This document shows positions 1 through 64,000 of a stretch of 64,000 bases of DNA, in pieces. The position numbers and the translations under genes were made by a program. How positions within the stretch are numbered: the stretch's first letter is position 1; each line of letters starts with the position of its first letter. This stretch comes from Mycolicibacterium arabiense. GTDB lineage: Bacteria; Actinomycetota; Actinomycetes; Mycobacteriales; Mycobacteriaceae. The notes under the pieces are model-generated. The model was not told the DNA's origin. It did not search any database and worked only from the letters and a program-made list of their open reading frames with translations. The DNA is taken from NCBI RefSeq assembly GCF_010731815.2, contig NZ_AP022593.1, positions 3,844,001-3,908,000 on the forward strand, given 5' to 3'.

Positions 1-2
1 TC

Positions 3-530
3 TACAACGTGTCCAAGGCCGCGATCCCCGTCCTGCGCGAGCAGGGCGGCGGGCTCATCATCCAGTTCTCGTCCATGGGCGGCCGCGTCGGCGGGTCGGC
101 GGGCATCGCGTCGTACCAGGCCGCGAAGTTCGCGATCGACGGGTTCTCCCGGGTGCTGCAGGCGGAGACGTCGCCGTTCGGGATCAAGGTGATGGTGGTC
201 GAACCGAGCGGGTTCGCGACCGACTGGGCGGGATCGTCGATGACGATCGACGACATCCCGGAGCATTACGCCGACACCGTCGGTGCGATGAACGCCATCC
301 GCACCAGCGACGCCATCACCGCGGGCGACCCCGCCCGTGCAGCGGACATCCTGGTCCGTCTGTCCCGGCGCGCTGACGTGCCGTACCACCTCCCGCTCGG
401 CGTGATCGCCATCGAGGGCGTGATCCGGCAGGACGAGTCCCTGTTAGCGGAGGACCACGAGTGGGCCGCGGTCGCCAGGTCCGCCGACTTCGCCGAACCC
501 TTCCCCGTCGACCTCCCGCCCGTGGCCTGA
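3..530 (+). CDS. SDR family oxidoreductase, 5' end outside the window
   Basis: The reading frame is open from the first base, so this is the C-terminal part of a short-chain dehydrogenase/reductase, a Rossmann-fold NAD(P)H oxidoreductase. A catalytic-type Ser sits in SSMGG and is followed 13-14 residues later by Tyr and Lys in YQAAK (Tyr codon at 114), the classical S-Y-K arrangement. After it comes the family segment VVEPSGFATDWAG, where the cofactor and substrate loop normally lies. The GTG at 9 falls inside the conserved core and is not a credible start. The N-terminal nucleotide-binding motif is missing only because the window begins inside the gene. The substrate cannot be told from the sequence. 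Confidence 0.9.
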   Translation, partial: YNVSKAAIPVLREQGGGLIIQFSSMGGRVGGSAGIASYQAAKFAIDGFSRVLQAETSPFGIKVMVVEPSGFATDWAGSSMTIDDIPEHYADTVGAMNAIRTSDAITAGDPARAADILVRLSRRADVPYHLPLGVIAIEGVIRQDESLLAEDHEWAAVARSADFAEPFPVDLPPVA

Positions 531-712
531 CCCGGGCGGGAAGCTGGTGAGCGACTCCAGGCCGTGCAGCGGCGCACACCGACCGGCCATGCCGACTATG
601 GTGATCAACCGATCCAGGGCGAAAGCAGCCATGACACATAGGTTGTCGCGAAAGTAGACGCGTCACAACGCGGATGACGGTCACGCGAGCACGAGATGCT
701 GCCGAAAACCGT

Positions 713-778
713 TTGCGCGCATTGGTACCGCGGCGCTTACTCTGGTAGCCGACCTAACAATCGACGACTCGAGGAGGA
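713..778 (+). promoter_or_regulatory. putative promoter and Shine-Dalgarno of the MFS gene
   Basis: The 256-base gap between the SDR stop and the exporter start contains a TTGCGC at 713-718 and a TACTCT at 738-743 (19-base spacer), which resemble mycobacterial -35 and -10 elements. A strong GAGGAGGAG at 770-778 lies eight bases before the ATG at 787. The remainder of 531-712 shows no gene I can support. The promoter assignment is by eye only. Confidence 0.4.
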
Positions 779-786
779 GCACCCAC

Positions 787-2196
787 ATGCAGCGCCGTGC
801 TGCGCCGAGCCCGACCCTGATCATCGCGCTGTTGGTCGGGGCGGCATTCGTCATGATCCTCAACGAGACGATCATGAGTGTGGCGCTGCCCGCGCTGATC
901 CTGGACCTCGAGGTGTCCGCAGCCACCGCGCAGTGGCTCACCAGTGGCTTCCTGCTCACCATGGCCGTGGTGATTCCGATGACCGGCGCCCTGCTGCAAC
1001 GCTTTCCGGCCCGGACCGTCTACCTGATGTCGATGATCCTGTTCTGCAGCGGAACGCTGCTGGCGGCGCTCGCGCCGGGCTTCACCGTCCTGCTGGTGGG
1101 GCGCATCGTGCAGGCGTGCGGCACCGCAGTCATGGTGCCGCTGTTGATGACGACGATCATGACGCTGATCCCGGTGGAACGGCGTGGTCAGACGATGGGC
1201 ACCATCTCGATCGTGATCGCGGTGGCGCCCGCGGTGGGCCCGACGCTGTCCGGGCTGATCCTCGGATCGCTGAGCTGGCGCTGGATGTTCTGGATCGTGC
1301 TGCCGATCGCTCTGGTCGCGCTCGCTGCCGGCCACCGTTGGCTGCGGGTGCCCAGCGAGGAACGTCGCCCGACCCCGATCGACTACGTGTCGGTGCCGCT
1401 GTCCGCAGTCGCCTTCGCCGGCCTCGTCTTCGGACTGTCGCTGGCGGGCGAGTCCAGCGGTGGCGGCGGCGTCCCGGCCTGGGTGCCGGCCATCGTGGGT
1501 GCGACGGCGATGGTGCTCTTCGGCGTCAGGCAAGTCCGCCTGCAGCGCACGGACGGTGCCTTCCTGGATCTGCGCCCCTTCACCTATCGCCGGTTCTCGG
1601 TGTCGCTCGCGCTGGTCGTGCTCGGCTTCATGGCGCTGTTCGGGGCGATCATCATGCTCCCGCTCTACGTGCAGGACGTCCTCGGGCGCAGCGCCCTGGT
1701 GGCCGGTCTCGTCGGCTTCCCCGGCGGCCTGCTGATGGGCTTGGCCGGGCCGTTCGTCGGACGGATCTACGACCGGCTCGGTGCCCGCGTGCTCGTCATC
1801 CCGGGGTCGGCGCTGCTGTGCGCGTCACTGTGGGGCTTCGCGACGCTGTCGGCCGCGTCGCCGATCTGGGCAGTCGTCGTGCTGCAGATGGTGATGATGC
1901 TGGGGCTGTCGATGATGTTCACGCCGCTGATGACCGACGCGCTCGGCGTACTCCCCGACTGGCTCTACTCCCACGGCAGCGCGATCCTCACGACCCTGCA
2001 GCAGGTGGCAGGCGCGGCAGGCACCGCATTGTTCATCACGGTGATGACGAGGGCCTCTGCGTCCAGCGGCGCGCCCGACCTACCCGGCGTGCGCGCCGCA
2101 TTCACCGTGGCGGCCATCATCGCGGTCGTCGCCGTGGCGGCAGCGTTCTTCACCGGCCGCCGCCCGGCGCCCGCCGAACCGGTGCTGGTGCACTAG
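787..2196 (+). CDS. MFS drug-export type transporter (DHA2 / EmrB-QacA group)
   Basis: A 469-residue polytopic membrane protein, probably a proton-coupled exporter of small hydrophobic compounds. It begins with a short positive N-terminus and a first membrane segment leading into NETIMSVALPAL, the motif-D1-like signature of the drug:H+ antiporter DHA2 group. SLSWRWMFWIVLPIAL in the first half is the typical W-R-W-x-F loop before helix 6. A second block of helices follows from about residue 265. The ATG is supported by an excellent Shine-Dalgarno. Its TAG stop overlaps the stop of the convergent malQ in the palindrome CTAG at 2193-2196. Substrate unknown. Confidence 0.9.
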   Translation: MQRRAAPSPTLIIALLVGAAFVMILNETIMSVALPALILDLEVSAATAQWLTSGFLLTMAVVIPMTGALLQRFPARTVYLMSMILFCSGTLLAALAPGFTVLLVGRIVQACGTAVMVPLLMTTIMTLIPVERRGQTMGTISIVIAVAPAVGPTLSGLILGSLSWRWMFWIVLPIALVALAAGHRWLRVPSEERRPTPIDYVSVPLSAVAFAGLVFGLSLAGESSGGGGVPAWVPAIVGATAMVLFGVRQVRLQRTDGAFLDLRPFTYRRFSVSLALVVLGFMALFGAIIMLPLYVQDVLGRSALVAGLVGFPGGLLMGLAGPFVGRIYDRLGARVLVIPGSALLCASLWGFATLSAASPIWAVVVLQMVMMLGLSMMFTPLMTDALGVLPDWLYSHGSAILTTLQQVAGAAGTALFITVMTRASASSGAPDLPGVRAAFTVAAIIAVVAVAAAFFTGRRPAPAEPVLVH

Positions 2197-4172
2197 CGAC
2201 GGAACGCCGCGACGACCTCGGCCACCCGCGGGTCGGCCCGCAGTTCCTCGAGCGTCTCGGCGAGCGGGAGCCGCCAGTTCGGGTACTCGTCGACCGTTCC
2301 CGGCAGGTTCGGCTGCCTGCGCTCGCCGATCACGTCGTAGGGCGAGACGAGCTTGAGCTGGCTCGGCGTCGACGCCAGGAAGCGGTGCATCGCGACCACG
2401 ATCTGCGACTCGTCGGGCTCGGTGGCGGCGTCGAGCAGGCCTTCGGAACGCAACATCTCCAGCCACTCGGCGCGCTCCTTGTCGGCATTCGCCTGCTCGG
2501 CAGGCACGTCGTTCAGCAGACCGAGGTCCGCGCGCGCCCGCACGTGCTCACCGCTCATGAACCCCGCCGCGGTCGGCAGGTCGTGGGTGGAGAGACTGGC
2601 CGCCGCCCGTGACGGCCACTGCGCAGGCCGCAGCAGCGGCTCTTCGGGTGCGGACTGGTCGCGGGTGAACCACGACACCGCGCACCCCAGCATCGCGTTG
2701 TCGGCCAGCGCCTCGGTCACCTCCGGTTCGACGGTGCCCAGGTCTTCGCCGACGACGGTCGCGCCGGCACGGTGCGCCTCGAGCGCGAGCACCGCCAGCA
2801 TCACGTCGGCGTCGTAGTGCACGTAGGTTCCGCGATCGGGACCGTCGCCCGGCGGGATCCACCACAGTCGCCACAGACCGGCGACGTGGTCGATGCGCAG
2901 CCCGTCGGCATGCGCCAGCACGGCCTGCAACATGTCCCGCAGCGCGGCGTAGCCGGTGGCCGCCAGGCGGTCCGGCCGCCACGGCGGCAGCCCCCAGTCC
3001 TGACCGCGGGGCGTGAAGTTGTCGGGCGGAGCGCCGATGCTGACGCCTCCGGCCAGCACGTCGGCCAGCGCCCACGCGTCGGCGCCGTCCGCGTCGACCC
3101 CTACCGCCAGGTCGTGCAGCACGCCGAGTGCCATGCCGGCCTCGCGCGCTGCGGTCCGCACCCCGGTCAACTGCTCGGCGCACCGCTGCTGCACCCAGGC
3201 GTGGAACGCGACCCGCGGTGCCAGCTCGTCGCGAGCCGCGGCGACGGCCGGGCTCGCGACGTCGCGCAGCGCCTCCGGCCAGCGGCTCCACCGGCCCCCG
3301 TGGCGCTCGGCCAGTGCGCAGTACGTCGCCCAGTCGCGCAGCCCCTCGGATGCGCCGGCCGAGGCGTCGGGTCGGCCCTCGGAGCGCCAAAGCAGTTCCA
3401 AGGCATCGCGTTTCGCCGCCCAGACGAGGTCGTGATCGATGCGATCGGTGGCCGCCGAGACGCGCAGCGCGTCCACCTCCGCGCGGGTGGCGGAGTCGGC
3501 GCGGCCATAGGCGTCGACGTCCTCGATGCGCAGCGCGAGCGGGTTGGCGAACCGGCGGCTCGACGGCGTGTACGGCGACGGCTGCACCGGGTGCGTCGGT
3601 CCTGGGGCATGCAGTGGATTGAGCAGCACCGCGCCTGCACCGTGGTCGGCGGCGGTCCACTCGACGAACTCCCGCAGATCGCCGAGGTCGCCGATGCCCC
3701 ACGAGCGGGCCGATCGCAGCGCGTACAGCTGCAGCATCCATCCCCACGTCGGCGGAGCGGATGGCACCCGGGGCGGGGCGGCGATCAGCGTCGATTCCTG
3801 GCCTTCCCGGGTGTGCAGGCGGTACCACCCGGGCGCGAGGTCGGCGGGCAGCTCGTCCCGCACGTCGATCTGGGTGCCGTCCTCAGTCGTCAACGACGCT
3901 GCGCCGGGCAGGGATTGGGGCTTGCCGTCGACGCGGACGGCCACGGTCGGGGGCAGCGTGCCCGCACGATCGAGTTCCTCGAGCCGGGTCAGTTCGCGGC
4001 TCCGGTCGGCTTCGGTACCTGCCTCGACGTCGAGTAGGCCGAGCACCTTGATCACGACGTCGGCGTCGACGTCGACCGGTTCCCGTCGCTCGTTGCGGTA
4101 CGAGGTCGCGACGCCGTGGGCCTGCGCCAGCCGCCGCAGATCCTCGGGCGCCGGCTGCGGGGTAGGCGTCAT
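2193..4172 (-). CDS. malQ: 4-alpha-glucanotransferase (amylomaltase)
   Basis: A GH77 disproportionating enzyme that transfers maltosyl and longer glucan units between malto-oligosaccharides in glycogen/maltodextrin metabolism; cytoplasmic. The 659-residue product has the actinobacterial N-terminal extension (about residues 1-120) before the catalytic barrel. Catalytic-site segments are visible: GLRIDHVAGLW near residue 428 (nucleophile Asp), VVGEDLGTVEPEV near 475 (acid/base Glu) and SLSTHDLPTAAG near 530 (transition-state Asp). I chose the ATG at 4172 (MTPTPQPAPEDL) over an upstream in-frame ATG at 4229 because the first 19 residues of the longer form are not protein-like. It is divergent from the SDR at 4305 and may share a regulatory gap with it. 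Confidence 0.95.
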   Translation of the reverse strand: MTPTPQPAPEDLRRLAQAHGVATSYRNERREPVDVDADVVIKVLGLLDVEAGTEADRSRELTRLEELDRAGTLPPTVAVRVDGKPQSLPGAASLTTEDGTQIDVRDELPADLAPGWYRLHTREGQESTLIAAPPRVPSAPPTWGWMLQLYALRSARSWGIGDLGDLREFVEWTAADHGAGAVLLNPLHAPGPTHPVQPSPYTPSSRRFANPLALRIEDVDAYGRADSATRAEVDALRVSAATDRIDHDLVWAAKRDALELLWRSEGRPDASAGASEGLRDWATYCALAERHGGRWSRWPEALRDVASPAVAAARDELAPRVAFHAWVQQRCAEQLTGVRTAAREAGMALGVLHDLAVGVDADGADAWALADVLAGGVSIGAPPDNFTPRGQDWGLPPWRPDRLAATGYAALRDMLQAVLAHADGLRIDHVAGLWRLWWIPPGDGPDRGTYVHYDADVMLAVLALEAHRAGATVVGEDLGTVEPEVTEALADNAMLGCAVSWFTRDQSAPEEPLLRPAQWPSRAAASLSTHDLPTAAGFMSGEHVRARADLGLLNDVPAEQANADKERAEWLEMLRSEGLLDAATEPDESQIVVAMHRFLASTPSQLKLVSPYDVIGERRQPNLPGTVDEYPNWRLPLAETLEELRADPRVAEVVAAFRR

Positions 4173-4251
4173 CGAGATCCCGCCGACGGCGTGCTGATCA
4201 TGGAGCCGACGAGAGGGCCGGGGAGACACCGAGGCGAGGACACCACGCCTC

Positions 4252-4304
4252 TATACCCGGACCAAGATCGATTACACCGGCTCTCGCCGGTATACGGTCC
4301 TGGA
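4252..4304 (+). promoter_or_regulatory. divergent malQ / sugar-operon gap with -10-like elements
   Basis: The 132-base gap between malQ and the sugar-catabolic operon holds a TATACC at about 4252 and a TATACG at 4291-4296, only nine bases before the ATG at 4305. That position would fit a very short-leader or leaderless transcript, which is common in mycobacteria. No clear Shine-Dalgarno precedes 4305. No regulator gene is adjacent. Confidence 0.3.
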
Positions 4305-5150
4305 ATGACGCGAGTGGTGGTGATCACGGGCGGTGCCGGCGGCATGGGACTGGCCACGGCCAAGATCATGGGCCGTGACCACCAACTGGTCCTGTGCGAC
4401 AACAGGGGTGATCGGCTGGAGGCCGCGGCGGCCGAGCTGTCGGAACTCGGCATGTCGCCCACGGTGGTCCACTCCGACGTCACGGATCGTGGCACGATGG
4501 TCGAGTTGTTCGCGACGGCGGCCGGCCTCGGGACGGTGTCGGCGGTCGTCCACGCGGCTGGTGTCAGCCCGAGCATGGGCGACGCAGAGTACGTGATGAC
4601 CACCAACGCGCTGGGCACCGTGCACGTCGGCGAGGCCTTCTTCGAGGCCGCGAGCGAGGGCGCCGCGATCGTGAACGTGGCGTCGATGGCGGCCTACCTG
4701 GTTCCCGAAAGCTTCATTCCCACAGCGCACTTCCCGCTCGCCATGACCGACCGGGAACGCTTCTCGGCCGAGATGCGGACGGCGCTGAGCATCGCTCCCG
4801 AGAAGTCGCGATCCGGCATGGCGTACGGGGTGAGCAAGGCCTTCGTCAAGTGGTACAGCTCGTCGCAGGCCGAGCGGTTCACCGGCCGCGGGCTGCGCAT
4901 CGTCTCGGTGTCGCCGGGGTCCGTCGACACCGAGATGGGCCGGCTGGAGGAACACGCCGGGGCCGGCGCCATAGTCGCCGACGCCGCGGTCCCGCGGTGG
5001 GGGAGGGCAGAGGAGATGGCGGAGCTGTTCGCCTTCGCCGTCGGCGACAAGGCCGGATATCTCACCGGGACCGACATCCTGAACGACGGCGGCGTCGTCG
5101 CCTCCGTCCGCGAGCGCGAACGGGCCAGGGTCGCCGCTCAGTTTTCCTGA
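4305..5150 (+). CDS. SDR family oxidoreductase, first gene of sugar operon
   Basis: A 281-residue NAD(P)-dependent short-chain dehydrogenase. The cofactor motif TGGAGGMG spans residues 8-15. The family Ser lies in VNVASMAAY and the catalytic Tyr-Lys in YGVSK (Tyr174, Lys178), with an unusually long insertion between them, as in the 3-alpha-hydroxysteroid-dehydrogenase-like group. A C-terminal GYLTGTDILNDGG is the usual SDR end. The ATG at 4305 directly precedes the beta-strand MTRVVVITGG; longer in-frame starts would run into the malQ side and are rejected. The aldolase gene begins 56 bases downstream, so a role in oxidising or reducing the sugar handled by the operon is inferred, not shown. 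Confidence 0.88.
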   Translation: MTRVVVITGGAGGMGLATAKIMGRDHQLVLCDNRGDRLEAAAAELSELGMSPTVVHSDVTDRGTMVELFATAAGLGTVSAVVHAAGVSPSMGDAEYVMTTNALGTVHVGEAFFEAASEGAAIVNVASMAAYLVPESFIPTAHFPLAMTDRERFSAEMRTALSIAPEKSRSGMAYGVSKAFVKWYSSSQAERFTGRGLRIVSVSPGSVDTEMGRLEEHAGAGAIVADAAVPRWGRAEEMAELFAFAVGDKAGYLTGTDILNDGGVVASVRERERARVAAQFS

Positions 5151-5206
5151 TCGCTTCGGCGGTTTCCATTGCGCGTTGTGAGCGGTCTTCCGATGATCGA
5201 CTCATC

Positions 5207-6067
5207 ATGACAACCGCCACCACCGCCGATCTGGTCGCTGCCTCGACAGCGGCAGGCACCGCCGTGCTGGCGTTCAACGTCATCACCCTCGAGCACGCCG
5301 AGGCCATCGCTCGCGGTGCCGAGGCAGCGTCCTCCGGCGTCATCCTGCAGGTCAGCGAGAACACCGTCCGGTTCCACGGCGGCAACCCGGCACCGGTGCT
5401 GGCAGCGTGCGCGGAGGTCGCCGCGGCGGCATCCGTGCCGATCGCCCTGCATCTGGACCACTTCACCGAGCCGGCGCTGATCGATGCGGCCATCGACATG
5501 GCGCAGCGATTCGCCGTCAGCTCCATCATGATCGACGCCGCGCATCTCGACTTCCGCGACAACGTCGAGCAGACCGCGCGCTATGCAGACGCCGCACGGC
5601 AACGGGGACTGTGGGTGGAGGCCGAACTGGGCGAGGTCGGCGGCAAGGACGGCGCCCATGCGCCCGGCGTGCGCACCGACCCGTCGGAGGCCGCAGACTT
5701 CGCGTGCCGTACCACCGCCGACGCGCTTGCGGTCGCCGTGGGAAGCAGTCACGCGATGACCACCCGCGACGCCGCGATCGACCTGGACCTGACCGCGAGA
5801 CTGGCTGCGGCCGTGCCCATCCCGCTGGTCCTGCACGGCGGATCGGGAGTATCCGATGAGCGACTTCGCGCCGCGGCGCACGCCGGGCTTCGCAAGCTCA
5901 ACGTCGGCACCGCGCTGAACATCGCCTTCACCGGCGCCGTCCGGGACGAGCTGGGCATGCGGCCCGACGCCGTGGACCCAAGGCCCTACCTCGCGGCCGG
6001 CCGGGACGCGATCGCGACGACGGTCACCCGGCTCTGCCACGTCGTCGGCGAGGAGACTCGACCATGA
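5207..6067 (+). CDS. class II aldolase, tagatose-bisphosphate aldolase KbaY/GatY type
   Basis: A 286-residue zinc-dependent class II aldolase that would cleave a phosphorylated ketohexose to triose products. HLDHF gives catalytic Asp84 and zinc ligand His85; further ligands are His182 (GSSHAMT) and His210 (LHGGSG). The spacing 85/182/210 equals that of the 83/180/208 ligands of KbaY and GatY as I recall them. The start ATG at 5207 has only a weak ribosome-binding site. Its TGA overlaps the start of the next gene (ATGA at 6064-6067), implying translational coupling to the GatZ-like subunit, its usual partner. Fructose-bisphosphate aldolase activity is an alternative, but the GatZ neighbour argues for tagatose-type substrates. 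Confidence 0.88.
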   Translation: MTTATTADLVAASTAAGTAVLAFNVITLEHAEAIARGAEAASSGVILQVSENTVRFHGGNPAPVLAACAEVAAAASVPIALHLDHFTEPALIDAAIDMAQRFAVSSIMIDAAHLDFRDNVEQTARYADAARQRGLWVEAELGEVGGKDGAHAPGVRTDPSEAADFACRTTADALAVAVGSSHAMTTRDAAIDLDLTARLAAAVPIPLVLHGGSGVSDERLRAAAHAGLRKLNVGTALNIAFTGAVRDELGMRPDAVDPRPYLAAGRDAIATTVTRLCHVVGEETRP

Positions 6068-7383
6068 ACCGCACGACGGCCCTAGGGCACCTGGCCGAGA
6101 CCATCGGACGGCACAAGGCCGGTGATCCCGTCGGCGTCTACTCGGTGTGCTCGGCACATCCCGTCGTCATCGAGGCGGCGATCGCCCAGGCCGCCGACGA
6201 CCAGACCTACGTGCTCGTCGAGGCCACGTCGAACCAGGTGGACCAGTTCGGTGGCTACACCGGGATGCGCCCTACCGACTTCCGCGACATGGTGTTCCGC
6301 ATCGCCGACGAACGCGGATTCCCCCGCGACCGCGTCGTCCTCGGTGGAGACCACCTCGGTCCGAACCGCTGGCAGCGCACGCCGTCCGACGAGGCGATGG
6401 CCAACGCCGACGAACTCATCAGAAGCTACGTCGACGCCGGCTACACCAAGATCCACCTCGACTGCAGCATGTCGTGCGCCGACGACCCCGCCGTCCTCGA
6501 CGACGCCGTGGTCGCCGAACGCAGTGCGCGCCTGCTGCGGATCGCCGAGGACACCGGGAACCGCATTGGCGGCACCGCGGCACTGTCCTACGTCATCGGC
6601 ACCGAGGTGCCCGTGCCCGGCGGCGCCCACGAGACGCTCGACCACGTCACCCCGACGACACCCGAACGCGCCCGCCGTACGCTCGCCGCGCACCGCGAGG
6701 CCTTCGCCCGCGTCGGACTGGACGACGTATGGCCACGGGTCGCCGCACTCGTCGTGCAGCCGGGCGTCGAGTTCGACCACCTCAAGGTCGTGGACTACGA
6801 ACGCTCGGCCACCGCCGACCTGCGCCGCGTGCTCGACACCGAGCCGAACCTCGTGTTCGAGGCCCACTCCACGGACTATCAGCGGACGCAACAGCTTCGA
6901 GAGTTGGTCGAGGACCATTGGGCAATCCTGAAGGTCGGACCCGGTCTGACGTTCGCGTTGCGCGAGGCGTTGTTCGCGCTCGCGATGATCGAGGACGAGA
7001 TCGTTCCGTCGTCGGACCGGTCGGATCTCGTCGACGTGGTGGAACGCCGCATGCTCGAAGATCCCGGCTACTGGGAGAACTACTACCACGGGACCGAGCA
7101 GGAGCAGCGGATCGCGCGCCGCTTCAGCTACAGCGACCGGCTGCGCTACTACTGGCCAGACGAACGCATCGAGACCGCGAGGCGCACGCTGATGTCGAAC
7201 CTCGCCGCGGGAATCCCGCTCCCGCTGATAAGCCAGTTCCTGCCCGACCAGTATCGACGAATCCGAGACGGCAGCCTGTCGTCGGATCCGCACCACCTCG
7301 TGATCGACCGCGTCCGCGACGCACTGCGCCCCTACGCGCAGGCGTGCCACCCCACTGATAGCAACGGAGCCACTCTTGCCTGA
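6064..7383 (+). CDS. gatZ: D-tagatose-bisphosphate aldolase non-catalytic subunit GatZ/KbaZ-like
   Basis: A 439-residue member of the GatZ/KbaZ (AgaZ) family, which in enterobacteria stabilises and activates the class II aldolase GatY/KbaY. Characteristic segments include VYSVCSAHPVVIEAAI near the N-terminus, LVEATSNQVDQFGGYTGM, VVLGGDHLGPNRWQ and KIHLDCSMSC, followed by YVIGTEVPVPGG and the C-terminal half with FSYSDRLRYYW. It overlaps the aldolase gene by four bases and is followed by a TTG-started agaS overlapping it by eight bases. The length is close to the usual 420-430 residues. Some authors have suggested a sugar-phosphate kinase-like role for this family; nothing in this sequence decides that. 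Confidence 0.92.
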   Translation: MNRTTALGHLAETIGRHKAGDPVGVYSVCSAHPVVIEAAIAQAADDQTYVLVEATSNQVDQFGGYTGMRPTDFRDMVFRIADERGFPRDRVVLGGDHLGPNRWQRTPSDEAMANADELIRSYVDAGYTKIHLDCSMSCADDPAVLDDAVVAERSARLLRIAEDTGNRIGGTAALSYVIGTEVPVPGGAHETLDHVTPTTPERARRTLAAHREAFARVGLDDVWPRVAALVVQPGVEFDHLKVVDYERSATADLRRVLDTEPNLVFEAHSTDYQRTQQLRELVEDHWAILKVGPGLTFALREALFALAMIEDEIVPSSDRSDLVDVVERRMLEDPGYWENYYHGTEQEQRIARRFSYSDRLRYYWPDERIETARRTLMSNLAAGIPLPLISQFLPDQYRRIRDGSLSSDPHHLVIDRVRDALRPYAQACHPTDSNGATLA

Positions 7384-8497
7384 CATCCCCGCCCAACACG
7401 ACGGCGGCGCAACGATTCTGGAGATCGAGCAGCAGCCCGACGCGTGGCGCGAAGTCGCTCGACTGATCGACGAACGGGCGACCAGCTTCGTCGGCGGCCT
7501 CGTGGCGCGGCCCGATCTGCGGGTCATCCTCACCGGTGCGGGCAGCTCCGCATTCGCCGGGCACATCGTGGCGCCGGCGCTGCGACACCATCTGAACCGC
7601 CGCGTCGACGCGATCGCGACCACGAGCATCGTTTCCAATCCGCACGATCACCTCGAGCGCGAAACCCCCACGCTGGTCGTCTCGTTCGGCAGGTCGGGCA
7701 ACAGTCCGGAGAGCGTCGCGACGACCCGGCTCGTCGATGAACTCGTCGACGACGCCTGGCATCTGATCCTCACCTGCGACGGTTCCGGTGAACTGTCGCG
7801 CACCCACTCGGATCGCGACGACTCGTTGGTCGTGCTGATGCCCGAGCGCACCAATGACACCGGATTCGCGATGACGTCGAGCCTGACGTCGATGATGCTG
7901 GCGGCGCTGCTGCTGCTCGGGCCCGCCGACCACCGGTCGGTGGAGGCGCTCGCCACCGCGGCCGAGGCCATGTCCGCACGGCGCGACGACATCCGCGCGC
8001 TGGCTCGCACCAAGCGCAACCGCTTCGTCTACCTCGGGAGCGGCGCTCTCGAGGGGCTGGCACGGGAGTCTGCACTCAAACTGCTCGAGCTGACGGCCGG
8101 TGAGGTGGTCAGCTACTTCGACTCCTCGCTCGGGTTCCGGCACGGCCCGAAGTCCGTGCTGGACGCGGACACGCTCGCGGTGGTCTATCTGTCGACCGAC
8201 GCGTACACCCAGCAGTACGACCGCGACATCGTCACCGAGATCCGCGGACAGCTCGGCGACGACGCAGTGGTCGCGATCGGCCCGGACGGCGCTGCCGACG
8301 CCGCGTGGACCATGCCCGTCGCCGGGCTCGGTGACTCGCTCGCCGCCGTCGCCTACCTCGTCTTCGCCCAGTACCTCGCGCTGTTCACCTCGGTGGAGTG
8401 GGGCAAGACGCCGGACAACCCGTTCCCGTCCGGCGAGGTGAACCGCGTCGTCGAAGGCGTCACGATCCACCCGCTACCCACAGAGGGCAGGGCGTAG
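7376..8497 (+). CDS. agaS: SIS-domain sugar isomerase/deaminase, AgaS type
   Basis: A 373-residue double-SIS protein closely resembling AgaS, the galactosamine-6-phosphate deaminase/isomerase of the N-acetylgalactosamine pathway. The first SIS phosphate-binding loop is GAGSSAFAG (from residue 54) and the second signature SFGRSGNSPESV (from 103); then RTNDTGFAMTSSLTSM and a second SIS unit with YLGSGALEGLARESALKLLELTAG and GFRHGPKSVLD. The start is TTG at 7376, chosen because GGAG at 7366-7369 lies six bases upstream and because the protein aligns from there. It overlaps the gatZ stop by eight bases, so expression is coupled. The deacetylase that normally acts before it (AgaA) is not in the window. 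Confidence 0.9.
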   Translation: MPDIPAQHDGGATILEIEQQPDAWREVARLIDERATSFVGGLVARPDLRVILTGAGSSAFAGHIVAPALRHHLNRRVDAIATTSIVSNPHDHLERETPTLVVSFGRSGNSPESVATTRLVDELVDDAWHLILTCDGSGELSRTHSDRDDSLVVLMPERTNDTGFAMTSSLTSMMLAALLLLGPADHRSVEALATAAEAMSARRDDIRALARTKRNRFVYLGSGALEGLARESALKLLELTAGEVVSYFDSSLGFRHGPKSVLDADTLAVVYLSTDAYTQQYDRDIVTEIRGQLGDDAVVAIGPDGAADAAWTMPVAGLGDSLAAVAYLVFAQYLALFTSVEWGKTPDNPFPSGEVNRVVEGVTIHPLPTEGRA

Positions 8498-8500
8498 GCC

Positions 8501-9463
8501 ATGGCCCGGTATCTCGGGGTCGACGGTGGCGGATCCAAGACCGCCTTCGCGATCATCGACGACTCCGGTCAGGTACTGGGCCGTGCGAACACCGCCACCT
8601 CGTACTACTTCAGCGAGGGCTTCGACGTGGTCGAGCGCCGGCTGCGCGAAGGCGTAGATGCGGTGTGCGAGATCGCAGGCGTGCAGGCCTCCGACGTCGA
8701 CGCTGCGTTCTTCGGCATCCCTGGCTACGGCGAATCGAGTGCGGACCTCGCGCGCCTCGACGCCGTGCCCGCCGCGATCCTCGGTCACGACCGGTACACC
8801 TGCGACAACGACATGGTGTGCGGGTGGGCCGGGTCCCTGGCGGGTGAGGACGGCATCAACGTCATCAGCGGCACCGGGTCCATGACGTACGGCGAGCGGG
8901 CCGGCGTAGGGCGGCGCGTGGGCGGCTGGGGTGAACTCTTCGGTGACGAGGGCTCGGCGTACTGGGTTGCCGCACAGGGGCTCAACGCATTCAGCAGGGC
9001 CAGCGACGGACGCGCCGCCCGCGGTGCGCTGTATCAGGCCATGCGCCAGCGGCTCGACGTGACGAGTGACCTCGACGCGGTGAGTCTCGTCATCGACACC
9101 TGGCACGGGAACCGCTCGGCCATAGCCGATCTCGCGAAGGTAGTGTCCGCGTCGGCGGCGGACGACCCCGTCGCCGACGGGATCCTGGTCGCGGCCGTCG
9201 ACGAACTCGTCGGCCTGATCGAGACCACCCGCGTGCTCGTCGGCTTCATCGATGACGACCTCGTGCCGGTGTCCTACTCGGGCGGAATGTTCACGGGTGA
9301 GAGGTATCTCGGACTGTTCCGGGACGCCCTGGAGCGGCTGCCCGCGAAGTACGACCTCCGCCGCCCGGTTCTCGACCCGGCACTGGGCGCGGCGCTCTAT
9401 GCCGCCAAGAAGAGCGGACACCCGCTCACCCCCGAAGCGCTTGCAGCACTAGCCACCCAATGA
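8501..9463 (+). CDS. BadF/BcrA-type ATPase, N-acetylhexosamine kinase-like
   Basis: A 320-residue ASKHA-fold kinase of the BadF/BadG/BcrA/BcrD group, which includes N-acetylglucosamine kinases. The phosphate-1 motif is LGVDGGGSKTAFAI at residues 5-18, the phosphate-2 region VISGTGSM, then GWGELFGDEGSAYW, the typical sugar-kinase loop, and SYSGGMF for the adenosine motif. It starts three bases after the agaS stop with GAGGGCAGGG in front. In this operon it is the best candidate for phosphorylating the incoming amino sugar (an AgaK-like role), which is inference from context. No phosphotransferase-system genes are present. Confidence 0.85.
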   Translation: MARYLGVDGGGSKTAFAIIDDSGQVLGRANTATSYYFSEGFDVVERRLREGVDAVCEIAGVQASDVDAAFFGIPGYGESSADLARLDAVPAAILGHDRYTCDNDMVCGWAGSLAGEDGINVISGTGSMTYGERAGVGRRVGGWGELFGDEGSAYWVAAQGLNAFSRASDGRAARGALYQAMRQRLDVTSDLDAVSLVIDTWHGNRSAIADLAKVVSASAADDPVADGILVAAVDELVGLIETTRVLVGFIDDDLVPVSYSGGMFTGERYLGLFRDALERLPAKYDLRRPVLDPALGAALYAAKKSGHPLTPEALAALATQ

Positions 9464-9480
9464 AGAACAGAGGCGACGTC

Positions 9481-10431
9481 ATGACCGATTCGACTACACA
9501 GGGGCGCGGTACGCGCAGCTGGATCTTCTATGCCGCACTGCTGGTGCTCTTCTGGGGTGTCTGGGGTGCGACGTCGGCGCTGCCGGCGACCAAGTACGGC
9601 TACCCCGACGAGATGATCTACAGCATCTGGGCGCTGACCATGATCATCCCCGCGATCTTCGCGATCCGCGGCCAGCGCTTCGACCGGCGACCGCAGGCGA
9701 CGATCTACGGCCTGCTGATCGGGCTCACCGGCGCAGGCGGGCAGCTCGTCCTCTTCCAGGCGCTGACGATGGGGCCTGCGTACCTGATCTTCCCGATCGT
9801 GGCCGTGTCGCCCGCCATCACGGTGATCATGGCCATGGTGCTGCTCCGCGAGCGGGTCACCAAGCTCGCCGCACTCGGCCTGGTGGCCGCGCTGGTGGCG
9901 ATCGTCCTGTTCAGCATCACCAGCGGTGAGGAGGACGTCTCCACCGGTCCGTGGTTGATTTTGGCGATCATCATCTGCGTGGCATGGGGTGTGCAGGCCT
10001 TCTTCATGCGCAAGGCGGCGACGATCGGCGTCAACGACGCCACCACCTTCGGCTGGATGGCGATCACCGCGTTGGCGCTGGTTCCGGTCGCGCTGTTCTC
10101 CCTCGGTGGCATACCCACCGACTTCCCCTGGGAGGCACCGGTGTTGACGGCCGGTACCCAGCTGCTCAACGCCGTCGGCGCACTGTTCCTGGTGATGGCG
10201 CTCAGCCGTGGCAAGGCCTCGATCGTGGCGCCGACCACCAATGCGCTCGCGCCGTCGCTGACCATCGTGCTCTCGCTGGTGATCTACCAGACGCTGCCGA
10301 CTCCGTACGGTGCGGTTGGCATCGTGCTGGCCCTGATCGGTTCGACGCTGATGGTCTACAGCGACGAGAAGAGGGGCGAGGCGGTCACCGAAGGAGCGAT
10401 CGCGCCTGCGGCCGAGCGCGCCGAACGCTAG
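9481..10431 (+). CDS. EamA/DMT family permease
   Basis: A 316-residue membrane protein with about ten hydrophobic segments arranged as two EamA (DUF6) repeats, the second beginning near residue 160. WGVWGATSALPATKYG is typical of the first helix pair. Members move metabolites or sugars, and here it is the only transporter of the operon, so substrate import is plausible. I chose ATG 9481 (MTDSTTQ) because AGAGG at 9469-9473 is well placed; an ATG at 9460 overlapping the kinase stop (ATGA) is an alternative that adds seven residues. The stop is adjacent to the stop of the convergent oxidase gene. Confidence 0.85.
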   Translation: MTDSTTQGRGTRSWIFYAALLVLFWGVWGATSALPATKYGYPDEMIYSIWALTMIIPAIFAIRGQRFDRRPQATIYGLLIGLTGAGGQLVLFQALTMGPAYLIFPIVAVSPAITVIMAMVLLRERVTKLAALGLVAALVAIVLFSITSGEEDVSTGPWLILAIIICVAWGVQAFFMRKAATIGVNDATTFGWMAITALALVPVALFSLGGIPTDFPWEAPVLTAGTQLLNAVGALFLVMALSRGKASIVAPTTNALAPSLTIVLSLVIYQTLPTPYGAVGIVLALIGSTLMVYSDEKRGEAVTEGAIAPAAERAER

Positions 10432-11753
10432 CTCATCCGGCGCAGCGTGTCCGAGTCGAGTTCGGCGAGCGAGGCGACGCCGGCGAGACCCATCGTGATG
10501 TCGAACTCCGCGATGAGGTTCTCGAGGACCTGCTGAACGCCGAGGCGCCCGGCGATGGCCAGGCCGTAGACGTGCGGCCTGCCGACGGCGACGGCGTCGG
10601 CGCCGAGGGCGAGCGCCTTGAACACGTCGGCGCCGCTGCGGATGCCGGAGTCGAGGATGACGCGGGCCCTGCCGTCCACGGCGGCGGCCACGTCGACCAG
10701 GGCGTCGGCAGCGCCGATCACCGAGTCGACCTGCCGCCCACCGTGATTCGACACCAGGATGCCGTCGATGCCCATGTCGACGGCACGTCGGGCGTCGTCG
10801 GGGTGCAGGATGCCCTTGAGGATGATCGGCAGGCGTGTGCGCTCGCGTAGTCCGGCGATGTCGTCCCAGCACAACGAGGGCCGCGAGTACGTGTCGAGGA
10901 AGGTCTCGACGCTGGCCCGCGGAATCGGCGAGGTCAGGTTTCGTCGAAAGCTGCCGGGGACGTGGCGGGCCATCGAGAACAGCGTCTTGATCGCGCCGAG
11001 GGTCACCTCGACGTCCGGCCGCTGTCCGGCGGCCTTCGCGGCTGCGACGCGGTCGCGCACCGACGCCATGAACGCCGAGTCGGACGTGTACTGCGCGATC
11101 CCGACGGCGCGGGTGAACGGTAGCGATCCGAGGTTGAGATCTTGTGGGCGCCAGCCGAGTTGGGTGGTGTCCAGCGTGACGACGAGGGCGTCGGCGCCCA
11201 TCGTCTCGGCTCGGTGCACGAAGCTCTCGACCACGGCTTCGTTCGTCGACCAGTACAGCTGGAACCACCGCGGTGCCGCGTCGGCGCCCGAGGTCTGCGC
11301 CACCCGGTCCATCTCGGCGGCGACGTCCTCCATGGGCGCCGAGCCTTGATTCGAGAAGATGTAGGGCACGCCGACAGTGGCTGCGGCTGCGCCGATCTCG
11401 ACGTCGGCGAGTGGGCGCACCAGACCGGCTGCACCCACCGGGGCGACGAGCACGGGGGCGGGCAGGCGCCTGCCGAACAGTTCGGTGGTCAGGTCGCGCA
11501 GCGAGGTGTCGCGAAGCATGCGCGGCACGATGGCCCACCGGTCCAGCGCTGCGCGGTTGCGGTCCATGCCGGTGCCTTCGCCCGCGCCTCCCGCGACGTA
11601 GGCCCAGGCCTGCTTCGACATGCGCTTGCGGGCGGCTCGTTCCAGCGCGGTGAAGTTCGTGGGCACCGCGGGCCGGTGGCCGAACACGCCGGCTCGGTAG
11701 ATGGCCTCCTGGCGCTCGCGACCAGGATGCGGCACGGGCTCTGGTGACGTCAT
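10428..11753 (-). CDS. FMN-dependent alpha-hydroxy-acid oxidising enzyme (lactate 2-monooxygenase-like)
   Basis: A 441-residue flavoenzyme of the LldD/glycolate oxidase/lactate monooxygenase family; it would oxidise an L-2-hydroxy acid. FMN-barrel landmarks are LVAPVGAAGLV, FSNQGSAPMED, WFQLYWS, LPIILKGILHPDDA with the flavin-contacting Lys, VSNHGGRQVD with catalytic His337, and ILDSGIRSGADVFKALALGADAVAVGRP. The insert and overall resemblance point to the lactate-2-monooxygenase branch. The start at 11753 (MTSPEPVPHPG) is preferred to the in-frame ATG at 11819, which would run into the TetR gene. Divergent from a TetR gene 59 bases away, a likely regulator. Confidence 0.88.
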   Translation of the reverse strand: MTSPEPVPHPGRERQEAIYRAGVFGHRPAVPTNFTALERAARKRMSKQAWAYVAGGAGEGTGMDRNRAALDRWAIVPRMLRDTSLRDLTTELFGRRLPAPVLVAPVGAAGLVRPLADVEIGAAAATVGVPYIFSNQGSAPMEDVAAEMDRVAQTSGADAAPRWFQLYWSTNEAVVESFVHRAETMGADALVVTLDTTQLGWRPQDLNLGSLPFTRAVGIAQYTSDSAFMASVRDRVAAAKAAGQRPDVEVTLGAIKTLFSMARHVPGSFRRNLTSPIPRASVETFLDTYSRPSLCWDDIAGLRERTRLPIILKGILHPDDARRAVDMGIDGILVSNHGGRQVDSVIGAADALVDVAAAVDGRARVILDSGIRSGADVFKALALGADAVAVGRPHVYGLAIAGRLGVQQVLENLIAEFDITMGLAGVASLAELDSDTLRRMS

Positions 11754-11812
11754 CGTCGCCACGGTAGATGATCGGCCTGTGAGGGTGCCTGCCAGATCAC
11801 TAGGATCAGTTG

Positions 11813-12364
11813 ATGGCACGGCCTCCCGAGTTCGACCGCGCAGAGGCGCTGACCGAGGCCCTGCACCTGTTCTGGGAGCGCGGGTACGACCGCACGTCCA
11901 TCAGGGACCTCACCGGTGTCATGGGGATCTCCGCGCCGAGCCTGTACAACTCGTTCGGCGGCAAGAAGGAGCTGTACGAGGAAGCGGTCGCCGAGTACGA
12001 GCGCTCACCGGCGGTCGTCGTGGGCCAGGCGATTGGCGAGCCCACCGCACGTGACTTCGTGGAGAAGCTGCTCGATGCCGCGGTCCGCGAATACGGCAGC
12101 GACGAGCACCCTCGCGGTTGTTTCGTGATCTCCGACCCGCTGCTCCACGAGAACCGCCAGCTGGCTCGCAACGCGATCCACGACAGGTTGCGCCGGGCGG
12201 TCGAGGTAGGCGACCTGCCGGATGCGACCGACGTGGAGGCGTTGACGGACTACCTCGACGTCTTCCTGCGCGGCCTGTCGTCACGCGCCCGCGACGGCGC
12301 CGACAAGGCGACGCTACGGGCGGCAGCGGACGTCGCGCTGCGCGCCTGGCCCAGCGGTCTCTGA
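11813..12364 (+). CDS. TetR/AcrR family transcriptional regulator
   Basis: A 183-residue repressor-type protein. The N-terminal helix-turn-helix covers roughly residues 10-55 with LFWERGYDRTSIRDLTGVMG and the recognition helix ISAPSLYNSFGGKKELY; the C-terminal ligand domain has the TetR_C segment PRGCFVISDP found in YxaF/LmrA-like members. ATG 11813 follows AGGAT at 11802-11806; the adjacent upstream TTG is less likely. It is divergent from the alpha-hydroxy-acid oxidase, and the 59-base gap contains GATCACTAGGATC (about 11794-11806), an imperfect palindrome that could be its operator. Ligand unknown. Confidence 0.9.
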   Translation: MARPPEFDRAEALTEALHLFWERGYDRTSIRDLTGVMGISAPSLYNSFGGKKELYEEAVAEYERSPAVVVGQAIGEPTARDFVEKLLDAAVREYGSDEHPRGCFVISDPLLHENRQLARNAIHDRLRRAVEVGDLPDATDVEALTDYLDVFLRGLSSRARDGADKATLRAAADVALRAWPSGL

Positions 12365-12436
12365 CCACCCGGTCCGAACATGCGTCAAGCCGACGCCGAA
12401 GTGATCGGCGCCGGCTCGACGATGAGTCGGTGTGAT

Positions 12437-12913
12437 CTAGCCCGTGCCCACGCACACGCCGCCGGCGCATGCTTCGGCACCACCGGGACCTGCACCTGCG
12501 CCCGCACCCGGGACGCCTGCAGAGGCTCCACCCGGTCCGGCACCGGCACCGCCGCCGGGCACCTCCGCGGTGGCTCCGCCGGGTCCTGCGCCTGCGCCTG
12601 CGCCGGGCACACCCGCGGACGCGCCGCCGGGTCCTGCGCCTGCGCCCGCACCCGGGACGCCGGCCGTCGCGCCACCTTCACCGGCTCCTGCACCCGGCGC
12701 CGGGGCACCCGAAGGTGCCGGGGCGGGCGCGGGGCTCGACGGCGTGGTGGTCATGGTCGTTGCCGACGTCGTGGTCGAGGTGCTGGTGCTCGAGGTGGAG
12801 GACTCGCTGCCGCTGTCGCTTCCACCGCAGGCCACGGTCATGGTGCTCACGGCGAACGCCGCGGCGATGGCCGCGGTGACGGAGAGTCGACGGGAAGTCC
12901 GTTTGTCGGTCAT
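12437..12913 (-). CDS. small exported Gly/Ala/Pro repeat protein with lipobox-like Cys (paralogue of the gene at 61369)
   Basis: A 158-residue protein of unrecognised function. Residues 1-28 form an export signal (basic N-terminus, then TAAIAAAFAVST) ending in MTVAC, a slightly atypical lipobox with Cys29. A Ser/Thr-rich linker (32-60) and a Pro/Ala stretch (61-72) follow. From residue 87 there are repeats of 16 residues, e.g. PGAGAGAGPGGASAGV, three full copies (12512-12655) plus degenerate copies on both sides. The C-terminus is ACAGGVCVGTG, a CxxGxCVGxG motif shared with the other paralogue. ATG 12913 has AGGAG eleven bases upstream. It starts 43 bases after the DUF222 endonuclease stop on the same strand, so they may be cotranscribed. 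A plus-strand Pro-rich frame opposite is a composition shadow. Confidence 0.75.
   Translation of the reverse strand: MTDKRTSRRLSVTAAIAAAFAVSTMTVACGGSDSGSESSTSSTSTSTTTSATTMTTTPSSPAPAPAPSGAPAPGAGAGEGGATAGVPGAGAGAGPGGASAGVPGAGAGAGPGGATAEVPGGGAGAGPGGASAGVPGAGAGAGPGGAEACAGGVCVGTG
12512..12655 (-). repeat. three tandem 48-bp coding units
   Basis: Three in-frame 48-bp units encode P-G-x-G-A-G-A-G-P-G-G-A-x-A-x-V. A 14-codon degenerate unit precedes them and a partly matching unit follows into the C-terminal Cys motif. The period and consensus equal those of the array at 61582-61869, 49 kb away. Confidence 0.8.
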
Positions 12914-12956
12914 GTCAGCGCTGGCTCCTGTGTCTAGGGGGAAGTACTTGAGCTTG

Positions 12957-14684
12957 TTACCCAACCTTCGTACTTTTCATGCGCCGCGGATGGCGGGCGG
13001 GTTCGCCGTTACGCGGCCGGAGGCCGGTCTCCGTTTCGTTGAGGCGGCGGTCGTCGGCGATGCGTTGCGCGCGGTCCTGGGCGCGGGTGCGTTGGCGGCG
13101 GGGCATGGTGAGGCCCTTGTTCGTCTGTGCCCGTGCTCGTTCGGTTTCTTCGGTGGTGATCGTGACCGGCGCGGTGGGCGCGCAGAGGCTCGGGAACAGC
13201 AGCTTGCTGCCCGGCTCGGTGGTGTACGTCTGGCCCCGTGGCGAAGTCCAAATGATGGTGCCGTCTGGGAGCTGTCGATCGCGCCACCCGTTGGGCCCGC
13301 CCCAGAAGGTCTTCAAGAGGTGGTGTCGACGGCATAGGCATTTGAGGTTCGACGCACAGGTCGGTCCAATCGGCCACGCGATGGTGTGGTCGATGTCGGT
13401 GTTCGTGGCTGGTTCGCTGCAGCCGGGGAAGCGGCAGGTGAGGTCTCGACAGCGGACGAATTCGGCGAGTCGGCGCGATGGGGCGTAACGGGGTTCGGGT
13501 GGTGCGTCGCCGGGGTGGCAGACCTTGCGGACCTTCGCGGTGAGCGCGAAGCGGCGGGCCAGGGCGCCGGGGAGGAACGGGCCGCCGAGGATGGCGCCGG
13601 CGCGGGTGGCAGGGGATTCGCACTTGGCATGAGCGGCTGCTCCGCCGGAGACGGGCGTGTCTGGTGTGTCGCCAGCGTTGCTGCCCAACTCTGGTTGGTC
13701 CGCGGCTTCGGCGTCGGGTTCAGCGCCGGCGTCTGGCGAGTCATGGGTACTGCAAGCATCGACTTCGGGATCACTACCGTTGCCGCCCAACTCATCCCAC
13801 GTGGTGATCTCCGAGAGCGGCCGGTCGTACAGCGGCTCCAAGTCACCGTCGAGCGCGGCGTCTTGAGCCTTCGCGGCGTCGGAGGTCTCGTCGAGGGTGT
13901 CCTCGTTGACCACGACGTAGACCACCGCATTGCCCTTCGGAGGTGTGGTGGGGCCCGGGCAGTGGTCGCTACCGCACAGGCAGGGCAGGTAGTCGAGTGC
14001 GTGGGTGATGGAGTGGACCGCATCGGCGCGACGCTGCTCGACCGTCCGCGGATCGCCCGGGCACACGGTCGAGGCCAGGAGGTTCAGGCGCTTCTCGAGG
14101 GCCTTGCCGTGGGTCGCGACCAGGGTGCCGAACATCGTGGCCGTGCCCGAGCCGTCGTAGTCGAACTGGATGTTGCGGCCCTTGGCCACGAGCTTCGTGC
14201 GGTACACCCCGTGCGGGTCGTGCTCGGCGACGATGGCATCGATGGCGGTGTTGAGCTTGTCCTCAGACATCGGCGCCCAGCCGGTCAAGACGTCGGCGAA
14301 GGCCTTGTCAACTGCTATCTGGGCGTCCCGGTCTCGCACCAGGGCGGTACGAGCGGTGATCGCCGAGACCACCCGGTAGGACACCAGCCCGTCGGCGAAT
14401 AGTGCCGCCACGCGAGGCAGCCGGTCTCGCAGCGCAGTCGCAATCAACAACTGATGCGACGCCGCGCCCTGGGTGATGTTCTGCTCGGCGCCAATCTCCG
14501 CGGCGACCGCCCCCCAGTTGTCCAAGTACCACTGCTCCCGATCCGCGGACCCGTCGGCGGCATAGGCCTGATCCAAGAGCACGACCATCGCCGCGAGGCG
14601 GCGGGCCGTGGCGGCGGCCTCGACCCGCGCCCAATCCCCGACGGTGCAGGAGGGCCCGAAGGCGGTGACTAACTCTTCGAACAT
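12957..14684 (-). CDS. DUF222 / HNH endonuclease (13E12 repeat family)
   Basis: A 575-residue protein with an N-terminal DUF222 helical region (about residues 1-290) and a C-terminal HNH nuclease domain: CRFPGCSEPATNTDIDHTIAW supplies zinc-type cysteines and the Asp-His pair, and NLKCLCRRHHLLK the Asn and final His pair. Such genes occur in many copies in mycobacteria and are associated with 13E12-type repetitive/mobile sequences. A low-complexity acidic linker of about 120 residues (Asp/Glu/Ser/Pro-rich) separates the two parts. The start MFEELVTAFG at 14684 is preferred over an ATG at 14765, whose extra 27 residues are not typical. No flanking direct repeats were recognised, so mobility is not shown. 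Biological target unknown. Confidence 0.88.
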   Translation of the reverse strand: MFEELVTAFGPSCTVGDWARVEAAATARRLAAMVVLLDQAYAADGSADREQWYLDNWGAVAAEIGAEQNITQGAASHQLLIATALRDRLPRVAALFADGLVSYRVVSAITARTALVRDRDAQIAVDKAFADVLTGWAPMSEDKLNTAIDAIVAEHDPHGVYRTKLVAKGRNIQFDYDGSGTATMFGTLVATHGKALEKRLNLLASTVCPGDPRTVEQRRADAVHSITHALDYLPCLCGSDHCPGPTTPPKGNAVVYVVVNEDTLDETSDAAKAQDAALDGDLEPLYDRPLSEITTWDELGGNGSDPEVDACSTHDSPDAGAEPDAEAADQPELGSNAGDTPDTPVSGGAAAHAKCESPATRAGAILGGPFLPGALARRFALTAKVRKVCHPGDAPPEPRYAPSRRLAEFVRCRDLTCRFPGCSEPATNTDIDHTIAWPIGPTCASNLKCLCRRHHLLKTFWGGPNGWRDRQLPDGTIIWTSPRGQTYTTEPGSKLLFPSLCAPTAPVTITTEETERARAQTNKGLTMPRRQRTRAQDRAQRIADDRRLNETETGLRPRNGEPARHPRRMKSTKVG

Positions 14685-14867
14685 GCTTTCGAATTTACGG
14701 AGACGCCGCAGCGGTCGACAGGCCACGAACGCGAGAAACGGCGGATCTGTGGATGAATGCTGCACTGTGGATGAACCGATCCGCCAAAGATCAAGATGTC
14801 GGACCCCCGGTGTAGTGAGCGTTCACCGCAGGTTTGCCAAACACGACCGTGGTCAATATCACTGCCC

Positions 14868-15713
14868 ATGACGGCGCTCGGCGATGCTCTCGGATGGGTC
14901 AAGCATCAGGTGTCGTCGCGAGTGCCCGAGGCGAATCTCGACCAGCGGGACGCCGACTACATCCGCGAGCAACTGCCCGGGTTGTGGCTGCTGGCCTCGC
15001 TGTACTTCCGGGCCGACGTCCGCGGGCTCGATCGCATCCCGGCCCAGGGCCCGATACTCATGGTCGGCAACCACAGCGGCGGCAACCTGCCGCCCGACAC
15101 GTTCGTGTTCACGCTCGCGTTCTGTTCCTACTTCGGGGTCGAGCGGCCGTTCTATCAACTGGCACACAACCTGGTGGTGTCGATGCCGGGGCTCGGGTCG
15201 CTACGGAAGTTCGGCACCGTCGCCGCCAACCACGACAACGCAACCATGGCACTGAAGTCGGGCGCCGCCCTGCTGGTCTACCCGGGTGGTGACTACGAGG
15301 TGTTCCGCCCGTCGTGGAAGCGCCACGAAGTCGACTTCGGCGGACGCAAGGGCTACGTGCGGCTGGCCCGAGAAGCCGGCGTGCCAATCGTCCCCATCGC
15401 CAGCGTGGGCGGACAGGAAGCAGCGCTGTTCCTCGACCGGGGACAGTGGCTGGCGAAGCTGCTGATGGTCGACAAGCTGGCACGTCTCAAGAGCGTGCCC
15501 ATTCTGCTGGCGCCACCGTGGGGTCTCGCGGTCAGCGACATGGTGCCCAGGCTCCCGCTGCCCACGAAGATCGCCATCGAGGTGCAGGAACCGATCAGCA
15601 TCGAGGACATCACGGACAAGGACGACGACGCCATCAACGACGAGGTGCTCGCCCGGCTGCAGGCCGGCGTGGACCGGCTGGCGGCCGAACGACGATTCCC
15701 GGTGCTCGGATGA
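14868..15713 (+). CDS. lysophospholipid acyltransferase (LPLAT/PlsC-like) family protein
   Basis: A 281-residue membrane-associated acyltransferase of the type that transfers fatty-acyl groups to glycerolipid or related acceptors. The acceptor-binding motif is GNHSGGNLPPDTF, the variant of the H-x4-D box seen in the diacylglycerol-acyltransferase-like branch, followed by LVYPGGDYEVFRPSW and GVPIVPIASVGGQE. ATG 14868 (MTALGDALG) is preferred to 14796 because the longer N-terminus is unlike the family. The stop overlaps the start of the SRPBCC gene (ATGA at 15710-15713), so the two are coupled. The exact lipid substrate is not predictable. Confidence 0.88.
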   Translation: MTALGDALGWVKHQVSSRVPEANLDQRDADYIREQLPGLWLLASLYFRADVRGLDRIPAQGPILMVGNHSGGNLPPDTFVFTLAFCSYFGVERPFYQLAHNLVVSMPGLGSLRKFGTVAANHDNATMALKSGAALLVYPGGDYEVFRPSWKRHEVDFGGRKGYVRLAREAGVPIVPIASVGGQEAALFLDRGQWLAKLLMVDKLARLKSVPILLAPPWGLAVSDMVPRLPLPTKIAIEVQEPISIEDITDKDDDAINDEVLARLQAGVDRLAAERRFPVLG

Positions 15714-16144
15714 GGCTGCAGCGCAGCGTCATCGCCGACGTCGACCAGAACGCGGTGTGGAAGCACGTCAGCGACCCGAACTGCTACCCCGAGTTCATGG
15801 CCAGCCTCGAACGCTGGGAGACGGTCACCGAGGGACCCGTCGGCGTGGGCTCGCGCTACACCGTGCACTGGAAGGTCGGCTCCGTGCCGATCGGCGGGGT
15901 CATCGAGATCGTCGAGTTCGACGAGGCCCGCGACCTCGCCTGGATCGGCATCACGGGCGTCACGATGCGGGGCCGATTCCGGCTGCGGGACCACGGTGAC
16001 GGCCGCACCAAGATCACCTTTCGGCTGGCCTACGAAGCGCCGGGCGGTGTCCTGGGCCTCGTGGCCGACTGGGTCGCCGCGCGCCAGGTCGGCCGGATCA
16101 TGAACGAGACGGCGAAGCGGCTCAAGGCGCTCGTCGAGTCCTGA
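15710..16144 (+). CDS. SRPBCC family protein (polyketide cyclase/dehydrase-like lipid-binding fold)
   Basis: A 144-residue START/Bet v1-fold protein. RSVIADVDQNAVWKHVSDPNCYPEFM is the usual first strand plus helices, then alternating beta strands (SRYTVHWKVGSVPIGGVIEIVEF, RGRFRLRDHGDGRTKITF) and a long C-terminal helix (VGRIMNETAKRLKAL). The family binds hydrophobic ligands in its cavity and some members are enzymes. It overlaps the acyltransferase gene by four bases, so it may hold or deliver the lipid made by that enzyme; this is inference. Confidence 0.85.
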   Translation: MRLQRSVIADVDQNAVWKHVSDPNCYPEFMASLERWETVTEGPVGVGSRYTVHWKVGSVPIGGVIEIVEFDEARDLAWIGITGVTMRGRFRLRDHGDGRTKITFRLAYEAPGGVLGLVADWVAARQVGRIMNETAKRLKALVES

Positions 16145-16247
16145 CCGCCGGACCGTTTGAGCGCGTGCGTAGCGGCTATCTTGCCGAACGTCCGACTGGC
16201 TCCCGGCACGCGGCGTTGCGCACCGGCTCACGCATCCGAGGTGCACG

Positions 16248-17777
16248 ATGACCAACACCGACCCGCCCCGGAGCGAAGGCGCTTCGCTCGTGCCAGGGAC
16301 GGTCGTCGCCAGGCGCTACCGACTCGTCACCATGCGCGGATCGGCGCCGCGTCTCCAGTTCTGGGAGGCCATCGACGTCCCCAGTGGCCACCACGTGGCG
16401 CTGACGCTCGTCGACACCGCTGGGGTCATGCCCGTCGAGCAGGTCAACGAAGTCCTGTCGCGGACCTCGCGGCTGCGTGGCATGCACGTCGTGGGCATCG
16501 CGCGCGTGCTGGACGTCGTGCACACCGGCGCCTTCGGCGTCGTCGCATGTGAGTGGGTGCACGGCGGGTCGCTCCGCGAGGTGGTCGGCACCTCGCCCTC
16601 GCCGTTGGCGGCTGCGGCGGCGATGGAGTCGCTGATCGTCGCGGCCGATAGCGGGCACCGGGCCGGCCTGGTGCTGGGCATCGACCACCCCGACCGGATC
16701 CGCATCAGCACCGACGGCCATGCCGTCCTGGCCTTCCCCGCCACCATGCCCGACGCCACGCGCGACGAGGATCTGCGCGGCATCGGCGGCGTCCTGTATG
16801 CGCTGCTGGTCGATCGCTGGCCTCCGCAGGACCCGATGCCCGACGGGTGGACGGCCGCCGATCTCACCCCGGCGGGCTGGCCGACCGAGCCGGCGGAGAT
16901 CGACCACGGCATCCCGTTCCTCATCTCGAGTGCGGCTGCAGGTCTCTTGCGGCCCGGCAGCGGAATCGGTTCGGGTGGAGACGTTCTGGGGATGCTTCGC
17001 CAGGGTCGAGCCGCCGCCGAACCCCAGTACCCGGGCGACGGCCCCGTCGGCCCGCCGACCATGGAGCCCCGGCCCGGCGGCTACGCGGGCTTCCGCAACG
17101 TCGACACCGCAGAGCGGGAGGTGCAGGCGCGTCGGAAGCTCATGACGGCAGTGCTCGTCGGGGCGGCGGTGATGTTCGTGATCGCCGTGGCGTCGCTTGG
17201 GGTGAGCATCAACCGCATGCTCGGCGGCCCCGACGACATCGCCATCAACGCCGATCGGCTCGGCCTCGTTCCCACCACACTTGCCGACGCGCCCCCGGTC
17301 GCACGCGAGGCCGCAGCAGCCGGAGCGCCCATCACGCCGGCCGCGGCCGCCGTCTTCTCACCCGACGGGTCGCCGGACAACCCGGGGGCGGCGGGCCAGG
17401 CCGTCGACGGCGATCCCGCGACCGCGTGGGCGACCGACCGGTACTTCGACGCCGATCCCTTCCCAGCGTTCAAGCAGGGGGTGGGGCTGCTCCTCGAGAT
17501 GCCGCGGCCAGCCAACCTCGCGGCCCTGACGATCGACGTGAAGGGCAGCGGCACCGTGGTCGAGATCCGCAGCGCCGACGGTCAGCCCGGCAGTGTGGCC
17601 GACACCAAGAAGCTGGTCGACGCCACCACGCTGCAACCCGGATCGAACCGCATTCCCGTATCCACGGACGCGCAAGTCTCCACCGTGCTGGTGTGGATCA
17701 CCAAGCTGGGCAGCACCGACGGCGACAACGTCGCCGAGATCTCCGAGATCAAGGCGTTCACCACGGCACCCGCCTGA
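16248..17777 (+). CDS. orphan MviN-type pseudokinase with one membrane segment and an extracytoplasmic discoidin-like domain
   Basis: A 509-residue protein. Residues about 20-250 form a kinase-like fold (RYRLVTMRGSAPRLQFWEAID, GIARVLDVVHTGAFG, EWVHGGSLREV), but catalytic residues are absent: the beta-3 Lys is replaced (VALTLVD) and no HRD or DFG motif exists. A single transmembrane helix lies at about 298-321 (LMTAVLVGAAVMFVIAVASL), then an extracytoplasmic domain with FSPDGSPDNPG, AVDGDPATAWATD and ISEIKAF, typical of discoidin/F5-8C-like domains. From memory this order matches the C-terminal half of mycobacterial MviN (MurJ fused to a pseudokinase that recruits FhaA), here without the flippase half. 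The ATG follows a 103-base gap; it is probably monocistronic. Confidence 0.8.
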   Translation: MTNTDPPRSEGASLVPGTVVARRYRLVTMRGSAPRLQFWEAIDVPSGHHVALTLVDTAGVMPVEQVNEVLSRTSRLRGMHVVGIARVLDVVHTGAFGVVACEWVHGGSLREVVGTSPSPLAAAAAMESLIVAADSGHRAGLVLGIDHPDRIRISTDGHAVLAFPATMPDATRDEDLRGIGGVLYALLVDRWPPQDPMPDGWTAADLTPAGWPTEPAEIDHGIPFLISSAAAGLLRPGSGIGSGGDVLGMLRQGRAAAEPQYPGDGPVGPPTMEPRPGGYAGFRNVDTAEREVQARRKLMTAVLVGAAVMFVIAVASLGVSINRMLGGPDDIAINADRLGLVPTTLADAPPVAREAAAAGAPITPAAAAVFSPDGSPDNPGAAGQAVDGDPATAWATDRYFDADPFPAFKQGVGLLLEMPRPANLAALTIDVKGSGTVVEIRSADGQPGSVADTKKLVDATTLQPGSNRIPVSTDAQVSTVLVWITKLGSTDGDNVAEISEIKAFTTAPA

Positions 17778-17829
17778 ACACGAGCGTGCGACACGTTTCG
17801 GTGATGGGGTGCCGGGTAGCCGCGCTGAC

Positions 17830-18618
17830 ATGGCTGAATCAACGAAGCGCGCACTCATCACAGGGGCATCGAGCGGCATCGGTCTCGAGTTGGCCAAGCT
17901 GTTCGCCGACGACGGCTACGACCTCGTCATAGCAGCCGACGAAGCGGAAATACACGTTGCTGCGCAGGAACTCTCGGGCCGTGGCGTGGAAGTCGAGGCA
18001 GTCGAGGTCGACCTACGTACCGGTGACGGTGTGGCCTCGCTCTATCAAGCCGCCACCGACGGTGGGAAGGTCGTCGACGCCGTGGCGCTCAACGCCGGGG
18101 TGGGGCGGGGAGGCCGATTCGTCGACGGTGACCTCGCCGACGATCTCTCGATCGTCGACCTCAACGTGCGGTCGACGGTGCACCTGGCGAAGCTGGTGCT
18201 GCGGGACATGGCCGAACGGGGAACGGGGAAGGTGCTGTTCACGTCGTCCATCGCGGCGACGATGCCCGGCTCGAACCAGGCGGTCTACAACGCGTCGAAG
18301 TCGTTCGTCCAGTCGTTCGCCGAAGCGGTGCGCGACGAGATGCGGGACAGCGACGTGACGGTGACGTCGCTCATGCCCGGTCCGACCGACACGAAGTTCT
18401 TCCAGCGCGGTGGCCTCGAGGACACCCCGCAGGCGCAGGTTCGCGACGACGCGGCGAAGGTCGCGCGGCAGGGGTACGACGCGTTGAAGCACAACCGGCA
18501 GAAGGTCGTTGCCTCCTCGCCGATGTCGAAGGCGATGGGCGTGATGAACAAGTTCACACCCGACGCGATCAAGGTACGGGCCAACCGGCTGATGGCAACG
18601 CCGATGGGCCGCAAGTGA
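17830..18618 (+). CDS. SDR family oxidoreductase
   Basis: A 262-residue classical SDR. The cofactor motif TGASSGIG is at residues 10-17, NAGVGRGG is the NAG segment, the catalytic Ser lies in LFTSSIAATMPG and Tyr153-Lys157 in YNASK. The ADEAEIHVAAQEL segment after beta-2 has an acidic start, which usually favours NAD over NADP. It begins at ATG 17830; an in-frame extension upstream overlaps the pseudokinase gene and is rejected. It is followed 77 bases later by the DJ-1/PfpI gene. Substrate unknown. Confidence 0.9.
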   Translation: MAESTKRALITGASSGIGLELAKLFADDGYDLVIAADEAEIHVAAQELSGRGVEVEAVEVDLRTGDGVASLYQAATDGGKVVDAVALNAGVGRGGRFVDGDLADDLSIVDLNVRSTVHLAKLVLRDMAERGTGKVLFTSSIAATMPGSNQAVYNASKSFVQSFAEAVRDEMRDSDVTVTSLMPGPTDTKFFQRGGLEDTPQAQVRDDAAKVARQGYDALKHNRQKVVASSPMSKAMGVMNKFTPDAIKVRANRLMATPMGRK

Positions 18619-18695
18619 CCCGATGAATGCGCGTGGCCGCCAACGGGTAGGCCACGGTAGTCGGCGCGGGAAAACCACCACGAAGGGAATCAGTC

Positions 18696-19253
18696 ATGCC
18701 AAATGAATTGCAGGGCCGCAAGATCGCCATCCTCGCCGCAGACGGCGTCGAGAAGGTCGAACTGGAGCAGCCGCGGGCCGCGGTGCACGACGCAGGCGGA
18801 CAGACCGAGTTGCTTTCGCTGGAGTCCGGGGAGATCGAGGCGCGCAACCACGACCTAGAGCCGGCGGGAACCTTCCCGGTGGACCGGGTCGTCGGTGATG
18901 CCAGCGTCGAGGAGTTCGACGGCCTGATCCTGCCGGGCGGCACCGTCAATCCCGACAAGCTGCGTCTCGACGAGACGGCAGTTGCGTTCGTGCGCAACTT
19001 CGTTCAGTCCGGCAAGCCCGTGGCCGCCATCTGTCACGGGCCGTGGACGCTCGTCGAGGCCGACGTGGTGCGAGACCGGACGCTGACGTCGTACCCCAGC
19101 ATCCGCACCGACCTCCGTAACGCAGGCGCCTCGGTGGTGGACCAGGAGGTCTGCATCGACGGCAACCTGATCACCAGCCGGTCACCGAAGGACCTGCCCG
19201 CGTTCTGCCAGGCGATCACCGATCAGTTCGCCAACTCGCCTGCCCACACCTGA
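18696..19253 (+). CDS. DJ-1/PfpI family type 1 glutamine amidotransferase-like protein
   Basis: A 185-residue protein of the PfpI/YhbO group. The nucleophile elbow AICHGPWTL contains Cys113 and is followed by the expected catalytic His; a conserved Glu lies in the N-terminal GVEKVELEQPR, and ILPGGTVNPDKLR is the usual oxyanion-loop region. Members act as cysteine hydrolases, glyoxalases or deglycases in stress protection. AAGGGA precedes the ATG. Its last 38 bases overlap the 3' end of the convergent AraC gene. Confidence 0.9.
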   Translation: MPNELQGRKIAILAADGVEKVELEQPRAAVHDAGGQTELLSLESGEIEARNHDLEPAGTFPVDRVVGDASVEEFDGLILPGGTVNPDKLRLDETAVAFVRNFVQSGKPVAAICHGPWTLVEADVVRDRTLTSYPSIRTDLRNAGASVVDQEVCIDGNLITSRSPKDLPAFCQAITDQFANSPAHT

Positions 19254-20157
19254 CGCTGGCGCGGTACCGCAGGGGTGACTGACCGACCTCGCGTTTGAAT
19301 GCGGTGCTGAACGCGCTCTCCGACGAGTAGCCGAGATCGGCTGCCAGTCGGCCGACTCGCACGTCACCTTCGCGCAGTGCTCGTTGAGCGAGTAACACCC
19401 GCCAGCGGTGCAGGTAGGTCAACGGGGGTACGCCGGCCGTCGTGCGGAAGCGCTCCGCGAACGTCGTCCTAGACATGGTGGCCGCACGCGCCAGATCGTC
19501 GAGGCGCCAGGGCCTTCCCGGCTCGGCGTGCATCTGGAGCAGTGCGGGCCGCAACCGGTCGTCCGACGCGAGGCGCAGCCATCCGGGCGGCAACTCCGCC
19601 TGGTCGACATAGGCCCGCAGCACCTCGAGCAGAAGCAGTTGCACGTACTGCCGAATGGCGAAGGCCGACCCGATCCGGTCGGCCGTCACCTCGTCGAAGA
19701 GCCGGTACAGCGTTCCGCGGAGATTGGTCGCCTCGGCCGCCGATGCCCGTACGTGGGCAACCGGTGGCAGCGCCTGCAGCAGGATGCGGCCCGCCGGGTT
19801 GAGGTGAATGCGACCACCGATCACGACGTCGTCGCCATCGCGGTAGGCGTCGAGAACTCGGACCGAGTCGAACCGGGCGTCGGGCCGCACCTCGTGAGCC
19901 GGGCCCTCGCCTGCCCCGCCACGGAGTTCCATCCACGATCGGCCGTTGAGCAGCACTACGTCACCGCCCTCGAGTCGGATCGGCTCGTCGACGGCGTCGG
20001 CGGTCAGCCACGCACGCCCGCTCAGCAACGCGATCAACTTCAGCGGCCCGTCCACCGCGCCGCCGGATACCCACGGGCCGCGCGCAGCGAAGCCGCCGGA
20101 CACGACGCCGCTCACCTCGACGAGGTCGAACACCTCCGACAGCTGGTCGTTACTCAC
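19216..20157 (-). CDS. AraC family regulator with N-terminal cupin domain
   Basis: A 313-residue transcription factor. The first 190 residues form an AraC_binding_6/cupin-like sensor (SDQLSEVFDLVEVSG type start, LLNGRSWMEL, GGRIHLNPAGRILL), and the last 100 carry two helix-turn-helix units (DDLARAATMSRTTFAERFRTTAG and VGRLAADLGYSSESAFSTAFKREVGQSP). I chose GTG 20157 (VSNDQLSEVF), which matches the usual family N-terminus; an in-frame ATG at 20196 adds 13 residues. It is divergent from an SDR gene and most likely controls it; the gap holds a spaced TACATG repeat. Confidence 0.88.
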   Translation of the reverse strand: MSNDQLSEVFDLVEVSGVVSGGFAARGPWVSGGAVDGPLKLIALLSGRAWLTADAVDEPIRLEGGDVVLLNGRSWMELRGGAGEGPAHEVRPDARFDSVRVLDAYRDGDDVVIGGRIHLNPAGRILLQALPPVAHVRASAAEATNLRGTLYRLFDEVTADRIGSAFAIRQYVQLLLLEVLRAYVDQAELPPGWLRLASDDRLRPALLQMHAEPGRPWRLDDLARAATMSRTTFAERFRTTAGVPPLTYLHRWRVLLAQRALREGDVRVGRLAADLGYSSESAFSTAFKREVGQSPLRYRASVRCGQASWRTDR

Positions 20158-20203
20158 ATCCGTACTATCGCGAAGAAAGACAGGACTTACAACCATTCAC
20201 AGT

Positions 20204-20233
20204 CCGGTACATGCCGCGCAGTTTGGATACATG
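20204..20233 (+). promoter_or_regulatory. possible AraC operator: two TACATG-ending half-sites 20 bp apart
   Basis: CCGGTACATG at 20204-20213 and TGGATACATG at 20224-20233 are in direct orientation with a 20-base period, i.e. two helical turns, between the AraC and SDR genes. The second copy includes the SDR start codon. This spacing suits AraC-type binding, but it is only two short words. Confidence 0.3.
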
Positions 20234-21214
20234 ACACAGCAACAGCCCCTCGGCACCAGGTTCACCGCAGCATCCACGGCCACCGACGTCCTCGACGGCG
20301 CCGACCTCTCCGGCACGAACGTCATCGTCACCGGCGGCCACGTCGGACTCGGACTCGAGACCACGCGCGCACTGAGCGCCGCGGGCGCCTCGGTGACGGT
20401 TGGCGCGAGGCATCCCGACCGCGCTGCTGCCGCCGTCGCGGACCTGCGGAACGTCGACGTCGGTCAGCTCGACCTGCTGAATCCGCCGTCGATCGACGAC
20501 TTCGCGAACCGGTACCTGGGTTCCGATCGGCCGCTACACGTGCTGATCAACAACGCAGGCATCATGGGCGGGCCACTGGTCCGGGACCAGCGCGGCTACG
20601 AAGCGCAATTCGCGACCAACCACCTCGGCCACTTCCAGCTGACCACGGCGCTGCTGCCCGCACTGCGCGCCGCGGCAGGCGCCCGCGTGGTCAACGTGTC
20701 CTCCGGTGGCCACCACCTCTCCGACATCCGCTGGGACGACCCGCACTTCACCACCGACTACGACGGCATGGTCGCCTACGGCCAGTCCAAGACCGCCAAC
20801 GTCCTGTTCGCCGTCGAACTCGACCGGCGGTGGGCCGGCGACGGCATCCGCGGCTACGCCCTGCACCCCGGAATCGCCTACGGCACCAGCCTCGGGCCGT
20901 CGGTCACCGACGAGGAGCTGCGTGCCATGGGCATCCTCGACGACGAGGGCACGCCGATCATCGATCCCCACCGCGAGTTGAAGACACCCCAGCAGGCGGC
21001 GAGTACCAGCATCTTCGCGGCGACCAACCCGCTGCTCGCCGACATCGGCGGCGTCTATCTCAAGGACAACGACGTCGCACCGCTCGACCGCGCGTCGTTG
21101 ACCACGGGGTTCGGGACCGAACCGATCGTGATGTCGGGAGTGGCCCCACACGCGGTCGACCCCGAGTCCGCGCGCCGACTCTGGGACCTCAGCGAGCAGC
21201 TGCTCAGCGCTTAG
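20231..21214 (+). CDS. SDR family oxidoreductase (retinol dehydrogenase / WWOX-like group)
   Basis: A 327-residue SDR with the longer N-terminus typical of the retinol-dehydrogenase-like branch. VTGGHVGLG is the cofactor motif, NNAGIMGGPL the structural NAG motif, ATNHLGHFQLT the helix-4 signature, VVNVSSGGH the Ser segment and YGQSKTANVLFA the catalytic Tyr183-Lys187. The C-terminal third is an extra substrate-binding region. It is divergent from the AraC gene, so regulation by that protein is likely. The 3' end overlaps the convergent membrane-protein gene by 11 bases. Confidence 0.9.
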   Translation: MTQQQPLGTRFTAASTATDVLDGADLSGTNVIVTGGHVGLGLETTRALSAAGASVTVGARHPDRAAAAVADLRNVDVGQLDLLNPPSIDDFANRYLGSDRPLHVLINNAGIMGGPLVRDQRGYEAQFATNHLGHFQLTTALLPALRAAAGARVVNVSSGGHHLSDIRWDDPHFTTDYDGMVAYGQSKTANVLFAVELDRRWAGDGIRGYALHPGIAYGTSLGPSVTDEELRAMGILDDEGTPIIDPHRELKTPQQAASTSIFAATNPLLADIGGVYLKDNDVAPLDRASLTTGFGTEPIVMSGVAPHAVDPESARRLWDLSEQLLSA

Positions 21215-21986
21215 TCCGCGCGCCCGACCAGGGCCGTTCGTTCCTCTCGCGGCGGGCTGTCTCGTCGGCCTGGTCCTTGGCCCAGAAGTCCTCGAACTTC
21301 TCCCCCGGATGGACGTTCGGCATGCGGTTCATCAGCCGGCTCAGCCATCGCGGCGGTGTCGCGGGCTCCCACTGCGGGAACGCCGAACTCAGTGCCGCCA
21401 TCGTCTTGAGCACCACGAAGACCCCGAAGAACGAATCGGGCGCGTCGGTCACGGCGATGGCGACGAAGCCAAAGATGAGCGTCAGGTGCACCACGATCAC
21501 CCGGCTCAGCCCCCTGTTGGCCATCTGCTCCATCTGCCAGAACGACCACCGGCGCAGAGTCGACAGGTCGACCAGGAAGTCCAGGACGAGGAACGCCACC
21601 ACGCCGAGGCACCCGAGTGCCACGCTGCGCCAGTCGACTACGGCGAAGCCCGCCTTGCCGTTGTGGCTGAGCAACAGCAGGATCATGCCGAGGAACACGG
21701 CGTGGGCGGCGCTGAACACCATGGTCACCATCAGGAACCCGCTGACGAACGACGACGTGCTCCCCGAGCGGCGATCGGTGCTCGGCGCGTCGTACCGGAA
21801 GTGACCGTGCCGGGGAGCCCACCTCTGCTGCAACAGCACTCGGGCCGCGATGAAGAGGCACGCCGCGACCGTCTCGAACCAGTAGACCGCGAGCGTGGTG
21901 GCCCCCGACCAATCTTGGGCGAACCAGCCCACCACCGGGATGGCGATCAGGGCCAGCTGGGCCGGCAACTGGATGAACCGGTTCAC
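21204..21986 (-). CDS. integral membrane protein, DUF6498-like
   Basis: A 260-residue protein with about five or six hydrophobic segments: LPAQLALIAIPVVGW, TTLAVYWFETVAACLFIAARVLL, VSGFLMVTMVFSAAHAVFLGMILLLL, VALGCLGVVAFLVLDFLV and VIVVHLTLIFGFVAIAVT. The YWFE segment and length resemble DUF6498 proteins of unknown function. The GTG at 21986 is the best start; the much longer frame further upstream is antisense to the phospholipase gene. The C-terminus is charged and cytoplasmic-looking. No function can be proposed. Confidence 0.7.
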   Translation of the reverse strand: MNRFIQLPAQLALIAIPVVGWFAQDWSGATTLAVYWFETVAACLFIAARVLLQQRWAPRHGHFRYDAPSTDRRSGSTSSFVSGFLMVTMVFSAAHAVFLGMILLLLSHNGKAGFAVVDWRSVALGCLGVVAFLVLDFLVDLSTLRRWSFWQMEQMANRGLSRVIVVHLTLIFGFVAIAVTDAPDSFFGVFVVLKTMAALSSAFPQWEPATPPRWLSRLMNRMPNVHPGEKFEDFWAKDQADETARRERNERPWSGARTKR

Positions 21987-22091
21987 GGCGACATCGTCGC
22001 ACGGCCGAACGCGGCATCTGTCGCAGTCGTGACACCTCATCACGACCGCATCGCCGCAGGCGGTCCTGTGGTAGACACTCGCTATGTTCGC

Positions 22092-23579
22092 GTGGAGCAG
22101 CCTGGACGAGCGCCGGTGCCCGACGATCGTCTGCTGAGTCCCGGTCTGACCTGCTGGCGCGTGGCGCAGGCGGGCCAGTTCGCTCCCATCGTCGACGGCG
22201 CCGACTACTTCCGGCACGTGAAGGAGACGATGCTGCGGGCCCGGCACCGAATCATGTTGATCGGCTGGGACTTCGACGTCAGGGTCGATTTCGAGCTGGG
22301 TGAGAAGACGTTGCGCGGCCCCAACCAGCTCGCTGCCTTCCTGCACTGGCTGCTGTGGAAGCGGCCATCACTGCGGATCTACATGCTGAGATCGAACCTG
22401 CGGCTCCTGCCTGCGTTCGACGGCATGTGGTACGGGGTGGCGCCTGTCTCGCTGGTCAACCAGTTGAGCGCCAAGCGTCTGCATCTCGCGATGGACGGAG
22501 CACATCCGCTCGGTGCCGTCCACCACCAGAAGATCGTGGTGGTCGACGACGCCGTGGCGTTCTGCGGTGGCATCGACCTGACCATCGACCGGTGGGACAC
22601 CAGCGATCACCTCCGGGAGAATCCCCTGCGCAAGACGCGGGGCCGCGAGTACGGGCCGCGCCACGAGGTGGCGGCCGCCATGGACGGCGAGGCTGCTCGC
22701 GCTCTCGGTGAACAGGCCCGCGAGCGCTGGCAGACCGCGACCGGTCGCTCCCTGCCGGCGATCAACGTCGAGCACACGGTGTGGCCCTACCGGCTCAAAC
22801 CCGCACTGCGCGAGGTCGACGTCGCCATCGCTCGGACCCTGCCGACGCTGGAGAGCCGTGACGAGGTGCGCGAAGTCGAAGCGTTGAACCTCGCGGCGAT
22901 CGCCGCGGCACGGCACGCCATCTACCTGGAGAACCAGTACCTTGCGGCCCGCGATCTGGTCAACGCCCTCGCCCGCAGGTTGAGGGAGCCCGACGGCCCC
23001 GACGTCGTGATCGTCCTGCCCCGCAGCAGTGAGAGCAGGCTGGAGCAGGAGGCGATGGACAGCGCACGTGCTCGTCTGCTCCAAGTCCTCTGGGCCGCAG
23101 ACGAACACGGCCGGTTGGGGGTGTATTGGCCGGTCACCGAGGGGGCCAGGCCGGTGTACGTGCACTCCAAGATCGTGGTGTCCGACGACCGCCTGCTCCG
23201 GATCGGCTCGTCGAATCTGAACAACCGGTCGCTCGGCTTCGACAGCGAGTGCGACGTCGCCATCGAGGCGCGCCCGGACGTGGAGGGCGACGACGAGGTC
23301 CGCCGCGTCATCGCAGGCATGCGCAACCGACTGGTCTCCGAGCATCTTGGAGTGTCACAGGATGCATTCGAAGCCGCACTGGCCGAACGGAAGTCGTTCT
23401 TCGAGGCCGTGGAGAGTCTGCGCGGGAGTGGCCGCACGCTGCGAAAGTTCACCCGGCACATGGTTTCCGGTGAGATGAGCCTGCTGGCGGAGAACGACTT
23501 CATGGACCCCGACCACGTGCCCCGGTCGTTGAGCGCGAGCCTGCAGCGCTTCATCGCGGGGCTGGCGCAGCGGCCCTGA
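22092..23579 (+). CDS. phospholipase D-like protein (two HKD motifs)
   Basis: A 495-residue PLD-superfamily enzyme that hydrolyses or transfers phosphatidyl groups. Two HxKx4D motifs are intact: HHQKIVVVDD (His145, Lys147, Asp152) followed by FCGGIDLT, and HSKIVVSDD (His358, Lys360, Asp365) followed by GSSNLNNRSLG. YLENQYLAA precedes the second half, as in eukaryote-like PLDs. The start is uncertain between GTG 22092 (VEQPGRAPV) and GTG 22116 (VPDDRLLSP); neither has a strong Shine-Dalgarno. The DUF1206 membrane-protein gene starts two bases after the stop, so they form one transcription unit. Confidence 0.85.
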   Translation: MEQPGRAPVPDDRLLSPGLTCWRVAQAGQFAPIVDGADYFRHVKETMLRARHRIMLIGWDFDVRVDFELGEKTLRGPNQLAAFLHWLLWKRPSLRIYMLRSNLRLLPAFDGMWYGVAPVSLVNQLSAKRLHLAMDGAHPLGAVHHQKIVVVDDAVAFCGGIDLTIDRWDTSDHLRENPLRKTRGREYGPRHEVAAAMDGEAARALGEQARERWQTATGRSLPAINVEHTVWPYRLKPALREVDVAIARTLPTLESRDEVREVEALNLAAIAAARHAIYLENQYLAARDLVNALARRLREPDGPDVVIVLPRSSESRLEQEAMDSARARLLQVLWAADEHGRLGVYWPVTEGARPVYVHSKIVVSDDRLLRIGSSNLNNRSLGFDSECDVAIEARPDVEGDDEVRRVIAGMRNRLVSEHLGVSQDAFEAALAERKSFFEAVESLRGSGRTLRKFTRHMVSGEMSLLAENDFMDPDHVPRSLSASLQRFIAGLAQRP

Positions 23580-23580
23580 C

Positions 23581-24411
23581 ATGCGGGAGGAGGGCGCGGT
23601 GGCAGCGCCGCAGCGGCCGCTGGTCGACCGGGTCGTGCGCCACGGTGCCGTACACCGAGCAGCGAAGACGGGCTTCGTCGTCAGCGGGATGCTGCACCTG
23701 CTCATCGGCTACGTCATCACCAGGATCAACCTGGGGCGCGGCGGGCACGCCGACCCGTCTGGCGCATTGGAGACGGTCGCGGCGCGCAGCGACGGAGTGG
23801 TGATCCTGTGGGCCGTCGCGGTCGCACTCGTCCCGCTCACGGTGTGGCGTCTGACTGAGGCATTGCTCGGTCTGCATCCGGCGGAGGGCGGCAGGGATCC
23901 GCACGACGCGAGCGTCGCCAGCAGGCTGAAGGCACTGGGCCTGCTGGCCGTGTACTGCGGCGTCGGGTACACCACGGTGCGATTCGCCGTCGGCAGCCGT
24001 CAATCGAGCAGCGAACAGAACGCGGGCCTGAGTGCCATTCTCATGCAGACGGGGCTGGGCCGGGTCGCGCTGGCCGGGGTCGGCGTGGTGGTGATGGTCG
24101 TCGGCGGCTACTTCGCCTACAAGGGAGCGTCGCGGAACTTCCTGGGAGACCTGACGACGCCTGGCAATCCGATGATCGTCGTCCTGGGCGTCTACGGGTA
24201 CGTGGCCGAGGGGATCGTGCTGTGCCTGGCCGGTCTGCTGGTGATCGTCGCGGCGATACGCGTCGACCCGCAACAGGCGACCGGTCTCGATGCCGCCGTC
24301 AAGGCGCTCGGCGCGACGCAGGCCGGCAGTGTGTTGTTGGCGTTCGCCGCACTGGGATTCGCCGCCTACGGCCTGTACAGCTTCGCGCTGGCCCGCTACG
24401 CACGGATGTGA
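23581..24411 (+). CDS. DUF1206 domain membrane protein
   Basis: A 276-residue protein with six hydrophobic segments in three repeated pairs, the pattern of DUF1206: each unit starts with a helix such as AKTGFVVSGMLHLLIGYVI, LKALGLLAVYCGVGYTTVRF or VLGVYGYVAEGIVLCLAGLLVI and ends with a second helix. GAVHRAAKTGFVVSGMLHL is a conserved entry. Function is unknown in this family. ATG 23581 is one base downstream of the phospholipase stop. A 48-base tail after it is the left flank of the IS481 element. Confidence 0.85.
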   Translation: MREEGAVAAPQRPLVDRVVRHGAVHRAAKTGFVVSGMLHLLIGYVITRINLGRGGHADPSGALETVAARSDGVVILWAVAVALVPLTVWRLTEALLGLHPAEGGRDPHDASVASRLKALGLLAVYCGVGYTTVRFAVGSRQSSSEQNAGLSAILMQTGLGRVALAGVGVVVMVVGGYFAYKGASRNFLGDLTTPGNPMIVVLGVYGYVAEGIVLCLAGLLVIVAAIRVDPQQATGLDAAVKALGATQAGSVLLAFAALGFAAYGLYSFALARYARM

Positions 24412-24453
24412 TCACCAAACGCGTCGTGTGGGCGACCATCACGTCGTAGGCCG

Positions 24454-24459
24454 GCTAGT
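24454..24459. repeat. left target duplication GCTAGT of the IS481 element
   Basis: GCTAGT abuts the left inverted repeat and fits the NCTAGN target preferred by IS481. On the minus strand it supplies the last two bases of the transposase Asn codon and its TAG stop. Confidence 0.75.
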
Positions 24460-25462
24460 TGTGATGTCCAGGGAGGTTGGTCAGCCGGGTGACCGGTGGG
24501 CGGCCTCCGAGGGCGGAGTGGGCTCGGTGGTGATTGTAGAAGTGCAGCCAGCCTGGTAGCGCGGTGTTGCGTTGTTCGGTGGATTCGTAGAGTCGGGCGT
24601 AGGCCCAGCCGTCGGCCAGGGTTCGGTGGAATCGTTCGATCTTGCCGTTGGTTTGCGGTCTGTAGGGACGGGTTCGCTTTGGGGTGATGTGCAGTTCGGT
24701 GCAGGCGTCGCGCCAGGCGTAAGAGCGATAGGCCGATCCGTTATCGGATAGGACCCGCTCCACGGTGACGCCGCGAGCGGCAAACCACATCACGGCGCGT
24801 TGCAGTACGGCGATCGCGGTGGCGGCTTTCTCGTCGAACTGGACTTCGGCATAGGCGATCCGTGAATAGTCGTCAATCACAGTGTGCACGAACGCTATTC
24901 CGATCCTGGGGCGATAGTGCGTTGATTGGCCGCCACGCTCGCCGGTGCGGTGGCCGGTAGCGATGGCGTTGCGTTTGCTTTGTTGTCTGCCCACGAACCT
25001 GTGGCCGCCGCCGTCGGGGATGTTGGCGAACTTGGTGACGTCGACGTGGACGAGCGATCCGGGATGAGGGTGTTCATAGCGGCGCAGCGGTTCCCCGGTG
25101 ACGCGGTCGATGTAGGACAGTCGGTTGACCCGGCACCGAGTCAACACCGCGTGCACAGTCGAGGCCGGCACTCCGAGCCGTCCGCCGATCTGCACCGGTC
25201 CCAACCGCTGTCGCCATCGCATGTCCACGATCCGCCGCATGACTAGAGGCGCAGTCTTGGTCGGACTGACGTGCGGGCGCGAGCTGCGATCGACCATCCC
25301 GGCCGGGCCCTCGGCCCGGTACCGGTCGGCCCACTTCTTGGCGGTTCGCGGAGCGACCATGAACAACTTGGCCGCGGCGGCGTAGGTCCAGCCGGTCTCA
25401 ACGACGAGCCGAGCAAGCCTCAATCGAGCGCGCGGGGTCAATGCAGCATTAGCGTGGGACAC
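24455..25462 (-). CDS. IS481 family transposase
   Basis: A 335-residue DDE transposase, apparently intact. N-terminal helix-turn-helix units (ARLRLARLVVETGWTYAAAAKLFMV and a second at about 80-130) are followed by the integrase core: Asp in VHVDVTKFA, Asp in VIDDYSRIAYAEV and Glu in GKIERFHRTL, with VLSDNGSAYRS between. GTG 25462 (VSHANAALTP) is chosen because AGGAGG lies just upstream. The final Asn and TAG stop are completed by the duplicated target outside the inverted repeat, so the gene has no stop of its own inside the element. Confidence 0.92.
   Translation of the reverse strand: MSHANAALTPRARLRLARLVVETGWTYAAAAKLFMVAPRTAKKWADRYRAEGPAGMVDRSSRPHVSPTKTAPLVMRRIVDMRWRQRLGPVQIGGRLGVPASTVHAVLTRCRVNRLSYIDRVTGEPLRRYEHPHPGSLVHVDVTKFANIPDGGGHRFVGRQQSKRNAIATGHRTGERGGQSTHYRPRIGIAFVHTVIDDYSRIAYAEVQFDEKAATAIAVLQRAVMWFAARGVTVERVLSDNGSAYRSYAWRDACTELHITPKRTRPYRPQTNGKIERFHRTLADGWAYARLYESTEQRNTALPGWLHFYNHHRAHSALGGRPPVTRLTNLPGHHN
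24460..24479 (+). repeat. left terminal inverted repeat of IS481 element
   Basis: Twenty bases starting TGTGATGTCCAGGGA; 19 of 20 match the reverse complement of the right end. Confidence 0.88.
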
Positions 25463-25556
25463 GAAGGCCTCCTGGTTGGTGAAGCGGTTTCTAGACAGCT
25501 CCACTTCACAACCGGAGGCCTTCCCTGTCACACAGGCTCACCGATACAAATCAGGA

Positions 25557-25576
25557 CAACGTCCCTGGACATCACA
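25557..25576 (-). repeat. right terminal inverted repeat of IS481 element
   Basis: Reads CAACGTCCCTGGACATCACA on the plus strand; it mirrors the left end with one mismatch. Confidence 0.88.
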
Positions 25577-25582
25577 GTTAGT
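25577..25582. repeat. right target duplication GTTAGT of the IS481 element
   Basis: GTTAGT directly follows the right inverted repeat and differs from the left copy GCTAGT at one base. On the minus strand it contains the TAA stop of the epimerase gene; the left copy would give TAG. Confidence 0.7.
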
Positions 25583-26564
25583 CGACGGCGCTCGCCAAGG
25601 CTTGCAACGTCTGCTCGGCGGTGTACTTGGGGCGCCAGCCGAGTTCCGTCCTGGCCTTCTCGGTGTCCATCACCGTGGATGCCCGACCCGCGTGCAGCCA
25701 CTCCAGCGCAGACGGCACGAACGGCAACCGCGCGATCACCTCGGACGTGGCGACCGCCGCGACGTGCGGCACCTTGATCGGCCTTGCGCCGAGCGCGGCG
25801 CCGACGTCCGACATCGACAGCAGCCCGTCGCCGGCGATGTTGTAGGCCCCGGGCGCCGCTGTCGACGTCGTCGAGGCCAGGGCGATCGCAGCGGCGACGT
25901 CGTCGTGGTGCACCAGTTGCAGCGGTGTGCCCGGATCGGGAAACGGCGGCTTGAGCAGGGGCACGGCCCGGGTCAGCTGGCGGAAGACGCCCGGCAGCTG
26001 GTGCCACGGCATGGCCTCGGCCAGCGCGGGGGCCTTCGGGCCTGCCACGATGCACGGCCGCAGCACGTACACCTCGAGGGACGACCCGGCGGTCGTCTCG
26101 GCCAGGGCCTCCTCGCACGCCGCCTTCTGCTCGGAGTAGTAGTGCTCGGGCGTCCCGCGCGTGGGGACGTCCTCGGTGATGGGCACCGGATTGTCGGCGT
26201 GGTAGCCGTAGGCCGCTACCGACGAGGTGTACACCAGCCGGCGCGGTCGGGCGGCGGCCACCGTCGCCTCGAAGACGTTGCGGGTGCCCGCGAGGTTGAT
26301 GCGGGCGCTCTCCTCGCGCGAACCCATGATGATGAACGCCAGGTGCACGACGACGTCGACGTCGGCAACGAGCCCGTCGACGGCATCGCGGTCGAGGATG
26401 TCGCCCTGCCGGTACACCGTCTTCGTCCAGCCACGCGCCTCCGGGTCGAACGGTCGCCGCGCCATTCCGACGATCTGCTCCACGTCGGGGTTGTCCTCCA
26501 GCGCCTCGATCGTGGAGATGCCGATCTCACCCGTTGGCCCGGTGACGGCGACGCGCAAAGCCAT
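25578..26564 (-). CDS. NAD-dependent epimerase/dehydratase family protein (extended SDR)
   Basis: A 328-residue extended SDR. The cofactor motif VTGPTGEIG occupies residues 7-15, VVVHLAFIIMGS is the family HLA segment, the Ser is in LVYTSSVAAYGY and Tyr/Lys in YYSEQKAACE. The C-terminal region (ELGWRPKYTAEQTL) is typical of sugar-nucleotide or steroid-type epimerases. ATG 26564 follows a short gap after the methyltransferase gene on the same strand. The stop TAA lies in the IS481 target duplication, so the protein is still full length despite the insertion. Substrate unknown. Confidence 0.88.
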   Translation of the reverse strand: MALRVAVTGPTGEIGISTIEALEDNPDVEQIVGMARRPFDPEARGWTKTVYRQGDILDRDAVDGLVADVDVVVHLAFIIMGSREESARINLAGTRNVFEATVAAARPRRLVYTSSVAAYGYHADNPVPITEDVPTRGTPEHYYSEQKAACEEALAETTAGSSLEVYVLRPCIVAGPKAPALAEAMPWHQLPGVFRQLTRAVPLLKPPFPDPGTPLQLVHHDDVAAAIALASTTSTAAPGAYNIAGDGLLSMSDVGAALGARPIKVPHVAAVATSEVIARLPFVPSALEWLHAGRASTVMDTEKARTELGWRPKYTAEQTLQALASAVD

Positions 26565-26609
26565 GACCTCGCTGTTCCCGATCCCGAAATGCCGAAACGT
26601 CGGCCGTGG

Positions 26610-27530
26610 TCAGGGCCTCGGCAGCGTTCCGCTGACGTAGACGATCTCGCCGAGCGGATCGTCGGCGTCGGGCAACTCGGGTAGCGGCACGTCATGGCGG
26701 GCGAACAGGTCCGGCCGCGGCACGCCGGTCATCTGCCAGCCAAGCGCCGTCAGGTAGTCCATGACGTTGTTGCGTTCCCCGTGGTAGATCAGCGACGGCA
26801 TGTCCAGCTCGAGACCGTGCTCGCGCATGCTCGCGGTCGACTCGCGGGCCTTCTCGGCGTCGAACGTCTTGAGTCCGGGAACGTACTCGGTCGCGACGGT
26901 GCTGCCTGGCGCGCTGAGTCGATTGACGTTGTCGAACAACAGGTCCTGCGCCTCCGGCGGCAGGTAGATAAGCAACCCCTCGGCGCACCAGGCCGTTGGT
27001 GCGCTTTCGTCGAACCCCGCGGCGAGCAACGCTGCGGGCCAGTCCTCGCGCAGATCGATGGCCACCGTGCGCCGCTGCGCGGTCGGTTCCGCGCCGATGC
27101 CGGCCAGCGTGGTGGTCTTGAACTCGATGACCGCGGGTTGGTCGATCTCGTACACGACGGTGCCGTCCGGCCACGGCAGCCGGTAAGCGCGGGAATCGAG
27201 ACCCGACGCCAGGATCACCGCCTGGCGGATTCCGTTCCCCGTCGACTCGACGAAGTAGTCGTCGAAGAACCGTGTCCGCAACGCCATCTCGTCGATCCGG
27301 GCCTGCATCACCGCAACCGACGACGGGTCGATCGTGGCGAGGTCGAGTTCGCCGTCGACCAGCTTGGTGAAGAACTCGATGCCGACCGCTCGCACCAGCG
27401 GCGCCGCGAAGGGGTCGTCGATCAGGCCTCGTTCGTCGCGGCTCGCCACTGCGCGGCCTGCGGCGACCAGTGTTGCGGTCGCCCCCACGCTCGACGCGAG
27501 ATCCCAGCTGTCGCCCTCGGTACGTGCCAT
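26610..27530 (-). CDS. class I SAM-dependent methyltransferase (TIGR00027 / mycobacterial leucine carboxyl methyltransferase-like)
   Basis: A 306-residue member of a methyltransferase family greatly expanded in mycobacteria. It opens with [28 protein letters not shown] and [13 protein letters not shown], then [27 protein letters not shown] (the SAM-binding glycine motif), [12 protein letters not shown] (acidic ribose-binding position) and [20 protein letters not shown]. These are the defining motifs of TIGR00027. The acceptor is not known for most members. It precedes the epimerase gene by 45 bases in the same orientation. Confidence 0.92.
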
Positions 27531-27571
27531 GCCTCGACGCTACTGATCTTGGTGCCGGTGGTCGAGGCTCG

Positions 27572-28225
27572 TCACTCCGGCCAGGCGTTGGCAAGGATCA
27601 CGTCGACGAAGTCGGTACGGACGAACGACGGGTCGTAGTGCGCGAGGACGTCGGCGTTGACGGTCCCGAACGTGGAGTCGGGACGCTGCCGGACGCCTTC
27701 GGTGAAGGCGTGCAGGATCCGCCGCTTGAAGTCGGGGCGCGGGTGCGCCGCGGTGACGGCCTCGAGCACGTCGTCGGTGAGCGCGTCGCGTCCGATGCCG
27801 AGCACGTCGGTTTCGACGCCTGCGGTGACGAGCGCGGTCTCGGGGTCCAGGAACTCCGGGACCCCGGGAGTGGTGTGCAGTGCGATGCCCAGCCACACCT
27901 TGCGCGCGTCGGACTCGTCGACGCCGCGCTCGAGGAGGAAGTCGCGCGCGGCGTTGGCCCCGTCGACTTCGAAGCGCAGCGTCGAGGAGGTGCGGTACGG
28001 CTCGGTCAGCCCGATGTCGTGGAACATCGCGCCGACGTAGAGCAGTTCGAGGTTGGGGTCGAGTCCGAGGCGGCGGCCCTGCAGCGCCCCGAACAGGAAC
28101 ACCCGGCGGGAGTGATGGAACAGCAGGTCGTCTTCGGCCTTGCGGACGAACTCGGTAGTGGCGCGGACCAGCGGCGTGTCCGGGATCTCAATGCCGGCAA
28201 CGGTGGTGGGAAGTGATGTGGTCAT
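27572..28225 (-). CDS. HD domain phosphohydrolase-like protein
   Basis: A 217-residue metal-dependent HD-superfamily protein. The conserved His-Asp doublet is in MFHDIGL near residue 68, preceded by LFHHSRRVFLFGALQGR (first His ligand) and followed by FLLERGVDESDARKVWLGIALHTTPG (further His). The layout resembles the cyanamide-hydratase-like HD group. ATG 28225 gives MTTSLPTTVAGIEIP; a much longer frame upstream is antisense to the regulator gene. It is divergent from the GlxA-type regulator at 28307 across an 81-base gap, so that regulator may control it. Confidence 0.85.
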   Translation of the reverse strand: MTTSLPTTVAGIEIPDTPLVRATTEFVRKAEDDLLFHHSRRVFLFGALQGRRLGLDPNLELLYVGAMFHDIGLTEPYRTSSTLRFEVDGANAARDFLLERGVDESDARKVWLGIALHTTPGVPEFLDPETALVTAGVETDVLGIGRDALTDDVLEAVTAAHPRPDFKRRILHAFTEGVRQRPDSTFGTVNADVLAHYDPSFVRTDFVDVILANAWPE

Positions 28226-28306
28226 GGTTCGAGTCTGGGGCGGATTTGGGGATCCGTGCCGTGTCCGTTCTGCCGCCTTTCCCTCGATTTGCGACACAAT
28301 GGCAGG

Positions 28307-29266
28307 GTGGCCGGACAGCGGGACGTGGTGATCGTCGTGTTCGACGGGGTCAAGCTGCTGGACGCGGTGGGGCCCGCGGAGGTGTTCGCCGAGGCCAACC
28401 GGTTCGGCGCGGACTACCGGCTGCGATTCGCCTCGCTGGACGGGGGCGACGTGACGACCTCGGTGGGCTCGAGCTTCGCCGCCACCGAGGCGCTGCCCGC
28501 GGTCGGGTCCGTCGACACGGTCCTGGTGGCCGGCGGCGACGGCCTCGTAGGCACGCCGATCGACCCGCGGCTGGTCGAGGGCATGCGTCTGGTCGCGCCA
28601 CGCGCGCGCAGGCTGGCATCGATCTGCACCGGGGCGTTCATCCTGGCCCAGGCCGGGCTTTTGGACGGACGGCGCGCCACCACGCATTGGCGTCACACCC
28701 GCCTGCTGGCCAACGCGTTCCCCGCGGTCCGGGTCGAGCCCGACGCCATCTTCGTCGAGGACGGCGACGTGTTCACCTCGGCGGGGGTGTCGGCGGGCAT
28801 GGACCTCGCCCTGGCGCTGGTGGAGATCGACCACGGCAGCCCGCTGGTCCGCGACGTGGCGCGCTCGCTCGTGGTCTACCTCAAGCGCGCGGGCGGGCAG
28901 TCGCAATTCTCGGTCCTCGTCGATTCGAACCCGGCGCCTCGGTCGGCATTGCGCGCGGTGACCGATGCGATCGCGGCCGACCCGGGCGCCGACCTCGGCG
29001 TCAAGGCATTGGCGTCGCACGCGGCGTTGAGCACGCGTCAGCTCACCCGGCTGTTCCACTCGGAACTGGGGACGACTCCTGCGAAGTACGTGGAGATGGT
29101 CCGCGTCGACATCGGCCGCGCAGCGCTCGATGCCGGCCACGGCGTCGCCGAGAGCGCACGTCGTGCCGGGTTCGGCAGCGCCGAGACGTTCCGCCGCGTG
29201 TTCGTGGCGAACCTCGGGGTATCACCCAAGGCGTATCGCGACAGGTTCCGCACGGCGAACGCCTGA
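28307..29266 (+). CDS. GlxA family transcriptional regulator (DJ-1/PfpI sensor plus AraC DNA-binding domain)
   Basis: A 319-residue regulator. Residues 1-185 form a DJ-1/PfpI-like domain (VVIVVFDGVKLLDAVGPAEVF, VAGGDGL, ASICTGAFILAQAGLLDGR with the Cys at the nucleophile elbow, THWRHT, TSAGVSAGMDLALALVE), and residues 215-319 carry the AraC helix-turn-helix pair (LSTRQLTRLFHSELGTTPAKYVE and ESARRAGFGSAETFRRVFVANLGVSPK). GTG 28307 (VAGQRDVVIVV) is the only sensible start; the in-frame ATG at 28256 adds an atypical Cys-rich leader. Likely target: the divergent HD gene. Confidence 0.9.
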   Translation: MAGQRDVVIVVFDGVKLLDAVGPAEVFAEANRFGADYRLRFASLDGGDVTTSVGSSFAATEALPAVGSVDTVLVAGGDGLVGTPIDPRLVEGMRLVAPRARRLASICTGAFILAQAGLLDGRRATTHWRHTRLLANAFPAVRVEPDAIFVEDGDVFTSAGVSAGMDLALALVEIDHGSPLVRDVARSLVVYLKRAGGQSQFSVLVDSNPAPRSALRAVTDAIAADPGADLGVKALASHAALSTRQLTRLFHSELGTTPAKYVEMVRVDIGRAALDAGHGVAESARRAGFGSAETFRRVFVANLGVSPKAYRDRFRTANA

Positions 29267-29424
29267 CGGGCTGCACGATCGACGCGCGATCGAGACGGTC
29301 CCGTGACACTCGCTGGTGACGAGCACTGCACGCCCGCGGCGGTCGATAACGATTGGGAACCAAAGCCATTCGACGCGAGGTGCGACGACGGGCATCGGCC
29401 GCGGCGATCACTACGGTTGCGTCC

Positions 29425-30549
29425 GTGCAGCGCCGAACAGCCCTCAAACTCCCGCTCCTGGTCGCCGCAGGCGCAGCGCTGTCGAAGCTCCCGAGCGCTC
29501 AGGCCGAAGGCGTCCGGTGGACGGCCGAGCGCGCCAACACCTGGTATCAGGCCCAAGGGTGGCTCGTCGGGCCGAACTACATTCCGGCGACCGCGATCAA
29601 CCAGCTCGAGATGTTCGGCCCCGGCACGTACGACCCGCAGCGCATCGACGCCGAACTGCGCGTCGCCCAGCAGGTCGGGTTCAACACCGTCCGGGTCTTC
29701 CTGCACGACCTGCTGTGGGCTCAGGACCGCGCAGGCTTTCAACGCCGGCTCGCCCAGTTCGTCACGATCGCTGCCAGCAAGGGCATCAAGCCCATGTTCG
29801 TGTTCTTCGACTCGTGCTGGAACCCCCATCCCAAGCTCGGACGGCAGACCGCACCGTGGCCAGGGGTCCACAATTCGGGGTGGGTGCAGAGCCCCGGCGC
29901 CGACCGCATGGACGACCCGGTCTACGCAGCGACGCTGCGCGACTACGTCACCGGCGTCATGACCCAGTTCCGCAACGACCAGCGGGTGCTGGCGTGGGAC
30001 CTGTGGAACGAGCCCGACAACCCGGCGAAGGTGTATCAGAAGTTCGAGCGGACCGACAAGGAGCGGGCCGTCGAAGCGCTACTGCCACAGGTCTTTCAGT
30101 GGGCCAGGGCGGTCGACCCCATCCAACCCTTGACCAGCGGCGTCTGGCAGGGCAGCTGGGATCCGAAGCAGCGCAGCACCATAGCTGGCATTCAGCTCGA
30201 CAACTCCGACATCATCACCTTCCACAGCTATGCCGATCCCGCGGACTTCGAGAAGCGGATCGCCGAGTTGGCGCCGCTGGGTCGGCCCATCCTGTGCACC
30301 GAGTACATGGCTCGCGACGAGGGCAGCACCATCGAGGGCATCCTGCCCGTCGCCAAGAAGCACAACGTCGGTGCGTACAACTGGGGCTTCGTCGCGGGCA
30401 AGACGCAGACGTACCTGCCGTGGGATTCCTGGGACAAGCCGTACGAATCGGTGCCGAAGGTGTGGTTCCACGACCTGCTGCGGCCCGACGGCACGGCCTA
30501 CCGCGACAGCGAGATCCAGACGATCCGCAAGCTGACCGGCAAGGTCTGA
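29425..30549 (+). CDS. secreted glycoside hydrolase, GH5/cellulase-like
   Basis: A 374-residue exported enzyme. Residues 1-27 form a signal peptide with an RR pair (VQRRTALKLPLLVAAGAALS, then an AQA-E cleavage site), possibly Tat-type. The barrel includes FNTVRVFLHDLLW, then LAWDLWNEPDN with predicted acid/base Glu196 and ILCTEYMAR with nucleophile Glu293, separated by VYQKF, TSGVWQG and ITFHSYADP, the normal clan A layout. The polysaccharide substrate is unknown (beta-mannan, glucan or glycolipid). GTG 29425 is chosen because the signal peptide then begins properly; ATG 29353 would add 24 residues. No strong ribosome-binding site is visible, so a leaderless mRNA is possible. Confidence 0.82.
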   Translation: MQRRTALKLPLLVAAGAALSKLPSAQAEGVRWTAERANTWYQAQGWLVGPNYIPATAINQLEMFGPGTYDPQRIDAELRVAQQVGFNTVRVFLHDLLWAQDRAGFQRRLAQFVTIAASKGIKPMFVFFDSCWNPHPKLGRQTAPWPGVHNSGWVQSPGADRMDDPVYAATLRDYVTGVMTQFRNDQRVLAWDLWNEPDNPAKVYQKFERTDKERAVEALLPQVFQWARAVDPIQPLTSGVWQGSWDPKQRSTIAGIQLDNSDIITFHSYADPADFEKRIAELAPLGRPILCTEYMARDEGSTIEGILPVAKKHNVGAYNWGFVAGKTQTYLPWDSWDKPYESVPKVWFHDLLRPDGTAYRDSEIQTIRKLTGKV

Positions 30550-30567
30550 CGACCAAGCCGCAGCGAC

Positions 30568-31257
30568 CTAGGCCGGTGCCGACAGGTTGGCCCTGATGTT
30601 ACGGGTCAAGTCGTCGCCGAGGATCTCCGGCTCACCGGCGAACAGGCCGTCGAGCGCCTGCCGTGCGACTGCGCCCGGATCGGTCTTCTGGTCGGCGGGG
30701 ATGTAGCGGACCATGTCGGTGTCCATGTAACCCACGTGCAGTGCAGCGACGTGAATTCCCTTCGGCGCGAGTTCGGTTCGCATCGCGTCGGTCAGCGCCC
30801 ACGCTGCCGCCTTGGCTGCCGAGTAGGCGCCGCTGGTCGGCGGATGCAGCCACGACAGCACGGACAGGACGTCGAGGATGGCCCCGCCGCCCGCGACGTC
30901 GGCGTTGCGCTCGATGACGGGCGCGAACGCCCGGATCATCTGCAGCGTGCCGAAGTAGTGCGTCTCCATCTCGAGCCGGATGTCGTCGAGGGATCCTTCG
31001 AGCAGATTGGCCCTGGTCGAGACGCCGGCGTTGTTCACCAGCACGTTGACGTCGCCGACTCGTTCGGCCGCGCGGTGGATCGACTCGAGGTCGGTGATGT
31101 CGAGCGCGATGGGTACGACACCGGGGATGTCGATGGTCTCGGGCCGGCGTGCGGCGGCGTAGACCTTCGCTCCCCGAGCAACGAGTTGCTCGGCGAAGCG
31201 CCGACCGAGTCCGCGGTTCGCTCCGGTGACCAGTGCGACGACGTTGTCCGTATTCAT
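30568..31257 (-). CDS. SDR family oxidoreductase
   Basis: A 229-residue SDR. VTGANRGLG (residues 10-18) is the cofactor motif, AARRPETIDI the second strand with basic residues suggesting NADP, VNNAGVST the NAG motif, LDVLSVLSW the Ser segment and YSAAKAAAW the Tyr145-Lys149 pair. GGAGGA eight bases before ATG 31257 fixes the start. A 16-bp palindrome that also occurs upstream of two other genes of the region lies 86 bases upstream (31343-31358). Substrate unknown. Confidence 0.9.
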   Translation of the reverse strand: MNTDNVVALVTGANRGLGRRFAEQLVARGAKVYAAARRPETIDIPGVVPIALDITDLESIHRAAERVGDVNVLVNNAGVSTRANLLEGSLDDIRLEMETHYFGTLQMIRAFAPVIERNADVAGGGAILDVLSVLSWLHPPTSGAYSAAKAAAWALTDAMRTELAPKGIHVAALHVGYMDTDMVRYIPADQKTDPGAVARQALDGLFAGEPEILGDDLTRNIRANLSAPA

Positions 31258-31342
31258 GGCCGTTCCTCCTTCGGTCCGCCCCGTGCGGACCCACTGGACG
31301 GAACGCACCCCTGTCCGGGCGCAGTCCCCGATCGACCGAAGA

Positions 31343-31358
31343 TTCCGGCTAGCAGGTA
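31343..31358. promoter_or_regulatory. copy A of the repeated palindrome TACCkGCTAGCmGGTA
   Basis: TTCCGGCTAGCAGGTA lies 86 bases upstream of the SDR start. It matches copy C at 15 of 16 positions. A two-sided palindrome like this is the normal form of a dimeric repressor operator. Confidence 0.6.
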
Positions 31359-31360
31359 CC

Positions 31361-31795
31361 TCAGGTGATGCCCAGGACCGCCCGGTTGCCGAGCGGTGCG
31401 CGCAGTGGGAGTTCCAGCGTCCCGGTCAGACCGATCGCGATGCAGGCCCGTCCAACAGCGTCGGCGCGCATGCCGGTGCGCAGTTTCACCGCGACGATGT
31501 CAGTGGTCTCCTGGACGTCGGCAGCGGCGCCGTAGCACTCCGGCGTGCCGGTAGCGAAGTGCACGGCGATCGCGTCCTCGGCGGGCAATCGGCTCCACGA
31601 CTCGATGGTCTGGGGGCGGGCGTCGACGATCGACGGGTCATCGGCGAACGGCGTGGTGCCCGTGGGCGCCGGGCGCTCCGGCAAAGTCGTGACGACGGGC
31701 GGCGGGGGAGGCTCGGCACCCGCGGTTCCCGCGCAGAGCAGCGGCGCCGCGGTGCAGGCGGCGATGGCGACGACCAGGGTCAGGCGGCGTCGCAT
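31361..31795 (-). CDS. small secreted protein of unknown function
   Basis: A 144-residue protein that I do not recognise. It has a clear signal peptide (MRRRLTLVVAIAACTAAPLLCAGTAGA, cleavage before EPPPP) and a Pro-rich stretch to about residue 50. The rest is a compact domain with VDARPQTIESWSRLPAEDAIAVHF, two Cys (about 87 and 117) that could pair, and a C-terminus rich in Leu and Gly. The start ATG lies two bases downstream of the cutinase stop on the same strand, so it is cotranscribed with that gene and probably acts in the same extracellular process. Confidence 0.75.
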   Translation of the reverse strand: MRRRLTLVVAIAACTAAPLLCAGTAGAEPPPPPVVTTLPERPAPTGTTPFADDPSIVDARPQTIESWSRLPAEDAIAVHFATGTPECYGAAADVQETTDIVAVKLRTGMRADAVGRACIAIGLTGTLELPLRAPLGNRAVLGIT

Positions 31796-31797
31796 GG

Positions 31798-32556
31798 CTA
31801 GCCACCCGCCCGCGCGGTCGTCGCGTCCGCGCGGGACTTCGTCAATCTGGCCGCCGCGTAGTCGGCCGCCTGATCGGTCAGCCCGGTGGCCACGTAGGCG
31901 CCGTGGGAACCGTTGTTGCCCCCGCCGCCCGGCGTGCAGACGGGGTCGCCGACGTTGCACAGATCGAGCGTCTTGCCCGCGTAGCGCGTTCCGACCGTGA
32001 TGGGCGGGGCGCCGGTGTAGATCATCTGGAGGAAGCCACTCGACGGCTTGCCGAACAGTGCCACGGCGGCGACGTGGTCGGCGACCGACGGCGGCATCGG
32101 GCCGGTCAGGCCCGGGGGCAGTGGGTAACCGACGGGGATCTCGTCGGCGGTGATGTAGGCCGCCACTGCCGCACCCTGGGAGAAACCGCCGAGCACGATG
32201 TCGGTGTCCGGACACCTGGTCGACATGTCGCGCACGCGGTTGCTCGCGTCGATCACACCGTCGGCGGCCGTCGCGAAGTCAAGCGACGCAGGGTAGTTCA
32301 CCGCGTAGACGTCCACCGAGCGGTCCACGGCCCGCGCGCGCAGGGCGTCGACGAACGCCTGGCCGGTGTTGCCGATGCCGGGAGCCTCGAACGTCCCGCG
32401 TGCGAACACGACCTCGACGTCGGGACAAGCGGCCGGGGGCGCCGGCGGCTCGGGTTCTGCTGATGCGGGTGCTGTAGTGAGGGAGGATCCTGCCATCATC
32501 AGCGTTGCGATGCAGGCTGGCCCTACGGCTGCCAACCACCGACCCATTCGCTTCAT
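31798..32556 (-). CDS. cutinase family esterase, first copy
   Basis: A 252-residue exported serine hydrolase. After a signal peptide (residues 1 to about 35) come CPDVEVVFARGTFE, the cutinase entry motif; GGFSQGAAVAAY with nucleophile Ser126; CNVGDPVC with the catalytic Asp; and GSHGAYV with the His. Paired Cys residues flank these as in Culp proteins. Mycobacterial cutinase-like proteins hydrolyse esters and lipids at the cell surface. ATG 32556 is chosen; a GTG at 32565 and an ATG at 32547 are alternatives. It is followed by a small secreted protein in the same unit. Confidence 0.92.
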   Translation of the reverse strand: MKRMGRWLAAVGPACIATLMMAGSSLTTAPASAEPEPPAPPAACPDVEVVFARGTFEAPGIGNTGQAFVDALRARAVDRSVDVYAVNYPASLDFATAADGVIDASNRVRDMSTRCPDTDIVLGGFSQGAAVAAYITADEIPVGYPLPPGLTGPMPPSVADHVAAVALFGKPSSGFLQMIYTGAPPITVGTRYAGKTLDLCNVGDPVCTPGGGGNNGSHGAYVATGLTDQAADYAAARLTKSRADATTARAGG

Positions 32557-32720
32557 TCCATCCACCGATCTTCATCGTTGCGCCGGGGGCCGACACGATG
32601 CTCCCCGACGAGCGGCGTGTGTCTCCCCGGGTGATCTCGTACACAACCGAGGAGCAGTGACGAGAATACTGCGCTCAGCGGGTAGACGACGACCCTACGA
32701 TTTCCCCCGAAGGGACCCGG

Positions 32721-33677
32721 ATGCCTCAGACGCCCACGCAGCGAACTACTCTCGCCACCTGGCCGACGCCGATGGAACCGGCGCCGCGGCTCGCCGAGGC
32801 CATCGGCCTGCGCCCCGAGAACCTGTGGCTCAAGCGGGACGACCTCACCGGCCTGGCCGTCGGCGGCAACAAGATCCGCAAACTCGAGTGGACGGTCGGT
32901 GCGGCTGTCGCAGACGGCGCTGACACCCTCATCACCACGGGTGCGCCGCAGTCCAACCACGCCAGGCTGACCGCCGCGGCCGGCGCGCGTGTCGGCTTGG
33001 ACGTGGTGCTGGTCTTCCCTGGGGCACGGTCGGCACCTGCAGGCAATCTGCTGCTCGACGACTTGCTCGGCGCCGACGTCGTCTGGGCCGGTGACCGATC
33101 CCTCGACGCCGTTGCCGCCGAGACGGCCGACAGCTGCCGTACCAGGGGCCGCCGACCGAGCATCATCCCGTTCGGCGGTTCCAATGCCGTTGGCGCGCAT
33201 GGCTATCGGATCGCCGCCCAGGAGATCGTCGACGACCTACCCGATGTCGACCACGTGGTCTGCGCGTTGGGCTCCGGTGGAACGATGGCGGGTCTGGTCG
33301 CCGGACTCGGGGCGGACCGCGTGCTCGGGGTGCACACCGGCGCGGTCGACGACCCCCGCGCCCAGGTGGCCGGGCTGTTGGCCGACATGGGAGAGGCCAT
33401 CGACCCCGCGGCGTTGCGGATCCGTTCCGATCAGGTCGGCGAGGGCTACGAGGTCCTCACTCCGGAGGCGGGGTGCGCGCTAGTCATGGCAGCACGCTCC
33501 GAGGCGCTCGTCCTCGACCCGACATACACCGCCCGTGCCCTTGCCGGACTCGTCGCCGCGGTGCGCGACGGCTCGATCGGTCCCGGTGCAGAGGTGGTAT
33601 TCCTCGTCAGCGGTGGGCTTCCCAGCCTGTTCGCCCATCCCGGCGTCCCCGAAGTGGCCAACGGCGTCGACGGCTAA
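32721..33677 (+). CDS. PLP-dependent D-cysteine desulfhydrase / ACC deaminase family protein
   Basis: A 318-residue fold-type II PLP enzyme. NLWLKRDDLTGLAVGGNKIRKLEW contains the PLP Lys51, TTGAPQSNHARLTAAAGARVG is the substrate/carboxylate loop, and CALGSGGTMAGLVAG the phosphate-binding glycine loop. This combination is shared by D-cysteine desulfhydrase (DcyD) and 1-aminocyclopropane-1-carboxylate deaminase; I favour DcyD-like from the overall motifs but cannot separate them. AAGGGA precedes the ATG. Its TAA stop shares bases with the stop of the convergent DoxX-like gene (CTAA at 33674-33677). Confidence 0.87.
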   Translation: MPQTPTQRTTLATWPTPMEPAPRLAEAIGLRPENLWLKRDDLTGLAVGGNKIRKLEWTVGAAVADGADTLITTGAPQSNHARLTAAAGARVGLDVVLVFPGARSAPAGNLLLDDLLGADVVWAGDRSLDAVAAETADSCRTRGRRPSIIPFGGSNAVGAHGYRIAAQEIVDDLPDVDHVVCALGSGGTMAGLVAGLGADRVLGVHTGAVDDPRAQVAGLLADMGEAIDPAALRIRSDQVGEGYEVLTPEAGCALVMAARSEALVLDPTYTARALAGLVAAVRDGSIGPGAEVVFLVSGGLPSLFAHPGVPEVANGVDG

Positions 33678-34999
33678 CGGTTGTGCGGTCGTTCCTGCAC
33701 CCAGTTGAAGCCACGCTCCACGAGCGGGAACGATGCCGGGTCCATGCGGGTGAACCACGCGTGAATTCGATGACCCGCGAAGTCCTCACCGTCGATGACG
33801 ATCCGATCAGTACTCCCCGCATCGGGCCACCAGTAGGTCAATCTGATCTGCGTCGGCGTCTCCTCGTAGGAACCCACCTCGACCCGGTTGCCGAGGTCGA
33901 TGAAGTGGGTTGCCGCGTCGATGGTTCCGCCGAAGACCTCGAATGACCCGTCCATGTGCTGCACCGTGACCATGACGGGATCGGACATCAGGAATGGGCG
34001 GTCGAATATGACTCGGTGCCAGCGTAATTCGTCGGTCAGCAGGGGATCGCGCCGGTAACCTCCGGCGGAGAAGCCGTAGACCTGCCAGATGCCGTAGAGG
34101 TTCGGCGTGGGCCGGGTGAACTGCTGCCAGCCCTGAACGCCGAACGCCGTCATCAACACCAAGCCGACGCACACCTGCGCCGCGAGCGCCGCGCGGTTGG
34201 CTCGCCGACTGTCGAACAACGGTTTGGGGGCGACCGCAGGCACCGCCCCGTCGGTGAACAACACCAGGAACAGTCGTCGCGCGTACGGAGCGAGCAGAAA
34301 GAGACTGAGCAGCAACAGCTGTGACGACACCGACTTCAGACGGATGTCGTAGGTCATGTTCAGGATGAACACCTGCGTGAGGTCGAATGCGCAGACCAGT
34401 GCTCCTGCCGCTGCGGTCCGGGGTAGCAGGAGCAGCAGGCCGCCGAGCACCTCCGCCGCACCGAGCATGATCTGGTACGGCTGCGAGATGCCGACCTGTG
34501 CCCACAGCACTCCGGTGGGGCTGAAGTTGCCGAACGGCTCCACGAGCCGGTTGAGCACGAATGGCATCTGCGTCGGGATCAGCTTCGCCATCCCGAAGTA
34601 GAACATCGCCGTGGAGAGCAACAGTCGCAGTACCGTCCACACCCACGTGTGCAGGCGGGGGTAACTCCGGCGACGGTCGAGCACGGACCAGACGAGTGTC
34701 GCCGCGGCGGATAGCAGGGCGAGGCAGTGGATTGCCGTCCATTGGTAGGCACTGTCGCTGCCGACCTGTGCGCCCTCGACGCGCAAGCCGAGCAGGTGGG
34801 TGCCGATCCACTCGATGGGTGGGCGAGCGGCGTCCAGCAGTCCACGCAGCACCGACCACGGTCCGTCGATGCCGACGCCCGTGAGGATCACGGGGACCAG
34901 GCCGAGGCCGAGCACCAGCCCGAAGGAGCCGAAGTAGCAGGTCCCGAACCGGAAGGCGATCAGCGTCGGGACGCTCCATGGTTGCCGCGACGCGGTCAT
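33674..34999 (-). CDS. DoxX-like / HTTM-like integral membrane protein
   Basis: A 441-residue protein with about eight membrane segments in its first 290 residues (for example LLSTAMFYFGMAKLIPTQ, PYQIMLGAAEVLGGLLLLLPRTAAAGALVCAF, VSSQLLLLSLFLLAPYARRLFLVLF). The segment YFGMAKLIPTQ and the AAEVLGGLLLL region resemble DoxX-family proteins. The last 140 residues form a soluble domain (LLTDELRWHRVIFDRP, VEVGSYEETPTQIRLTYWWPD, RMDPASFPLVERGFNWVQ). ATG 34999 (MTASRQPW) is preferred to 35032. It lies downstream of the second cutinase gene, from which a strong hairpin separates it. Function unknown. Confidence 0.7.
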   Translation of the reverse strand: MTASRQPWSVPTLIAFRFGTCYFGSFGLVLGLGLVPVILTGVGIDGPWSVLRGLLDAARPPIEWIGTHLLGLRVEGAQVGSDSAYQWTAIHCLALLSAAATLVWSVLDRRRSYPRLHTWVWTVLRLLLSTAMFYFGMAKLIPTQMPFVLNRLVEPFGNFSPTGVLWAQVGISQPYQIMLGAAEVLGGLLLLLPRTAAAGALVCAFDLTQVFILNMTYDIRLKSVSSQLLLLSLFLLAPYARRLFLVLFTDGAVPAVAPKPLFDSRRANRAALAAQVCVGLVLMTAFGVQGWQQFTRPTPNLYGIWQVYGFSAGGYRRDPLLTDELRWHRVIFDRPFLMSDPVMVTVQHMDGSFEVFGGTIDAATHFIDLGNRVEVGSYEETPTQIRLTYWWPDAGSTDRIVIDGEDFAGHRIHAWFTRMDPASFPLVERGFNWVQERPHNR

Positions 35000-35043
35000 G
35001 CGCCCATCGTCTGCGCTGCCCGGCCGATACACCAGCGGTTTCG

Positions 35044-35090
35044 ACGAGAAACCGGGCCGGTTGCCTGGAGGCAGCCGACCCGGTTCTCGT
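35044..35090. terminator. strong hairpin between cutinase 2 and the DoxX-like gene
   Basis: ACGAGAAACCGGGCCGGTTGC pairs with the complementary GGCAGCCGACCCGGTTCTCGT around a TGGA loop, with one bulge and two wobble-type mismatches. It is not followed by a T tract. It sits 19 bases after the cutinase stop on the minus strand and may act as a terminator or 3' stabiliser. Confidence 0.55.
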
Positions 35091-35108
35091 TGGGGGTGGT
35101 TGCGTGCT

Positions 35109-35834
35109 CTACGCCGACGTCAACTGGTTGACCGCGAAGGCAGCCGCCTGGTCGGGCATGTCATTGGTCTTGTAGGCGCTGTGCGCGGAACGGTCCAGGC
35201 CGCCGGGGGAGCAGACCGGGTCGCCGGGCACGCAGAACTGCATGGTCTTGGCGGCGTACTGAGTGCCGATCGCGATCGGCGGCGCGCCGCGGTCGACGAG
35301 GCCGAGGAACCATGGGTCCGGCGTGCCGAAGAGCACGACCGCCGCGACGTGACTGGCGACCGCAGGCGGCATCGGACCGGAGATGCCTGCAGGCAGGTTG
35401 TAGTCGGCGGGCACGGTGTCGGCGGTGGTGTAGCCGGCCACGGCGGCACCCTGGCTGTAACCGCCGAGGATGATCTTCGTGCTGGGGCAGGTCTCCGCAA
35501 TCGACTGAATCCTGTTGCTGGCGTCGACGATGCCGTCGGCGGCACGCTGGAAGTCCAGCGATGCCGGGTAATTCACCGCGTAGACGTCGACGCTCTTGCC
35601 GCCCAGCCGGTTGTTGAGCGAGTTGACGAAGGACTGGCCGACGTCACCCACACCGGCCTGCTCGAACGTGCCGCGGGCGAACACCACCTCGGCGTACGAA
35701 CAGGCGGGGTCGGCTTCTGCGGCGGCGACTCCCGTGGCCTGCGGGCCCAGTAGCGCGGTGACGGAGAGGACCGTGGCGGCGAACCACCCGAACATCCGTG
35801 ATCGGGACCTGGCGGGGGAGCCGGTGTTCTTCAT
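35109..35834 (-). CDS. cutinase family esterase, second copy
   Basis: A 241-residue exported serine hydrolase, a paralogue of the gene at 31798. It has a basic N-terminus, a signal helix (MFGWFAATVLSVTALLGPQATGVAAA), CSYAEVVFARGTFEQAG, VYAVNYPASLDF, GGYSQGAAV with Ser127, CVPGDPVC with the Asp and RSAHSAYKTND with the His. GGAAAGG seven bases before ATG 35834 fixes the start; the longer frame from 35978 is rejected. A copy of the 16-bp palindrome lies 114 bases upstream (35948-35963). It hydrolyses ester substrates outside the cell; the exact substrate is unknown. Confidence 0.92.
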   Translation of the reverse strand: MKNTGSPARSRSRMFGWFAATVLSVTALLGPQATGVAAAEADPACSYAEVVFARGTFEQAGVGDVGQSFVNSLNNRLGGKSVDVYAVNYPASLDFQRAADGIVDASNRIQSIAETCPSTKIILGGYSQGAAVAGYTTADTVPADYNLPAGISGPMPPAVASHVAAVVLFGTPDPWFLGLVDRGAPPIAIGTQYAAKTMQFCVPGDPVCSPGGLDRSAHSAYKTNDMPDQAAAFAVNQLTSA

Positions 35835-35947
35835 GGTCGAACCTTTCCGAGAAGCTCTGTACGGGTGAGACAAGAGTCCCGTGGCAGCGGCTTCGGCACA
35901 TCGGTGCTGGCACCGGGTCCCAGCGACCGCTGCCGGGCACTGTCGTG

Positions 35948-35963
35948 TACCTGCTAACCGGTA
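35948..35963. promoter_or_regulatory. copy B of the repeated palindrome TACCkGCTAGCmGGTA
   Basis: TACCTGCTAACCGGTA, whose reverse complement TACCGGTTAGCAGGTA differs from copy C at one base. It lies between the cytochrome b561 stop and the cutinase gene, 114 bases upstream of the cutinase ATG. Confidence 0.6.
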
Positions 35964-35974
35964 GAAGGTGATCT

Positions 35975-36526
35975 TCATTCCTCGTTGCGTGCGGCGGCGC
36001 GGCCGATCGTCATCCGCGACGCCATCCCGTCCCGCAGGGTCACCGTGTGCAAGATCACTGCACTGACGTGCGCGGCGATGACGACGACCAACGCATAGGC
36101 GAGCACCGAGTGCAGCTGCCTCAGGACGAAGTACGCGTCGGCGTCGAACGGCGCGATGCCGGGCAGCCGCAGACCCCCGAACACGACGACCGGTCTACCC
36201 GCCGCCGACACCATCGCCCAGCCGACGATGGGCTGGGCCAGCAGCAGCCCGTACATCGACACCTCGGAGCCGAGCATCATCCGATGTTCGAGCGTTCCGA
36301 CCGTGTCCGGGAGCGGGGGCGTGCGGTGGGTGAAACGGTTGGCCACCCGCGCCACCGCGATCACCAGGATGGTGACGCCCAGCGTCATGTGGATCGCGAC
36401 CAGCGTGGCGTACGACCCGATCGAATTGACCATCGTGAACCCGACCAGCAGTGCGCTGAACACCGCAATGGCAGTCAGCCAGTGCAGGATTCGCGTTCGG
36501 AGCGGATAGCGCACGCGGGTGCTCAC
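35975..36526 (-). CDS. cytochrome b561 family protein
   Basis: A 183-residue four-helix membrane cytochrome. Heme-ligand candidates are His15 (RILHWLTAIAVFSALLVGF), His46 (LVAIHMTLGVTILVIAVARV), and His residues in the last two helices (LRQLHSVLAYALVVVIAAHVSAVILH), the two-heme b561 pattern. It starts with GTG overlapping the stop of the peroxidase gene (GTGA at 36523-36526), so the two are translated together. It most likely passes electrons across the membrane to or from the exported peroxidase. Confidence 0.88.
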   Translation of the reverse strand: MSTRVRYPLRTRILHWLTAIAVFSALLVGFTMVNSIGSYATLVAIHMTLGVTILVIAVARVANRFTHRTPPLPDTVGTLEHRMMLGSEVSMYGLLLAQPIVGWAMVSAAGRPVVVFGGLRLPGIAPFDADAYFVLRQLHSVLAYALVVVIAAHVSAVILHTVTLRDGMASRMTIGRAAARNEE

Positions 36527-37641
36527 GGCGCCACCCGATCGACCTGAACCGCAGACGGCGACTTCGGCTCACCGGTACGGGCCCGGTAGGACGCCGCGTA
36601 CACCGACGAGCGTGCGCTGAGCAGTGGGTCGTCCGATGGCTCGATGCCGTCGGGGAGGACCAGTGGGTCGAAGTTCACGTCCCGGGCGTTGCGCGGCCCC
36701 TCGGTGACGGCGGTGGTCAGCGTCAGGGTCCCCGCGTCGACGGCCCGCCGGCCGGCAGGCCACGGCAAGGTCGCGTCGGTCACCTGATCGGATTCTTCGC
36801 CGATGGTCAGGCGCAGCTGATACCGCAAGGGCCCGGCGCGCATCTGCCTCACCAGCGCGTCGAACAACGCGTCGGCGCCCTCCGCCCTGGCGGGCATCGA
36901 ACCCTGCTGCGGGACGAACGCCCACCGCACCGGAGTGCGGGTACCGGCGCCGTCGACGAGGTAGAACGCGTTGAGGCTGGAGAAGGTGCTGTCCGCGAAA
37001 CCAGCGGTCGGCGGGTGCTTCTTGATCAGGGCCATGGCGGCAGCGGTCTCCGGATGCATCGAGAGGAAGCGTGCCATCGCCTCCGGGTCGGGGGACGTGG
37101 TGCCGGGAACCGGCTTGGATGCCAGCGTCCGCTCGTAGAAGCCCCGCGGTGAATTGTCTGGGAAGACGGGCAGATTCAGGGTGGCGGTCCGCCACTGGTC
37201 GCGACCCGGCAGGTCGAACGCCAACGCGAGGCCTCGAGCCGCCGAGGGGGTGTCGCTCACGTAGGGGTTGCCGCCGGTGAGGGAGAACCGCCCGATCACC
37301 GGGGTGCGCCGAGCGGAGAGCACTGCGGCCGTGGACATCTCGCTCGCGTTGCCGGTGCCGTCGAAGTATCCGGTCACCGCGACGCCCTTGGCGTGGTTAC
37401 GGCGGAAGCCGGGGTGAGTGCCGAACACGGTGCGGAAGCCGTCGAGGAACGTCTCCCGGGTGAACGCGTCGTTTCTTGCCCACCCATTGGCGTAGGCGAC
37501 GGCGCCGAGGTCGACGGCGAGGAAGGCGCCCACGGCGCCGATGCCTCGAAGGATCGACCGCCGGGTCAGTTGGGTACCGCGCCAGGACAGGCCATCGTCG
37601 GGCATGGATACGACTGTCGTCGCGGCGGAGGTCCGGGTCAT
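36523..37641 (-). CDS. exported catalase-related peroxidase (SrpA-like)
   Basis: A 372-residue heme peroxidase of the small catalase family. A Tat-like leader TRRSILRGIGAVGAFLAVDLG is followed by the catalase core: FRRNHAKGVAVTGYFDGTGN with the distal His, LSARRTPVIGRFSL, LAFDLPGRDQWR, and Asn in SSLNAFYLV; the proximal Tyr is in RSSVYAASYRARTGEPKS. SrpA-type proteins lack the C-terminal catalase domain and reduce organic or hydrogen peroxides. The start may be ATG 37641 or ATG 37605 (MPDDGLSW); neither has a clear Shine-Dalgarno. It is coupled to the cytochrome b561 gene. A palindrome copy lies 45-60 bases upstream. Confidence 0.87.
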   Translation of the reverse strand: MTRTSAATTVVSMPDDGLSWRGTQLTRRSILRGIGAVGAFLAVDLGAVAYANGWARNDAFTRETFLDGFRTVFGTHPGFRRNHAKGVAVTGYFDGTGNASEMSTAAVLSARRTPVIGRFSLTGGNPYVSDTPSAARGLALAFDLPGRDQWRTATLNLPVFPDNSPRGFYERTLASKPVPGTTSPDPEAMARFLSMHPETAAAMALIKKHPPTAGFADSTFSSLNAFYLVDGAGTRTPVRWAFVPQQGSMPARAEGADALFDALVRQMRAGPLRYQLRLTIGEESDQVTDATLPWPAGRRAVDAGTLTLTTAVTEGPRNARDVNFDPLVLPDGIEPSDDPLLSARSSVYAASYRARTGEPKSPSAVQVDRVAP

Positions 37642-37685
37642 TGGCGCTGGCGCCAGTTCACGCGGCCGCTAGCCCCACCCGGCAC

Positions 37686-37701
37686 TACCGGCTAGCAGGT
37701 A
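37686..37701. promoter_or_regulatory. copy C of the repeated palindrome TACCkGCTAGCmGGTA
   Basis: TACCGGCTAGCAGGTA lies 45 bases upstream of the first peroxidase start candidate and just past the stop of the XRE regulator gene. The half-sites TACC and GGTA are perfect around GCTAGC. Confidence 0.6.
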
Positions 37702-37707
37702 TCGACC

Positions 37708-38592
37708 TCAGCTCGAGGTGGGCAGCTTCTCCGACGGCAGCGACTCCTGGCTGGCTGCCCAGGATGCCAGCAGGGCGAGACCGTCGGCGGTGGGGCTACC
37801 CACCGGTGCGGTGTAGACGTTCAGGTGCAGGCCCGGATCGCCGGGCAACTCCATCGATTCGAAGTCGAGATCGAGTTGGCCGACGACTGGGTGGCGCAGA
37901 CGCTTGCGCCCCGAGCGGTGCAGGTGCACGTCCTGGGACGCCCAGCGCTTCCGGAACAATTCGCTGCGCGTTGACATCTCGCCGATCAGGGCGATGAGTT
38001 CCTCGTCGTGGGGGTTGCGTCCGGCCTCGAGTCGGAGCATTGCGGCTGCGTCGCGGGTGACCTTGTCGTAGTCGACGAAGAACTCCTCGGCTGCGGCCGG
38101 GTTCAGGTAGACGAACCGCGAGGTGTTGGCCGGACGGCGCGGGTCGGCGAGCACGGGGGAGTAGAGCGCGCGCGCCAGTTGGTTCATCGCCAGGACGTCG
38201 TGGCGGCCGTTGCGAATCCAGGCGGGCCCGTGGGTCATGGCGTCGAGTACCTGCTGCAGGGCCGGCCGCACGGTCGCCGACGTCCTGCGTCGTCGCCGCG
38301 CCGGTTGCGGACCCGATTCTCTGGCGAGGTGGAAGAGGTGATCGCGCTCGGCCTCGTCGAGTTGCAGCGCGGCGGCGAGACCGTCGAGCACCCCATCGGA
38401 CGCTCCGGCCAGGCTGCCCCGTTCCATCCGCACGTAGTAGTCCACCGACACTCCGGCGAGCATCGCGACCTCCTCGCGGCGCAGACCCGTGACCCGGCGA
38501 TTGCCCCCGTAGGCGGGTAGGCCGGCCTGTTCGGGGGTGATGCGGGCGCGTCGCGAACTGAGGAAGTCGCGGATCTCGTTGCGCAGATCCAT
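37708..38592 (-). CDS. XRE family regulator with MmyB-like (MltR) ligand-binding domain
   Basis: A 294-residue transcription factor. The N-terminal helix-turn-helix is RRARITPEQAGLP...GLRREEVAMLAGVSVDYYVRMERG (residues about 15-65). The C-terminal MmyB-like domain carries VLDAMTHGPAWIRNGRHDVLAMNQLARALY, NTSRFVYLNPAAAEEFFVDYD and LHLNVYTAPVGSPTADGLALLASW. From memory, this family is often found next to SDR genes and is thought to bind fatty-acid-like ligands. ATG 38592 (MDLRNEIR) is chosen over GTG 38601. It is divergent from an aldo/keto reductase gene, with the peroxidase unit downstream. Confidence 0.88.
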   Translation of the reverse strand: MDLRNEIRDFLSSRRARITPEQAGLPAYGGNRRVTGLRREEVAMLAGVSVDYYVRMERGSLAGASDGVLDGLAAALQLDEAERDHLFHLARESGPQPARRRRRTSATVRPALQQVLDAMTHGPAWIRNGRHDVLAMNQLARALYSPVLADPRRPANTSRFVYLNPAAAEEFFVDYDKVTRDAAAMLRLEAGRNPHDEELIALIGEMSTRSELFRKRWASQDVHLHRSGRKRLRHPVVGQLDLDFESMELPGDPGLHLNVYTAPVGSPTADGLALLASWAASQESLPSEKLPTSS

Positions 38593-38636
38593 CGTGGCCA
38601 CCCGTCCACGGTAGGCACACCGGTTCCTGGATGGGA

Positions 38637-38651
38637 GGTACTGCTGGTACC
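38637..38651. promoter_or_regulatory. palindrome GGTAC-N5-GTACC in the XRE/AKR gap
   Basis: GGTACTGCTGGTACC has perfect 5-base arms and lies centrally in the 110-base divergent gap between the XRE regulator and the aldo/keto reductase. It is a good candidate for an autoregulatory operator. It shares TAC, TGCT and GTA words with the repeated 16-bp palindrome but with different spacing. Confidence 0.4.
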
Positions 38652-38702
38652 CCGCTGATCAGGCACTCCCAGGTGGTCGGCACGCGGCCTACCGTCGGGG
38701 CC

Positions 38703-39587
38703 ATGAGCGTTCCCACCTTCACCCTGAACAACGGCGTCGAGATTCCTGCCCTGGGCTTCGGCGTCTACCAGGCCGCGCCCGAGGAGACGATCGCCGCCGT
38801 CGAGGCTGCGCTGCAGACCGGCTACCGGCACGTCGACACCGCCGCTGCCTACGGCAACGAGCGCGAGGTCGGCGAGGCGATCCGCAGGTCCGGATTGGCC
38901 CGAGACGAGGTCTTCATCGAGACGAAGGTGTGGATCACCGACTTCGGCTACGACGCCACGCTGCACGCGTTCGACAAGGCGGTGGGCAAGCTCGGCGTCG
39001 ACCGACTGGACCTGCTGATCCTGCACCAGGCGCTGCCCAGTGATTTCGAGTCCACCGTCGGCGCCTACAAGGCGCTGGAGACGCTGTACGCCGATGGCAA
39101 GGTGCGCGCAATCGGCGTCTCGAACTTCATGCCGCCCCACCTCGATCGGCTGCTGGCCGAGACCGACGTGGTGCCCGCGATCAACCAGATCGAGGTGCAC
39201 CCCTACTTCCGCCAGTCCGACCTCCTCGCATACGACGACGCGCACGGCATCCTCAACCAGGCGTGGGCACCGATCGGCGGCATCACGTTCTACCGGGAGG
39301 GCCCGCACACCTCGACGCTCGAGAACCCGGTCATCGGCGACATCGCAGCAGCGCACTCGAAGACGCCCGCACAGGTGATGTTGCGCTGGCACCTCCAGCA
39401 GGGCCGCCAGGTGATCCCGAAGTCGGTGACGCCGTCCCGCATCGCCGAGAACTTCGACGTCCTCGACTTCGACCTCACGGCCGAGCAACTGGCCGCAATC
39501 GACGCGCTCGACACCGGCGTGCGTGGCGGGCCGGAGCCCGAGGACATCACGCGCGAGACCTACGGCATCGACATCCCGGAGGCATGA
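38703..39587 (+). CDS. aldo/keto reductase (2,5-diketo-D-gluconate reductase-like)
   Basis: A 294-residue NADPH-dependent AKR barrel. The catalytic tetrad is visible at Asp45 (HVDTAAAYGNE), Tyr50, Lys75 (ETKVW) and His108 (LLILHQ), the same numbers as in 2,5-DKG reductases as I recall. VIPKSVTPSRIAENFDVLDF is the cofactor-phosphate loop. Such enzymes reduce aldehydes and ketones, and toxic carbonyls are plausible. ATG 38703 (MSVPTF) follows a divergent gap shared with the XRE gene, which probably regulates it. Confidence 0.92.
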   Translation: MSVPTFTLNNGVEIPALGFGVYQAAPEETIAAVEAALQTGYRHVDTAAAYGNEREVGEAIRRSGLARDEVFIETKVWITDFGYDATLHAFDKAVGKLGVDRLDLLILHQALPSDFESTVGAYKALETLYADGKVRAIGVSNFMPPHLDRLLAETDVVPAINQIEVHPYFRQSDLLAYDDAHGILNQAWAPIGGITFYREGPHTSTLENPVIGDIAAAHSKTPAQVMLRWHLQQGRQVIPKSVTPSRIAENFDVLDFDLTAEQLAAIDALDTGVRGGPEPEDITRETYGIDIPEA

Positions 39588-39745
39588 GAAGAGCACATAC
39601 GGGCACTGGGTCGGGGAGTGAGCGTCTCAGCCATCGGCATGTCGATGATCGGGCCATGACCAAAGTGTGAGTTCCGTATGCGTTCCGAGCGTTGCGCCGA
39701 CCAGGTACCTACGGTCGAGTCGAGTACATACGAAAGGCGCGTGCC

Positions 39746-40348
39746 GTGACCGACCAGGACACCAGCTTCGAGGTGAACCGACGAACCTTCGTCGGGGCCA
39801 CCGCCGTGATCGGCGGGGTGGTCGTGACCAGCTCGCTGCTCGCAGGCTGCAGCGACGACGACGATGGCGCCTCACCCGATGCCGCCGAGTCGTCGACGGT
39901 GCGCCTGAAGATCAACGGCGAGGACCGCGAGATCGACGTGGACAACCGCACGTCGCTGCTGGACATGCTGCGCGAGCGCGCGGGGCTGACGGGCACCAAG
40001 AAGGGTTGCGACCAGGGAGCGTGCGGCGCGTGCACGATCCTCCTCGACGGCGTGCGCGTGAACTCGTGCCTGACGCTGGCCGTGATGCACGACGGCGCGG
40101 AAGTCGAGACCATCGAGGGCCTCGAGCGCGATGGCCGGTTGCATCCGCTGCAGCAGGCGTTCATCGACGACGACGGCTTCCAGTGCGGCTTCTGCACGCC
40201 GGGCCAGATCATGTCGGGCATCGGCTGCATTCGAGAGGGTCGCAACCGCACGCCTGAAGAAACGCGGGAGTGGATGAGCGGGAACATCTGCCGCTGCGGG
40301 GCGTACACCAACATCGTCACCGCCATCTCCGGCGTCAGGGAGGCGTGA
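39746..40348 (+). CDS. 2Fe-2S subunit of a PaoABC-like aldehyde oxidoreductase, Tat signal plus lipobox
   Basis: A 200-residue iron-sulfur subunit. It begins with a Tat signal NRRTFVGATAVIGGVVVTSSLLAGC, where LAGC is a lipobox (Cys about residue 36), followed by an acidic linker SDDDDG. The ferredoxin-like [2Fe-2S] centre has KKGCDQGACGACTILLDG and NSC; the second, helical domain has CGFC and NICRCG. This is the order in PaoA/YagT, the small subunit of periplasmic aldehyde oxidases. GTG 39746 is preceded by AAAGG at 39733-39737. The stop is five bases before the FAD subunit, so the three subunits form one operon. Confidence 0.9.
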   Translation: MTDQDTSFEVNRRTFVGATAVIGGVVVTSSLLAGCSDDDDGASPDAAESSTVRLKINGEDREIDVDNRTSLLDMLRERAGLTGTKKGCDQGACGACTILLDGVRVNSCLTLAVMHDGAEVETIEGLERDGRLHPLQQAFIDDDGFQCGFCTPGQIMSGIGCIREGRNRTPEETREWMSGNICRCGAYTNIVTAISGVREA

Positions 40349-40352
40349 GGTC

Positions 40353-41330
40353 GTGTTCCCTTTCACCTACACCAAGGCAGCCGACGAAGCGGCAGCGCTG
40401 TCGGCAGGCGCATCAGGCGCCAGGTACGTCGCAGGCGGCACGACGCTCGTCGACCTCATGCGCGAGACGGTCGAACGGCCGGGAGCGGTCGTCGACATCA
40501 ATGCCCTGCCCTACCGCGGCATCGACGTGAACAGGTCCCGCCTGAGCGTCGGATCGCTGGTGCGGATGTCCGACCTGGCTGCCCACCAGGGCGTCCGCGA
40601 ACAGTTCCCGGTGATCGTGCAGGCACTGGAACTCAGCGCTTCCGCGCAACTCCGGAACATGGCGTCCATCGGCGGCAACCTGCTGCAGCGACCCCGGTGC
40701 CTCTACTTCCGGGACGTGAGCGCCGCGTGCAACCGGCGATCGCCAGGTGCGGGTTGCTCGGCGGTCGGGGGACGCAATCGCACCCACGCGATCCTGGGGA
40801 CGAGTGACGCCTGCGTGGCCACCCATCCGTCGGACCTCGCCGTCGCCCTCACGGCGCTCGACGCTGCCGTCGTGCTGCGCGGGGCGGACGGGGAGACCAG
40901 GATGCCCCTCGCCGACTTCTATCGCCGGCCGGGAACCACGCCCGACCGCGAGAACAACCTTCCCGCCGGGAGTTTGATCACTGCCATCGAGGTGCCCGTC
41001 ACCGCCGAGGCGCGCCGCTCGGGGTATCTCAAGGTGCGTGACCGCGAATCCTATGAATTCGCGTTGACGTCCGTGGCCATCGGCATGGACGTCCGCAACG
41101 GCGTGGTGCGTGCGGCGCGGGTTGCCGCGGGAGGCGTGGGGACGGTGCCCTGGCGGCTGCCTGCCGTCGAGCGGGCGCTGATCGGGAAGCCGGCGAACGT
41201 CGACACCTGGACGCGCGCGGCAGCGTCGGCCGCAGAAGGATCTCGTCCCCTGTCGGAGAACGGGTTCAAGGTGGAACTGCTCCGGCGAGCAGTCGAACGG
41301 CAGTTGGCCACCGTGGCGGGACTGCGATGA
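40353..41330 (+). CDS. FAD-binding subunit of PaoABC-like aldehyde oxidoreductase (with extra Cys motif)
   Basis: A 325-residue FAD_binding_5 protein. AGGTTLVDLMRETVERP is the FAD pyrophosphate loop and ASIGGNLLQRPRCLYFRD the second FAD motif. The insertion with RPRCLYFRDVSAACNRR, GAGCSAV and TSDACVATHPSDLAVAL holds the Cys residues that bind the [4Fe-4S] cluster in PaoB-type subunits. The C-terminal CO_deh_flav_C domain follows (FALTSVAIGMDV, ARVAAGGVGTVPWR). GTG 40353 overlaps the region just after the small-subunit stop. Electrons pass from the Mo site through the Fe-S clusters to this FAD. Confidence 0.9.
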   Translation: MFPFTYTKAADEAAALSAGASGARYVAGGTTLVDLMRETVERPGAVVDINALPYRGIDVNRSRLSVGSLVRMSDLAAHQGVREQFPVIVQALELSASAQLRNMASIGGNLLQRPRCLYFRDVSAACNRRSPGAGCSAVGGRNRTHAILGTSDACVATHPSDLAVALTALDAAVVLRGADGETRMPLADFYRRPGTTPDRENNLPAGSLITAIEVPVTAEARRSGYLKVRDRESYEFALTSVAIGMDVRNGVVRAARVAAGGVGTVPWRLPAVERALIGKPANVDTWTRAAASAAEGSRPLSENGFKVELLRRAVERQLATVAGLR

Positions 41331-43501
41331 CGTACCCCGCCGCGGCTCCCCGCTTCACCGGCCAGCCAGTCACCCGGGTCGACGGACGACTGAAGGTGAC
41401 CGGTGCGGCGACGTACGCCGGGGACAACGGCTTCGCGGATCTGGCCCACGGGGTCCTGGTGTGTAGCACCGTCGGTGGCGGTCGCGTGGCCGGCATCGAT
41501 TCCGCTGCGGCGCAGCGACATCCGGGTGTCATACGCGTCATCACCGACTTCGGTGGCGTGACGCTGCCGTACGATCCTCGCCAGATCGCAGCCTTCGGTC
41601 AGCCGGTCGCCGTCGTCGTCGCGGACACGCTGGAGGCCGCCGTTCACGCCGCTGGGCTGGTCGACGTGCGCTACGACGCAACCGAGCCGACGACCGACAT
41701 CGACTCCCCTCGCGCGGTCGCCGAGCCCGGATCGTCGGCCCGGGTCGCCGACTACGAGCGCGGTGATGCCGACACCGCACTGCGCGCCGCAGCAGTCGTC
41801 ACCGACATGGAATACTCACTCGCGCGCAACAACCACAATCCGATGGAACTGCCTGCCACCGTCGCGCGCTGGGACGGCGACCGTTTGACGGTATGGGACA
41901 AGACGCAGGGCATCACCTCGTCGCAGCGTGCCTACGCGAAGGCATTCGGGATGACGCCCGATCGGGTGGACGTCATCTCCCCCTTCGTCGGCGGCGCGTT
42001 CGGCTCTGCCGGCAAGACATGGCCGAACGCGCTGTTGGCGGCGTTCGCCGCCCGGCAGGTTGGGCGACCGGTGAAACTCACACTGTCCCGCAAGCAGTTC
42101 TACAGCGTGGTCGGCTATCGCCCGGTGAGCAAGCACCGACTGGCCATCGGAGCCGACCGCTCCGGCCGGATCGGTGCGATCGTGCACGAGGCGCGCGTCG
42201 AGAACTCGCGCTACGACGGCTTCGAGGACAACGTCACCGAGGTACCGCGGTTCCTGTACAGCTCACCCAACATGCGGTCGGTCTACCGCTCGGTGCACCT
42301 CGACGTGAACCCGCCCACCTACATGCGCGGGCCCGGAACGACCAGCGGCGCCTTCACCATGGAGTCCGCCATGGACGACCTCGCGTTCCGGCTCGGCATG
42401 GACCCCATCGAACTGCGGCGGCGCAACGAGCCATCTCGCGACGAGTCGGAGGACCTCCCGTTCTCGACGCGCCGGCTCACCGAATGCTTCGCCCGCGGCG
42501 CCGACGTCTTCGGCTGGTCCCGGCGGAATCCGGCTCCCCGGTCGACCCGCGAGGGCGATCTCCTCATCGGAATGGGCACCGCGGCAGCCACTTACCACGC
42601 ACTGGCGAGCCCGTGCACCGTCTCGGTACGCATGAACCCCGACGGCACCGCCGACGTGGCGACCGGAGCCAGCGACATGGGTCCGGGCACCTACACGTCG
42701 ATGACGCAGGTGGCCGCCGATGCCCTGGGTCTGCCGATGCAGCGGGTCCGGTTCTCCCTCGGCGACTCACGGATGCCGCAGGCGCCCATCCATGGCGGTT
42801 CGCAGACCATGGCCAGCGTGGGTTCCGGCGTCATGAACGCTGCCGCGATGCTCCGCGACCGATTCATCCGCACGGCAGTCGTCGACCCCGGTTCGCCGCT
42901 GTCCGGGTTACGTCCCGACCAAGTGACCGTCGCCGACGGACGCGTGTACGCCACCGGCGACCCCCGCCGGGGTGAGTACTACCGGGACATGCTGCGCCGC
43001 AAGGGGTGGGGGCCACTGGACGCCGAGGAGACCTGGACGCCGAACGACGCTGAATACGAACGGTTCTCGATGCACGGCTACGGCGCGGTGTTCGCCGAGG
43101 TCGCGGTCGACGAACGACTCGGCACGACGAGGGTGCGGCGGGTGTTCGCGGTGTACGACGCCGGACGGATCATCAACCCGATGCTCGCCCACAGCCAGGC
43201 GATCGGCGGCATGGTCGGCGGCATCGGGATGGCCCTGCTCGAGGCGACGGAACTCGACCACCGCGACGGGCGGATCGTCAACGCGAACATGGCCGATTAC
43301 CTGGTGCCGGTGAACGCCGACATCACCGCGCTCGACGCCGAGTTCCTCGCCGGGGAGGACCTCGTCACCGACCCGCTGGGGGTGAAGGGCCTCGCCGAAC
43401 TCGTCTTCGTCGGTGTCCCCGCAGCGGTCGCCAACGCGGTCTTCAACGCCACCGGGCGCCGTGTTACCGACCTGCCGATCACGCTGGACAAACTGCTCTG
43501 A
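41327..43501 (+). CDS. molybdopterin-binding large subunit of PaoABC-like aldehyde oxidoreductase
   Basis: A 724-residue xanthine-oxidase-family catalytic subunit. RVDGRLKVTGAATYAGD starts the first domain. The Mo-cofactor regions VISPFVGGAFGSAGKTWP, MRGPGTTSGAFTMESAMDDLA and MASVGSGVMNAAAML are present, and the catalytic Glu lies in GVKGLAELVFVG near the C-terminus, where most relatives read GVKG-x-GE. It overlaps the FAD-subunit stop by four bases. It most likely oxidises aldehydes to acids. No dedicated maturation factor (XdhC/PaoD) is seen in the window. Confidence 0.92.
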   Translation: MTYPAAAPRFTGQPVTRVDGRLKVTGAATYAGDNGFADLAHGVLVCSTVGGGRVAGIDSAAAQRHPGVIRVITDFGGVTLPYDPRQIAAFGQPVAVVVADTLEAAVHAAGLVDVRYDATEPTTDIDSPRAVAEPGSSARVADYERGDADTALRAAAVVTDMEYSLARNNHNPMELPATVARWDGDRLTVWDKTQGITSSQRAYAKAFGMTPDRVDVISPFVGGAFGSAGKTWPNALLAAFAARQVGRPVKLTLSRKQFYSVVGYRPVSKHRLAIGADRSGRIGAIVHEARVENSRYDGFEDNVTEVPRFLYSSPNMRSVYRSVHLDVNPPTYMRGPGTTSGAFTMESAMDDLAFRLGMDPIELRRRNEPSRDESEDLPFSTRRLTECFARGADVFGWSRRNPAPRSTREGDLLIGMGTAAATYHALASPCTVSVRMNPDGTADVATGASDMGPGTYTSMTQVAADALGLPMQRVRFSLGDSRMPQAPIHGGSQTMASVGSGVMNAAAMLRDRFIRTAVVDPGSPLSGLRPDQVTVADGRVYATGDPRRGEYYRDMLRRKGWGPLDAEETWTPNDAEYERFSMHGYGAVFAEVAVDERLGTTRVRRVFAVYDAGRIINPMLAHSQAIGGMVGGIGMALLEATELDHRDGRIVNANMADYLVPVNADITALDAEFLAGEDLVTDPLGVKGLAELVFVGVPAAVANAVFNATGRRVTDLPITLDKLL

Positions 43502-43523
43502 TCGCCGGGGTATAACCTGGCCC

Positions 43524-44171
43524 ATGTCCACCGCCACGCCGCTGCTGCTGGTGCTCGACCTCGTCGGCATCTTCGCGTTCGCGCTCAACGGTGCTCTGGT
43601 CGCGGTACGCGCCGAGCGGCTCGACGTCTTCGGAATCGTCACGGTCGGCATGTTCACCGCGCTCGGTGGCGGCGTCATTCGAGACGTGCTGCTGGACGCA
43701 CTTCCCCCGGCCACGTTCGTCGATTGGCGATACCTCGCATTGGCAGCGGGAGGCGGACTGATCGCGTTCGCCGTCGGTCACCTGCTCGAACGTCTCGGCC
43801 CGACGATCAACGTGCTCGACGCCATCGGGCTCAGCGTGTTCGCCGTGCTGGGCGCCTACAAGGCGCTCGACCTGGGATTCGGCGTGCTCCAGGCCATCAT
43901 CGTCGGGACGATCACCGCGGTGGGCGGCGGCACGATCCGCGACGTGATCATCGGCCGGGTCCCGGCCGTGCTCCGCAGCGAGCTGTACGCCATCCCCGCC
44001 ATGATCGGCGCCAGTTGCGCCATCGCGCTGAACGCGCTGGGTATCTACGGTCTGCCCGCAACGCTGGGTGCGGCGGCAGTGTGCTTCGTCATCCGCATGG
44101 TCGGCGTTCGGTTCGATCTCAACGCGCCGCGCCCGCGCCGGGCCGGCGACGGCACCGTCGACGATCGATGA
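43524..44171 (+). CDS. trimeric intracellular cation channel family protein (UPF0126/YadS-like)
   Basis: A 215-residue seven-helix membrane protein of the TRIC/UPF0126 family. The two repeats are visible by their glycine-rich signatures: MFTALGGGVIRDVLLD in the first half and TITAVGGGTIRDVIIG in the second, each followed by P and a short loop. Members form trimeric K+-permeable channels. ATG 43524 lies 22 bases after the oxidoreductase stop, with a TATAAC at about 43511 that could be a -10 for a very short leader. It may be cotranscribed with the oxidoreductase, but the link is unclear. Confidence 0.88.
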   Translation: MSTATPLLLVLDLVGIFAFALNGALVAVRAERLDVFGIVTVGMFTALGGGVIRDVLLDALPPATFVDWRYLALAAGGGLIAFAVGHLLERLGPTINVLDAIGLSVFAVLGAYKALDLGFGVLQAIIVGTITAVGGGTIRDVIIGRVPAVLRSELYAIPAMIGASCAIALNALGIYGLPATLGAAAVCFVIRMVGVRFDLNAPRPRRAGDGTVDDR

Positions 44172-44194
44172 CTCGCCAGAACGGCCTGCGTCAC

Positions 44195-44935
44195 TCAGGA
44201 CGTGCGGTGCGGAACCCCGCTCAGCAGACCGCCATCGACCACGAATTCCGAGCCAGTGCAATAGGACGACTCATCGCTCGCCAGGAACAGCACCATCGCC
44301 GAGACTTCCGCTGGGTCGGCGCCGCGACCCATCGGAATCGAGAGGAAGTCCTCCGGGATGCCCGCGGTCATCGGCGTGCGGATGAACCCCGGGTGTATCG
44401 AGTTCACCCGGATGTTCTGGGGCGCCAGTTCGAGGGCGGCTGACTTCGACAGTCCGCGCACCGCGAACTTGGTTGCGGTATAACCGTGCAACCCCGGGCT
44501 GCCACGAAAGCCCTCGACTGACGACACGTTGACGATCGAGCCGCCGCCGGAGGCGGCCATCGCGGTGACGCCGGCGCGGATTCCGAGGAAGGTGCCGGTC
44601 AGGTTGACGTCGAGGATGGCACGCCACTCGGCCACCTCGTACTGGTGAATGAGGTTGCCGTTGACGATGCCAGCGTTGTTCACCAGGACCGACAGCGAAC
44701 CGTACCGCTCGACCGTTGCCTGGACCGCACGCGACCAACTGTGCTCGTCGGTCACGTCGAGGTGGACGTATGTGGCCTGATCGCCGATCGCTTCCGCGAC
44801 GGCAGCACCCTCGTCGTCGAGTACGTCCGCGATGACGACGGCTGCGCCTTCGGCCGCCAGGACGCGCGCATGCTCCGCACCCATCCCGCGCGCTCCGCCA
44901 CTGATCAGGGCGACCCGCCCGTCGACTCGGCCCAC
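44195..44935 (-). CDS. SDR family oxidoreductase (3-alpha/20-beta-hydroxysteroid dehydrogenase-like)
   Basis: A 246-residue classical SDR. ISGGARGMGAEHARVL is the cofactor motif (G-x3-G-x-G), ADVLDDEGAAV carries the Asp for NAD, VNNAGIVNG the NAG motif, VNVSSVEGFRG the Ser and YTATKFAVRGL the Tyr-Lys. The C-terminal GSEFVVDGG is typical. GTG 44935 (VGRVDGRVALISGG) is chosen, with GGAAAG upstream; the longer frame upstream overlaps the flavin-oxidoreductase gene. It starts four bases after that gene's stop, so they are one unit, possibly acting in steroid, alcohol or enone metabolism. Confidence 0.9.
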   Translation of the reverse strand: MGRVDGRVALISGGARGMGAEHARVLAAEGAAVVIADVLDDEGAAVAEAIGDQATYVHLDVTDEHSWSRAVQATVERYGSLSVLVNNAGIVNGNLIHQYEVAEWRAILDVNLTGTFLGIRAGVTAMAASGGGSIVNVSSVEGFRGSPGLHGYTATKFAVRGLSKSAALELAPQNIRVNSIHPGFIRTPMTAGIPEDFLSIPMGRGADPAEVSAMVLFLASDESSYCTGSEFVVDGGLLSGVPHRTS

Positions 44936-44939
44936 CAGA

Positions 44940-46157
44940 TCAGCTTTCCTTCTCGACGTCGCGTTCGCGCAGCACGCACCGGGTGCCGTCGTAGATCGTC
45001 GCCATGCACTTCGTGCAGTGGACGCAGAGTCCCTCGCGCGTCGAACCCCGCCGGAACTTGTCGACGAGCATCGGATCACGGAGAAGCGCCCGGCCCATGG
45101 CCACGAATTCGAAGCCCTCGGCCATCGCGGTGTCGACCGTCTCCATCGTGTTCACCCCGCCGAGCAGGATCAACGGCATGGTGAGAGCGTCGCGGAACTG
45201 GCGGGCCAGCGGCAGGAAGAACGCCTCTTCGAACGGGTACGTGCGGAACATGCGCGGGCCGACGATCCGCAGTCCCAGGCCGACGATGGCCGGCTGGGAC
45301 GCGATGAACTCCGCCATCGGCACGTCACCCCGGAAGTAGTACATCGGGTTGAGCAGTGAACTGCCGCCGGTCAATTCGAGTGCGTCGAGATGGCCGTCGG
45401 ATTCCAGCAGGCGTGCCGTGGGCAGGCTGTCGGTGAGCCAGAACCCGCCGCGCACACCGTCGTCCATGTTGAACTTGGCGGTCACCGCGACGCCGTCACC
45501 CGCCTCCCTGCGGACGCGTTCGACGACCCGCCGCGCCAGCTCGGCTCGGCGTACGGTGTCGCCGCCGAACTGGTCGGTGCGCTTGTTCAGGTTGGGGCTG
45601 AAGAAGGAACTCACCAGATATCCGTGACCCAGGTGCACCTCGATCGCGTCGAAGCCTGCCTCGACGGCATTGCGGGCGGCCGTGCCGAAGTCGTCGACCA
45701 CCTCGCCGAGTTGCGCAACGGTGGCGGCGCGGACCAAACCCATTGCCGGCGCGCTGATCCGAGTCGACGGGGCCAAGGTGGCCATCCGGTTCGAGCGAGT
45801 GTTGGCGACGAGACCCGCATGCCCGATCTGCGCGCACACCAGCGTGTTCTCGGCGTGCACGGCGTCGGTGAGCCGTCGCAGGTCGCCGGCCCGCCGCCGG
45901 TCGAGCACCATCGTGTCGCGATGTACCCGCCCCCCGGGCGACACCGCGCAGTAGGCGACCGTCGTCATGGCCGCTCCGCCGCGCGCCACCTCGAGGTGGA
46001 AGTCGACGAGGTCGTCGGTGACCTCGCCACGGGGCATTCGGCCCTCGAAGGTCGCAGCCTTGATGAATCGGTTCTTGAGAGTGAGCGGGCCGAGCGTCGT
46101 GGGCGTGAAAGCCGTCGAAGCGGGAGGGGCCGCGTGCACTACGAGTTGCGGTGCCAT
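44940..46157 (-). CDS. NADH:flavin oxidoreductase (old yellow enzyme family)
   Basis: A 405-residue FMN barrel of the OYE/2,4-dienoyl-CoA reductase-like group. FTPTTLGPLTLKNRFIKAATFEGRM is the FMN-binding entry, VHLGHGYLVSSFFSPNLNKRTDQFGGD the family signature with His and the Tyr-containing loop, and LILLGGVNTMET plus EFVAMGRALLRDP the phosphate site. The C-terminus GLCVHCTKCMATIYDGTRC resembles the [4Fe-4S] Cys cluster of dienoyl-CoA reductases, but the protein ends there, without their second (FAD/NAD) half. It reduces activated C=C bonds. It is followed by an SDR in the same operon and divergent from a TetR gene 69 bases away. Confidence 0.88.
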   Translation of the reverse strand: MAPQLVVHAAPPASTAFTPTTLGPLTLKNRFIKAATFEGRMPRGEVTDDLVDFHLEVARGGAAMTTVAYCAVSPGGRVHRDTMVLDRRRAGDLRRLTDAVHAENTLVCAQIGHAGLVANTRSNRMATLAPSTRISAPAMGLVRAATVAQLGEVVDDFGTAARNAVEAGFDAIEVHLGHGYLVSSFFSPNLNKRTDQFGGDTVRRAELARRVVERVRREAGDGVAVTAKFNMDDGVRGGFWLTDSLPTARLLESDGHLDALELTGGSSLLNPMYYFRGDVPMAEFIASQPAIVGLGLRIVGPRMFRTYPFEEAFFLPLARQFRDALTMPLILLGGVNTMETVDTAMAEGFEFVAMGRALLRDPMLVDKFRRGSTREGLCVHCTKCMATIYDGTRCVLRERDVEKES

Positions 46158-46213
46158 TGGTATCGAAATGTAGCACGCTCTCCGGCAGGACGGCTCGACG
46201 GCACGCCTCTGCT

Positions 46214-46224
46214 GTTGAATCAAC
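46214..46224. promoter_or_regulatory. short palindrome GTTGA-A-TCAAC in OYE/TetR gap
   Basis: Perfect 5-base arms lie just before the TetR start at 46227, in the divergent gap. A TetR operator is possible, but a single 11-base palindrome is weak evidence. Confidence 0.25.
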
Positions 46225-46226
46225 GG

Positions 46227-46796
46227 GTGCAGGACAACAGGGCAGCGGGCCGACCCAGGGACCCGTCGATCGACGAGCGCGTCTTCTCGGTGACCCGTGA
46301 ACTGCTCGTCGAGATCGGCTGGGACGAACTCAGCATGCGGCAGATCGCCGCTCGGTCCGGGGTGAGCCGCTCGAGCATCAACCGCCGCTGGTCCTCCAAG
46401 GCCGAGTTGGTCCTGCACGCGATCCTGGGCGCGACACCCGATCTGGACCTGTTCGCAGGCACCGACCAGCGGGGCTGGGTCGACGGCGTCGTACGAGGCA
46501 GCCGAGAGTTGTTCGCGCGTCCCGAAGTCCGCGCCGCGGTGCCCGGGCTGCTGCTCGCCATGTCGGAGAACGAGCAACTGCGGCAACGGCTCTGGGCGGA
46601 CTTCAGCGGACCCGCGGTTGGGCTGTTCACCGCGGAGTCCAGTGACGGCACGGTCGGCGAAGGGGATGCGCGGGCAGTCATCGCCATGGCGGCCGGCGCC
46701 GCACTGTTCCTGAGCACCATCGCCGCCGAGGACGACACCGATGCCCTGCACGCCAGGATCTCCGGACTACTCACCCGGGCGGTGCTCGGCGACTGA
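46227..46796 (+). CDS. TetR/AcrR family transcriptional regulator
   Basis: A 189-residue repressor-type protein with an N-terminal helix-turn-helix: VFSVTRELLVEIGWDELSMRQIAARSGVSRSSINRRWSSKAELV (residues about 20-65). The C-terminal domain is helical (EVRAAVPGLLLAMSENEQLRQRLW). GTG 46227 is chosen; a TTG at 46215 in the same frame is an alternative. It is divergent from the OYE-SDR pair, which is the likely target. Ligand unknown. Confidence 0.88.
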   Translation: MQDNRAAGRPRDPSIDERVFSVTRELLVEIGWDELSMRQIAARSGVSRSSINRRWSSKAELVLHAILGATPDLDLFAGTDQRGWVDGVVRGSRELFARPEVRAAVPGLLLAMSENEQLRQRLWADFSGPAVGLFTAESSDGTVGEGDARAVIAMAAGAALFLSTIAAEDDTDALHARISGLLTRAVLGD

Positions 46797-46801
46797 TCGA
46801 G

Positions 46802-48121
46802 TCAGGTCGCGCTGACGCCGGGGATGCGGCCCTCGCGGAACGCCTCGACGAAGTGCCGGTGGTCGTCACGCACGATCGCGGCGTACTCCAGGCCGAATTC
46901 GAGCATGTCGGAGACGAATTCGGCATCGCGGTCGCCGATGACCCCCACGATGGCCTCCTCGGTCTGGAACGCAACCAGTGACTGATCGCTGTCGGTGTCG
47001 CTGACGCAGTGCACCTTGGCGACCGCGCGACCCAGCTGCTCGATGACCTCCACCAGTTCGTCGGGTTCGGTCAACTCGCTCCAGTCGAGATCGGCCTCGT
47101 AGGGCGAGATCTCGCTGACCACGAAGCCGACACCGTCGATGACGGTGTAGCCGAGCAGGGGATCGGCGTGCGCCTGCAGCGCACGCTGGGACACCGCCGT
47201 GCGGTGCCCGTGGTGCTGGAAGTACCGGTGCACCTCGGCGTCGTCGACCACACGGCTGGGTGCCGCCACGTTGCCCTGCTTCATCGACAGCACCACGTCG
47301 TTGTCGAGCGCCTGGTTGTAGCCCTCGATCAGCACCGTGTAGGCGGGAAGTCCGGCGCTGCCGATGCCGAAGCCGGTCTTGGCGACGACGTCCTTGACGT
47401 CGTAGGCGATACCGCGAAAGCGCTGCGTGTCCGGGATGGTCTCCAGGTAGTGGCCGAACGCCGCCTCCACCTTCTGCCGCTCCGCGTCGTCGAGGCGTCT
47501 GACACCCGACAGTTCGCGGAACCGACGGTCGTTCTCGCCGACGACGGTGATGCGGTCCAGCATCCCCGCACGGGTCGACAGCCGGGCCGACTCCAACGCC
47601 GTGAGCACTGCACCGCGCGCGGTCAACAGGTTCAGCGAGAACGAGGAGTCGTCCTCGACGTCGACGAACCACCGCACCTGGTCCACGTAGGCCCGGACGA
47701 AGGCCTCGATCAGCGTGGTGATCGCGCCGTCGGAAAGCGCCTTCTGCCAGCACATCAGGGCGATGCTCGCCGCGAACCGCTTCAGGTCCCAGGTGAAGTG
47801 GCCGACGTAAGCCTCGTCGAAGTCGTTGACGTCGAAGATCAACACTCCCGCGCCGTCCATGTACGTGCCGAAGTTCGCCGCGTGCAGGTCGCCCTGGATC
47901 CAGACCCGGCTGGTGCGCTCGTCAGCCCACCGGTCGTCGCGGGCGGCGACGTCGGCGTAGAAGATGCACGCGCTGCCGCGGTAGAACGCGAACGGATCGG
48001 CCGCCATCTTGCGGAACTTGGTGCGGAACGAATCGGGGTCGGCCGCCATCAAGTCCGAGAAGGCGGCGACGAGGCTCGTCACGATGAACGACTCGCGTTC
48101 GTCGCCCGACGGGTCGCTCAA
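46802..48121 (-). CDS. DUF2252 domain-containing protein
   Basis: A 439-residue protein of a family with a distant kinase/aminoglycoside-phosphotransferase-like fold. Characteristic motifs are FYRGSACIFYADVA, VWIQGDLHAANFGTYMD, DVNDFDEAYVGHFTWDLKRFAAS (the putative catalytic/metal Asp residues) and GYNQALDNDVVLSMKQG. Function is unproven. The start is TTG 48121 (LSDPSGDERESF), the only start that covers the conserved N-terminus. It is on the same strand as the PAS-ANTAR gene upstream, 43 bases away. Confidence 0.87.
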   Translation of the reverse strand: MSDPSGDERESFIVTSLVAAFSDLMAADPDSFRTKFRKMAADPFAFYRGSACIFYADVAARDDRWADERTSRVWIQGDLHAANFGTYMDGAGVLIFDVNDFDEAYVGHFTWDLKRFAASIALMCWQKALSDGAITTLIEAFVRAYVDQVRWFVDVEDDSSFSLNLLTARGAVLTALESARLSTRAGMLDRITVVGENDRRFRELSGVRRLDDAERQKVEAAFGHYLETIPDTQRFRGIAYDVKDVVAKTGFGIGSAGLPAYTVLIEGYNQALDNDVVLSMKQGNVAAPSRVVDDAEVHRYFQHHGHRTAVSQRALQAHADPLLGYTVIDGVGFVVSEISPYEADLDWSELTEPDELVEVIEQLGRAVAKVHCVSDTDSDQSLVAFQTEEAIVGVIGDRDAEFVSDMLEFGLEYAAIVRDDHRHFVEAFREGRIPGVSAT

Positions 48122-48164
48122 CGCTCACACCGGCGATGAATCTGCATGCCCCACCATACGGCGG

Positions 48165-48848
48165 CTACCGGCCCTCGCCCTTCAAGGTCATCAGGAGCCG
48201 GTTGATGGGGTTCTGGTCGTGATCGCGGACGGCGAGCAACCCCGGCACCTGGGCTACCAGCTCGGTCGCGATGTCGTAGAGCTTCACGTTCATCTCCTGC
48301 GAGCGCCACCGCATCACCTCGAACGCGGCGTCGTCGGAGATGTCGTAGATCGCCATGAGCATGCCCTTGGCCTGGTCGATGACGGCGCGGTGAGCCACGA
48401 TGTGCTGCAGCTCGTCGGTGACGCCCTTCTGGACGTCCTCCTTCACCGCAGCGGTGACATCGACGAAGAAGCCACGCGTCGCCAAGACCTCGCCGTCGTC
48501 GTCCTTGACGACCTCGCCGACCACGACGACCCTGCGGACGTCACCGGCCTTGGTCACGATGCGGTGCCTACCGCTGAACGGAGCCTGGGTCTTCGCCAGG
48601 GAGGCGGTGACGTTCGCGACGTCTTCGGGGTGTCGATGTCGAAGCATCAGCTCCGTGGTGGGCTCCACCTCGCCCGGCTCGTAGCCGTGCATCCGAGCAA
48701 CGGCGTCCGACCACGTCCACGTGTCGGTGCCGTAGTCGTACTGGAACCGCCCTACCCGCTGCGACTTCCCGGCGAGGAGCGCCCGGTCCAAGTCGCCAGG
48801 AGCCTCGTCGTCGGTATCGCTGTCGGGCGGCGAGAGATCGTCGTCCAT
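48165..48848 (-). CDS. PAS and ANTAR domain protein (RNA-binding antiterminator-type regulator)
   Basis: A 227-residue signalling protein. A PAS fold (about residues 35-140: RVGRFQYDYGTDTWTWSDAVARMHGYEPGEV, RHRHPEDVANV, FSGRHRIVTKAGDVRRVVVVGEVVKD) is followed by an ANTAR helix bundle (AHRAVIDQAKGMLMAIYDISDDAAFEVMRWRSQEMNVKLYDIATELV), which binds two-hexaloop RNA antiterminators. The usual partner with a receiver or GAF domain is replaced by PAS, a domain pair common in mycobacteria. ATG 48848 is chosen over a TTG at 48863. The target RNA is unknown. Same orientation as DUF2252, so cotranscription is possible. Confidence 0.9.
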   Translation of the reverse strand: MDDDLSPPDSDTDDEAPGDLDRALLAGKSQRVGRFQYDYGTDTWTWSDAVARMHGYEPGEVEPTTELMLRHRHPEDVANVTASLAKTQAPFSGRHRIVTKAGDVRRVVVVGEVVKDDDGEVLATRGFFVDVTAAVKEDVQKGVTDELQHIVAHRAVIDQAKGMLMAIYDISDDAAFEVMRWRSQEMNVKLYDIATELVAQVPGLLAVRDHDQNPINRLLMTLKGEGR

Positions 48849-48981
48849 GCTTCGCACACTCAAAGATATAGCGGATCGCGCGGCTCACGCGGGCCGATGG
48901 TCGCGATCGCCGCGGATTCGACACCAATCCATGCGGCACCCGGCTTGACATGCGCAGATCGGATGAGTCGCGGGGCCGGTG

Positions 48982-50001
48982 TCACCCCGCCAGGCGGCCC
49001 AGGATCTGCTCCGTCGACTCCTCTCGGGCGTCGCGGTAGCCGGTGCCGGCCCACAGGTGCACGAGGTCGGCTTCGCCGGCCGCCGCGGCGGCCTTGCGCA
49101 GTGGGCTGGTCAGGTGGTGGATCGCGGGATAGCCCAGCGGCGCGGAACGGTGTTCGTCGATGAACCGGTTGCGTAGGCCACGTGCCGGCCGGCCCGTGAA
49201 GGCGCGGGTGACCGCGGTCTCCCTCCGAAGCGGGTCGCGCAGCGCAGCGCGGTGGGTCGCCGAGGCGCCGCTCTCGTCGGCGAGCAGCAGGGCGGTGCCC
49301 ACCGCGACGGCTTGGGCACCGGCGCGAAGTGCCGCGGTGACCCCCTCGGTGTTGGACACCCCGCCCGCAGCGATCACCGGCAGCCCTACGCCATGGGTCA
49401 CCTGAGCGACGAGATCGGCGAGATCGAGGGCTTCGACCGGGCGGTCCGGCGTGAGGGTGCCCGAGTGGCCGCCGGCGGCGCTGGCCTGGACGGCCAACAC
49501 GTCGACACCCGCGGCCTCGGCCCGTGCCGCCTCGGCGCGCGATGTGACGGTCTGCACCACGACGCTTCCGGCCCTGCGCAACCCACGGATGACGTCGGCC
49601 TCGGGAATGCCGAAGGTGAAGCTGACCAGCGGCACCGGATCCGACAGGAGCAACTCGATCTTCGCGTCGAACGAATCGTCGTCATCGACCGGCTCCGCGG
49701 GCACGACGATGCCGAATCGGTCCGCCGTGCGTTGCACCTCTTCGGCATACCTGCGGTAGTCGTCGAGTGCGATCGGAACCGGGTTGGGCGCGAACACGTT
49801 GACGCCGAACGGAACTCGCGCCCCGCGTACGGCCGCTATCTCGCTCTGCACGGCCGCGTGGGACTTGTATCCGGCCGCCAGGAACCCGACACTGCCTGCC
49901 CGGGCAGCGGCAACCACCATGGCGGGCGTGGTCGGGCCTCCGGCCATCGGCGCGGCGAGTACCGGGTTGGTCACGCCGAGGTCCTTCAACGGTGACGTCA
50001 T
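48982..50001 (-). CDS. nitronate monooxygenase family protein (FMN-dependent, 2-nitropropane dioxygenase-like)
   Basis: A 339-residue FMN barrel. VLAAPMAGGPTTPAMVVAAARAGSVGFLAAGYK is the N-terminal signature and GVNVFAPNP the next. VDVLAVQASAAGGHSGTLTP holds the family His, and LPVIAAGGVSNTEGVTAALRAGAQAVAVGTALLLADES the phosphate-binding site. Such enzymes oxidise nitronates, or in related branches reduce enoyl-type substrates. The ATG at 50001 has a strong GAGGAGGA Shine-Dalgarno. It is divergent from the paired acyl-CoA dehydrogenase genes (194-base gap). Confidence 0.92.
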   Translation of the reverse strand: MTSPLKDLGVTNPVLAAPMAGGPTTPAMVVAAARAGSVGFLAAGYKSHAAVQSEIAAVRGARVPFGVNVFAPNPVPIALDDYRRYAEEVQRTADRFGIVVPAEPVDDDDSFDAKIELLLSDPVPLVSFTFGIPEADVIRGLRRAGSVVVQTVTSRAEAARAEAAGVDVLAVQASAAGGHSGTLTPDRPVEALDLADLVAQVTHGVGLPVIAAGGVSNTEGVTAALRAGAQAVAVGTALLLADESGASATHRAALRDPLRRETAVTRAFTGRPARGLRNRFIDEHRSAPLGYPAIHHLTSPLRKAAAAAGEADLVHLWAGTGYRDAREESTEQILGRLAG

Positions 50002-50194
50002 CGTTCCTCCTCGTCATCGACTTCTCCCGGTGCAACGATCCTGCGTCACGCAGCTTCCCCGTGCCCACGACCGACATCCTCCCTGCTGGGAGGTGGTGGC
50101 TCGCACCGGTGAGGCGAACCTTCACGAGTGGCGACGTGGGCGACGGGGTAGAACTGATCTCGCGCGGCAAACCCCGGAAGGATTGAGGTAGTCC

Positions 50195-51364
50195 ATGAAG
50201 TTGGCCTTGAGCGACGACGACGTCGCGTTCCGGGAAGAACTCCGTCGGTTCTTCAGCACCGAGATCCCGGCCGAGATCCGCGAGCGGATGAAGGCCGGGC
50301 ACCCGGACTTCCCCGGTGACATGGTCACGACGCAGCGGATCCTCAACGCCAATGGCCTGGCCGTTCCCGGCTGGCCCAAGGAATGGGGCGGCCAGGACTG
50401 GTCGCCGCTGCGCAAGCAGATCTGGGCCGACGAGATGCAGCTCGCAGGTGTTCCCGAGCCGCTGGCCTTCAACGCCAGCATGGTGGGCCCCGTGATCGCG
50501 CAGTTCGGTTCCGAGGAAATCAAGCAACGGTTCCTGCCGCCGACGGCCAACCTCGACATCTGGTGGTGCCAAGGCTTCTCCGAGCCGGAGGCGGGCTCCG
50601 ACCTGGCCTCGCTGCGTACCACCGCCGTGCGTGACGGGGACAGCTACGTCATCAACGGGCAGAAGACCTGGACGACGCTCGGGCAGTACGCCGACTGGAT
50701 CTTCGTCCTGGCCCGGACCAACCCCGACGCCCCGAAGAAGCAGGCCGGGATCTCGTTCATCCTGGCGGAGATGTCGACACCCGGGATCACGCTGCGACCG
50801 ATCAAGCTCGTCGACGGCAGCTACGAGGTCAACGAGGTCTTCTTCGACGACGTGCGGGTGCCCGCCGACCAGCTGGTCGGCGAGGAGAACGCCGGATGGA
50901 CCTACGCCAAGTTCCTGCTTAGCCACGAACGCTCCGGCATCGCCCGCATCGGGCTGACGAAGCGGTGGCTCGCCCAGGCCAAGCAGGCCGCGTCGAAGGT
51001 CACCGTCGGCAACGGCACACTGCTCGACGACCCGCTGTTCGCCGCGCGCGTCGCCGAGGTCGAGAACGAGGTGCTCGCGCTGGAGATCACCCAGCGGCGC
51101 GTCAGCGGTTCCGAGGCCGACGGCAAGCCCAACCCGGCGTCGTCGATTCTGAAGCTGCGCGGCAGCCAATTGCAGCAGGCGGCCACCGAGCTGCTGCTGG
51201 AAGTGGCTGGGCCCGACGCCATTCCGGTGGACACCGGCGACGACGCGCTGTCCGCGGCGCACGAAGCCGCACCCCGATACCTCAACTACCGCAAGACGTC
51301 GATCTACGGCGGGACCAACGAGGTGCAACGCACCATCATCGCCTCCACGATTCTGGGATTGTGA
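50195..51364 (+). CDS. acyl-CoA dehydrogenase (FadE-type), first subunit
   Basis: A 389-residue ACAD. MKLALSDDDVAFREELRRFFSTEIP starts the N-terminal helices. The middle barrel has CQGFSEPEAGSDLASLRTTAVRDGDSYVINGQKTWTT, the flavin/substrate motif, and the C-terminal helical domain ends in SIYGGTNEVQRTIIASTILGL, the ADP-ribose-contacting segment. It probably catalyses alpha,beta-dehydrogenation of a branched-chain, steroid-side-chain or fatty acyl-CoA. The second ACAD starts seven bases after its stop, the arrangement of mycobacterial heterotetrameric FadE pairs. Electrons would go to ETF. Confidence 0.93.
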   Translation: MKLALSDDDVAFREELRRFFSTEIPAEIRERMKAGHPDFPGDMVTTQRILNANGLAVPGWPKEWGGQDWSPLRKQIWADEMQLAGVPEPLAFNASMVGPVIAQFGSEEIKQRFLPPTANLDIWWCQGFSEPEAGSDLASLRTTAVRDGDSYVINGQKTWTTLGQYADWIFVLARTNPDAPKKQAGISFILAEMSTPGITLRPIKLVDGSYEVNEVFFDDVRVPADQLVGEENAGWTYAKFLLSHERSGIARIGLTKRWLAQAKQAASKVTVGNGTLLDDPLFAARVAEVENEVLALEITQRRVSGSEADGKPNPASSILKLRGSQLQQAATELLLEVAGPDAIPVDTGDDALSAAHEAAPRYLNYRKTSIYGGTNEVQRTIIASTILGL

Positions 51365-51371
51365 GCCGCAC

Positions 51372-52475
51372 ATGGACTTCGACCTGACCGAAGAGCAGCA
51401 ACTCCTGGGCGACACGACCCGCGAGATCCTCACCCGCGCCTACGACGTCGAGAAACTGAACCAGGTAATCGAGACCGACCTGGGGTGGAATCGCAAGGTG
51501 TGGGGCCAGATGGCCGAACTCGGTATTCTCGGCCTGGGATTCGACCCCGAGGAGTCCGGCCAGCTCGAGATCATGGTGGTGCTGACGGAGTTCGGTGCGC
51601 GACTCGCTCCGGAACCGGTCCTCGAAGGCGCGCTGCTGCCCGGTGGGCTGATCGCCGAATTGGGTACCGACGAGCAGAAGGCAGCGCTCGACGACGTCGC
51701 CTCCGGTGAGCGGTTGCTCGCGTTCGCGCACCTGGAGACGGGCATGCGTCCGTTCGACTCGCCGTCGACTCGCGCAGAGCGGCAAGGGGATTCCTGGTCG
51801 CTCACCGGTCGCAAGGCGTACGTGGCGGCCGGCGATGCCGCCGACGTCATCGTCGCGAGCGCCGCGCTGCCCGACGGCGGGACCGGACTGTTCCTCGTCG
51901 ACGCGAGCGCGGTGAACCGGCGGCCCTACCGCACGTTCGACGGTCGCCGTGGTGCAGAGATCGACTTCGACGGCGTCGCGGCCGAACCGCTCGGCGCCGG
52001 CGGTGATGCGGCCGAGCACGTCTCGCGTGCCCTGGTCCGCTACCAGTCGGCGTTGTGCGCCGAAGCCGTCGGCGCGATGACCGAAGCGCTGCGGCTCACC
52101 ACCGAATACCTCAACGCCAGAAAGCAGTTCGGCGTACCGCTGAGCAAGTTCCAGACCCTCACCCAGCGTGCCGCCGACATGTACGTCTCGCTCGAACTGG
52201 CGCGCAGCATGAACTTCTACGCCGCCATGTCGATCGCCGACGGCAACTTCGACCCCGTCGTCGCGGCGCGGGCGAAGCTGCAGATCGCCCGATCGGGCAG
52301 GCACATCGCGCAAGAGGCCATTCAGATGCACGGCGGCATCGGCGTCACTGCCGAATACCCGGTGGGGCACTACGCTGCTCGCCTCACCGCGATCGGCAAC
52401 ACGCTGGGCAGCGCGGACGATCAGTTGCGCACGCTGATCGGTCAGATCTCGTCCTACGAGACCATCGCGCTGTAG
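51372..52475 (+). CDS. acyl-CoA dehydrogenase (FadE-type), second subunit
   Basis: A 367-residue ACAD starting at an ATG seven bases after its partner. MDFDLTEEQQLLGDTTREILTRAYDVEKL opens the helical N-terminal domain. The middle domain is shorter and its flavin motif is degenerate (LETGMRPFDSPSTRAERQGDSWSLTGRKAYVAAGDAADV) compared with the GSD motif of the partner. The C-terminal domain has QAIQMHGGIGVTAEYPVGHYAARLTAIGNTLGSADDQLR. A weak middle domain next to an intact one is typical of alpha2beta2 acyl-CoA dehydrogenases such as ChsE4-ChsE5; this is by analogy. Confidence 0.92.
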   Translation: MDFDLTEEQQLLGDTTREILTRAYDVEKLNQVIETDLGWNRKVWGQMAELGILGLGFDPEESGQLEIMVVLTEFGARLAPEPVLEGALLPGGLIAELGTDEQKAALDDVASGERLLAFAHLETGMRPFDSPSTRAERQGDSWSLTGRKAYVAAGDAADVIVASAALPDGGTGLFLVDASAVNRRPYRTFDGRRGAEIDFDGVAAEPLGAGGDAAEHVSRALVRYQSALCAEAVGAMTEALRLTTEYLNARKQFGVPLSKFQTLTQRAADMYVSLELARSMNFYAAMSIADGNFDPVVAARAKLQIARSGRHIAQEAIQMHGGIGVTAEYPVGHYAARLTAIGNTLGSADDQLRTLIGQISSYETIAL

Positions 52476-52479
52476 CGGG

Positions 52480-52935
52480 TCAGCCGTCGGCCGAGGTCCA
52501 GGCGTAGGGCAGGAACTTGCCGTCCAGCGTCACCACCACCCGGTCGCCGTCGGGGTGTGGCTTGCGTTCGACGTCCAGGCTGAAGTTGATGGCGCTCATG
52601 ATGCCGTCGCCGAACTCGGAGTGGATGAGTTCCTTGATCGCACCGCCGTAGACCTGCAGCACCTCGTAGAACCGGTAGATCGTGGGATCGGTGGGGACGG
52701 CGGTGGGCAACCCGCCACGCATCGGCACCGCTGCCAGCACCGGCACGACGGACTCGTCGAGACCCAGCAGCTCGGCGAGCACCGCGCCGGTCTCGGACGG
52801 GATCGGGTGTTGGCCCAGCAGAGCCGCGATCGTCCACACCACCGGCTTGTCGACGGCCTCGGAGAGCTGCTGCCAGGTCAGCCCCTTTGCCAACCTGGCA
52901 GCAACGATCTCGGCGGTGATCTCGTCGCGGGTCAC
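52480..52935 (-). CDS. cynS: cyanate hydratase (cyanase)
   Basis: A 151-residue enzyme that decomposes cyanate with bicarbonate to ammonia and CO2. The N-terminal helical domain (DEITAEIVAARLAKGLTWQQLSEAVDK) is followed by the cyanase core TDPTIYRFYEVLQVYGGAIKELIHSEFGDGIMSAINF. The active residues are visible at Arg88, Glu91 and Ser114; their spacing equals Arg96/Glu99/Ser122 of the E. coli enzyme. GTG 52935 overlaps the stop of the formate/nitrite-type transporter gene (GTGA at 52932-52935), so they are coupled. Confidence 0.95.
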   Translation of the reverse strand: MTRDEITAEIVAARLAKGLTWQQLSEAVDKPVVWTIAALLGQHPIPSETGAVLAELLGLDESVVPVLAAVPMRGGLPTAVPTDPTIYRFYEVLQVYGGAIKELIHSEFGDGIMSAINFSLDVERKPHPDGDRVVVTLDGKFLPYAWTSADG

Positions 52936-53788
52936 GCGTTCACCTTGGCGGGGATCTCGAAGTCGTGGATCGGGGTGCTTGGACGGCGCCATTCACCGCC
53001 GGTACGGGCGTGGGCAGCGTAGAGGGTGAGCCCGACGAATGCCAGGCCGCCGACGAGATTGCCGATGACCGTGGGGATCTCGTTCCACAGCAGGTAGTCG
53101 GCGATCGAGAAGTCGCCGCCCATCATCAGGCCCGACGGGAACAGGAACATGTTGACGACGGAGTGCTCGAAGCCCATGTAGAAGAACAGCATGATCGGCA
53201 TCCACATCGTGATGACCTTGCCGGACACCGACGTCGACATCATCGCGGCGACGACACCGGTCGACACCATCCAGTTGCACAGCACGCCGCGGACGAACAG
53301 GGTGAGCATCCCCGCGGCGCCGTGCTCGGCGTAGCCGACGGTGCGGGTCGAGCCGATCTCGCCGAGCCGCTGGCCCACCTCGTTCGGGTCGACCGTGAAG
53401 CCGTAGGTCAGGGTGACGGCAATCATGACCGCAACGGTGACCGCGCCAAGGAAGTTGCCGACGAAGACCAGCCCCCAGTTCCGCAGCATCGACCCGACGG
53501 TGACCCCGCGCCGCTTGTCGAGCAGCGCGAGCGGCACCAGCGTAAAGACGCCGGTCAGCAGGTCAAAGCCCATCAGGTAGAGCAGGCAGAAGCCGACGGG
53601 GAACAGCACCGCGCCGAGCAGTGCGTTACCGGTCTGCACGGTGATCGTCACTGCGAATGCGGCCGCGAGCGCGAGGATGCGCCGGCCATGTACGCGCGGA
53701 TGACCGTGTCCCTGGTGGACATGAACACCTTGGCCTCGCCGGCGTCGATCATCTTCGTGACGAACTGTCTGGGGTCCACATAGGACAT
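52932..53788 (-). pseudogene. formate/nitrite transporter family gene with a -1 frameshift near 53680
   Basis: The N-terminal codons from ATG 53788 (MSYVDPRQFVTKMIDAGEAK, then MSTRDTVIRAYMAGA) read in one frame until about 53680, then run into a stop at 53648. The rest (ILALAAAFAVTITVQTGNALLGAVLFPVGF onward, to 52932) continues in another frame. A single inserted base at about 53678-53681 restores one protein of about 285 residues of the FNT family, with MGFDLLTGVFTLVPLALL, GNFLGAVTV and MGFEHSVVNMFLFP. The downstream GTG at 53651 could start only a truncated product lacking helix 1. It is coupled to cyanase and would probably import nitrite, formate or cyanate. A sequencing error is possible. 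Confidence 0.75.
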
Positions 53789-53921
53789 GGCGGTCGGTTC
53801 TCCCGTTCGGTTGAGCTTTGAACGGGTGCCAGCGTGCGTCGTAGCCATGTCGCCGAGGTGAAGCGATTGGAAGGTCTACGTCACGTTCTCTTCACCGGCG
53901 CGTGGGCGCGGCTGTGAGAAC

Positions 53922-54695
53922 TCAGTGGCCCGTCCAGCGCGGCGTGCGCTTCTCCCGCCACGCCGTGATGCCCTCGATCACGTCGGAGGTGGCGCCGGCC
54001 ACCTTGCGCATCACCTCGCCGAACCGCACCGACTCGATCCACCCCATGTCGGCGGTGCGCCACGCCACCTCCTTCGTCGCGCGTTGCGCCAGCGGCGCCG
54101 CCTCGGTCAGGGTCTCGGCCCACGCTCGCGCAGTCGCCTGCAGATCGGCCGGTTCGACGAGCCGCCACACCAATCCGACCTCCTTGGCCCGGCGGGCGCT
54201 CATCGGCTTCCCGGTGAGGAGCAGTTCCATCGCGTCGGCCCAGCGCAGCCGCTGCGGCAGCCGGATCGCGCCGACGATGGTGGGCACCCCGATCCGCACC
54301 TCGGGGAACGCGAACGTCGCCTCGGTGCTGGCGATCACGAAGTCGCAGAACAGGACTCCGGTCAAGCCGTAGCCGATGCACGGACCCTGCACCGCAGCGA
54401 TGGTCGGCTTGAACAGCTCCATGCCGCTCTCGAACGAGTTGATCGTCGGTTTCTCCCAGAACGTGCCCGCGAACGTGCCGACCGACCCCTCGCCGTCCTT
54501 GAGGTCGCCGCCCGCGCAGAAGACCCGCCCGTTGGCGGTCAGGATCGCCACCCAGGCGTCCTCCTCGTCGCGGAAGCGGTTCCACGCCGCGTTCAGTTCT
54601 TCGCGCAACGCACCGTTGATGGCGTTGCCCGCCTCGGGACGGTTGAGGGTGATCGTCGCGATGTGATCACTCAGTTCGTAGGTGACGAGGCTCAT
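53922..54695 (-). CDS. enoyl-CoA hydratase/isomerase family protein
   Basis: A 257-residue crotonase-fold enzyme. HIATITLNRPEAGNAING is the first strand pair, AILTANGRVFCAGGDLKDGEG the oxyanion-hole region, KPTIAAVQGPCIGYGLTGVLFCDFVIAST the second oxyanion motif, and ATFAFPEVRIGVPTIVGAIRLPQRL the segment where a catalytic Glu usually lies (PEVRIGV). ATG 54695 (MSLVTYELS) is preferred to a TTG at 54701. It lies between the transporter and the symporter genes without tight coupling. Hydratase, isomerase or hydrolase activity cannot be separated. Confidence 0.9.
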   Translation of the reverse strand: MSLVTYELSDHIATITLNRPEAGNAINGALREELNAAWNRFRDEEDAWVAILTANGRVFCAGGDLKDGEGSVGTFAGTFWEKPTINSFESGMELFKPTIAAVQGPCIGYGLTGVLFCDFVIASTEATFAFPEVRIGVPTIVGAIRLPQRLRWADAMELLLTGKPMSARRAKEVGLVWRLVEPADLQATARAWAETLTEAAPLAQRATKEVAWRTADMGWIESVRFGEVMRKVAGATSDVIEGITAWREKRTPRWTGH

Positions 54696-54804
54696 GGTCA
54701 AACCCTAGGTCCGGTTGGGACGCACATCACACTCGACTGTGCGAGCATCGAACACTGATTCCTGACCTTCGGCTGTGAACTGCCTGACCGGACGGAGAAC
54801 GCAC

Positions 54805-56376
54805 GTGAGAGACCTGCTCGACACGGTCAACGGCTACGTCTTCAGCAACGCGCTGGTATACCTGTGCCTCGGCGCCGGCCTGTACTTCTCGATCCGGTCC
54901 CGGTTCGTGCAGGTCCGCCAGGTCAAGGAGATGGTGCGGCTCATGCTCAAGGGCGAGAAGTCACCCTCGGGGGTGTCGTCCTTTCAGGCCCTCACCATGT
55001 CGCTGGCAGGGCGCATCGGCACCGGGAACATCGCAGGCGTCGCCACGGCCATCGCCTTCGGCGGTCCCGGCGCGATGTTCTGGATGTGGGCGGTCGCCTT
55101 CCTGGGCGCGTCGACGTCCTACGTCGAGTGCACCCTCGGACAGGTCTACAAGACCCGGGACGATCTGACCGGTGAGTACCGCGGCGGTCCGGCCTACTAC
55201 CTGAGTCGCGCGATGGCCCACACCCGCGCCGCAAGCGCCTTCAAGGTGTACGGACTCGTCTTCGCTGCGGTGACGATGCTGGCGTGTGGCGTCCTGCTCC
55301 CCGGCGTGCAGGCGAACTCGATGGCATCGGCGATGAGCGGGGCGTGGGGCGTCTCGCCGTGGGTCATCGGCGTCGCCACCGTCATCGTGCTGGCCTTCGT
55401 GATCATCGGCGGTGTGAAGCGCATCGCGGCGTTCGCCTCGGTCGTGGTGCCGTTCATGGCGGTGGTCTACATCCTGCTCGCACTGATCATCGTATTCGCC
55501 AACGCGGGTGAGGTGCCGGGCATCCTCAAGCTGATCTTCGAGAGCGCCTTCGGCCTCGACGCCGGCTTCGGTGCAATCGTCGGGTCCGCGGTGCTGTGGG
55601 GAGTCAAGCGAGGCGTCTACTCCAACGAAGCGGGCCAAGGCACCGGCCCGCACGCCGCCGCCGCGGCCGAGGTCTCGCACCCAGCCAAGCAGGGCCTGGT
55701 CCAGGCGTTCGCGGTGTACGTCGACACGTTGTTCGTCTGTAGCGCAACGGGATTCCTCATCCTGTCGACGGGCGCCTATCGCGTCTTCGAGGGCGAGAGC
55801 GAGACGGGCGCGGTGCTGGCCGAGGGCGGCGACTTCCTGCCTGCCGACGCGGCCGTCGGGCCGTCCTACGCGCAAGCGGGTTTCGACACGTTGTGGAACG
55901 GGGCCGGGTCGACGTTCATCGCCGTCTCGCTCGCGTTCTTCTGCTTGACGACGATCATCGCCTACTACTACATGGCCGAGACGAACCTGCGCTTCCTGCT
56001 GGGAAGGTTCAACACCATCGAGATCCCAGGCATCCGCAGCACCCTCGGCGGAACTTCTACGCGGATCCTGCAGGCCGTCATTCTCGCGGCCGTCGTGCAG
56101 GGCGCCGTCTCCACCGCCACGGAGGCGTGGGTGCTCGGCGACATCGGTGTCGGCTTGATGGCCTGGCTCAACATCGTTGGCATCATCATCCTGCAGCAGC
56201 CGGCGTACAAATGCCTCCGTGACTACGAGAGGCAGAAGAAGTCGGGCCTCGACCCCCAGTTCGATCCCATTGCACTCGGAATCAGGGGCGCCACGTTCTG
56301 GGAGAACTACGACCCGTCGACGGGCAAGGACCGGGTTCCCGCGGGCGAGCGGCAGGCTCCCACCGCACCGGACTGA
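54805..56376 (+). CDS. AGCS family sodium:amino-acid (alanine/glycine) symporter
   Basis: A 523-residue transporter with about eleven membrane helices. The family signatures GRIGTGNIAGVATAIAFGGPGAMFWMWAVAFLGASTSYVECTLGQVYK and GVKRGVYSNEAGQGTGPHAAAAAEVSHPAKQGLVQAFAVYVDTLFVC are intact. It imports alanine, glycine or related small amino acids with Na+. GTG 54805 (VRDLLDTVNGYVF) follows GGAGA with good spacing and is preferred to the GTG at 54775. Its stop is one base from the stop of the convergent helicase. Confidence 0.93.
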   Translation: MRDLLDTVNGYVFSNALVYLCLGAGLYFSIRSRFVQVRQVKEMVRLMLKGEKSPSGVSSFQALTMSLAGRIGTGNIAGVATAIAFGGPGAMFWMWAVAFLGASTSYVECTLGQVYKTRDDLTGEYRGGPAYYLSRAMAHTRAASAFKVYGLVFAAVTMLACGVLLPGVQANSMASAMSGAWGVSPWVIGVATVIVLAFVIIGGVKRIAAFASVVVPFMAVVYILLALIIVFANAGEVPGILKLIFESAFGLDAGFGAIVGSAVLWGVKRGVYSNEAGQGTGPHAAAAAEVSHPAKQGLVQAFAVYVDTLFVCSATGFLILSTGAYRVFEGESETGAVLAEGGDFLPADAAVGPSYAQAGFDTLWNGAGSTFIAVSLAFFCLTTIIAYYYMAETNLRFLLGRFNTIEIPGIRSTLGGTSTRILQAVILAAVVQGAVSTATEAWVLGDIGVGLMAWLNIVGIIILQQPAYKCLRDYERQKKSGLDPQFDPIALGIRGATFWENYDPSTGKDRVPAGERQAPTAPD

Positions 56377-56377
56377 T

Positions 56378-58921
56378 CTAGTCCATCCGGCCTGCGTCGA
56401 CGAGTCGCAGGATCGCGGTTCCCGCCTCGTCGGATTCCTCGAGGTCGACCTCCACGTCGAAGCCCCAGTCGTGGTCTCCCGCCGGGTCGTCGAGGATTTG
56501 GCGCACGCGCCACACGTCGGGCCTGCGGTCGACGATCAGCAGGGCCGGTCCGCGCGCATCGGGTCCGGTGCCGACGTCCTCGTGCTCGTCGAAGTACTGC
56601 TCGCCGACGTCCTGCCACCGCTCCGCGGTCCATCCCGACTCGGCGTCCAGCTGACCCAGGTCGTACCAGCGGCGCCGCGCGAACAGTTCGACCCGACGGA
56701 AGAGCGAGTTGCGGACCATTGCGGTGAACGCCCGCTCGTTGCCCGTCACGGGGCGCGGGCGCGCGGGTACCGAGACCGGCGCGTCCAGCGGCTGGTCGGG
56801 ACTGGTGAGCTGCTCCCATTCGTCGAGCAGGCTCGAATCCACCTGCCGCACCAGCTCACCAAGCCACTCGACGATGTCCGTGACCTCGTCCGTCCGTGCG
56901 GCGGCCGAGATCCCGGACCGCAGCGCCTTGAACGCGTCGGAGAGGTAGCGCAGCACCGCACCCTCGGAGCGGGTCAGGCCGTAGACGCTGACGAACTCCC
57001 GGAACGTGAACGCGCGCTCCCACATCTCCCGCACCACCGACTTCGGCGACGGCCGGACGTCGGCGGCCCACGGATTGCTCTGCAGGTACGTCTCGAACGC
57101 GGCTCCCAGCAGCTCCTCCAGCGGCTTCGGATAGGTGACGTCCTCGAGCAGGGCCATCCGCTCGTCGTACTCGATGCCCTCGGCCTTCATCTGCGCGACG
57201 GCCTCGCCCTTGGCCTTGTTCAACTGCGCCGCGAGTATCTGGCGGGGATCCTCGAGCGTTGCCTCCATCACCGAGACCACGTCCAGCGCATGGGTTTCCG
57301 ACTCGGGATCGAGCAGTTCGATGGCGGCGAGCGCGAACGTCGACAGCGGCTGATTCAACGCGAAGTCGGGTGGCAGGTCGACGGTGAGGCGGTAACGCCT
57401 GCCATCGTGGTCGGGCTCGTCGAGCCGTTCCAGGACGCCGGCCTGCAGCAGCGAGCGGGCGATGCCGACCGCCTCGCGGATCAGCTTGAGCTGGCGCTTG
57501 CGGGGTTCGTGGTTCTCGGTGAGCAACCTCCGCATGGCGATGAACGGGTCGCCTGGCCTGTCGACGACGTCGAGGATCATCGCCGTCGAGATCCGCATGT
57601 GGCTGGTCAGCGGCTCCGGCGCAGCCGACACCAGCCGGGTCATGGTCGACTCGCTCCACGGCACCATGCCCTCGGGAACCTTGCGCCGCACCAACTTTCG
57701 ACGCTTCTTCGGGTCGTCGGCGACCTTCGCGAACTGCTTGAGGTTCTCCACCTCGTGCTCGGGCGCCTGGACGACGACGGTGCCCGCGGTGTCGTAGCCC
57801 GCTCGGCCCGCGCGGCCGGCGATCTGGTGGAACTCGCGTGCGCTGAGCAGCCGGGTGCGCGTGCCGTCGTACTTCGACAGCGCCGAGAACACGACGGTGC
57901 GGATGGGAACGTTGATCCCGACGCCGAGGGTGTCGGTGCCGCAGATGACCTTGAGCAGGCCCGCTTGGGCGAGCTGTTCGACCAGCCGCCGGTACTTGGG
58001 CAGCATGCCCGCGTGGTGCACGCCGATCCCGTGCCGGACCAGTCGCGACAGGGTGGTGCCGAACGCCGACGAGAAGCGGAACGCGCCGATGAGGTCGGCG
58101 ATCGCGGCCTTCTCGTCCTTCGTGCAGACGTTGACGCTCATCAACGCCTGCGCGCGCTCCAGGGCCGACGCCTGGGTGAAGTGCACGACGTAGATCGGCG
58201 CCTGCTTGGTGCCGAGGAGTTCGCCGATGGTCTCGTGCATGGGCGTCGTGGCGTAGGAGTAGAACAGCGGGACCGGACGCTCGGCGTTGGCCACCAGAGC
58301 GGTGGGACGGCCGGTGCGGCGCGTGAGATCCTCGGCCAGGTTCGTGACGTCGCCGAGCGTCGCCGACATCAGCAGGAACTGGGCACGCGGGAGTTCGAGC
58401 AGGGGAACCTGCCACGCCCAGCCGCGGTCGGGGTCCCCGTAGAAGTGGAACTCGTCCATGACCACCATGTCGGCGGACGTGTTCGATTCGCCGCCCTCCC
58501 GCAGGGCGATGTTGGCCAGCACCTCCGCGGTGCAGGCGATGATCGGCGCCGACGAGTTCACGGCGGCGTCGCCGGTCAGCATGCCGACGTTCTCGGCCCC
58601 GAACACGCCGCACAGCGCGAAGAACTTCTCGCTGACCAGCGCCTTGATCGGGGCGGTGTAGTAGCTGGTGCGTCCACCGGCCAGAGCCGCGTACAGCGCA
58701 CCGGTCGCCACCAGGGACTTGCCCGACCCGGTCGGCGTGGCCAGCACGACGTTGGAGCCGCTGACCAGTTCGATCAGCGCCTCCTCCTGCGCGGGGTAGA
58801 GCGTGGTGCCGCTGGCCTCCGCCCAGGCCGCGAAGGACGCGAACAAGCCGTCGGGGTCGGCGCCCTTGGCGCGCAGTTGCGACAGGTCGCTGGGGTCGTC
58901 GAGCAGCGGGGTGGGAGCCAT
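56378..58921 (-). CDS. DEAD/DEAH-box helicase with DUF3516 C-terminus (Ski2-like)
   Basis: An 847-residue ATP-dependent helicase. Walker A is ATPTGSGKS and Walker B MVVMDEFHF (DEFH box); LMSATLGDVTNLAEDL is motif III, and GIGVHHAGMLPKYRR, VICGTDTLGVGINVPIRTVVF and QIAGRAGRAGYD are motifs IV-VI. The last 350 residues form DUF3516, typical of actinobacterial Ski2-like proteins. Role: RNA or DNA unwinding, not further resolved. ATG 58921 (MAPTPLLDDPSDLSQL) is chosen; the longer frame to 59086 overlaps the exporter gene. It lies 52 bases downstream of the exporter gene on the same strand. Confidence 0.92.
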   Translation of the reverse strand: MAPTPLLDDPSDLSQLRAKGADPDGLFASFAAWAEASGTTLYPAQEEALIELVSGSNVVLATPTGSGKSLVATGALYAALAGGRTSYYTAPIKALVSEKFFALCGVFGAENVGMLTGDAAVNSSAPIIACTAEVLANIALREGGESNTSADMVVMDEFHFYGDPDRGWAWQVPLLELPRAQFLLMSATLGDVTNLAEDLTRRTGRPTALVANAERPVPLFYSYATTPMHETIGELLGTKQAPIYVVHFTQASALERAQALMSVNVCTKDEKAAIADLIGAFRFSSAFGTTLSRLVRHGIGVHHAGMLPKYRRLVEQLAQAGLLKVICGTDTLGVGINVPIRTVVFSALSKYDGTRTRLLSAREFHQIAGRAGRAGYDTAGTVVVQAPEHEVENLKQFAKVADDPKKRRKLVRRKVPEGMVPWSESTMTRLVSAAPEPLTSHMRISTAMILDVVDRPGDPFIAMRRLLTENHEPRKRQLKLIREAVGIARSLLQAGVLERLDEPDHDGRRYRLTVDLPPDFALNQPLSTFALAAIELLDPESETHALDVVSVMEATLEDPRQILAAQLNKAKGEAVAQMKAEGIEYDERMALLEDVTYPKPLEELLGAAFETYLQSNPWAADVRPSPKSVVREMWERAFTFREFVSVYGLTRSEGAVLRYLSDAFKALRSGISAAARTDEVTDIVEWLGELVRQVDSSLLDEWEQLTSPDQPLDAPVSVPARPRPVTGNERAFTAMVRNSLFRRVELFARRRWYDLGQLDAESGWTAERWQDVGEQYFDEHEDVGTGPDARGPALLIVDRRPDVWRVRQILDDPAGDHDWGFDVEVDLEESDEAGTAILRLVDAGRMD

Positions 58922-58973
58922 GTCGAGGTCCAGCCTGCCTGACGGACCCACCGCGCCTACAGGTGGCGCTCCC

Positions 58974-61202
58974 TCACGGCCTCGGTGGTCGCCGTGGCCG
59001 GGGTGGTGGCTGACGAACCGGCGAGCGGAAGCGCGCCGTCGGTGCGGCTGCCGGGTCGAGCGGTCGGCCCCTGACCGGTCGGGCATCGCCCCGGGGTGGC
59101 TGCGCAGGCCGCGCGCGGAACGGTCGGGTCGGGATGTTCGTCCATGGCCGCGGAGCGGGGAACGGCTGCGTGCTCTCGTCGGTCCAATTGCGTTGCACCA
59201 GAACGTTCTGTGCGATTCGCTCCAACGTCGTGCGCACCTGCTCGCGGTCGGGGGCGCCCTGGAAGGCCGAGGACTCCTCCAGCCGCTGGGTCAGCCACTC
59301 GACCATGCCGGCGCGGGCGTACTCCAACTGCGCTGCCCCGGCGGCCGTCAGCCAGAAGCGGTCGCCGCTGCGCTGGGCGTACCCGGTCGCGACCAGTCGG
59401 TCGAAGCTGGGCTCCAGCACTTCCCGCGGCACCTTGACGTGGTCGGCGATGTCGCCGATGCGCGCCTCGCCTGCAGCCTGCGCGAAGCGGTAGGTCTGCA
59501 GCAGTGCCCACAGCCTGCCGACGTCGAGTTGGTTGCCCGGACGGCGGGCGATGGTGCGCAGATGGACCCCGGAGCCTTGCCGCAGCAGCCGGCCCACGGC
59601 GTTCTCCAGCAGTTGCTCGGGCGACTCGTCGGTCGGCATGGCGAACCCCTCTCCCATGTCCGCGCTGTTGGCGGATGCGCTGTCGCGCAACGGAACCTGC
59701 TTGAGGAACAGGGCGACGAGGAAACCGAGGACTGCCACCGGAGCGGCAAAGAGGAAGACCCGGTCGAGCGAGTCCGCGTAGGCCGCGATGATGGGCGCGG
59801 CGACCTGATCGGGCAGCTGATGCAGCGCCTGCGGTGATTCCGCGGCCGCCGGTGGCGCGCCGCTGGAGGCGAGGGCGGAACCGACACGGCTCGCCAGGAA
59901 GTTCGCGAACAGCGACCCGAAGATGGCTGCGCCGAACGAACTTCCGATGGTGCGGAAGAACGTCACGCCCGAGGTGGCGACGCCGAGATCGGCGAAGTCG
60001 GCCGTGTTCTGCACGATCAGGATCAGCACCTGCATGCACATGCCGATGCCGGTGCCCAGGATCAGCAGGTACAGCGACTGCTCCAGCGTCGACGTGTCCG
60101 GACCCATCCGTGACAGCAGCAGGAATCCGACGGTCATCACCGCGGTCCCGAGCAGCGGAAAGACCTTGTACCGGCCCGTGCGCCCGACGATCACGCCGCT
60201 GCCCATCGACGTGACGAGCAGTCCCGCGACCATGGGTAGCGTCCGCAGACCGGATTCGGTCGCCGAGACGCCGTCCACGAATTGCATGAACGTCGGGAGG
60301 AAGGTCAGCGCACCGAGCATCGCGAACCCGACGACGAACGACAGCACGCAGCACACCGTGAAGACGGGATCGCCGAACAGGCGGATCGGCAGAATCGGTT
60401 CGCGGGCCCGCATCTCGACCCACACGAAGATGCCGAGGGCGATCGCCGATCCGACGAAGAGGCCGATGATGGTCGCCGAACCCCACGGGTAGGTGCTGCC
60501 GCCCCAGCTGGTGGCCAGCGTCAGGCCAGAGGCCCCAAGGCCCACGAACAGGATGCCGGCGTAGTCGATGACGGGACGCGACTTCCGGCCGAGCGACGGG
60601 ATGGCCACGACGGCGACGGCGATCACCACGATCGCTACCGGGACGTTGATCCAGAATGCCCAGCGCCAGGTGAGATGGTCGGTGAAGAAGCCGCCCAGCA
60701 GCGGGCCGATCACCGTGGTGACGCCGAAGACGGCACCGAGGGCGCCCTGATAGCGGCCGCGTTCGCGCAGCGGGATGACCTCGCCGATGACCGCCGTCGC
60801 GGTGACCATGATCGCGCCGCCGCCGATGCCCTGCAGCGCACGCGCGGCCACCAGCATCGTCATCGAGCCCGCCAAGCCGCAGAGCACCGAGCCGGCGAGG
60901 AAGAAGACGACGGCACCGATGAAGACCGGCTTGCGACCAAAGAGGTCGCCGAGCTTGCCGACCACCGCTGTAGCGATGGTCGAGGCCAGCAGGTAGCTGG
61001 TGACCACCCACGACTGATGGCCCGCGCCCCCGAGGTCGGCGACGACGGTCGGCAGCGCCGTCGCGACGATGGTCTGATCCAGCGCGGCCAGCAACATGCC
61101 GAGCAGGACGGCGACGAAGATGACGTTGCGTCGCTGCGGCGCCACCACGGGCGCGGCCGATCCGGCCCGGGGCGGATCGAGTGTGGTGGTGGCCTCGGTC
61201 AT
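58974..61202 (-). CDS. DHA2-type MDR MFS exporter with C-terminal winged-helix-like domain
   Basis: A 742-residue protein. Residues about 25-535 are a 14-helix EmrB/QacA-type exporter (LAALDQTIVATALPTVVADLGG, GKLGDLFGRKPVFIGAVVFF, LTWRWAFWINVPVAIVVI). Residues about 545-690 are a soluble domain: LLQTYRFAQAAGEARIGDIADHVKVPREVLEPSFDRLVATGYAQRSGDRFWLTAAGAAQLEYA has a helix-turn-helix plus wing pattern of MarR type. A Pro/Arg-rich tail follows. ATG 61202 (MTEATTTLD) follows GAGAGGA. The gene is convergent or adjacent to no clear regulator, so the C-terminal domain might be a sensor. Confidence 0.88.
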   Translation of the reverse strand: MTEATTTLDPPRAGSAAPVVAPQRRNVIFVAVLLGMLLAALDQTIVATALPTVVADLGGAGHQSWVVTSYLLASTIATAVVGKLGDLFGRKPVFIGAVVFFLAGSVLCGLAGSMTMLVAARALQGIGGGAIMVTATAVIGEVIPLRERGRYQGALGAVFGVTTVIGPLLGGFFTDHLTWRWAFWINVPVAIVVIAVAVVAIPSLGRKSRPVIDYAGILFVGLGASGLTLATSWGGSTYPWGSATIIGLFVGSAIALGIFVWVEMRAREPILPIRLFGDPVFTVCCVLSFVVGFAMLGALTFLPTFMQFVDGVSATESGLRTLPMVAGLLVTSMGSGVIVGRTGRYKVFPLLGTAVMTVGFLLLSRMGPDTSTLEQSLYLLILGTGIGMCMQVLILIVQNTADFADLGVATSGVTFFRTIGSSFGAAIFGSLFANFLASRVGSALASSGAPPAAAESPQALHQLPDQVAAPIIAAYADSLDRVFLFAAPVAVLGFLVALFLKQVPLRDSASANSADMGEGFAMPTDESPEQLLENAVGRLLRQGSGVHLRTIARRPGNQLDVGRLWALLQTYRFAQAAGEARIGDIADHVKVPREVLEPSFDRLVATGYAQRSGDRFWLTAAGAAQLEYARAGMVEWLTQRLEESSAFQGAPDREQVRTTLERIAQNVLVQRNWTDESTQPFPAPRPWTNIPTRPFRARPAQPPRGDARPVRGRPLDPAAAPTARFRSPVRQPPPRPRRPPRP

Positions 61203-61368
61203 CGGATCCTCTCTCGTCGGACGCCGCACCGGCGCCGGTCGACGACGGGCGCGGCATACCCCCGTGGCGCGGCCACAACCTCGGTTTGGCGAAACGTCCA
61301 GCTGGTTCCCAGATACATCGGTGGTTCACGCGATGGTTGGACTCGCGAAACCTGGGTATGAGCGCCTC

Positions 61369-61899
61369 ATGATCACGAAATCACGAATTACGGGAATGGT
61401 GCTGACCGGTGCTGCCTCCGCGTTGCTCGCGGCGGGGCCGATGGTCGGGGCGGTGACGGTCGGCAGCTCTGCCGGCGTCGTGTCGGGGGCTTCCTACGTG
61501 GCCGGTGGACCTGCCGGGTGCATCGACCCCGACGGCACCGGCTGCGCGGTGGCCGGGCCGGGTGGCGCGGGTGCGGCGGTGCCGGGTGCGGGTGCGCAGG
61601 CCGGTCCGGGTGGCGCGGGTGCGGCGGTGCCAGGCGCCGGCGCTCAAGCAGGTCCCGGTGGCGCCGGTGCGGCGGTGCCGGGTGCGGGCGCGGTGGCCGG
61701 CCCCGAGGGTGCAGGCGCCTTCGTGCCGGGTGCGGGTGCGCAGGCCGGGCCGGGTGGCGCGGGTGCCGTGGTGCCGGGCGCGGGTGCGCAGGCCGGACCG
61801 GGTGGCGCAGGCGCGTCGGTCCCGGGTGCTGGTGCACAGGCCGGTCCCGGTGGCGCTGGTGCCTGCGTGCCGGGCTTCTGCGTCGGCGCCGGCGGCTAA
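61369..61899 (+). CDS. secreted Gly/Ala/Pro 16-residue repeat protein (paralogue of the gene at 12437)
   Basis: A 176-residue protein of unknown function. A signal peptide (ITGMVLTGAASALLAAGPMVGAVTVG) is followed by GCIDPDGTGCAVAG and then six perfect-length 16-residue repeats (72-167), consensus PGAGAQAGPGGAGAxV. The C-terminus ACVPGFCVGAGG gives the same CxxGxCVGxG motif as the other paralogue. Two more Cys (51, 59) could pair with the last two. ATG 61369 has only a weak ribosome-binding site. No lipobox is seen, unlike the paralogue. A strong terminator lies 19 bases after the stop. Possibly a cell-surface or wall-associated structural protein; that is inference. Confidence 0.78.
   Translation: MITKSRITGMVLTGAASALLAAGPMVGAVTVGSSAGVVSGASYVAGGPAGCIDPDGTGCAVAGPGGAGAAVPGAGAQAGPGGAGAAVPGAGAQAGPGGAGAAVPGAGAVAGPEGAGAFVPGAGAQAGPGGAGAVVPGAGAQAGPGGAGASVPGAGAQAGPGGAGACVPGFCVGAGG
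61582..61869 (+). repeat. six tandem 48-bp coding units
   Basis: Six in-frame 48-bp copies, each encoding PGAGAxAGPxGAGAxV, in units 61582-61629, 61630-61677, 61678-61725, 61726-61773, 61774-61821 and 61822-61869, preceded by a partial copy. Codons differ between copies, so this is older than a recent slip duplication. No spacers separate the units, so it is not a CRISPR array. Confidence 0.85.
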
Positions 61900-61918
61900 C
61901 CGAACTCTGCCAAGACGT

Positions 61919-61954
61919 AAGCCACGCCGGCGGTCTTCACCACCGGCGTGGCTT
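61919..61954. terminator. bidirectional terminator hairpin
   Basis: AAGCCACGCCGG and CCGGCGTGGCTT form a perfect 12-bp stem with a 12-base loop, placed between two convergent genes (61899 and 61963). This is the clearest intrinsic terminator in the window. Confidence 0.75.
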
Positions 61955-61962
61955 CGTCGCGC

Positions 61963-62982
61963 TCAGCGCCGGTTCGGATCCGACGGTCCGCCGAAGCCGC
62001 CGGGGTTCGTGCCGTAGCCCGGTTGGCCGCCCGGTTGACCGCCCGGTTGACCGTAGCCACCCTGGCCACCCTGGTACGGGTCCTGGCCGCCGTACTGGCC
62101 GGGCTGCTGCCCGTAGGGGTTGGGCTGGTACGGCGCCGTCTGGGGGCCACCCTGGGGCAGCTGCGGCGAAGGTGCGGGGTACTGCTGCTGCGGCCGGTCC
62201 TGGCCGTACTGCGGATCCTGGCCGTACTGCGGCGAGCCGGTCTGCGGGTAGCCGCCCTGAGTCGCGTAGCGGGCCTGATCGGCGGTCTGCTGCGGCGCGC
62301 TCGACTTGCGGTCGGCCAACTGCTGCCGGACGTTGCGGCCCTCCTCCTCGACCTTGTCGAGGTAGTTCTCCCACCGCTGCTGCATCGGCTTGATCAGACC
62401 GCCGCCCACGCCGACGACGAGGATGCCGCCGATGGTGGCGAGGATCGCGACGAGCACTGGCAGCGTCACGGTCAGCGCGATGCCCACCTGATTCAGTGCG
62501 GCGATGATGCCGAGACCGAGGATGAAGATGCTGGCGAGGTTGGCGAGCATCCGGCCGTAGGACAGGCCGCTCAACGCATTCGACACCAGATCCCGTACGG
62601 CCGCAGCGATCGCCGACGCGACGACGACGATGATGAGCGCGACGACGAGCTTCGGCAGGAACGCGATGACGCCGGACAGCAGGTCGCTGATCGGATTCTG
62701 GCCGAATACGCCGAACGCCAGCTGCAGGACGAACAACAGCAACGCGTAGTAGACGAGCTTGGAGACGATCGTGCTCGCGTCGTAGTCGCTGCGCGCGAGG
62801 GCCTTCCGAACGCCACCGCGTTCCACTGCGCGGTCGAAGCCCACGCGTTCGAGGATCTTGTCGACGGCCTTCGCCAGCAGCTTGGCGACGATGATGCCGA
62901 TGACGAGTATCAGGATGAAGGCGGCCAGTTTCGGCGCGAACGTCGCGACCGACCTCCACATGTCCTTCAGTGCATCTTCCAC
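61963..62982 (-). CDS. MscS-related membrane protein with Gly/Pro/Gln-rich tail
   Basis: A 339-residue protein. About five hydrophobic helices occupy residues 10-210: LAAFILILVIGIIVAKLLAKAVDKIL, LVYYALLLFVLQLAFGVFG, FLPKLVVALIIVVVASAIAAAVRDLV, LASIFILGLGIIAALNQVGI and LVAILATIGGILVVGVGGGLI. The pattern is that of mechanosensitive-channel family proteins with a short MscS-like core (CmpX-type), but no full beta domain is seen. The last 110 residues are low-complexity (Gly, Pro, Gln, Tyr). GTG 62982 (VEDALKDMW) follows GAAAGGC. It is convergent with the repeat protein and shares a terminator. Confidence 0.8.
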   Translation of the reverse strand: MEDALKDMWRSVATFAPKLAAFILILVIGIIVAKLLAKAVDKILERVGFDRAVERGGVRKALARSDYDASTIVSKLVYYALLLFVLQLAFGVFGQNPISDLLSGVIAFLPKLVVALIIVVVASAIAAAVRDLVSNALSGLSYGRMLANLASIFILGLGIIAALNQVGIALTVTLPVLVAILATIGGILVVGVGGGLIKPMQQRWENYLDKVEEEGRNVRQQLADRKSSAPQQTADQARYATQGGYPQTGSPQYGQDPQYGQDRPQQQYPAPSPQLPQGGPQTAPYQPNPYGQQPGQYGGQDPYQGGQGGYGQPGGQPGGQPGYGTNPGGFGGPSDPNRR

Positions 62983-63144
62983 GGGTACAGCCTTTCGTCT
63001 TGGTGCGACGGCGCCCCCGCGGCCGGCAATTCGAAATGACGCAGCCGTGAATTCCCGCGTGGTCTCGGCGCAAACGTCGGCGCCGAGGCTGTGTGCATTC
63101 GCAAGGAGCGCTTGTGCTCGCTGGGAGGCGGGCGTACCGTCGTA

Positions 63145-63163
63145 TATACCCCCCAGGGGTATA
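63145..63163. promoter_or_regulatory. CsoR/RicR-like copper operator
   Basis: TATACCCCCCAGGGGTATA is a perfect palindrome with 8-base arms, containing TACCC-N5-GGGTA, the form of CsoR/RicR operators that control copper-responsive genes in mycobacteria. It lies 25 bases before the start of the DUF4396 gene. Confidence 0.7.
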
Positions 63164-63187
63164 CGAACGGGAAGGGAGTCGAGCACC

Positions 63188-63847
63188 GTGACCACTCCGT
63201 CGCATCACGACCAGCACACGCAACACGAGCACCACCACATGGGCGGCAGCACCAATGCCATGGCGCTCAGCGCGACGTTGCACTGCCTCACCGGCTGCGC
63301 CATCGGCGAGATCGTCGGCCTCCTGATCGGAACGGCGCTCGGCTTGAGCAACGTGGCGACGATCGCGCTGGCCGTCGCCCTGGCGTTCTCGTTCGGCTAC
63401 GCGCTGTCGACGCTGCCACTCCTCAAGGCGGGCCTGGCGGTTGGCGCGGCGCTGCGCGTGGTGCTGGCCGCCGACACGCTGTCCATCCTCACCATGGAGG
63501 TCGTCGACAACTCCGTCATGGCGCTGATCCCGGGCGCGATGAACGCCGGTCTGGTCAACGTCGTGTTCTGGGTGGGCATGGCGATCGCGCTGACGGCAGC
63601 ATTCTTCGCCGCCTACCCGGTGAATCGCTACCTACTGCAGCGCGGCAAGGGGCATGCGCTCACCCACGAGTACCACCATTCCGGCGGCACCGCGACGGGA
63701 GCGCGGCGCTTCATCCCGTCGCTGAGCACCGGCGCTGTCGTCGCCGCGATCGCCGCGTTCATGCTGGGCGGGTTGGTGGTCGCGATCGCCGACGAACTCG
63801 GTGCTGCCGACCGGGCCGCGCACGCGCTGGTGTCGCCGCAGAGTTGA
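63188..63847 (+). CDS. DUF4396 membrane protein with His-rich N-terminus
   Basis: A 219-residue membrane protein. The first 19 residues hold many His (HHDQHTQHEHHHMGG), a likely metal-binding stretch. Five or six hydrophobic segments follow (TLHCLTGCAIGEIVGLLIGTALGL, VATIALAVALAFSFGYALSTLPLL, GLVNVVFWVGMAIALTAAFFAAYPVNRYLL), and HALTHEYHHSG is a second His patch. This fits DUF4396. GTG 63188 follows AAGGGAG. The copper-type operator upstream and the His clusters suggest a role in copper handling, which is inference. Confidence 0.82.
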   Translation: MTTPSHHDQHTQHEHHHMGGSTNAMALSATLHCLTGCAIGEIVGLLIGTALGLSNVATIALAVALAFSFGYALSTLPLLKAGLAVGAALRVVLAADTLSILTMEVVDNSVMALIPGAMNAGLVNVVFWVGMAIALTAAFFAAYPVNRYLLQRGKGHALTHEYHHSGGTATGARRFIPSLSTGAVVAAIAAFMLGGLVVAIADELGAADRAAHALVSPQS

Positions 63848-63858
63848 CGGCCCGGGCC

Positions 63859-64000
63859 TCAGGTCGCCGCCGAGTACCTGCTGACGCAGTAGTGCAGGAG
63901 GACGGTCGCGTGCGGCGCCACCTCGTGCAGCGGGGCGGCGTCCTCGCAATAGAGTTCCAAGAGGTGGCCGCGCGAGGCCGACCTGGCGCCCACGACGAGC
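63859..64000 (-). CDS. possible 3' end of a minus-strand gene, truncated by the window
   Basis: An open frame of 46 codons enters from the right edge and ends with TGA at 63859-63861, giving LVVGARSASRGHLLELYCED and ending in HYCVSRYSAAT. I do not recognise the family. An alternative minus frame over the same stretch runs into the DUF4396 gene and looks like a shadow. Low confidence. Confidence 0.3.
   Translation of the reverse strand, partial: LVVGARSASRGHLLELYCEDAAPLHEVAPHATVLLHYCVSRYSAAT

What the first reader, a model, noticed from the sequence alone, without database searches (positions are those of the whole stretch)
12437..12913. Two distant exported proteins share a 16-residue repeat and a CxxGxCVGxG C-terminus
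The protein at 12437-12913 and the one at 61369-61899 lie 49 kb apart and differ in their first part (a lipobox-like Cys versus a plain signal peptide). Both are built of exactly 16-residue units of the form P-G-x-G-A-x-A-G-P-G-G-A-x-A-x-V, and both end in CxxGxCVGxG. This is seen directly. A shared repeat plus a shared Cys terminus suggests a small family of surface proteins that I do not recognise. The Cys pair may form a disulfide or cross-link the chains. Repeat number varies (about four to five versus six), which would permit length variation between strains.
Basis: partly seen in the sequence, partly recalled or inferred. Interest (0 to 1): 0.72.

Follow-up and report, generated by a model that had tools for sequence, protein, structure and literature searches.

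The report
Cysteine-capped silk-like mycobacterial repeat proteins
Two exported proteins in this mycobacterial genome belong to an unnamed family, found only in one genus in our searches, that is built of 16- or 17-residue silk-like glycine-alanine repeats whose last repeat carries a pair of cysteines, probably a stapled end cap.

Summary
Confirmed. Both ORFs exist. Their 16-residue period beats all 5,000 shuffles and 5,000 Markov chains per protein, and CxxGxCVGxG occurs only at these two places in six frames of the window. Units differ mostly at synonymous sites (54 of 67 and 106 of 128 codon differences; about a third expected), so selection acts on the protein.

It is a real, larger family, restricted to one genus in my sampling: 41 of 118 genus genomes, 0 of 186 other-genus genomes of the family, 0 of 193 others of the phylum. 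No Pfam or NCBIfam model passes its cut-off. One class is secreted with Cys pairs at both ends; the other is lipoprotein-like, and its tail also follows FAS1 domains. Of 74 proteins collected, 70 end in CX4C or CX5C; in 69 of 70 the first Cys lies six residues after the last Pro.

I infer a silk-like beta-hairpin stack: Pro-Gly turns every eight residues, an Ala/Val face, a Gly/variable face, and Cys as cross-strand partners stapling the ends. AlphaFold models are low-confidence and disagree on topology. Function and localisation are untested.

The parts
12437..12913 (-). Lipoprotein-class member (P0001, 158 aa): signal sequence with Cys29, Ser/Thr- and Ala/Pro-rich linker, 5 units of 16 residues, tail ACAGGVCVGTG
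   Evidence: relatives with the same tail
12827..12829 (-). Codon of Cys29, candidate lipidated Cys (..TVAC-GG; Thr at -3 is a relaxed lipobox, read by eye)
   Evidence: sequence; relatives with LTAC in P0023 and L051
12440..12685 (-). Repeat region of P0001, residues 77-158, five 16-residue units and the last two residues; the last unit carries Cys149 and Cys154
12452..12469 (-). Terminal Cys pair CAGGVC (unit positions 9 and 14)
61369..61899 (+). Secreted-class member (P0002, 176 aa): signal peptide, N-terminal Cys pair, 7 units of 16 residues, tail ACVPGFCVGAGG
61519..61545 (+). N-terminal cap C51-IDPDGTG-C59 of P0002
   Evidence: both Cys columns invariant in the 23 secreted-class proteins aligned; caps listed
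61552..61896 (+). Repeat region and tail of P0002, residues 62-176
61864..61881 (+). Terminal Cys pair CVPGFC (unit positions 9 and 14)

Best explanation
The two proteins are members of one mycobacterial family of small exported repeat proteins. Shown: the unit is A1-G2-P3-G4-G5-A6-x7-A8-x9-V10-P11-G12-A13-G14-A15-x16, kept by selection on the protein; the tail is a last unit with Cys at positions 9 and 14 (15 in the CX5C form). Inferred: the chain folds into a silk-like antiparallel beta-hairpin stack with tight turns at P3-G4 and P11-G12, that is every eight residues. One face is Ala/Val (positions 1, 6, 8, 10, 13, 15); the other is Gly plus the variable residues (2, 5, 7, 9, 14, 16). Positions 9 and 14 are cross-strand partners across the P11-G12 turn on the same face, so the Cys pair staples the last hairpin. 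In the secreted class a second Cys pair, typically C-x-N-[PA]-D-G-T-x-C, staples the first. The stapled stack would act as a rigid structural module of the envelope: free or sheet-forming through the Ala face in the secreted class, and held away from a lipid anchor by a linker or a FAS1 domain in the lipoprotein class. Location and function are inferred, not shown.
For: Synonymous codon differences between units (pairwise, last unit left out): 54 of 67 and 106 of 128, against 0.33 and 0.32 of random point changes. Of 74 proteins collected, 70 end in CX4C or CX5C with no other Cys in the 40 residues before, and in 69 of these 70 the first Cys is exactly 6 residues after the nearest preceding Pro, which is unit position 9. 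Among 95 distinct 16-residue units, positions 1, 6, 8, 10, 13, 15 are 95% Ala/Val with mean entropy 0.60 bits; positions 2, 5, 7, 9, 14, 16 have 1.86 bits and hold the three most variable positions (7, 9, 16). This face assignment was written down before the count, but after reading sequences. All 30 tailed proteins with 17-residue units have CX5C; 16-residue ones have 22 CX4C and 11 CX5C; 7 were of undetermined type. AlphaFold of P0001 residues 70-158 puts a 2-residue turn every eight residues, on the PG pairs (EG in the first unit, GG in the tail), with strands between and confidence rising to about 70 at the Cys end. A Cys pair stands before the first unit in 59 of 74: 56 by script, plus L073, L079 and L075 by eye. 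For silk, passages of PMC12512099 and PMC10571837 describe antiparallel sheets with turns every eight residues.
Against: Both AlphaFold models are poor: mean pLDDT 53.7 and 53.2, pTM 0.41 and 0.34; in the P0001 model residues 1-26 of 89 are below 50. They disagree: the model of P0002 has short bridges with a 16-residue period, more like a solenoid. Foldseek against the PDB gives nothing at E <= 0.001 for either. No expression, localisation or disulfide data. The lipobox of P0001 is relaxed. Eleven proteins with 16-residue units have CX5C, so turn length and Cys spacing are not strictly coupled. Related proteins are counted as if independent, and unit pairs within a gene are not independent.
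Confidence: 0.5

Rival explanations
1. A beta-solenoid with 16-residue rungs: Ala/Val inside, Gly and variable residues outside, PG at the two corners, and Cys pairs closing the ends.
For: AlphaFold of P0002 shows regular bridges with a 16-residue period. Many of its 43 non-significant PDB matches are beta-solenoids (best E 0.29, a synthetic solenoid). The two-faced pattern also fits inside/outside.
Against: In a two-sided solenoid, positions 9 and 14 point outward from opposite sheets, so the conserved Cys pair would be hard to bond (reasoning, not modelled). The P0001 model is a meander. pLDDT is 54.
Confidence: 0.2
2. An elastomeric, largely disordered spacer: VPGAG is an elastin-type VPGxG motif and GPGGA a flagelliform-silk-type GPGGx motif, so the chain may be a spring between anchor and Cys tail.
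For: Both motifs are read directly from the units; their assignment to elastin and silk is recalled. Low AlphaFold confidence. Ser/Thr and Ala/Pro linker in the lipoprotein class.
Against: An entropic spring does not need strict Ala/Val alternation (95% on one face), a Cys at unit position 9 (69 of 70), or capped ends.
Confidence: 0.2
3. The Cys tail is a sorting, attachment or cross-linking signal (to other chains, mycothiol or an envelope partner) rather than an intramolecular staple; the repeat only presents it.
For: The tail ACAGGVCVG is identical in the five lipoprotein-class proteins aligned, at the very C-terminus after different preceding parts, including FAS1 (P0012, P0019). Variants exist (L051, L057, L078).
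Against: The motif is variable in the secreted class apart from Cys and spacing. It lies at a fixed place within a repeat unit and, in the secreted class, is mirrored by an N-terminal pair; both suggest capping.
Confidence: 0.1

Closest known systems
Silk fibroin crystalline repeats (Bombyx mori GAGAGS/GAGAGA)
   Same: Alternating Gly-Ala strands; chain-folded sheets with turns every eight residues are one published model (passages of PMC12512099; PMC10571837).
   Different: Here the turn is fixed by Pro-Gly, the array is short, and Cys pairs close the ends. No sequence homology claimed.
PE_PGRS proteins
   Same: Mycobacterial, exported, Gly/Ala-rich and repetitive.
   Different: No PE domain, a signal sequence instead; 16/17-residue units rather than glycine triplets; Cys caps. 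The published PGRS model is a polyglycine II sandwich (passages of PMC9436101).
FAS1 (fasciclin) lipoproteins of mycobacteria (MPT70/MPT83 type; these names recalled)
   Same: P0012 and P0019 carry a Fasciclin domain followed by the same repeat and Cys tail.
   Different: The window's proteins have no Fasciclin domain. Of three Fasciclin matches in the host genome only that in L018 was read; it has no such tail.
Elastin-like VPGxG and flagelliform GPGGx repeats
   Same: The unit contains VPGAG and GPGGA; names recalled.
   Different: Strict 16/17-residue period, two-faced alternation and Cys-bearing last unit.

Membership tests
The family described here (genus-restricted, unnamed) | Tandem 16- or 17-residue units with P3-[GDE]4 and [VI]10-P11 turns | tested here: met
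   anchor spacings among 74 proteins are 16 (115) and 17 (102); the other values listed total 19, of which 13 are 35
The family described here (genus-restricted, unnamed) | Terminal Cys pair CX4-5C beginning at unit position 9 | tested here: met
   both window proteins
PE_PGRS | N-terminal PE domain | tested here: not met
   Pfam scan of both proteins finds none
PE_PGRS | Glycine-triplet PGRS region | tested here: not met
   Top lags are 16 and 32 (0.74-0.79), then 7, 9, 23, 25 or 30 at 0.38-0.46; Gly in the unit lies at 2, 4, 5, 12, 14
FAS1 lipoproteins | Fasciclin domain PF02469 | tested here: not met
   None in either window protein; present in P0012 and by precomputed annotation in P0019
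Bacterial lipoprotein (P0001 only) | Signal sequence with lipobox and Cys | tested here: inconclusive
   Cys29 after a hydrophobic stretch, but Thr at -3; NCBIfam lipoprotein models match only below their cut-offs
Silk-like beta-lamella (works like) | Antiparallel sheet with turns every eight residues | tested here: inconclusive
   AlphaFold of P0001 fits, that of P0002 does not clearly; both low confidence
Silk-like beta-lamella (works like) | Self-assembly or fibre formation | not testable with these tools
   needs protein
Cornifin (SPRR), PF02389 | Score over Pfam's cut-off | tested here: not met
   L025 30.3 and L002 18.9 against 34.8; no match listed for the window proteins

The most novel reading that the evidence does not exclude
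Mycobacteria make short natural silk-like proteins: disulfide-stapled Gly-Ala hairpin stacks, exported either free or on a lipid anchor, that assemble through their Ala face into a protein layer or fibre on the envelope, with species tuning the number of units and the residues displayed on the variable face.
Probability: 0.25. Interest if true: 0.82.

Novelty: new variant of a known kind. Interest (0 to 1): 0.56.

Why it matters
An unannotated protein family present in about a third of sampled genomes of a heavily studied genus (41 of 118), yet in no sampled genome outside it, is a candidate for part of what is special about the mycobacterial envelope. If the hairpin model holds, it would be a compact, disulfide-capped natural version of the silk lamella. 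It would be small enough to solve by NMR or crystallography, and would bear on how Gly-Ala sheets fold. The repeat-plus-Cys module can also be recognised in other exported proteins (FAS1 proteins).

Tried and rejected
Composition only: rejected, because period, Cys placement and genus restriction are specific. Recent DNA amplification: rejected, because units differ mainly at synonymous sites. Anchored nucleator plus secreted subunit (curli-like pairing of the two classes): weakened, because G136, G342, G358 and G370 have the lipoprotein class but no other match to profile A6 at E <= 0.001.

Conserved operon for the window genes: none found. The 13-kb region of P0001 shares no flanking ORF (E <= 1e-10, 60 bits) with seven lipoprotein-class loci. 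In the wider comparison of 51 loci the P0002 region shares none. The P0001 region shares one ORF, at window 16173-17774, some 3 kb away, with L038 (251 bits, 50% identity); overlapping frames there also match L038 and L049 weakly (64-73 bits). Both of those loci hold secreted-class genes. I did not identify that ORF. One search gave no output because of sequence naming and was redone.

Phages and plasmids: no tblastn match to P0002 (the low-complexity filter may hide some). PDB sequence search with P0002: 0 matches at E <= 0.1. Protein searches scored only the 7,996 and 7,990 candidates sharing most words, so they are incomplete.

Sensitivity: the profile, built on the secreted class, misses G136, which holds a lipoprotein-class gene (L020). 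Absence elsewhere is at that sensitivity; for the lipoprotein tail it rests on the exact pattern. Literature: seven searches listed no paper whose title or listed abstract concerns these proteins. Three of the seven returned papers; of those only one was opened, PMC11237697 (one passage), which is about a PE-PGRS protein. Subscription journals are mostly missing.

The 74-protein set mixes phmmer hits, profile hits and five loci found with the tail pattern itself (L020-L024), includes close relatives, and uses stop-to-stop frames for loci. The four without a tail pair are P0010, P0017, P0022 and P0027. In one search the script counted L075 as lipobox-like; it has an N-cap by eye, so 13 rather than 14 are lipoprotein-like there.

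Full report
OBSERVATION. The 16-residue period is strict: anchors at 77, 93, 109, 125, 141 in P0001 and at 62 to 158 in P0002. It exceeds every one of 5,000 shuffles and 5,000 Markov chains for each protein, at any lag from 1 to 39. CxxGxCVGxG is found only at these two C-termini in 127,996 six-frame codons.

THE FRAMES ARE CODING. Comparing units pairwise within each gene and leaving out the last, 54 of 67 (P0001) and 106 of 128 (P0002) codon differences are synonymous, and most nucleotide changes are at third positions (66 of 82; 117 of 148). About one third of random point changes would be synonymous. The repeats are therefore old, and the amino-acid pattern is kept by selection. The long antisense ORF over P0001 listed is most likely a shadow of this pattern.

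THE FAMILY. No Pfam or NCBIfam model passes its cut-off for the two proteins or for seven relatives. Protein searches gave 20 hits for P0002 and 15 for P0001 at E <= 0.001, overlapping, from capped candidate lists. The exact tail coding pattern occurs in 6 of 401 genomes: 6 of the 52 of the window's genus and 0 of 349 in 30 other genera; the reversed control pattern has 0. A profile of the secreted class finds 41 of 118 genomes of the genus at E <= 1e-10. A broader profile at E <= 1e-8 finds 9 of 201 family genomes, all nine among the 15 listed of the genus, so 0 of 186 in other genera. It finds 3 of 198 phylum genomes, all three among the 5 of the genus, so 0 of 193 others. That profile misses the lipoprotein-class gene of G136, so it is not fully sensitive. 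Named holders are Mycobacterium sp. AZCC_0083, a Mycobacterium MAG and two strains of Mycolicibacterium hodleri.

TWO CLASSES. The secreted class has a signal peptide, a C-x(4, 5 or 7)-C cap (59 of 74 proteins: 56 by script, plus L073, L075 and L079 by eye), units, and CX4C or CX5C. The lipoprotein class has a candidate lipidated Cys, a Ser/Thr- and Ala/Pro-rich linker, units, and mostly ACAGGVCVG (variants ACVGSVCVG in L051, ACAGGICVG in L057, GGCVNGVGCLG in L078; P0027 lacks the tail). Thirteen of 74 show a lipobox-like match and no N-cap (leaving out L075). P0003 and P0019 fit neither by script: P0003 has an unrelated N-terminal stretch and P0019 starts inside the Fasciclin part. P0012 and P0019 put a Fasciclin domain before the same module (P0012 rescanned). 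The window's genome has three members: P0001, P0002 and a secreted one at G000:C2:1861170 (L002). A second unit type of 17 residues is common: among 74 proteins the spacings are 16 (115 times) and 17 (102), the rest listed totalling 19.

WHAT THE TAIL IS. The tail is not appended: it is a last repeat unit with two replacements. In 69 of 70 proteins with a tail pair, the first Cys is six residues after the nearest preceding Pro, which is unit position 9, and there is no other Cys in the preceding 40 residues in all 70. The second Cys is at position 14, or 15 in the CX5C form. All 30 tailed proteins with 17-residue units have CX5C; proteins with 16-residue units split 22 to 11; 7 were of undetermined type (Fisher p = 4e-9 for the 63, ignoring relatedness).

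STRUCTURE, INFERRED. Before counting I wrote down two faces for a hairpin with turns at P3-G4 and P11-G12. Over 95 distinct 16-residue units, face 1 (1, 6, 8, 10, 13, 15) is 75% Ala and 20% Val with mean entropy 0.60 bits. Face 2 (2, 5, 7, 9, 14, 16) is half Gly with 1.86 bits and holds the three most variable positions. Positions 9 and 14 are then partners across the P11-G12 turn on face 2, just where the conserved Cys are. AlphaFold for P0001 residues 70-158 gives this meander along its length, but with mean pLDDT 53. For P0002 it gives short bridges with a 16-residue period and mean pLDDT 54 (that job held rows outside the tool's list). Foldseek finds nothing significant for either: best E 0.29, a synthetic solenoid, for P0002, and 0.21 for P0001, whose 19 weak matches include the OspA mutants 2ol8 and 2ol6. 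The topology is therefore open; the turns at Pro-Gly and the two-faced pattern are the firmer part. Turns every eight residues in an antiparallel Ala-Gly sheet are a published model for silk (passages read in PMC12512099, and PMC10571837). The favoured NPDGT-type turn in many N-caps, and the preference of hairpin disulfides for cross-strand sites, are recalled, not tested.

SURROUNDINGS. P0001 lies between a TetR-family gene and a DUF222 protein; P0002 between an MFS transporter and a mechanosensitive-channel-like protein. The immediate neighbours of neither are shared with the other loci compared; one ORF about 3 kb from P0001 (window 16173-17774) resembles an ORF in L038 and was not identified. 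By contrast, 13 loci of the 17-residue type share a phosphoglucose isomerase gene, a short-chain dehydrogenase gene, or both, near the family gene (single-linkage clusters; domains checked in L056 only). That points to a vertically kept chromosomal site. No operon partner of the window genes hints at function. The lipoprotein class occurs without another family match in four genomes, so the classes are not an obligatory pair.

JUDGEMENT. The finding is real and understated: an unannotated, genus-restricted family with a tightly conserved architecture. The mechanism offered, a Cys-stapled silk-like hairpin stack in the envelope, is the reading that best explains where the Cys and the variable residues lie. 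It needs protein to test.

Noticed in passing
G000:C2:1861170-1861724 (L002:1477-2031:+): Third family member of the host genome, secreted class, 184 aa, tail FCIANVGCVGGSR; the ORF before it looks like a PTS membrane protein (by eye, not scanned).
   Followed up: partly
L036, L041, L042, L044, L046, L047, L050, L052, L056, L073, L074, L079, L083: Members with 17-residue units lie near phosphoglucose isomerase and/or a short-chain dehydrogenase gene, a conserved chromosomal site in many species.
   Followed up: partly
P0012, P0019: Fasciclin-domain proteins carrying the same repeat and Cys tail, so the module is shared between different exported proteins.
   Followed up: partly
L078:1453-1908 (+): Lipoprotein-class relative with a different unit (APGVxGGAGPGGxSGS) and tail GGCVNGVGCLGTG.
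   Followed up: no
P0027: Lipoprotein-like relative with the repeats but without a Cys tail, ending VPGLPPVHVP; possibly a lost cap.
   Followed up: no
window 12957-14765 (-): DUF222 protein directly upstream of P0001 on the same strand.
   Followed up: no
window 16173-17774 (+): Unidentified ORF that resembles one beside the secreted-class gene of L038 (251 bits, 50% identity over 386 residues).
   Followed up: no
P0010: Metagenomic ORF nearly identical to P0002 around the N-cap but leaving the pattern after one unit.
   Followed up: no
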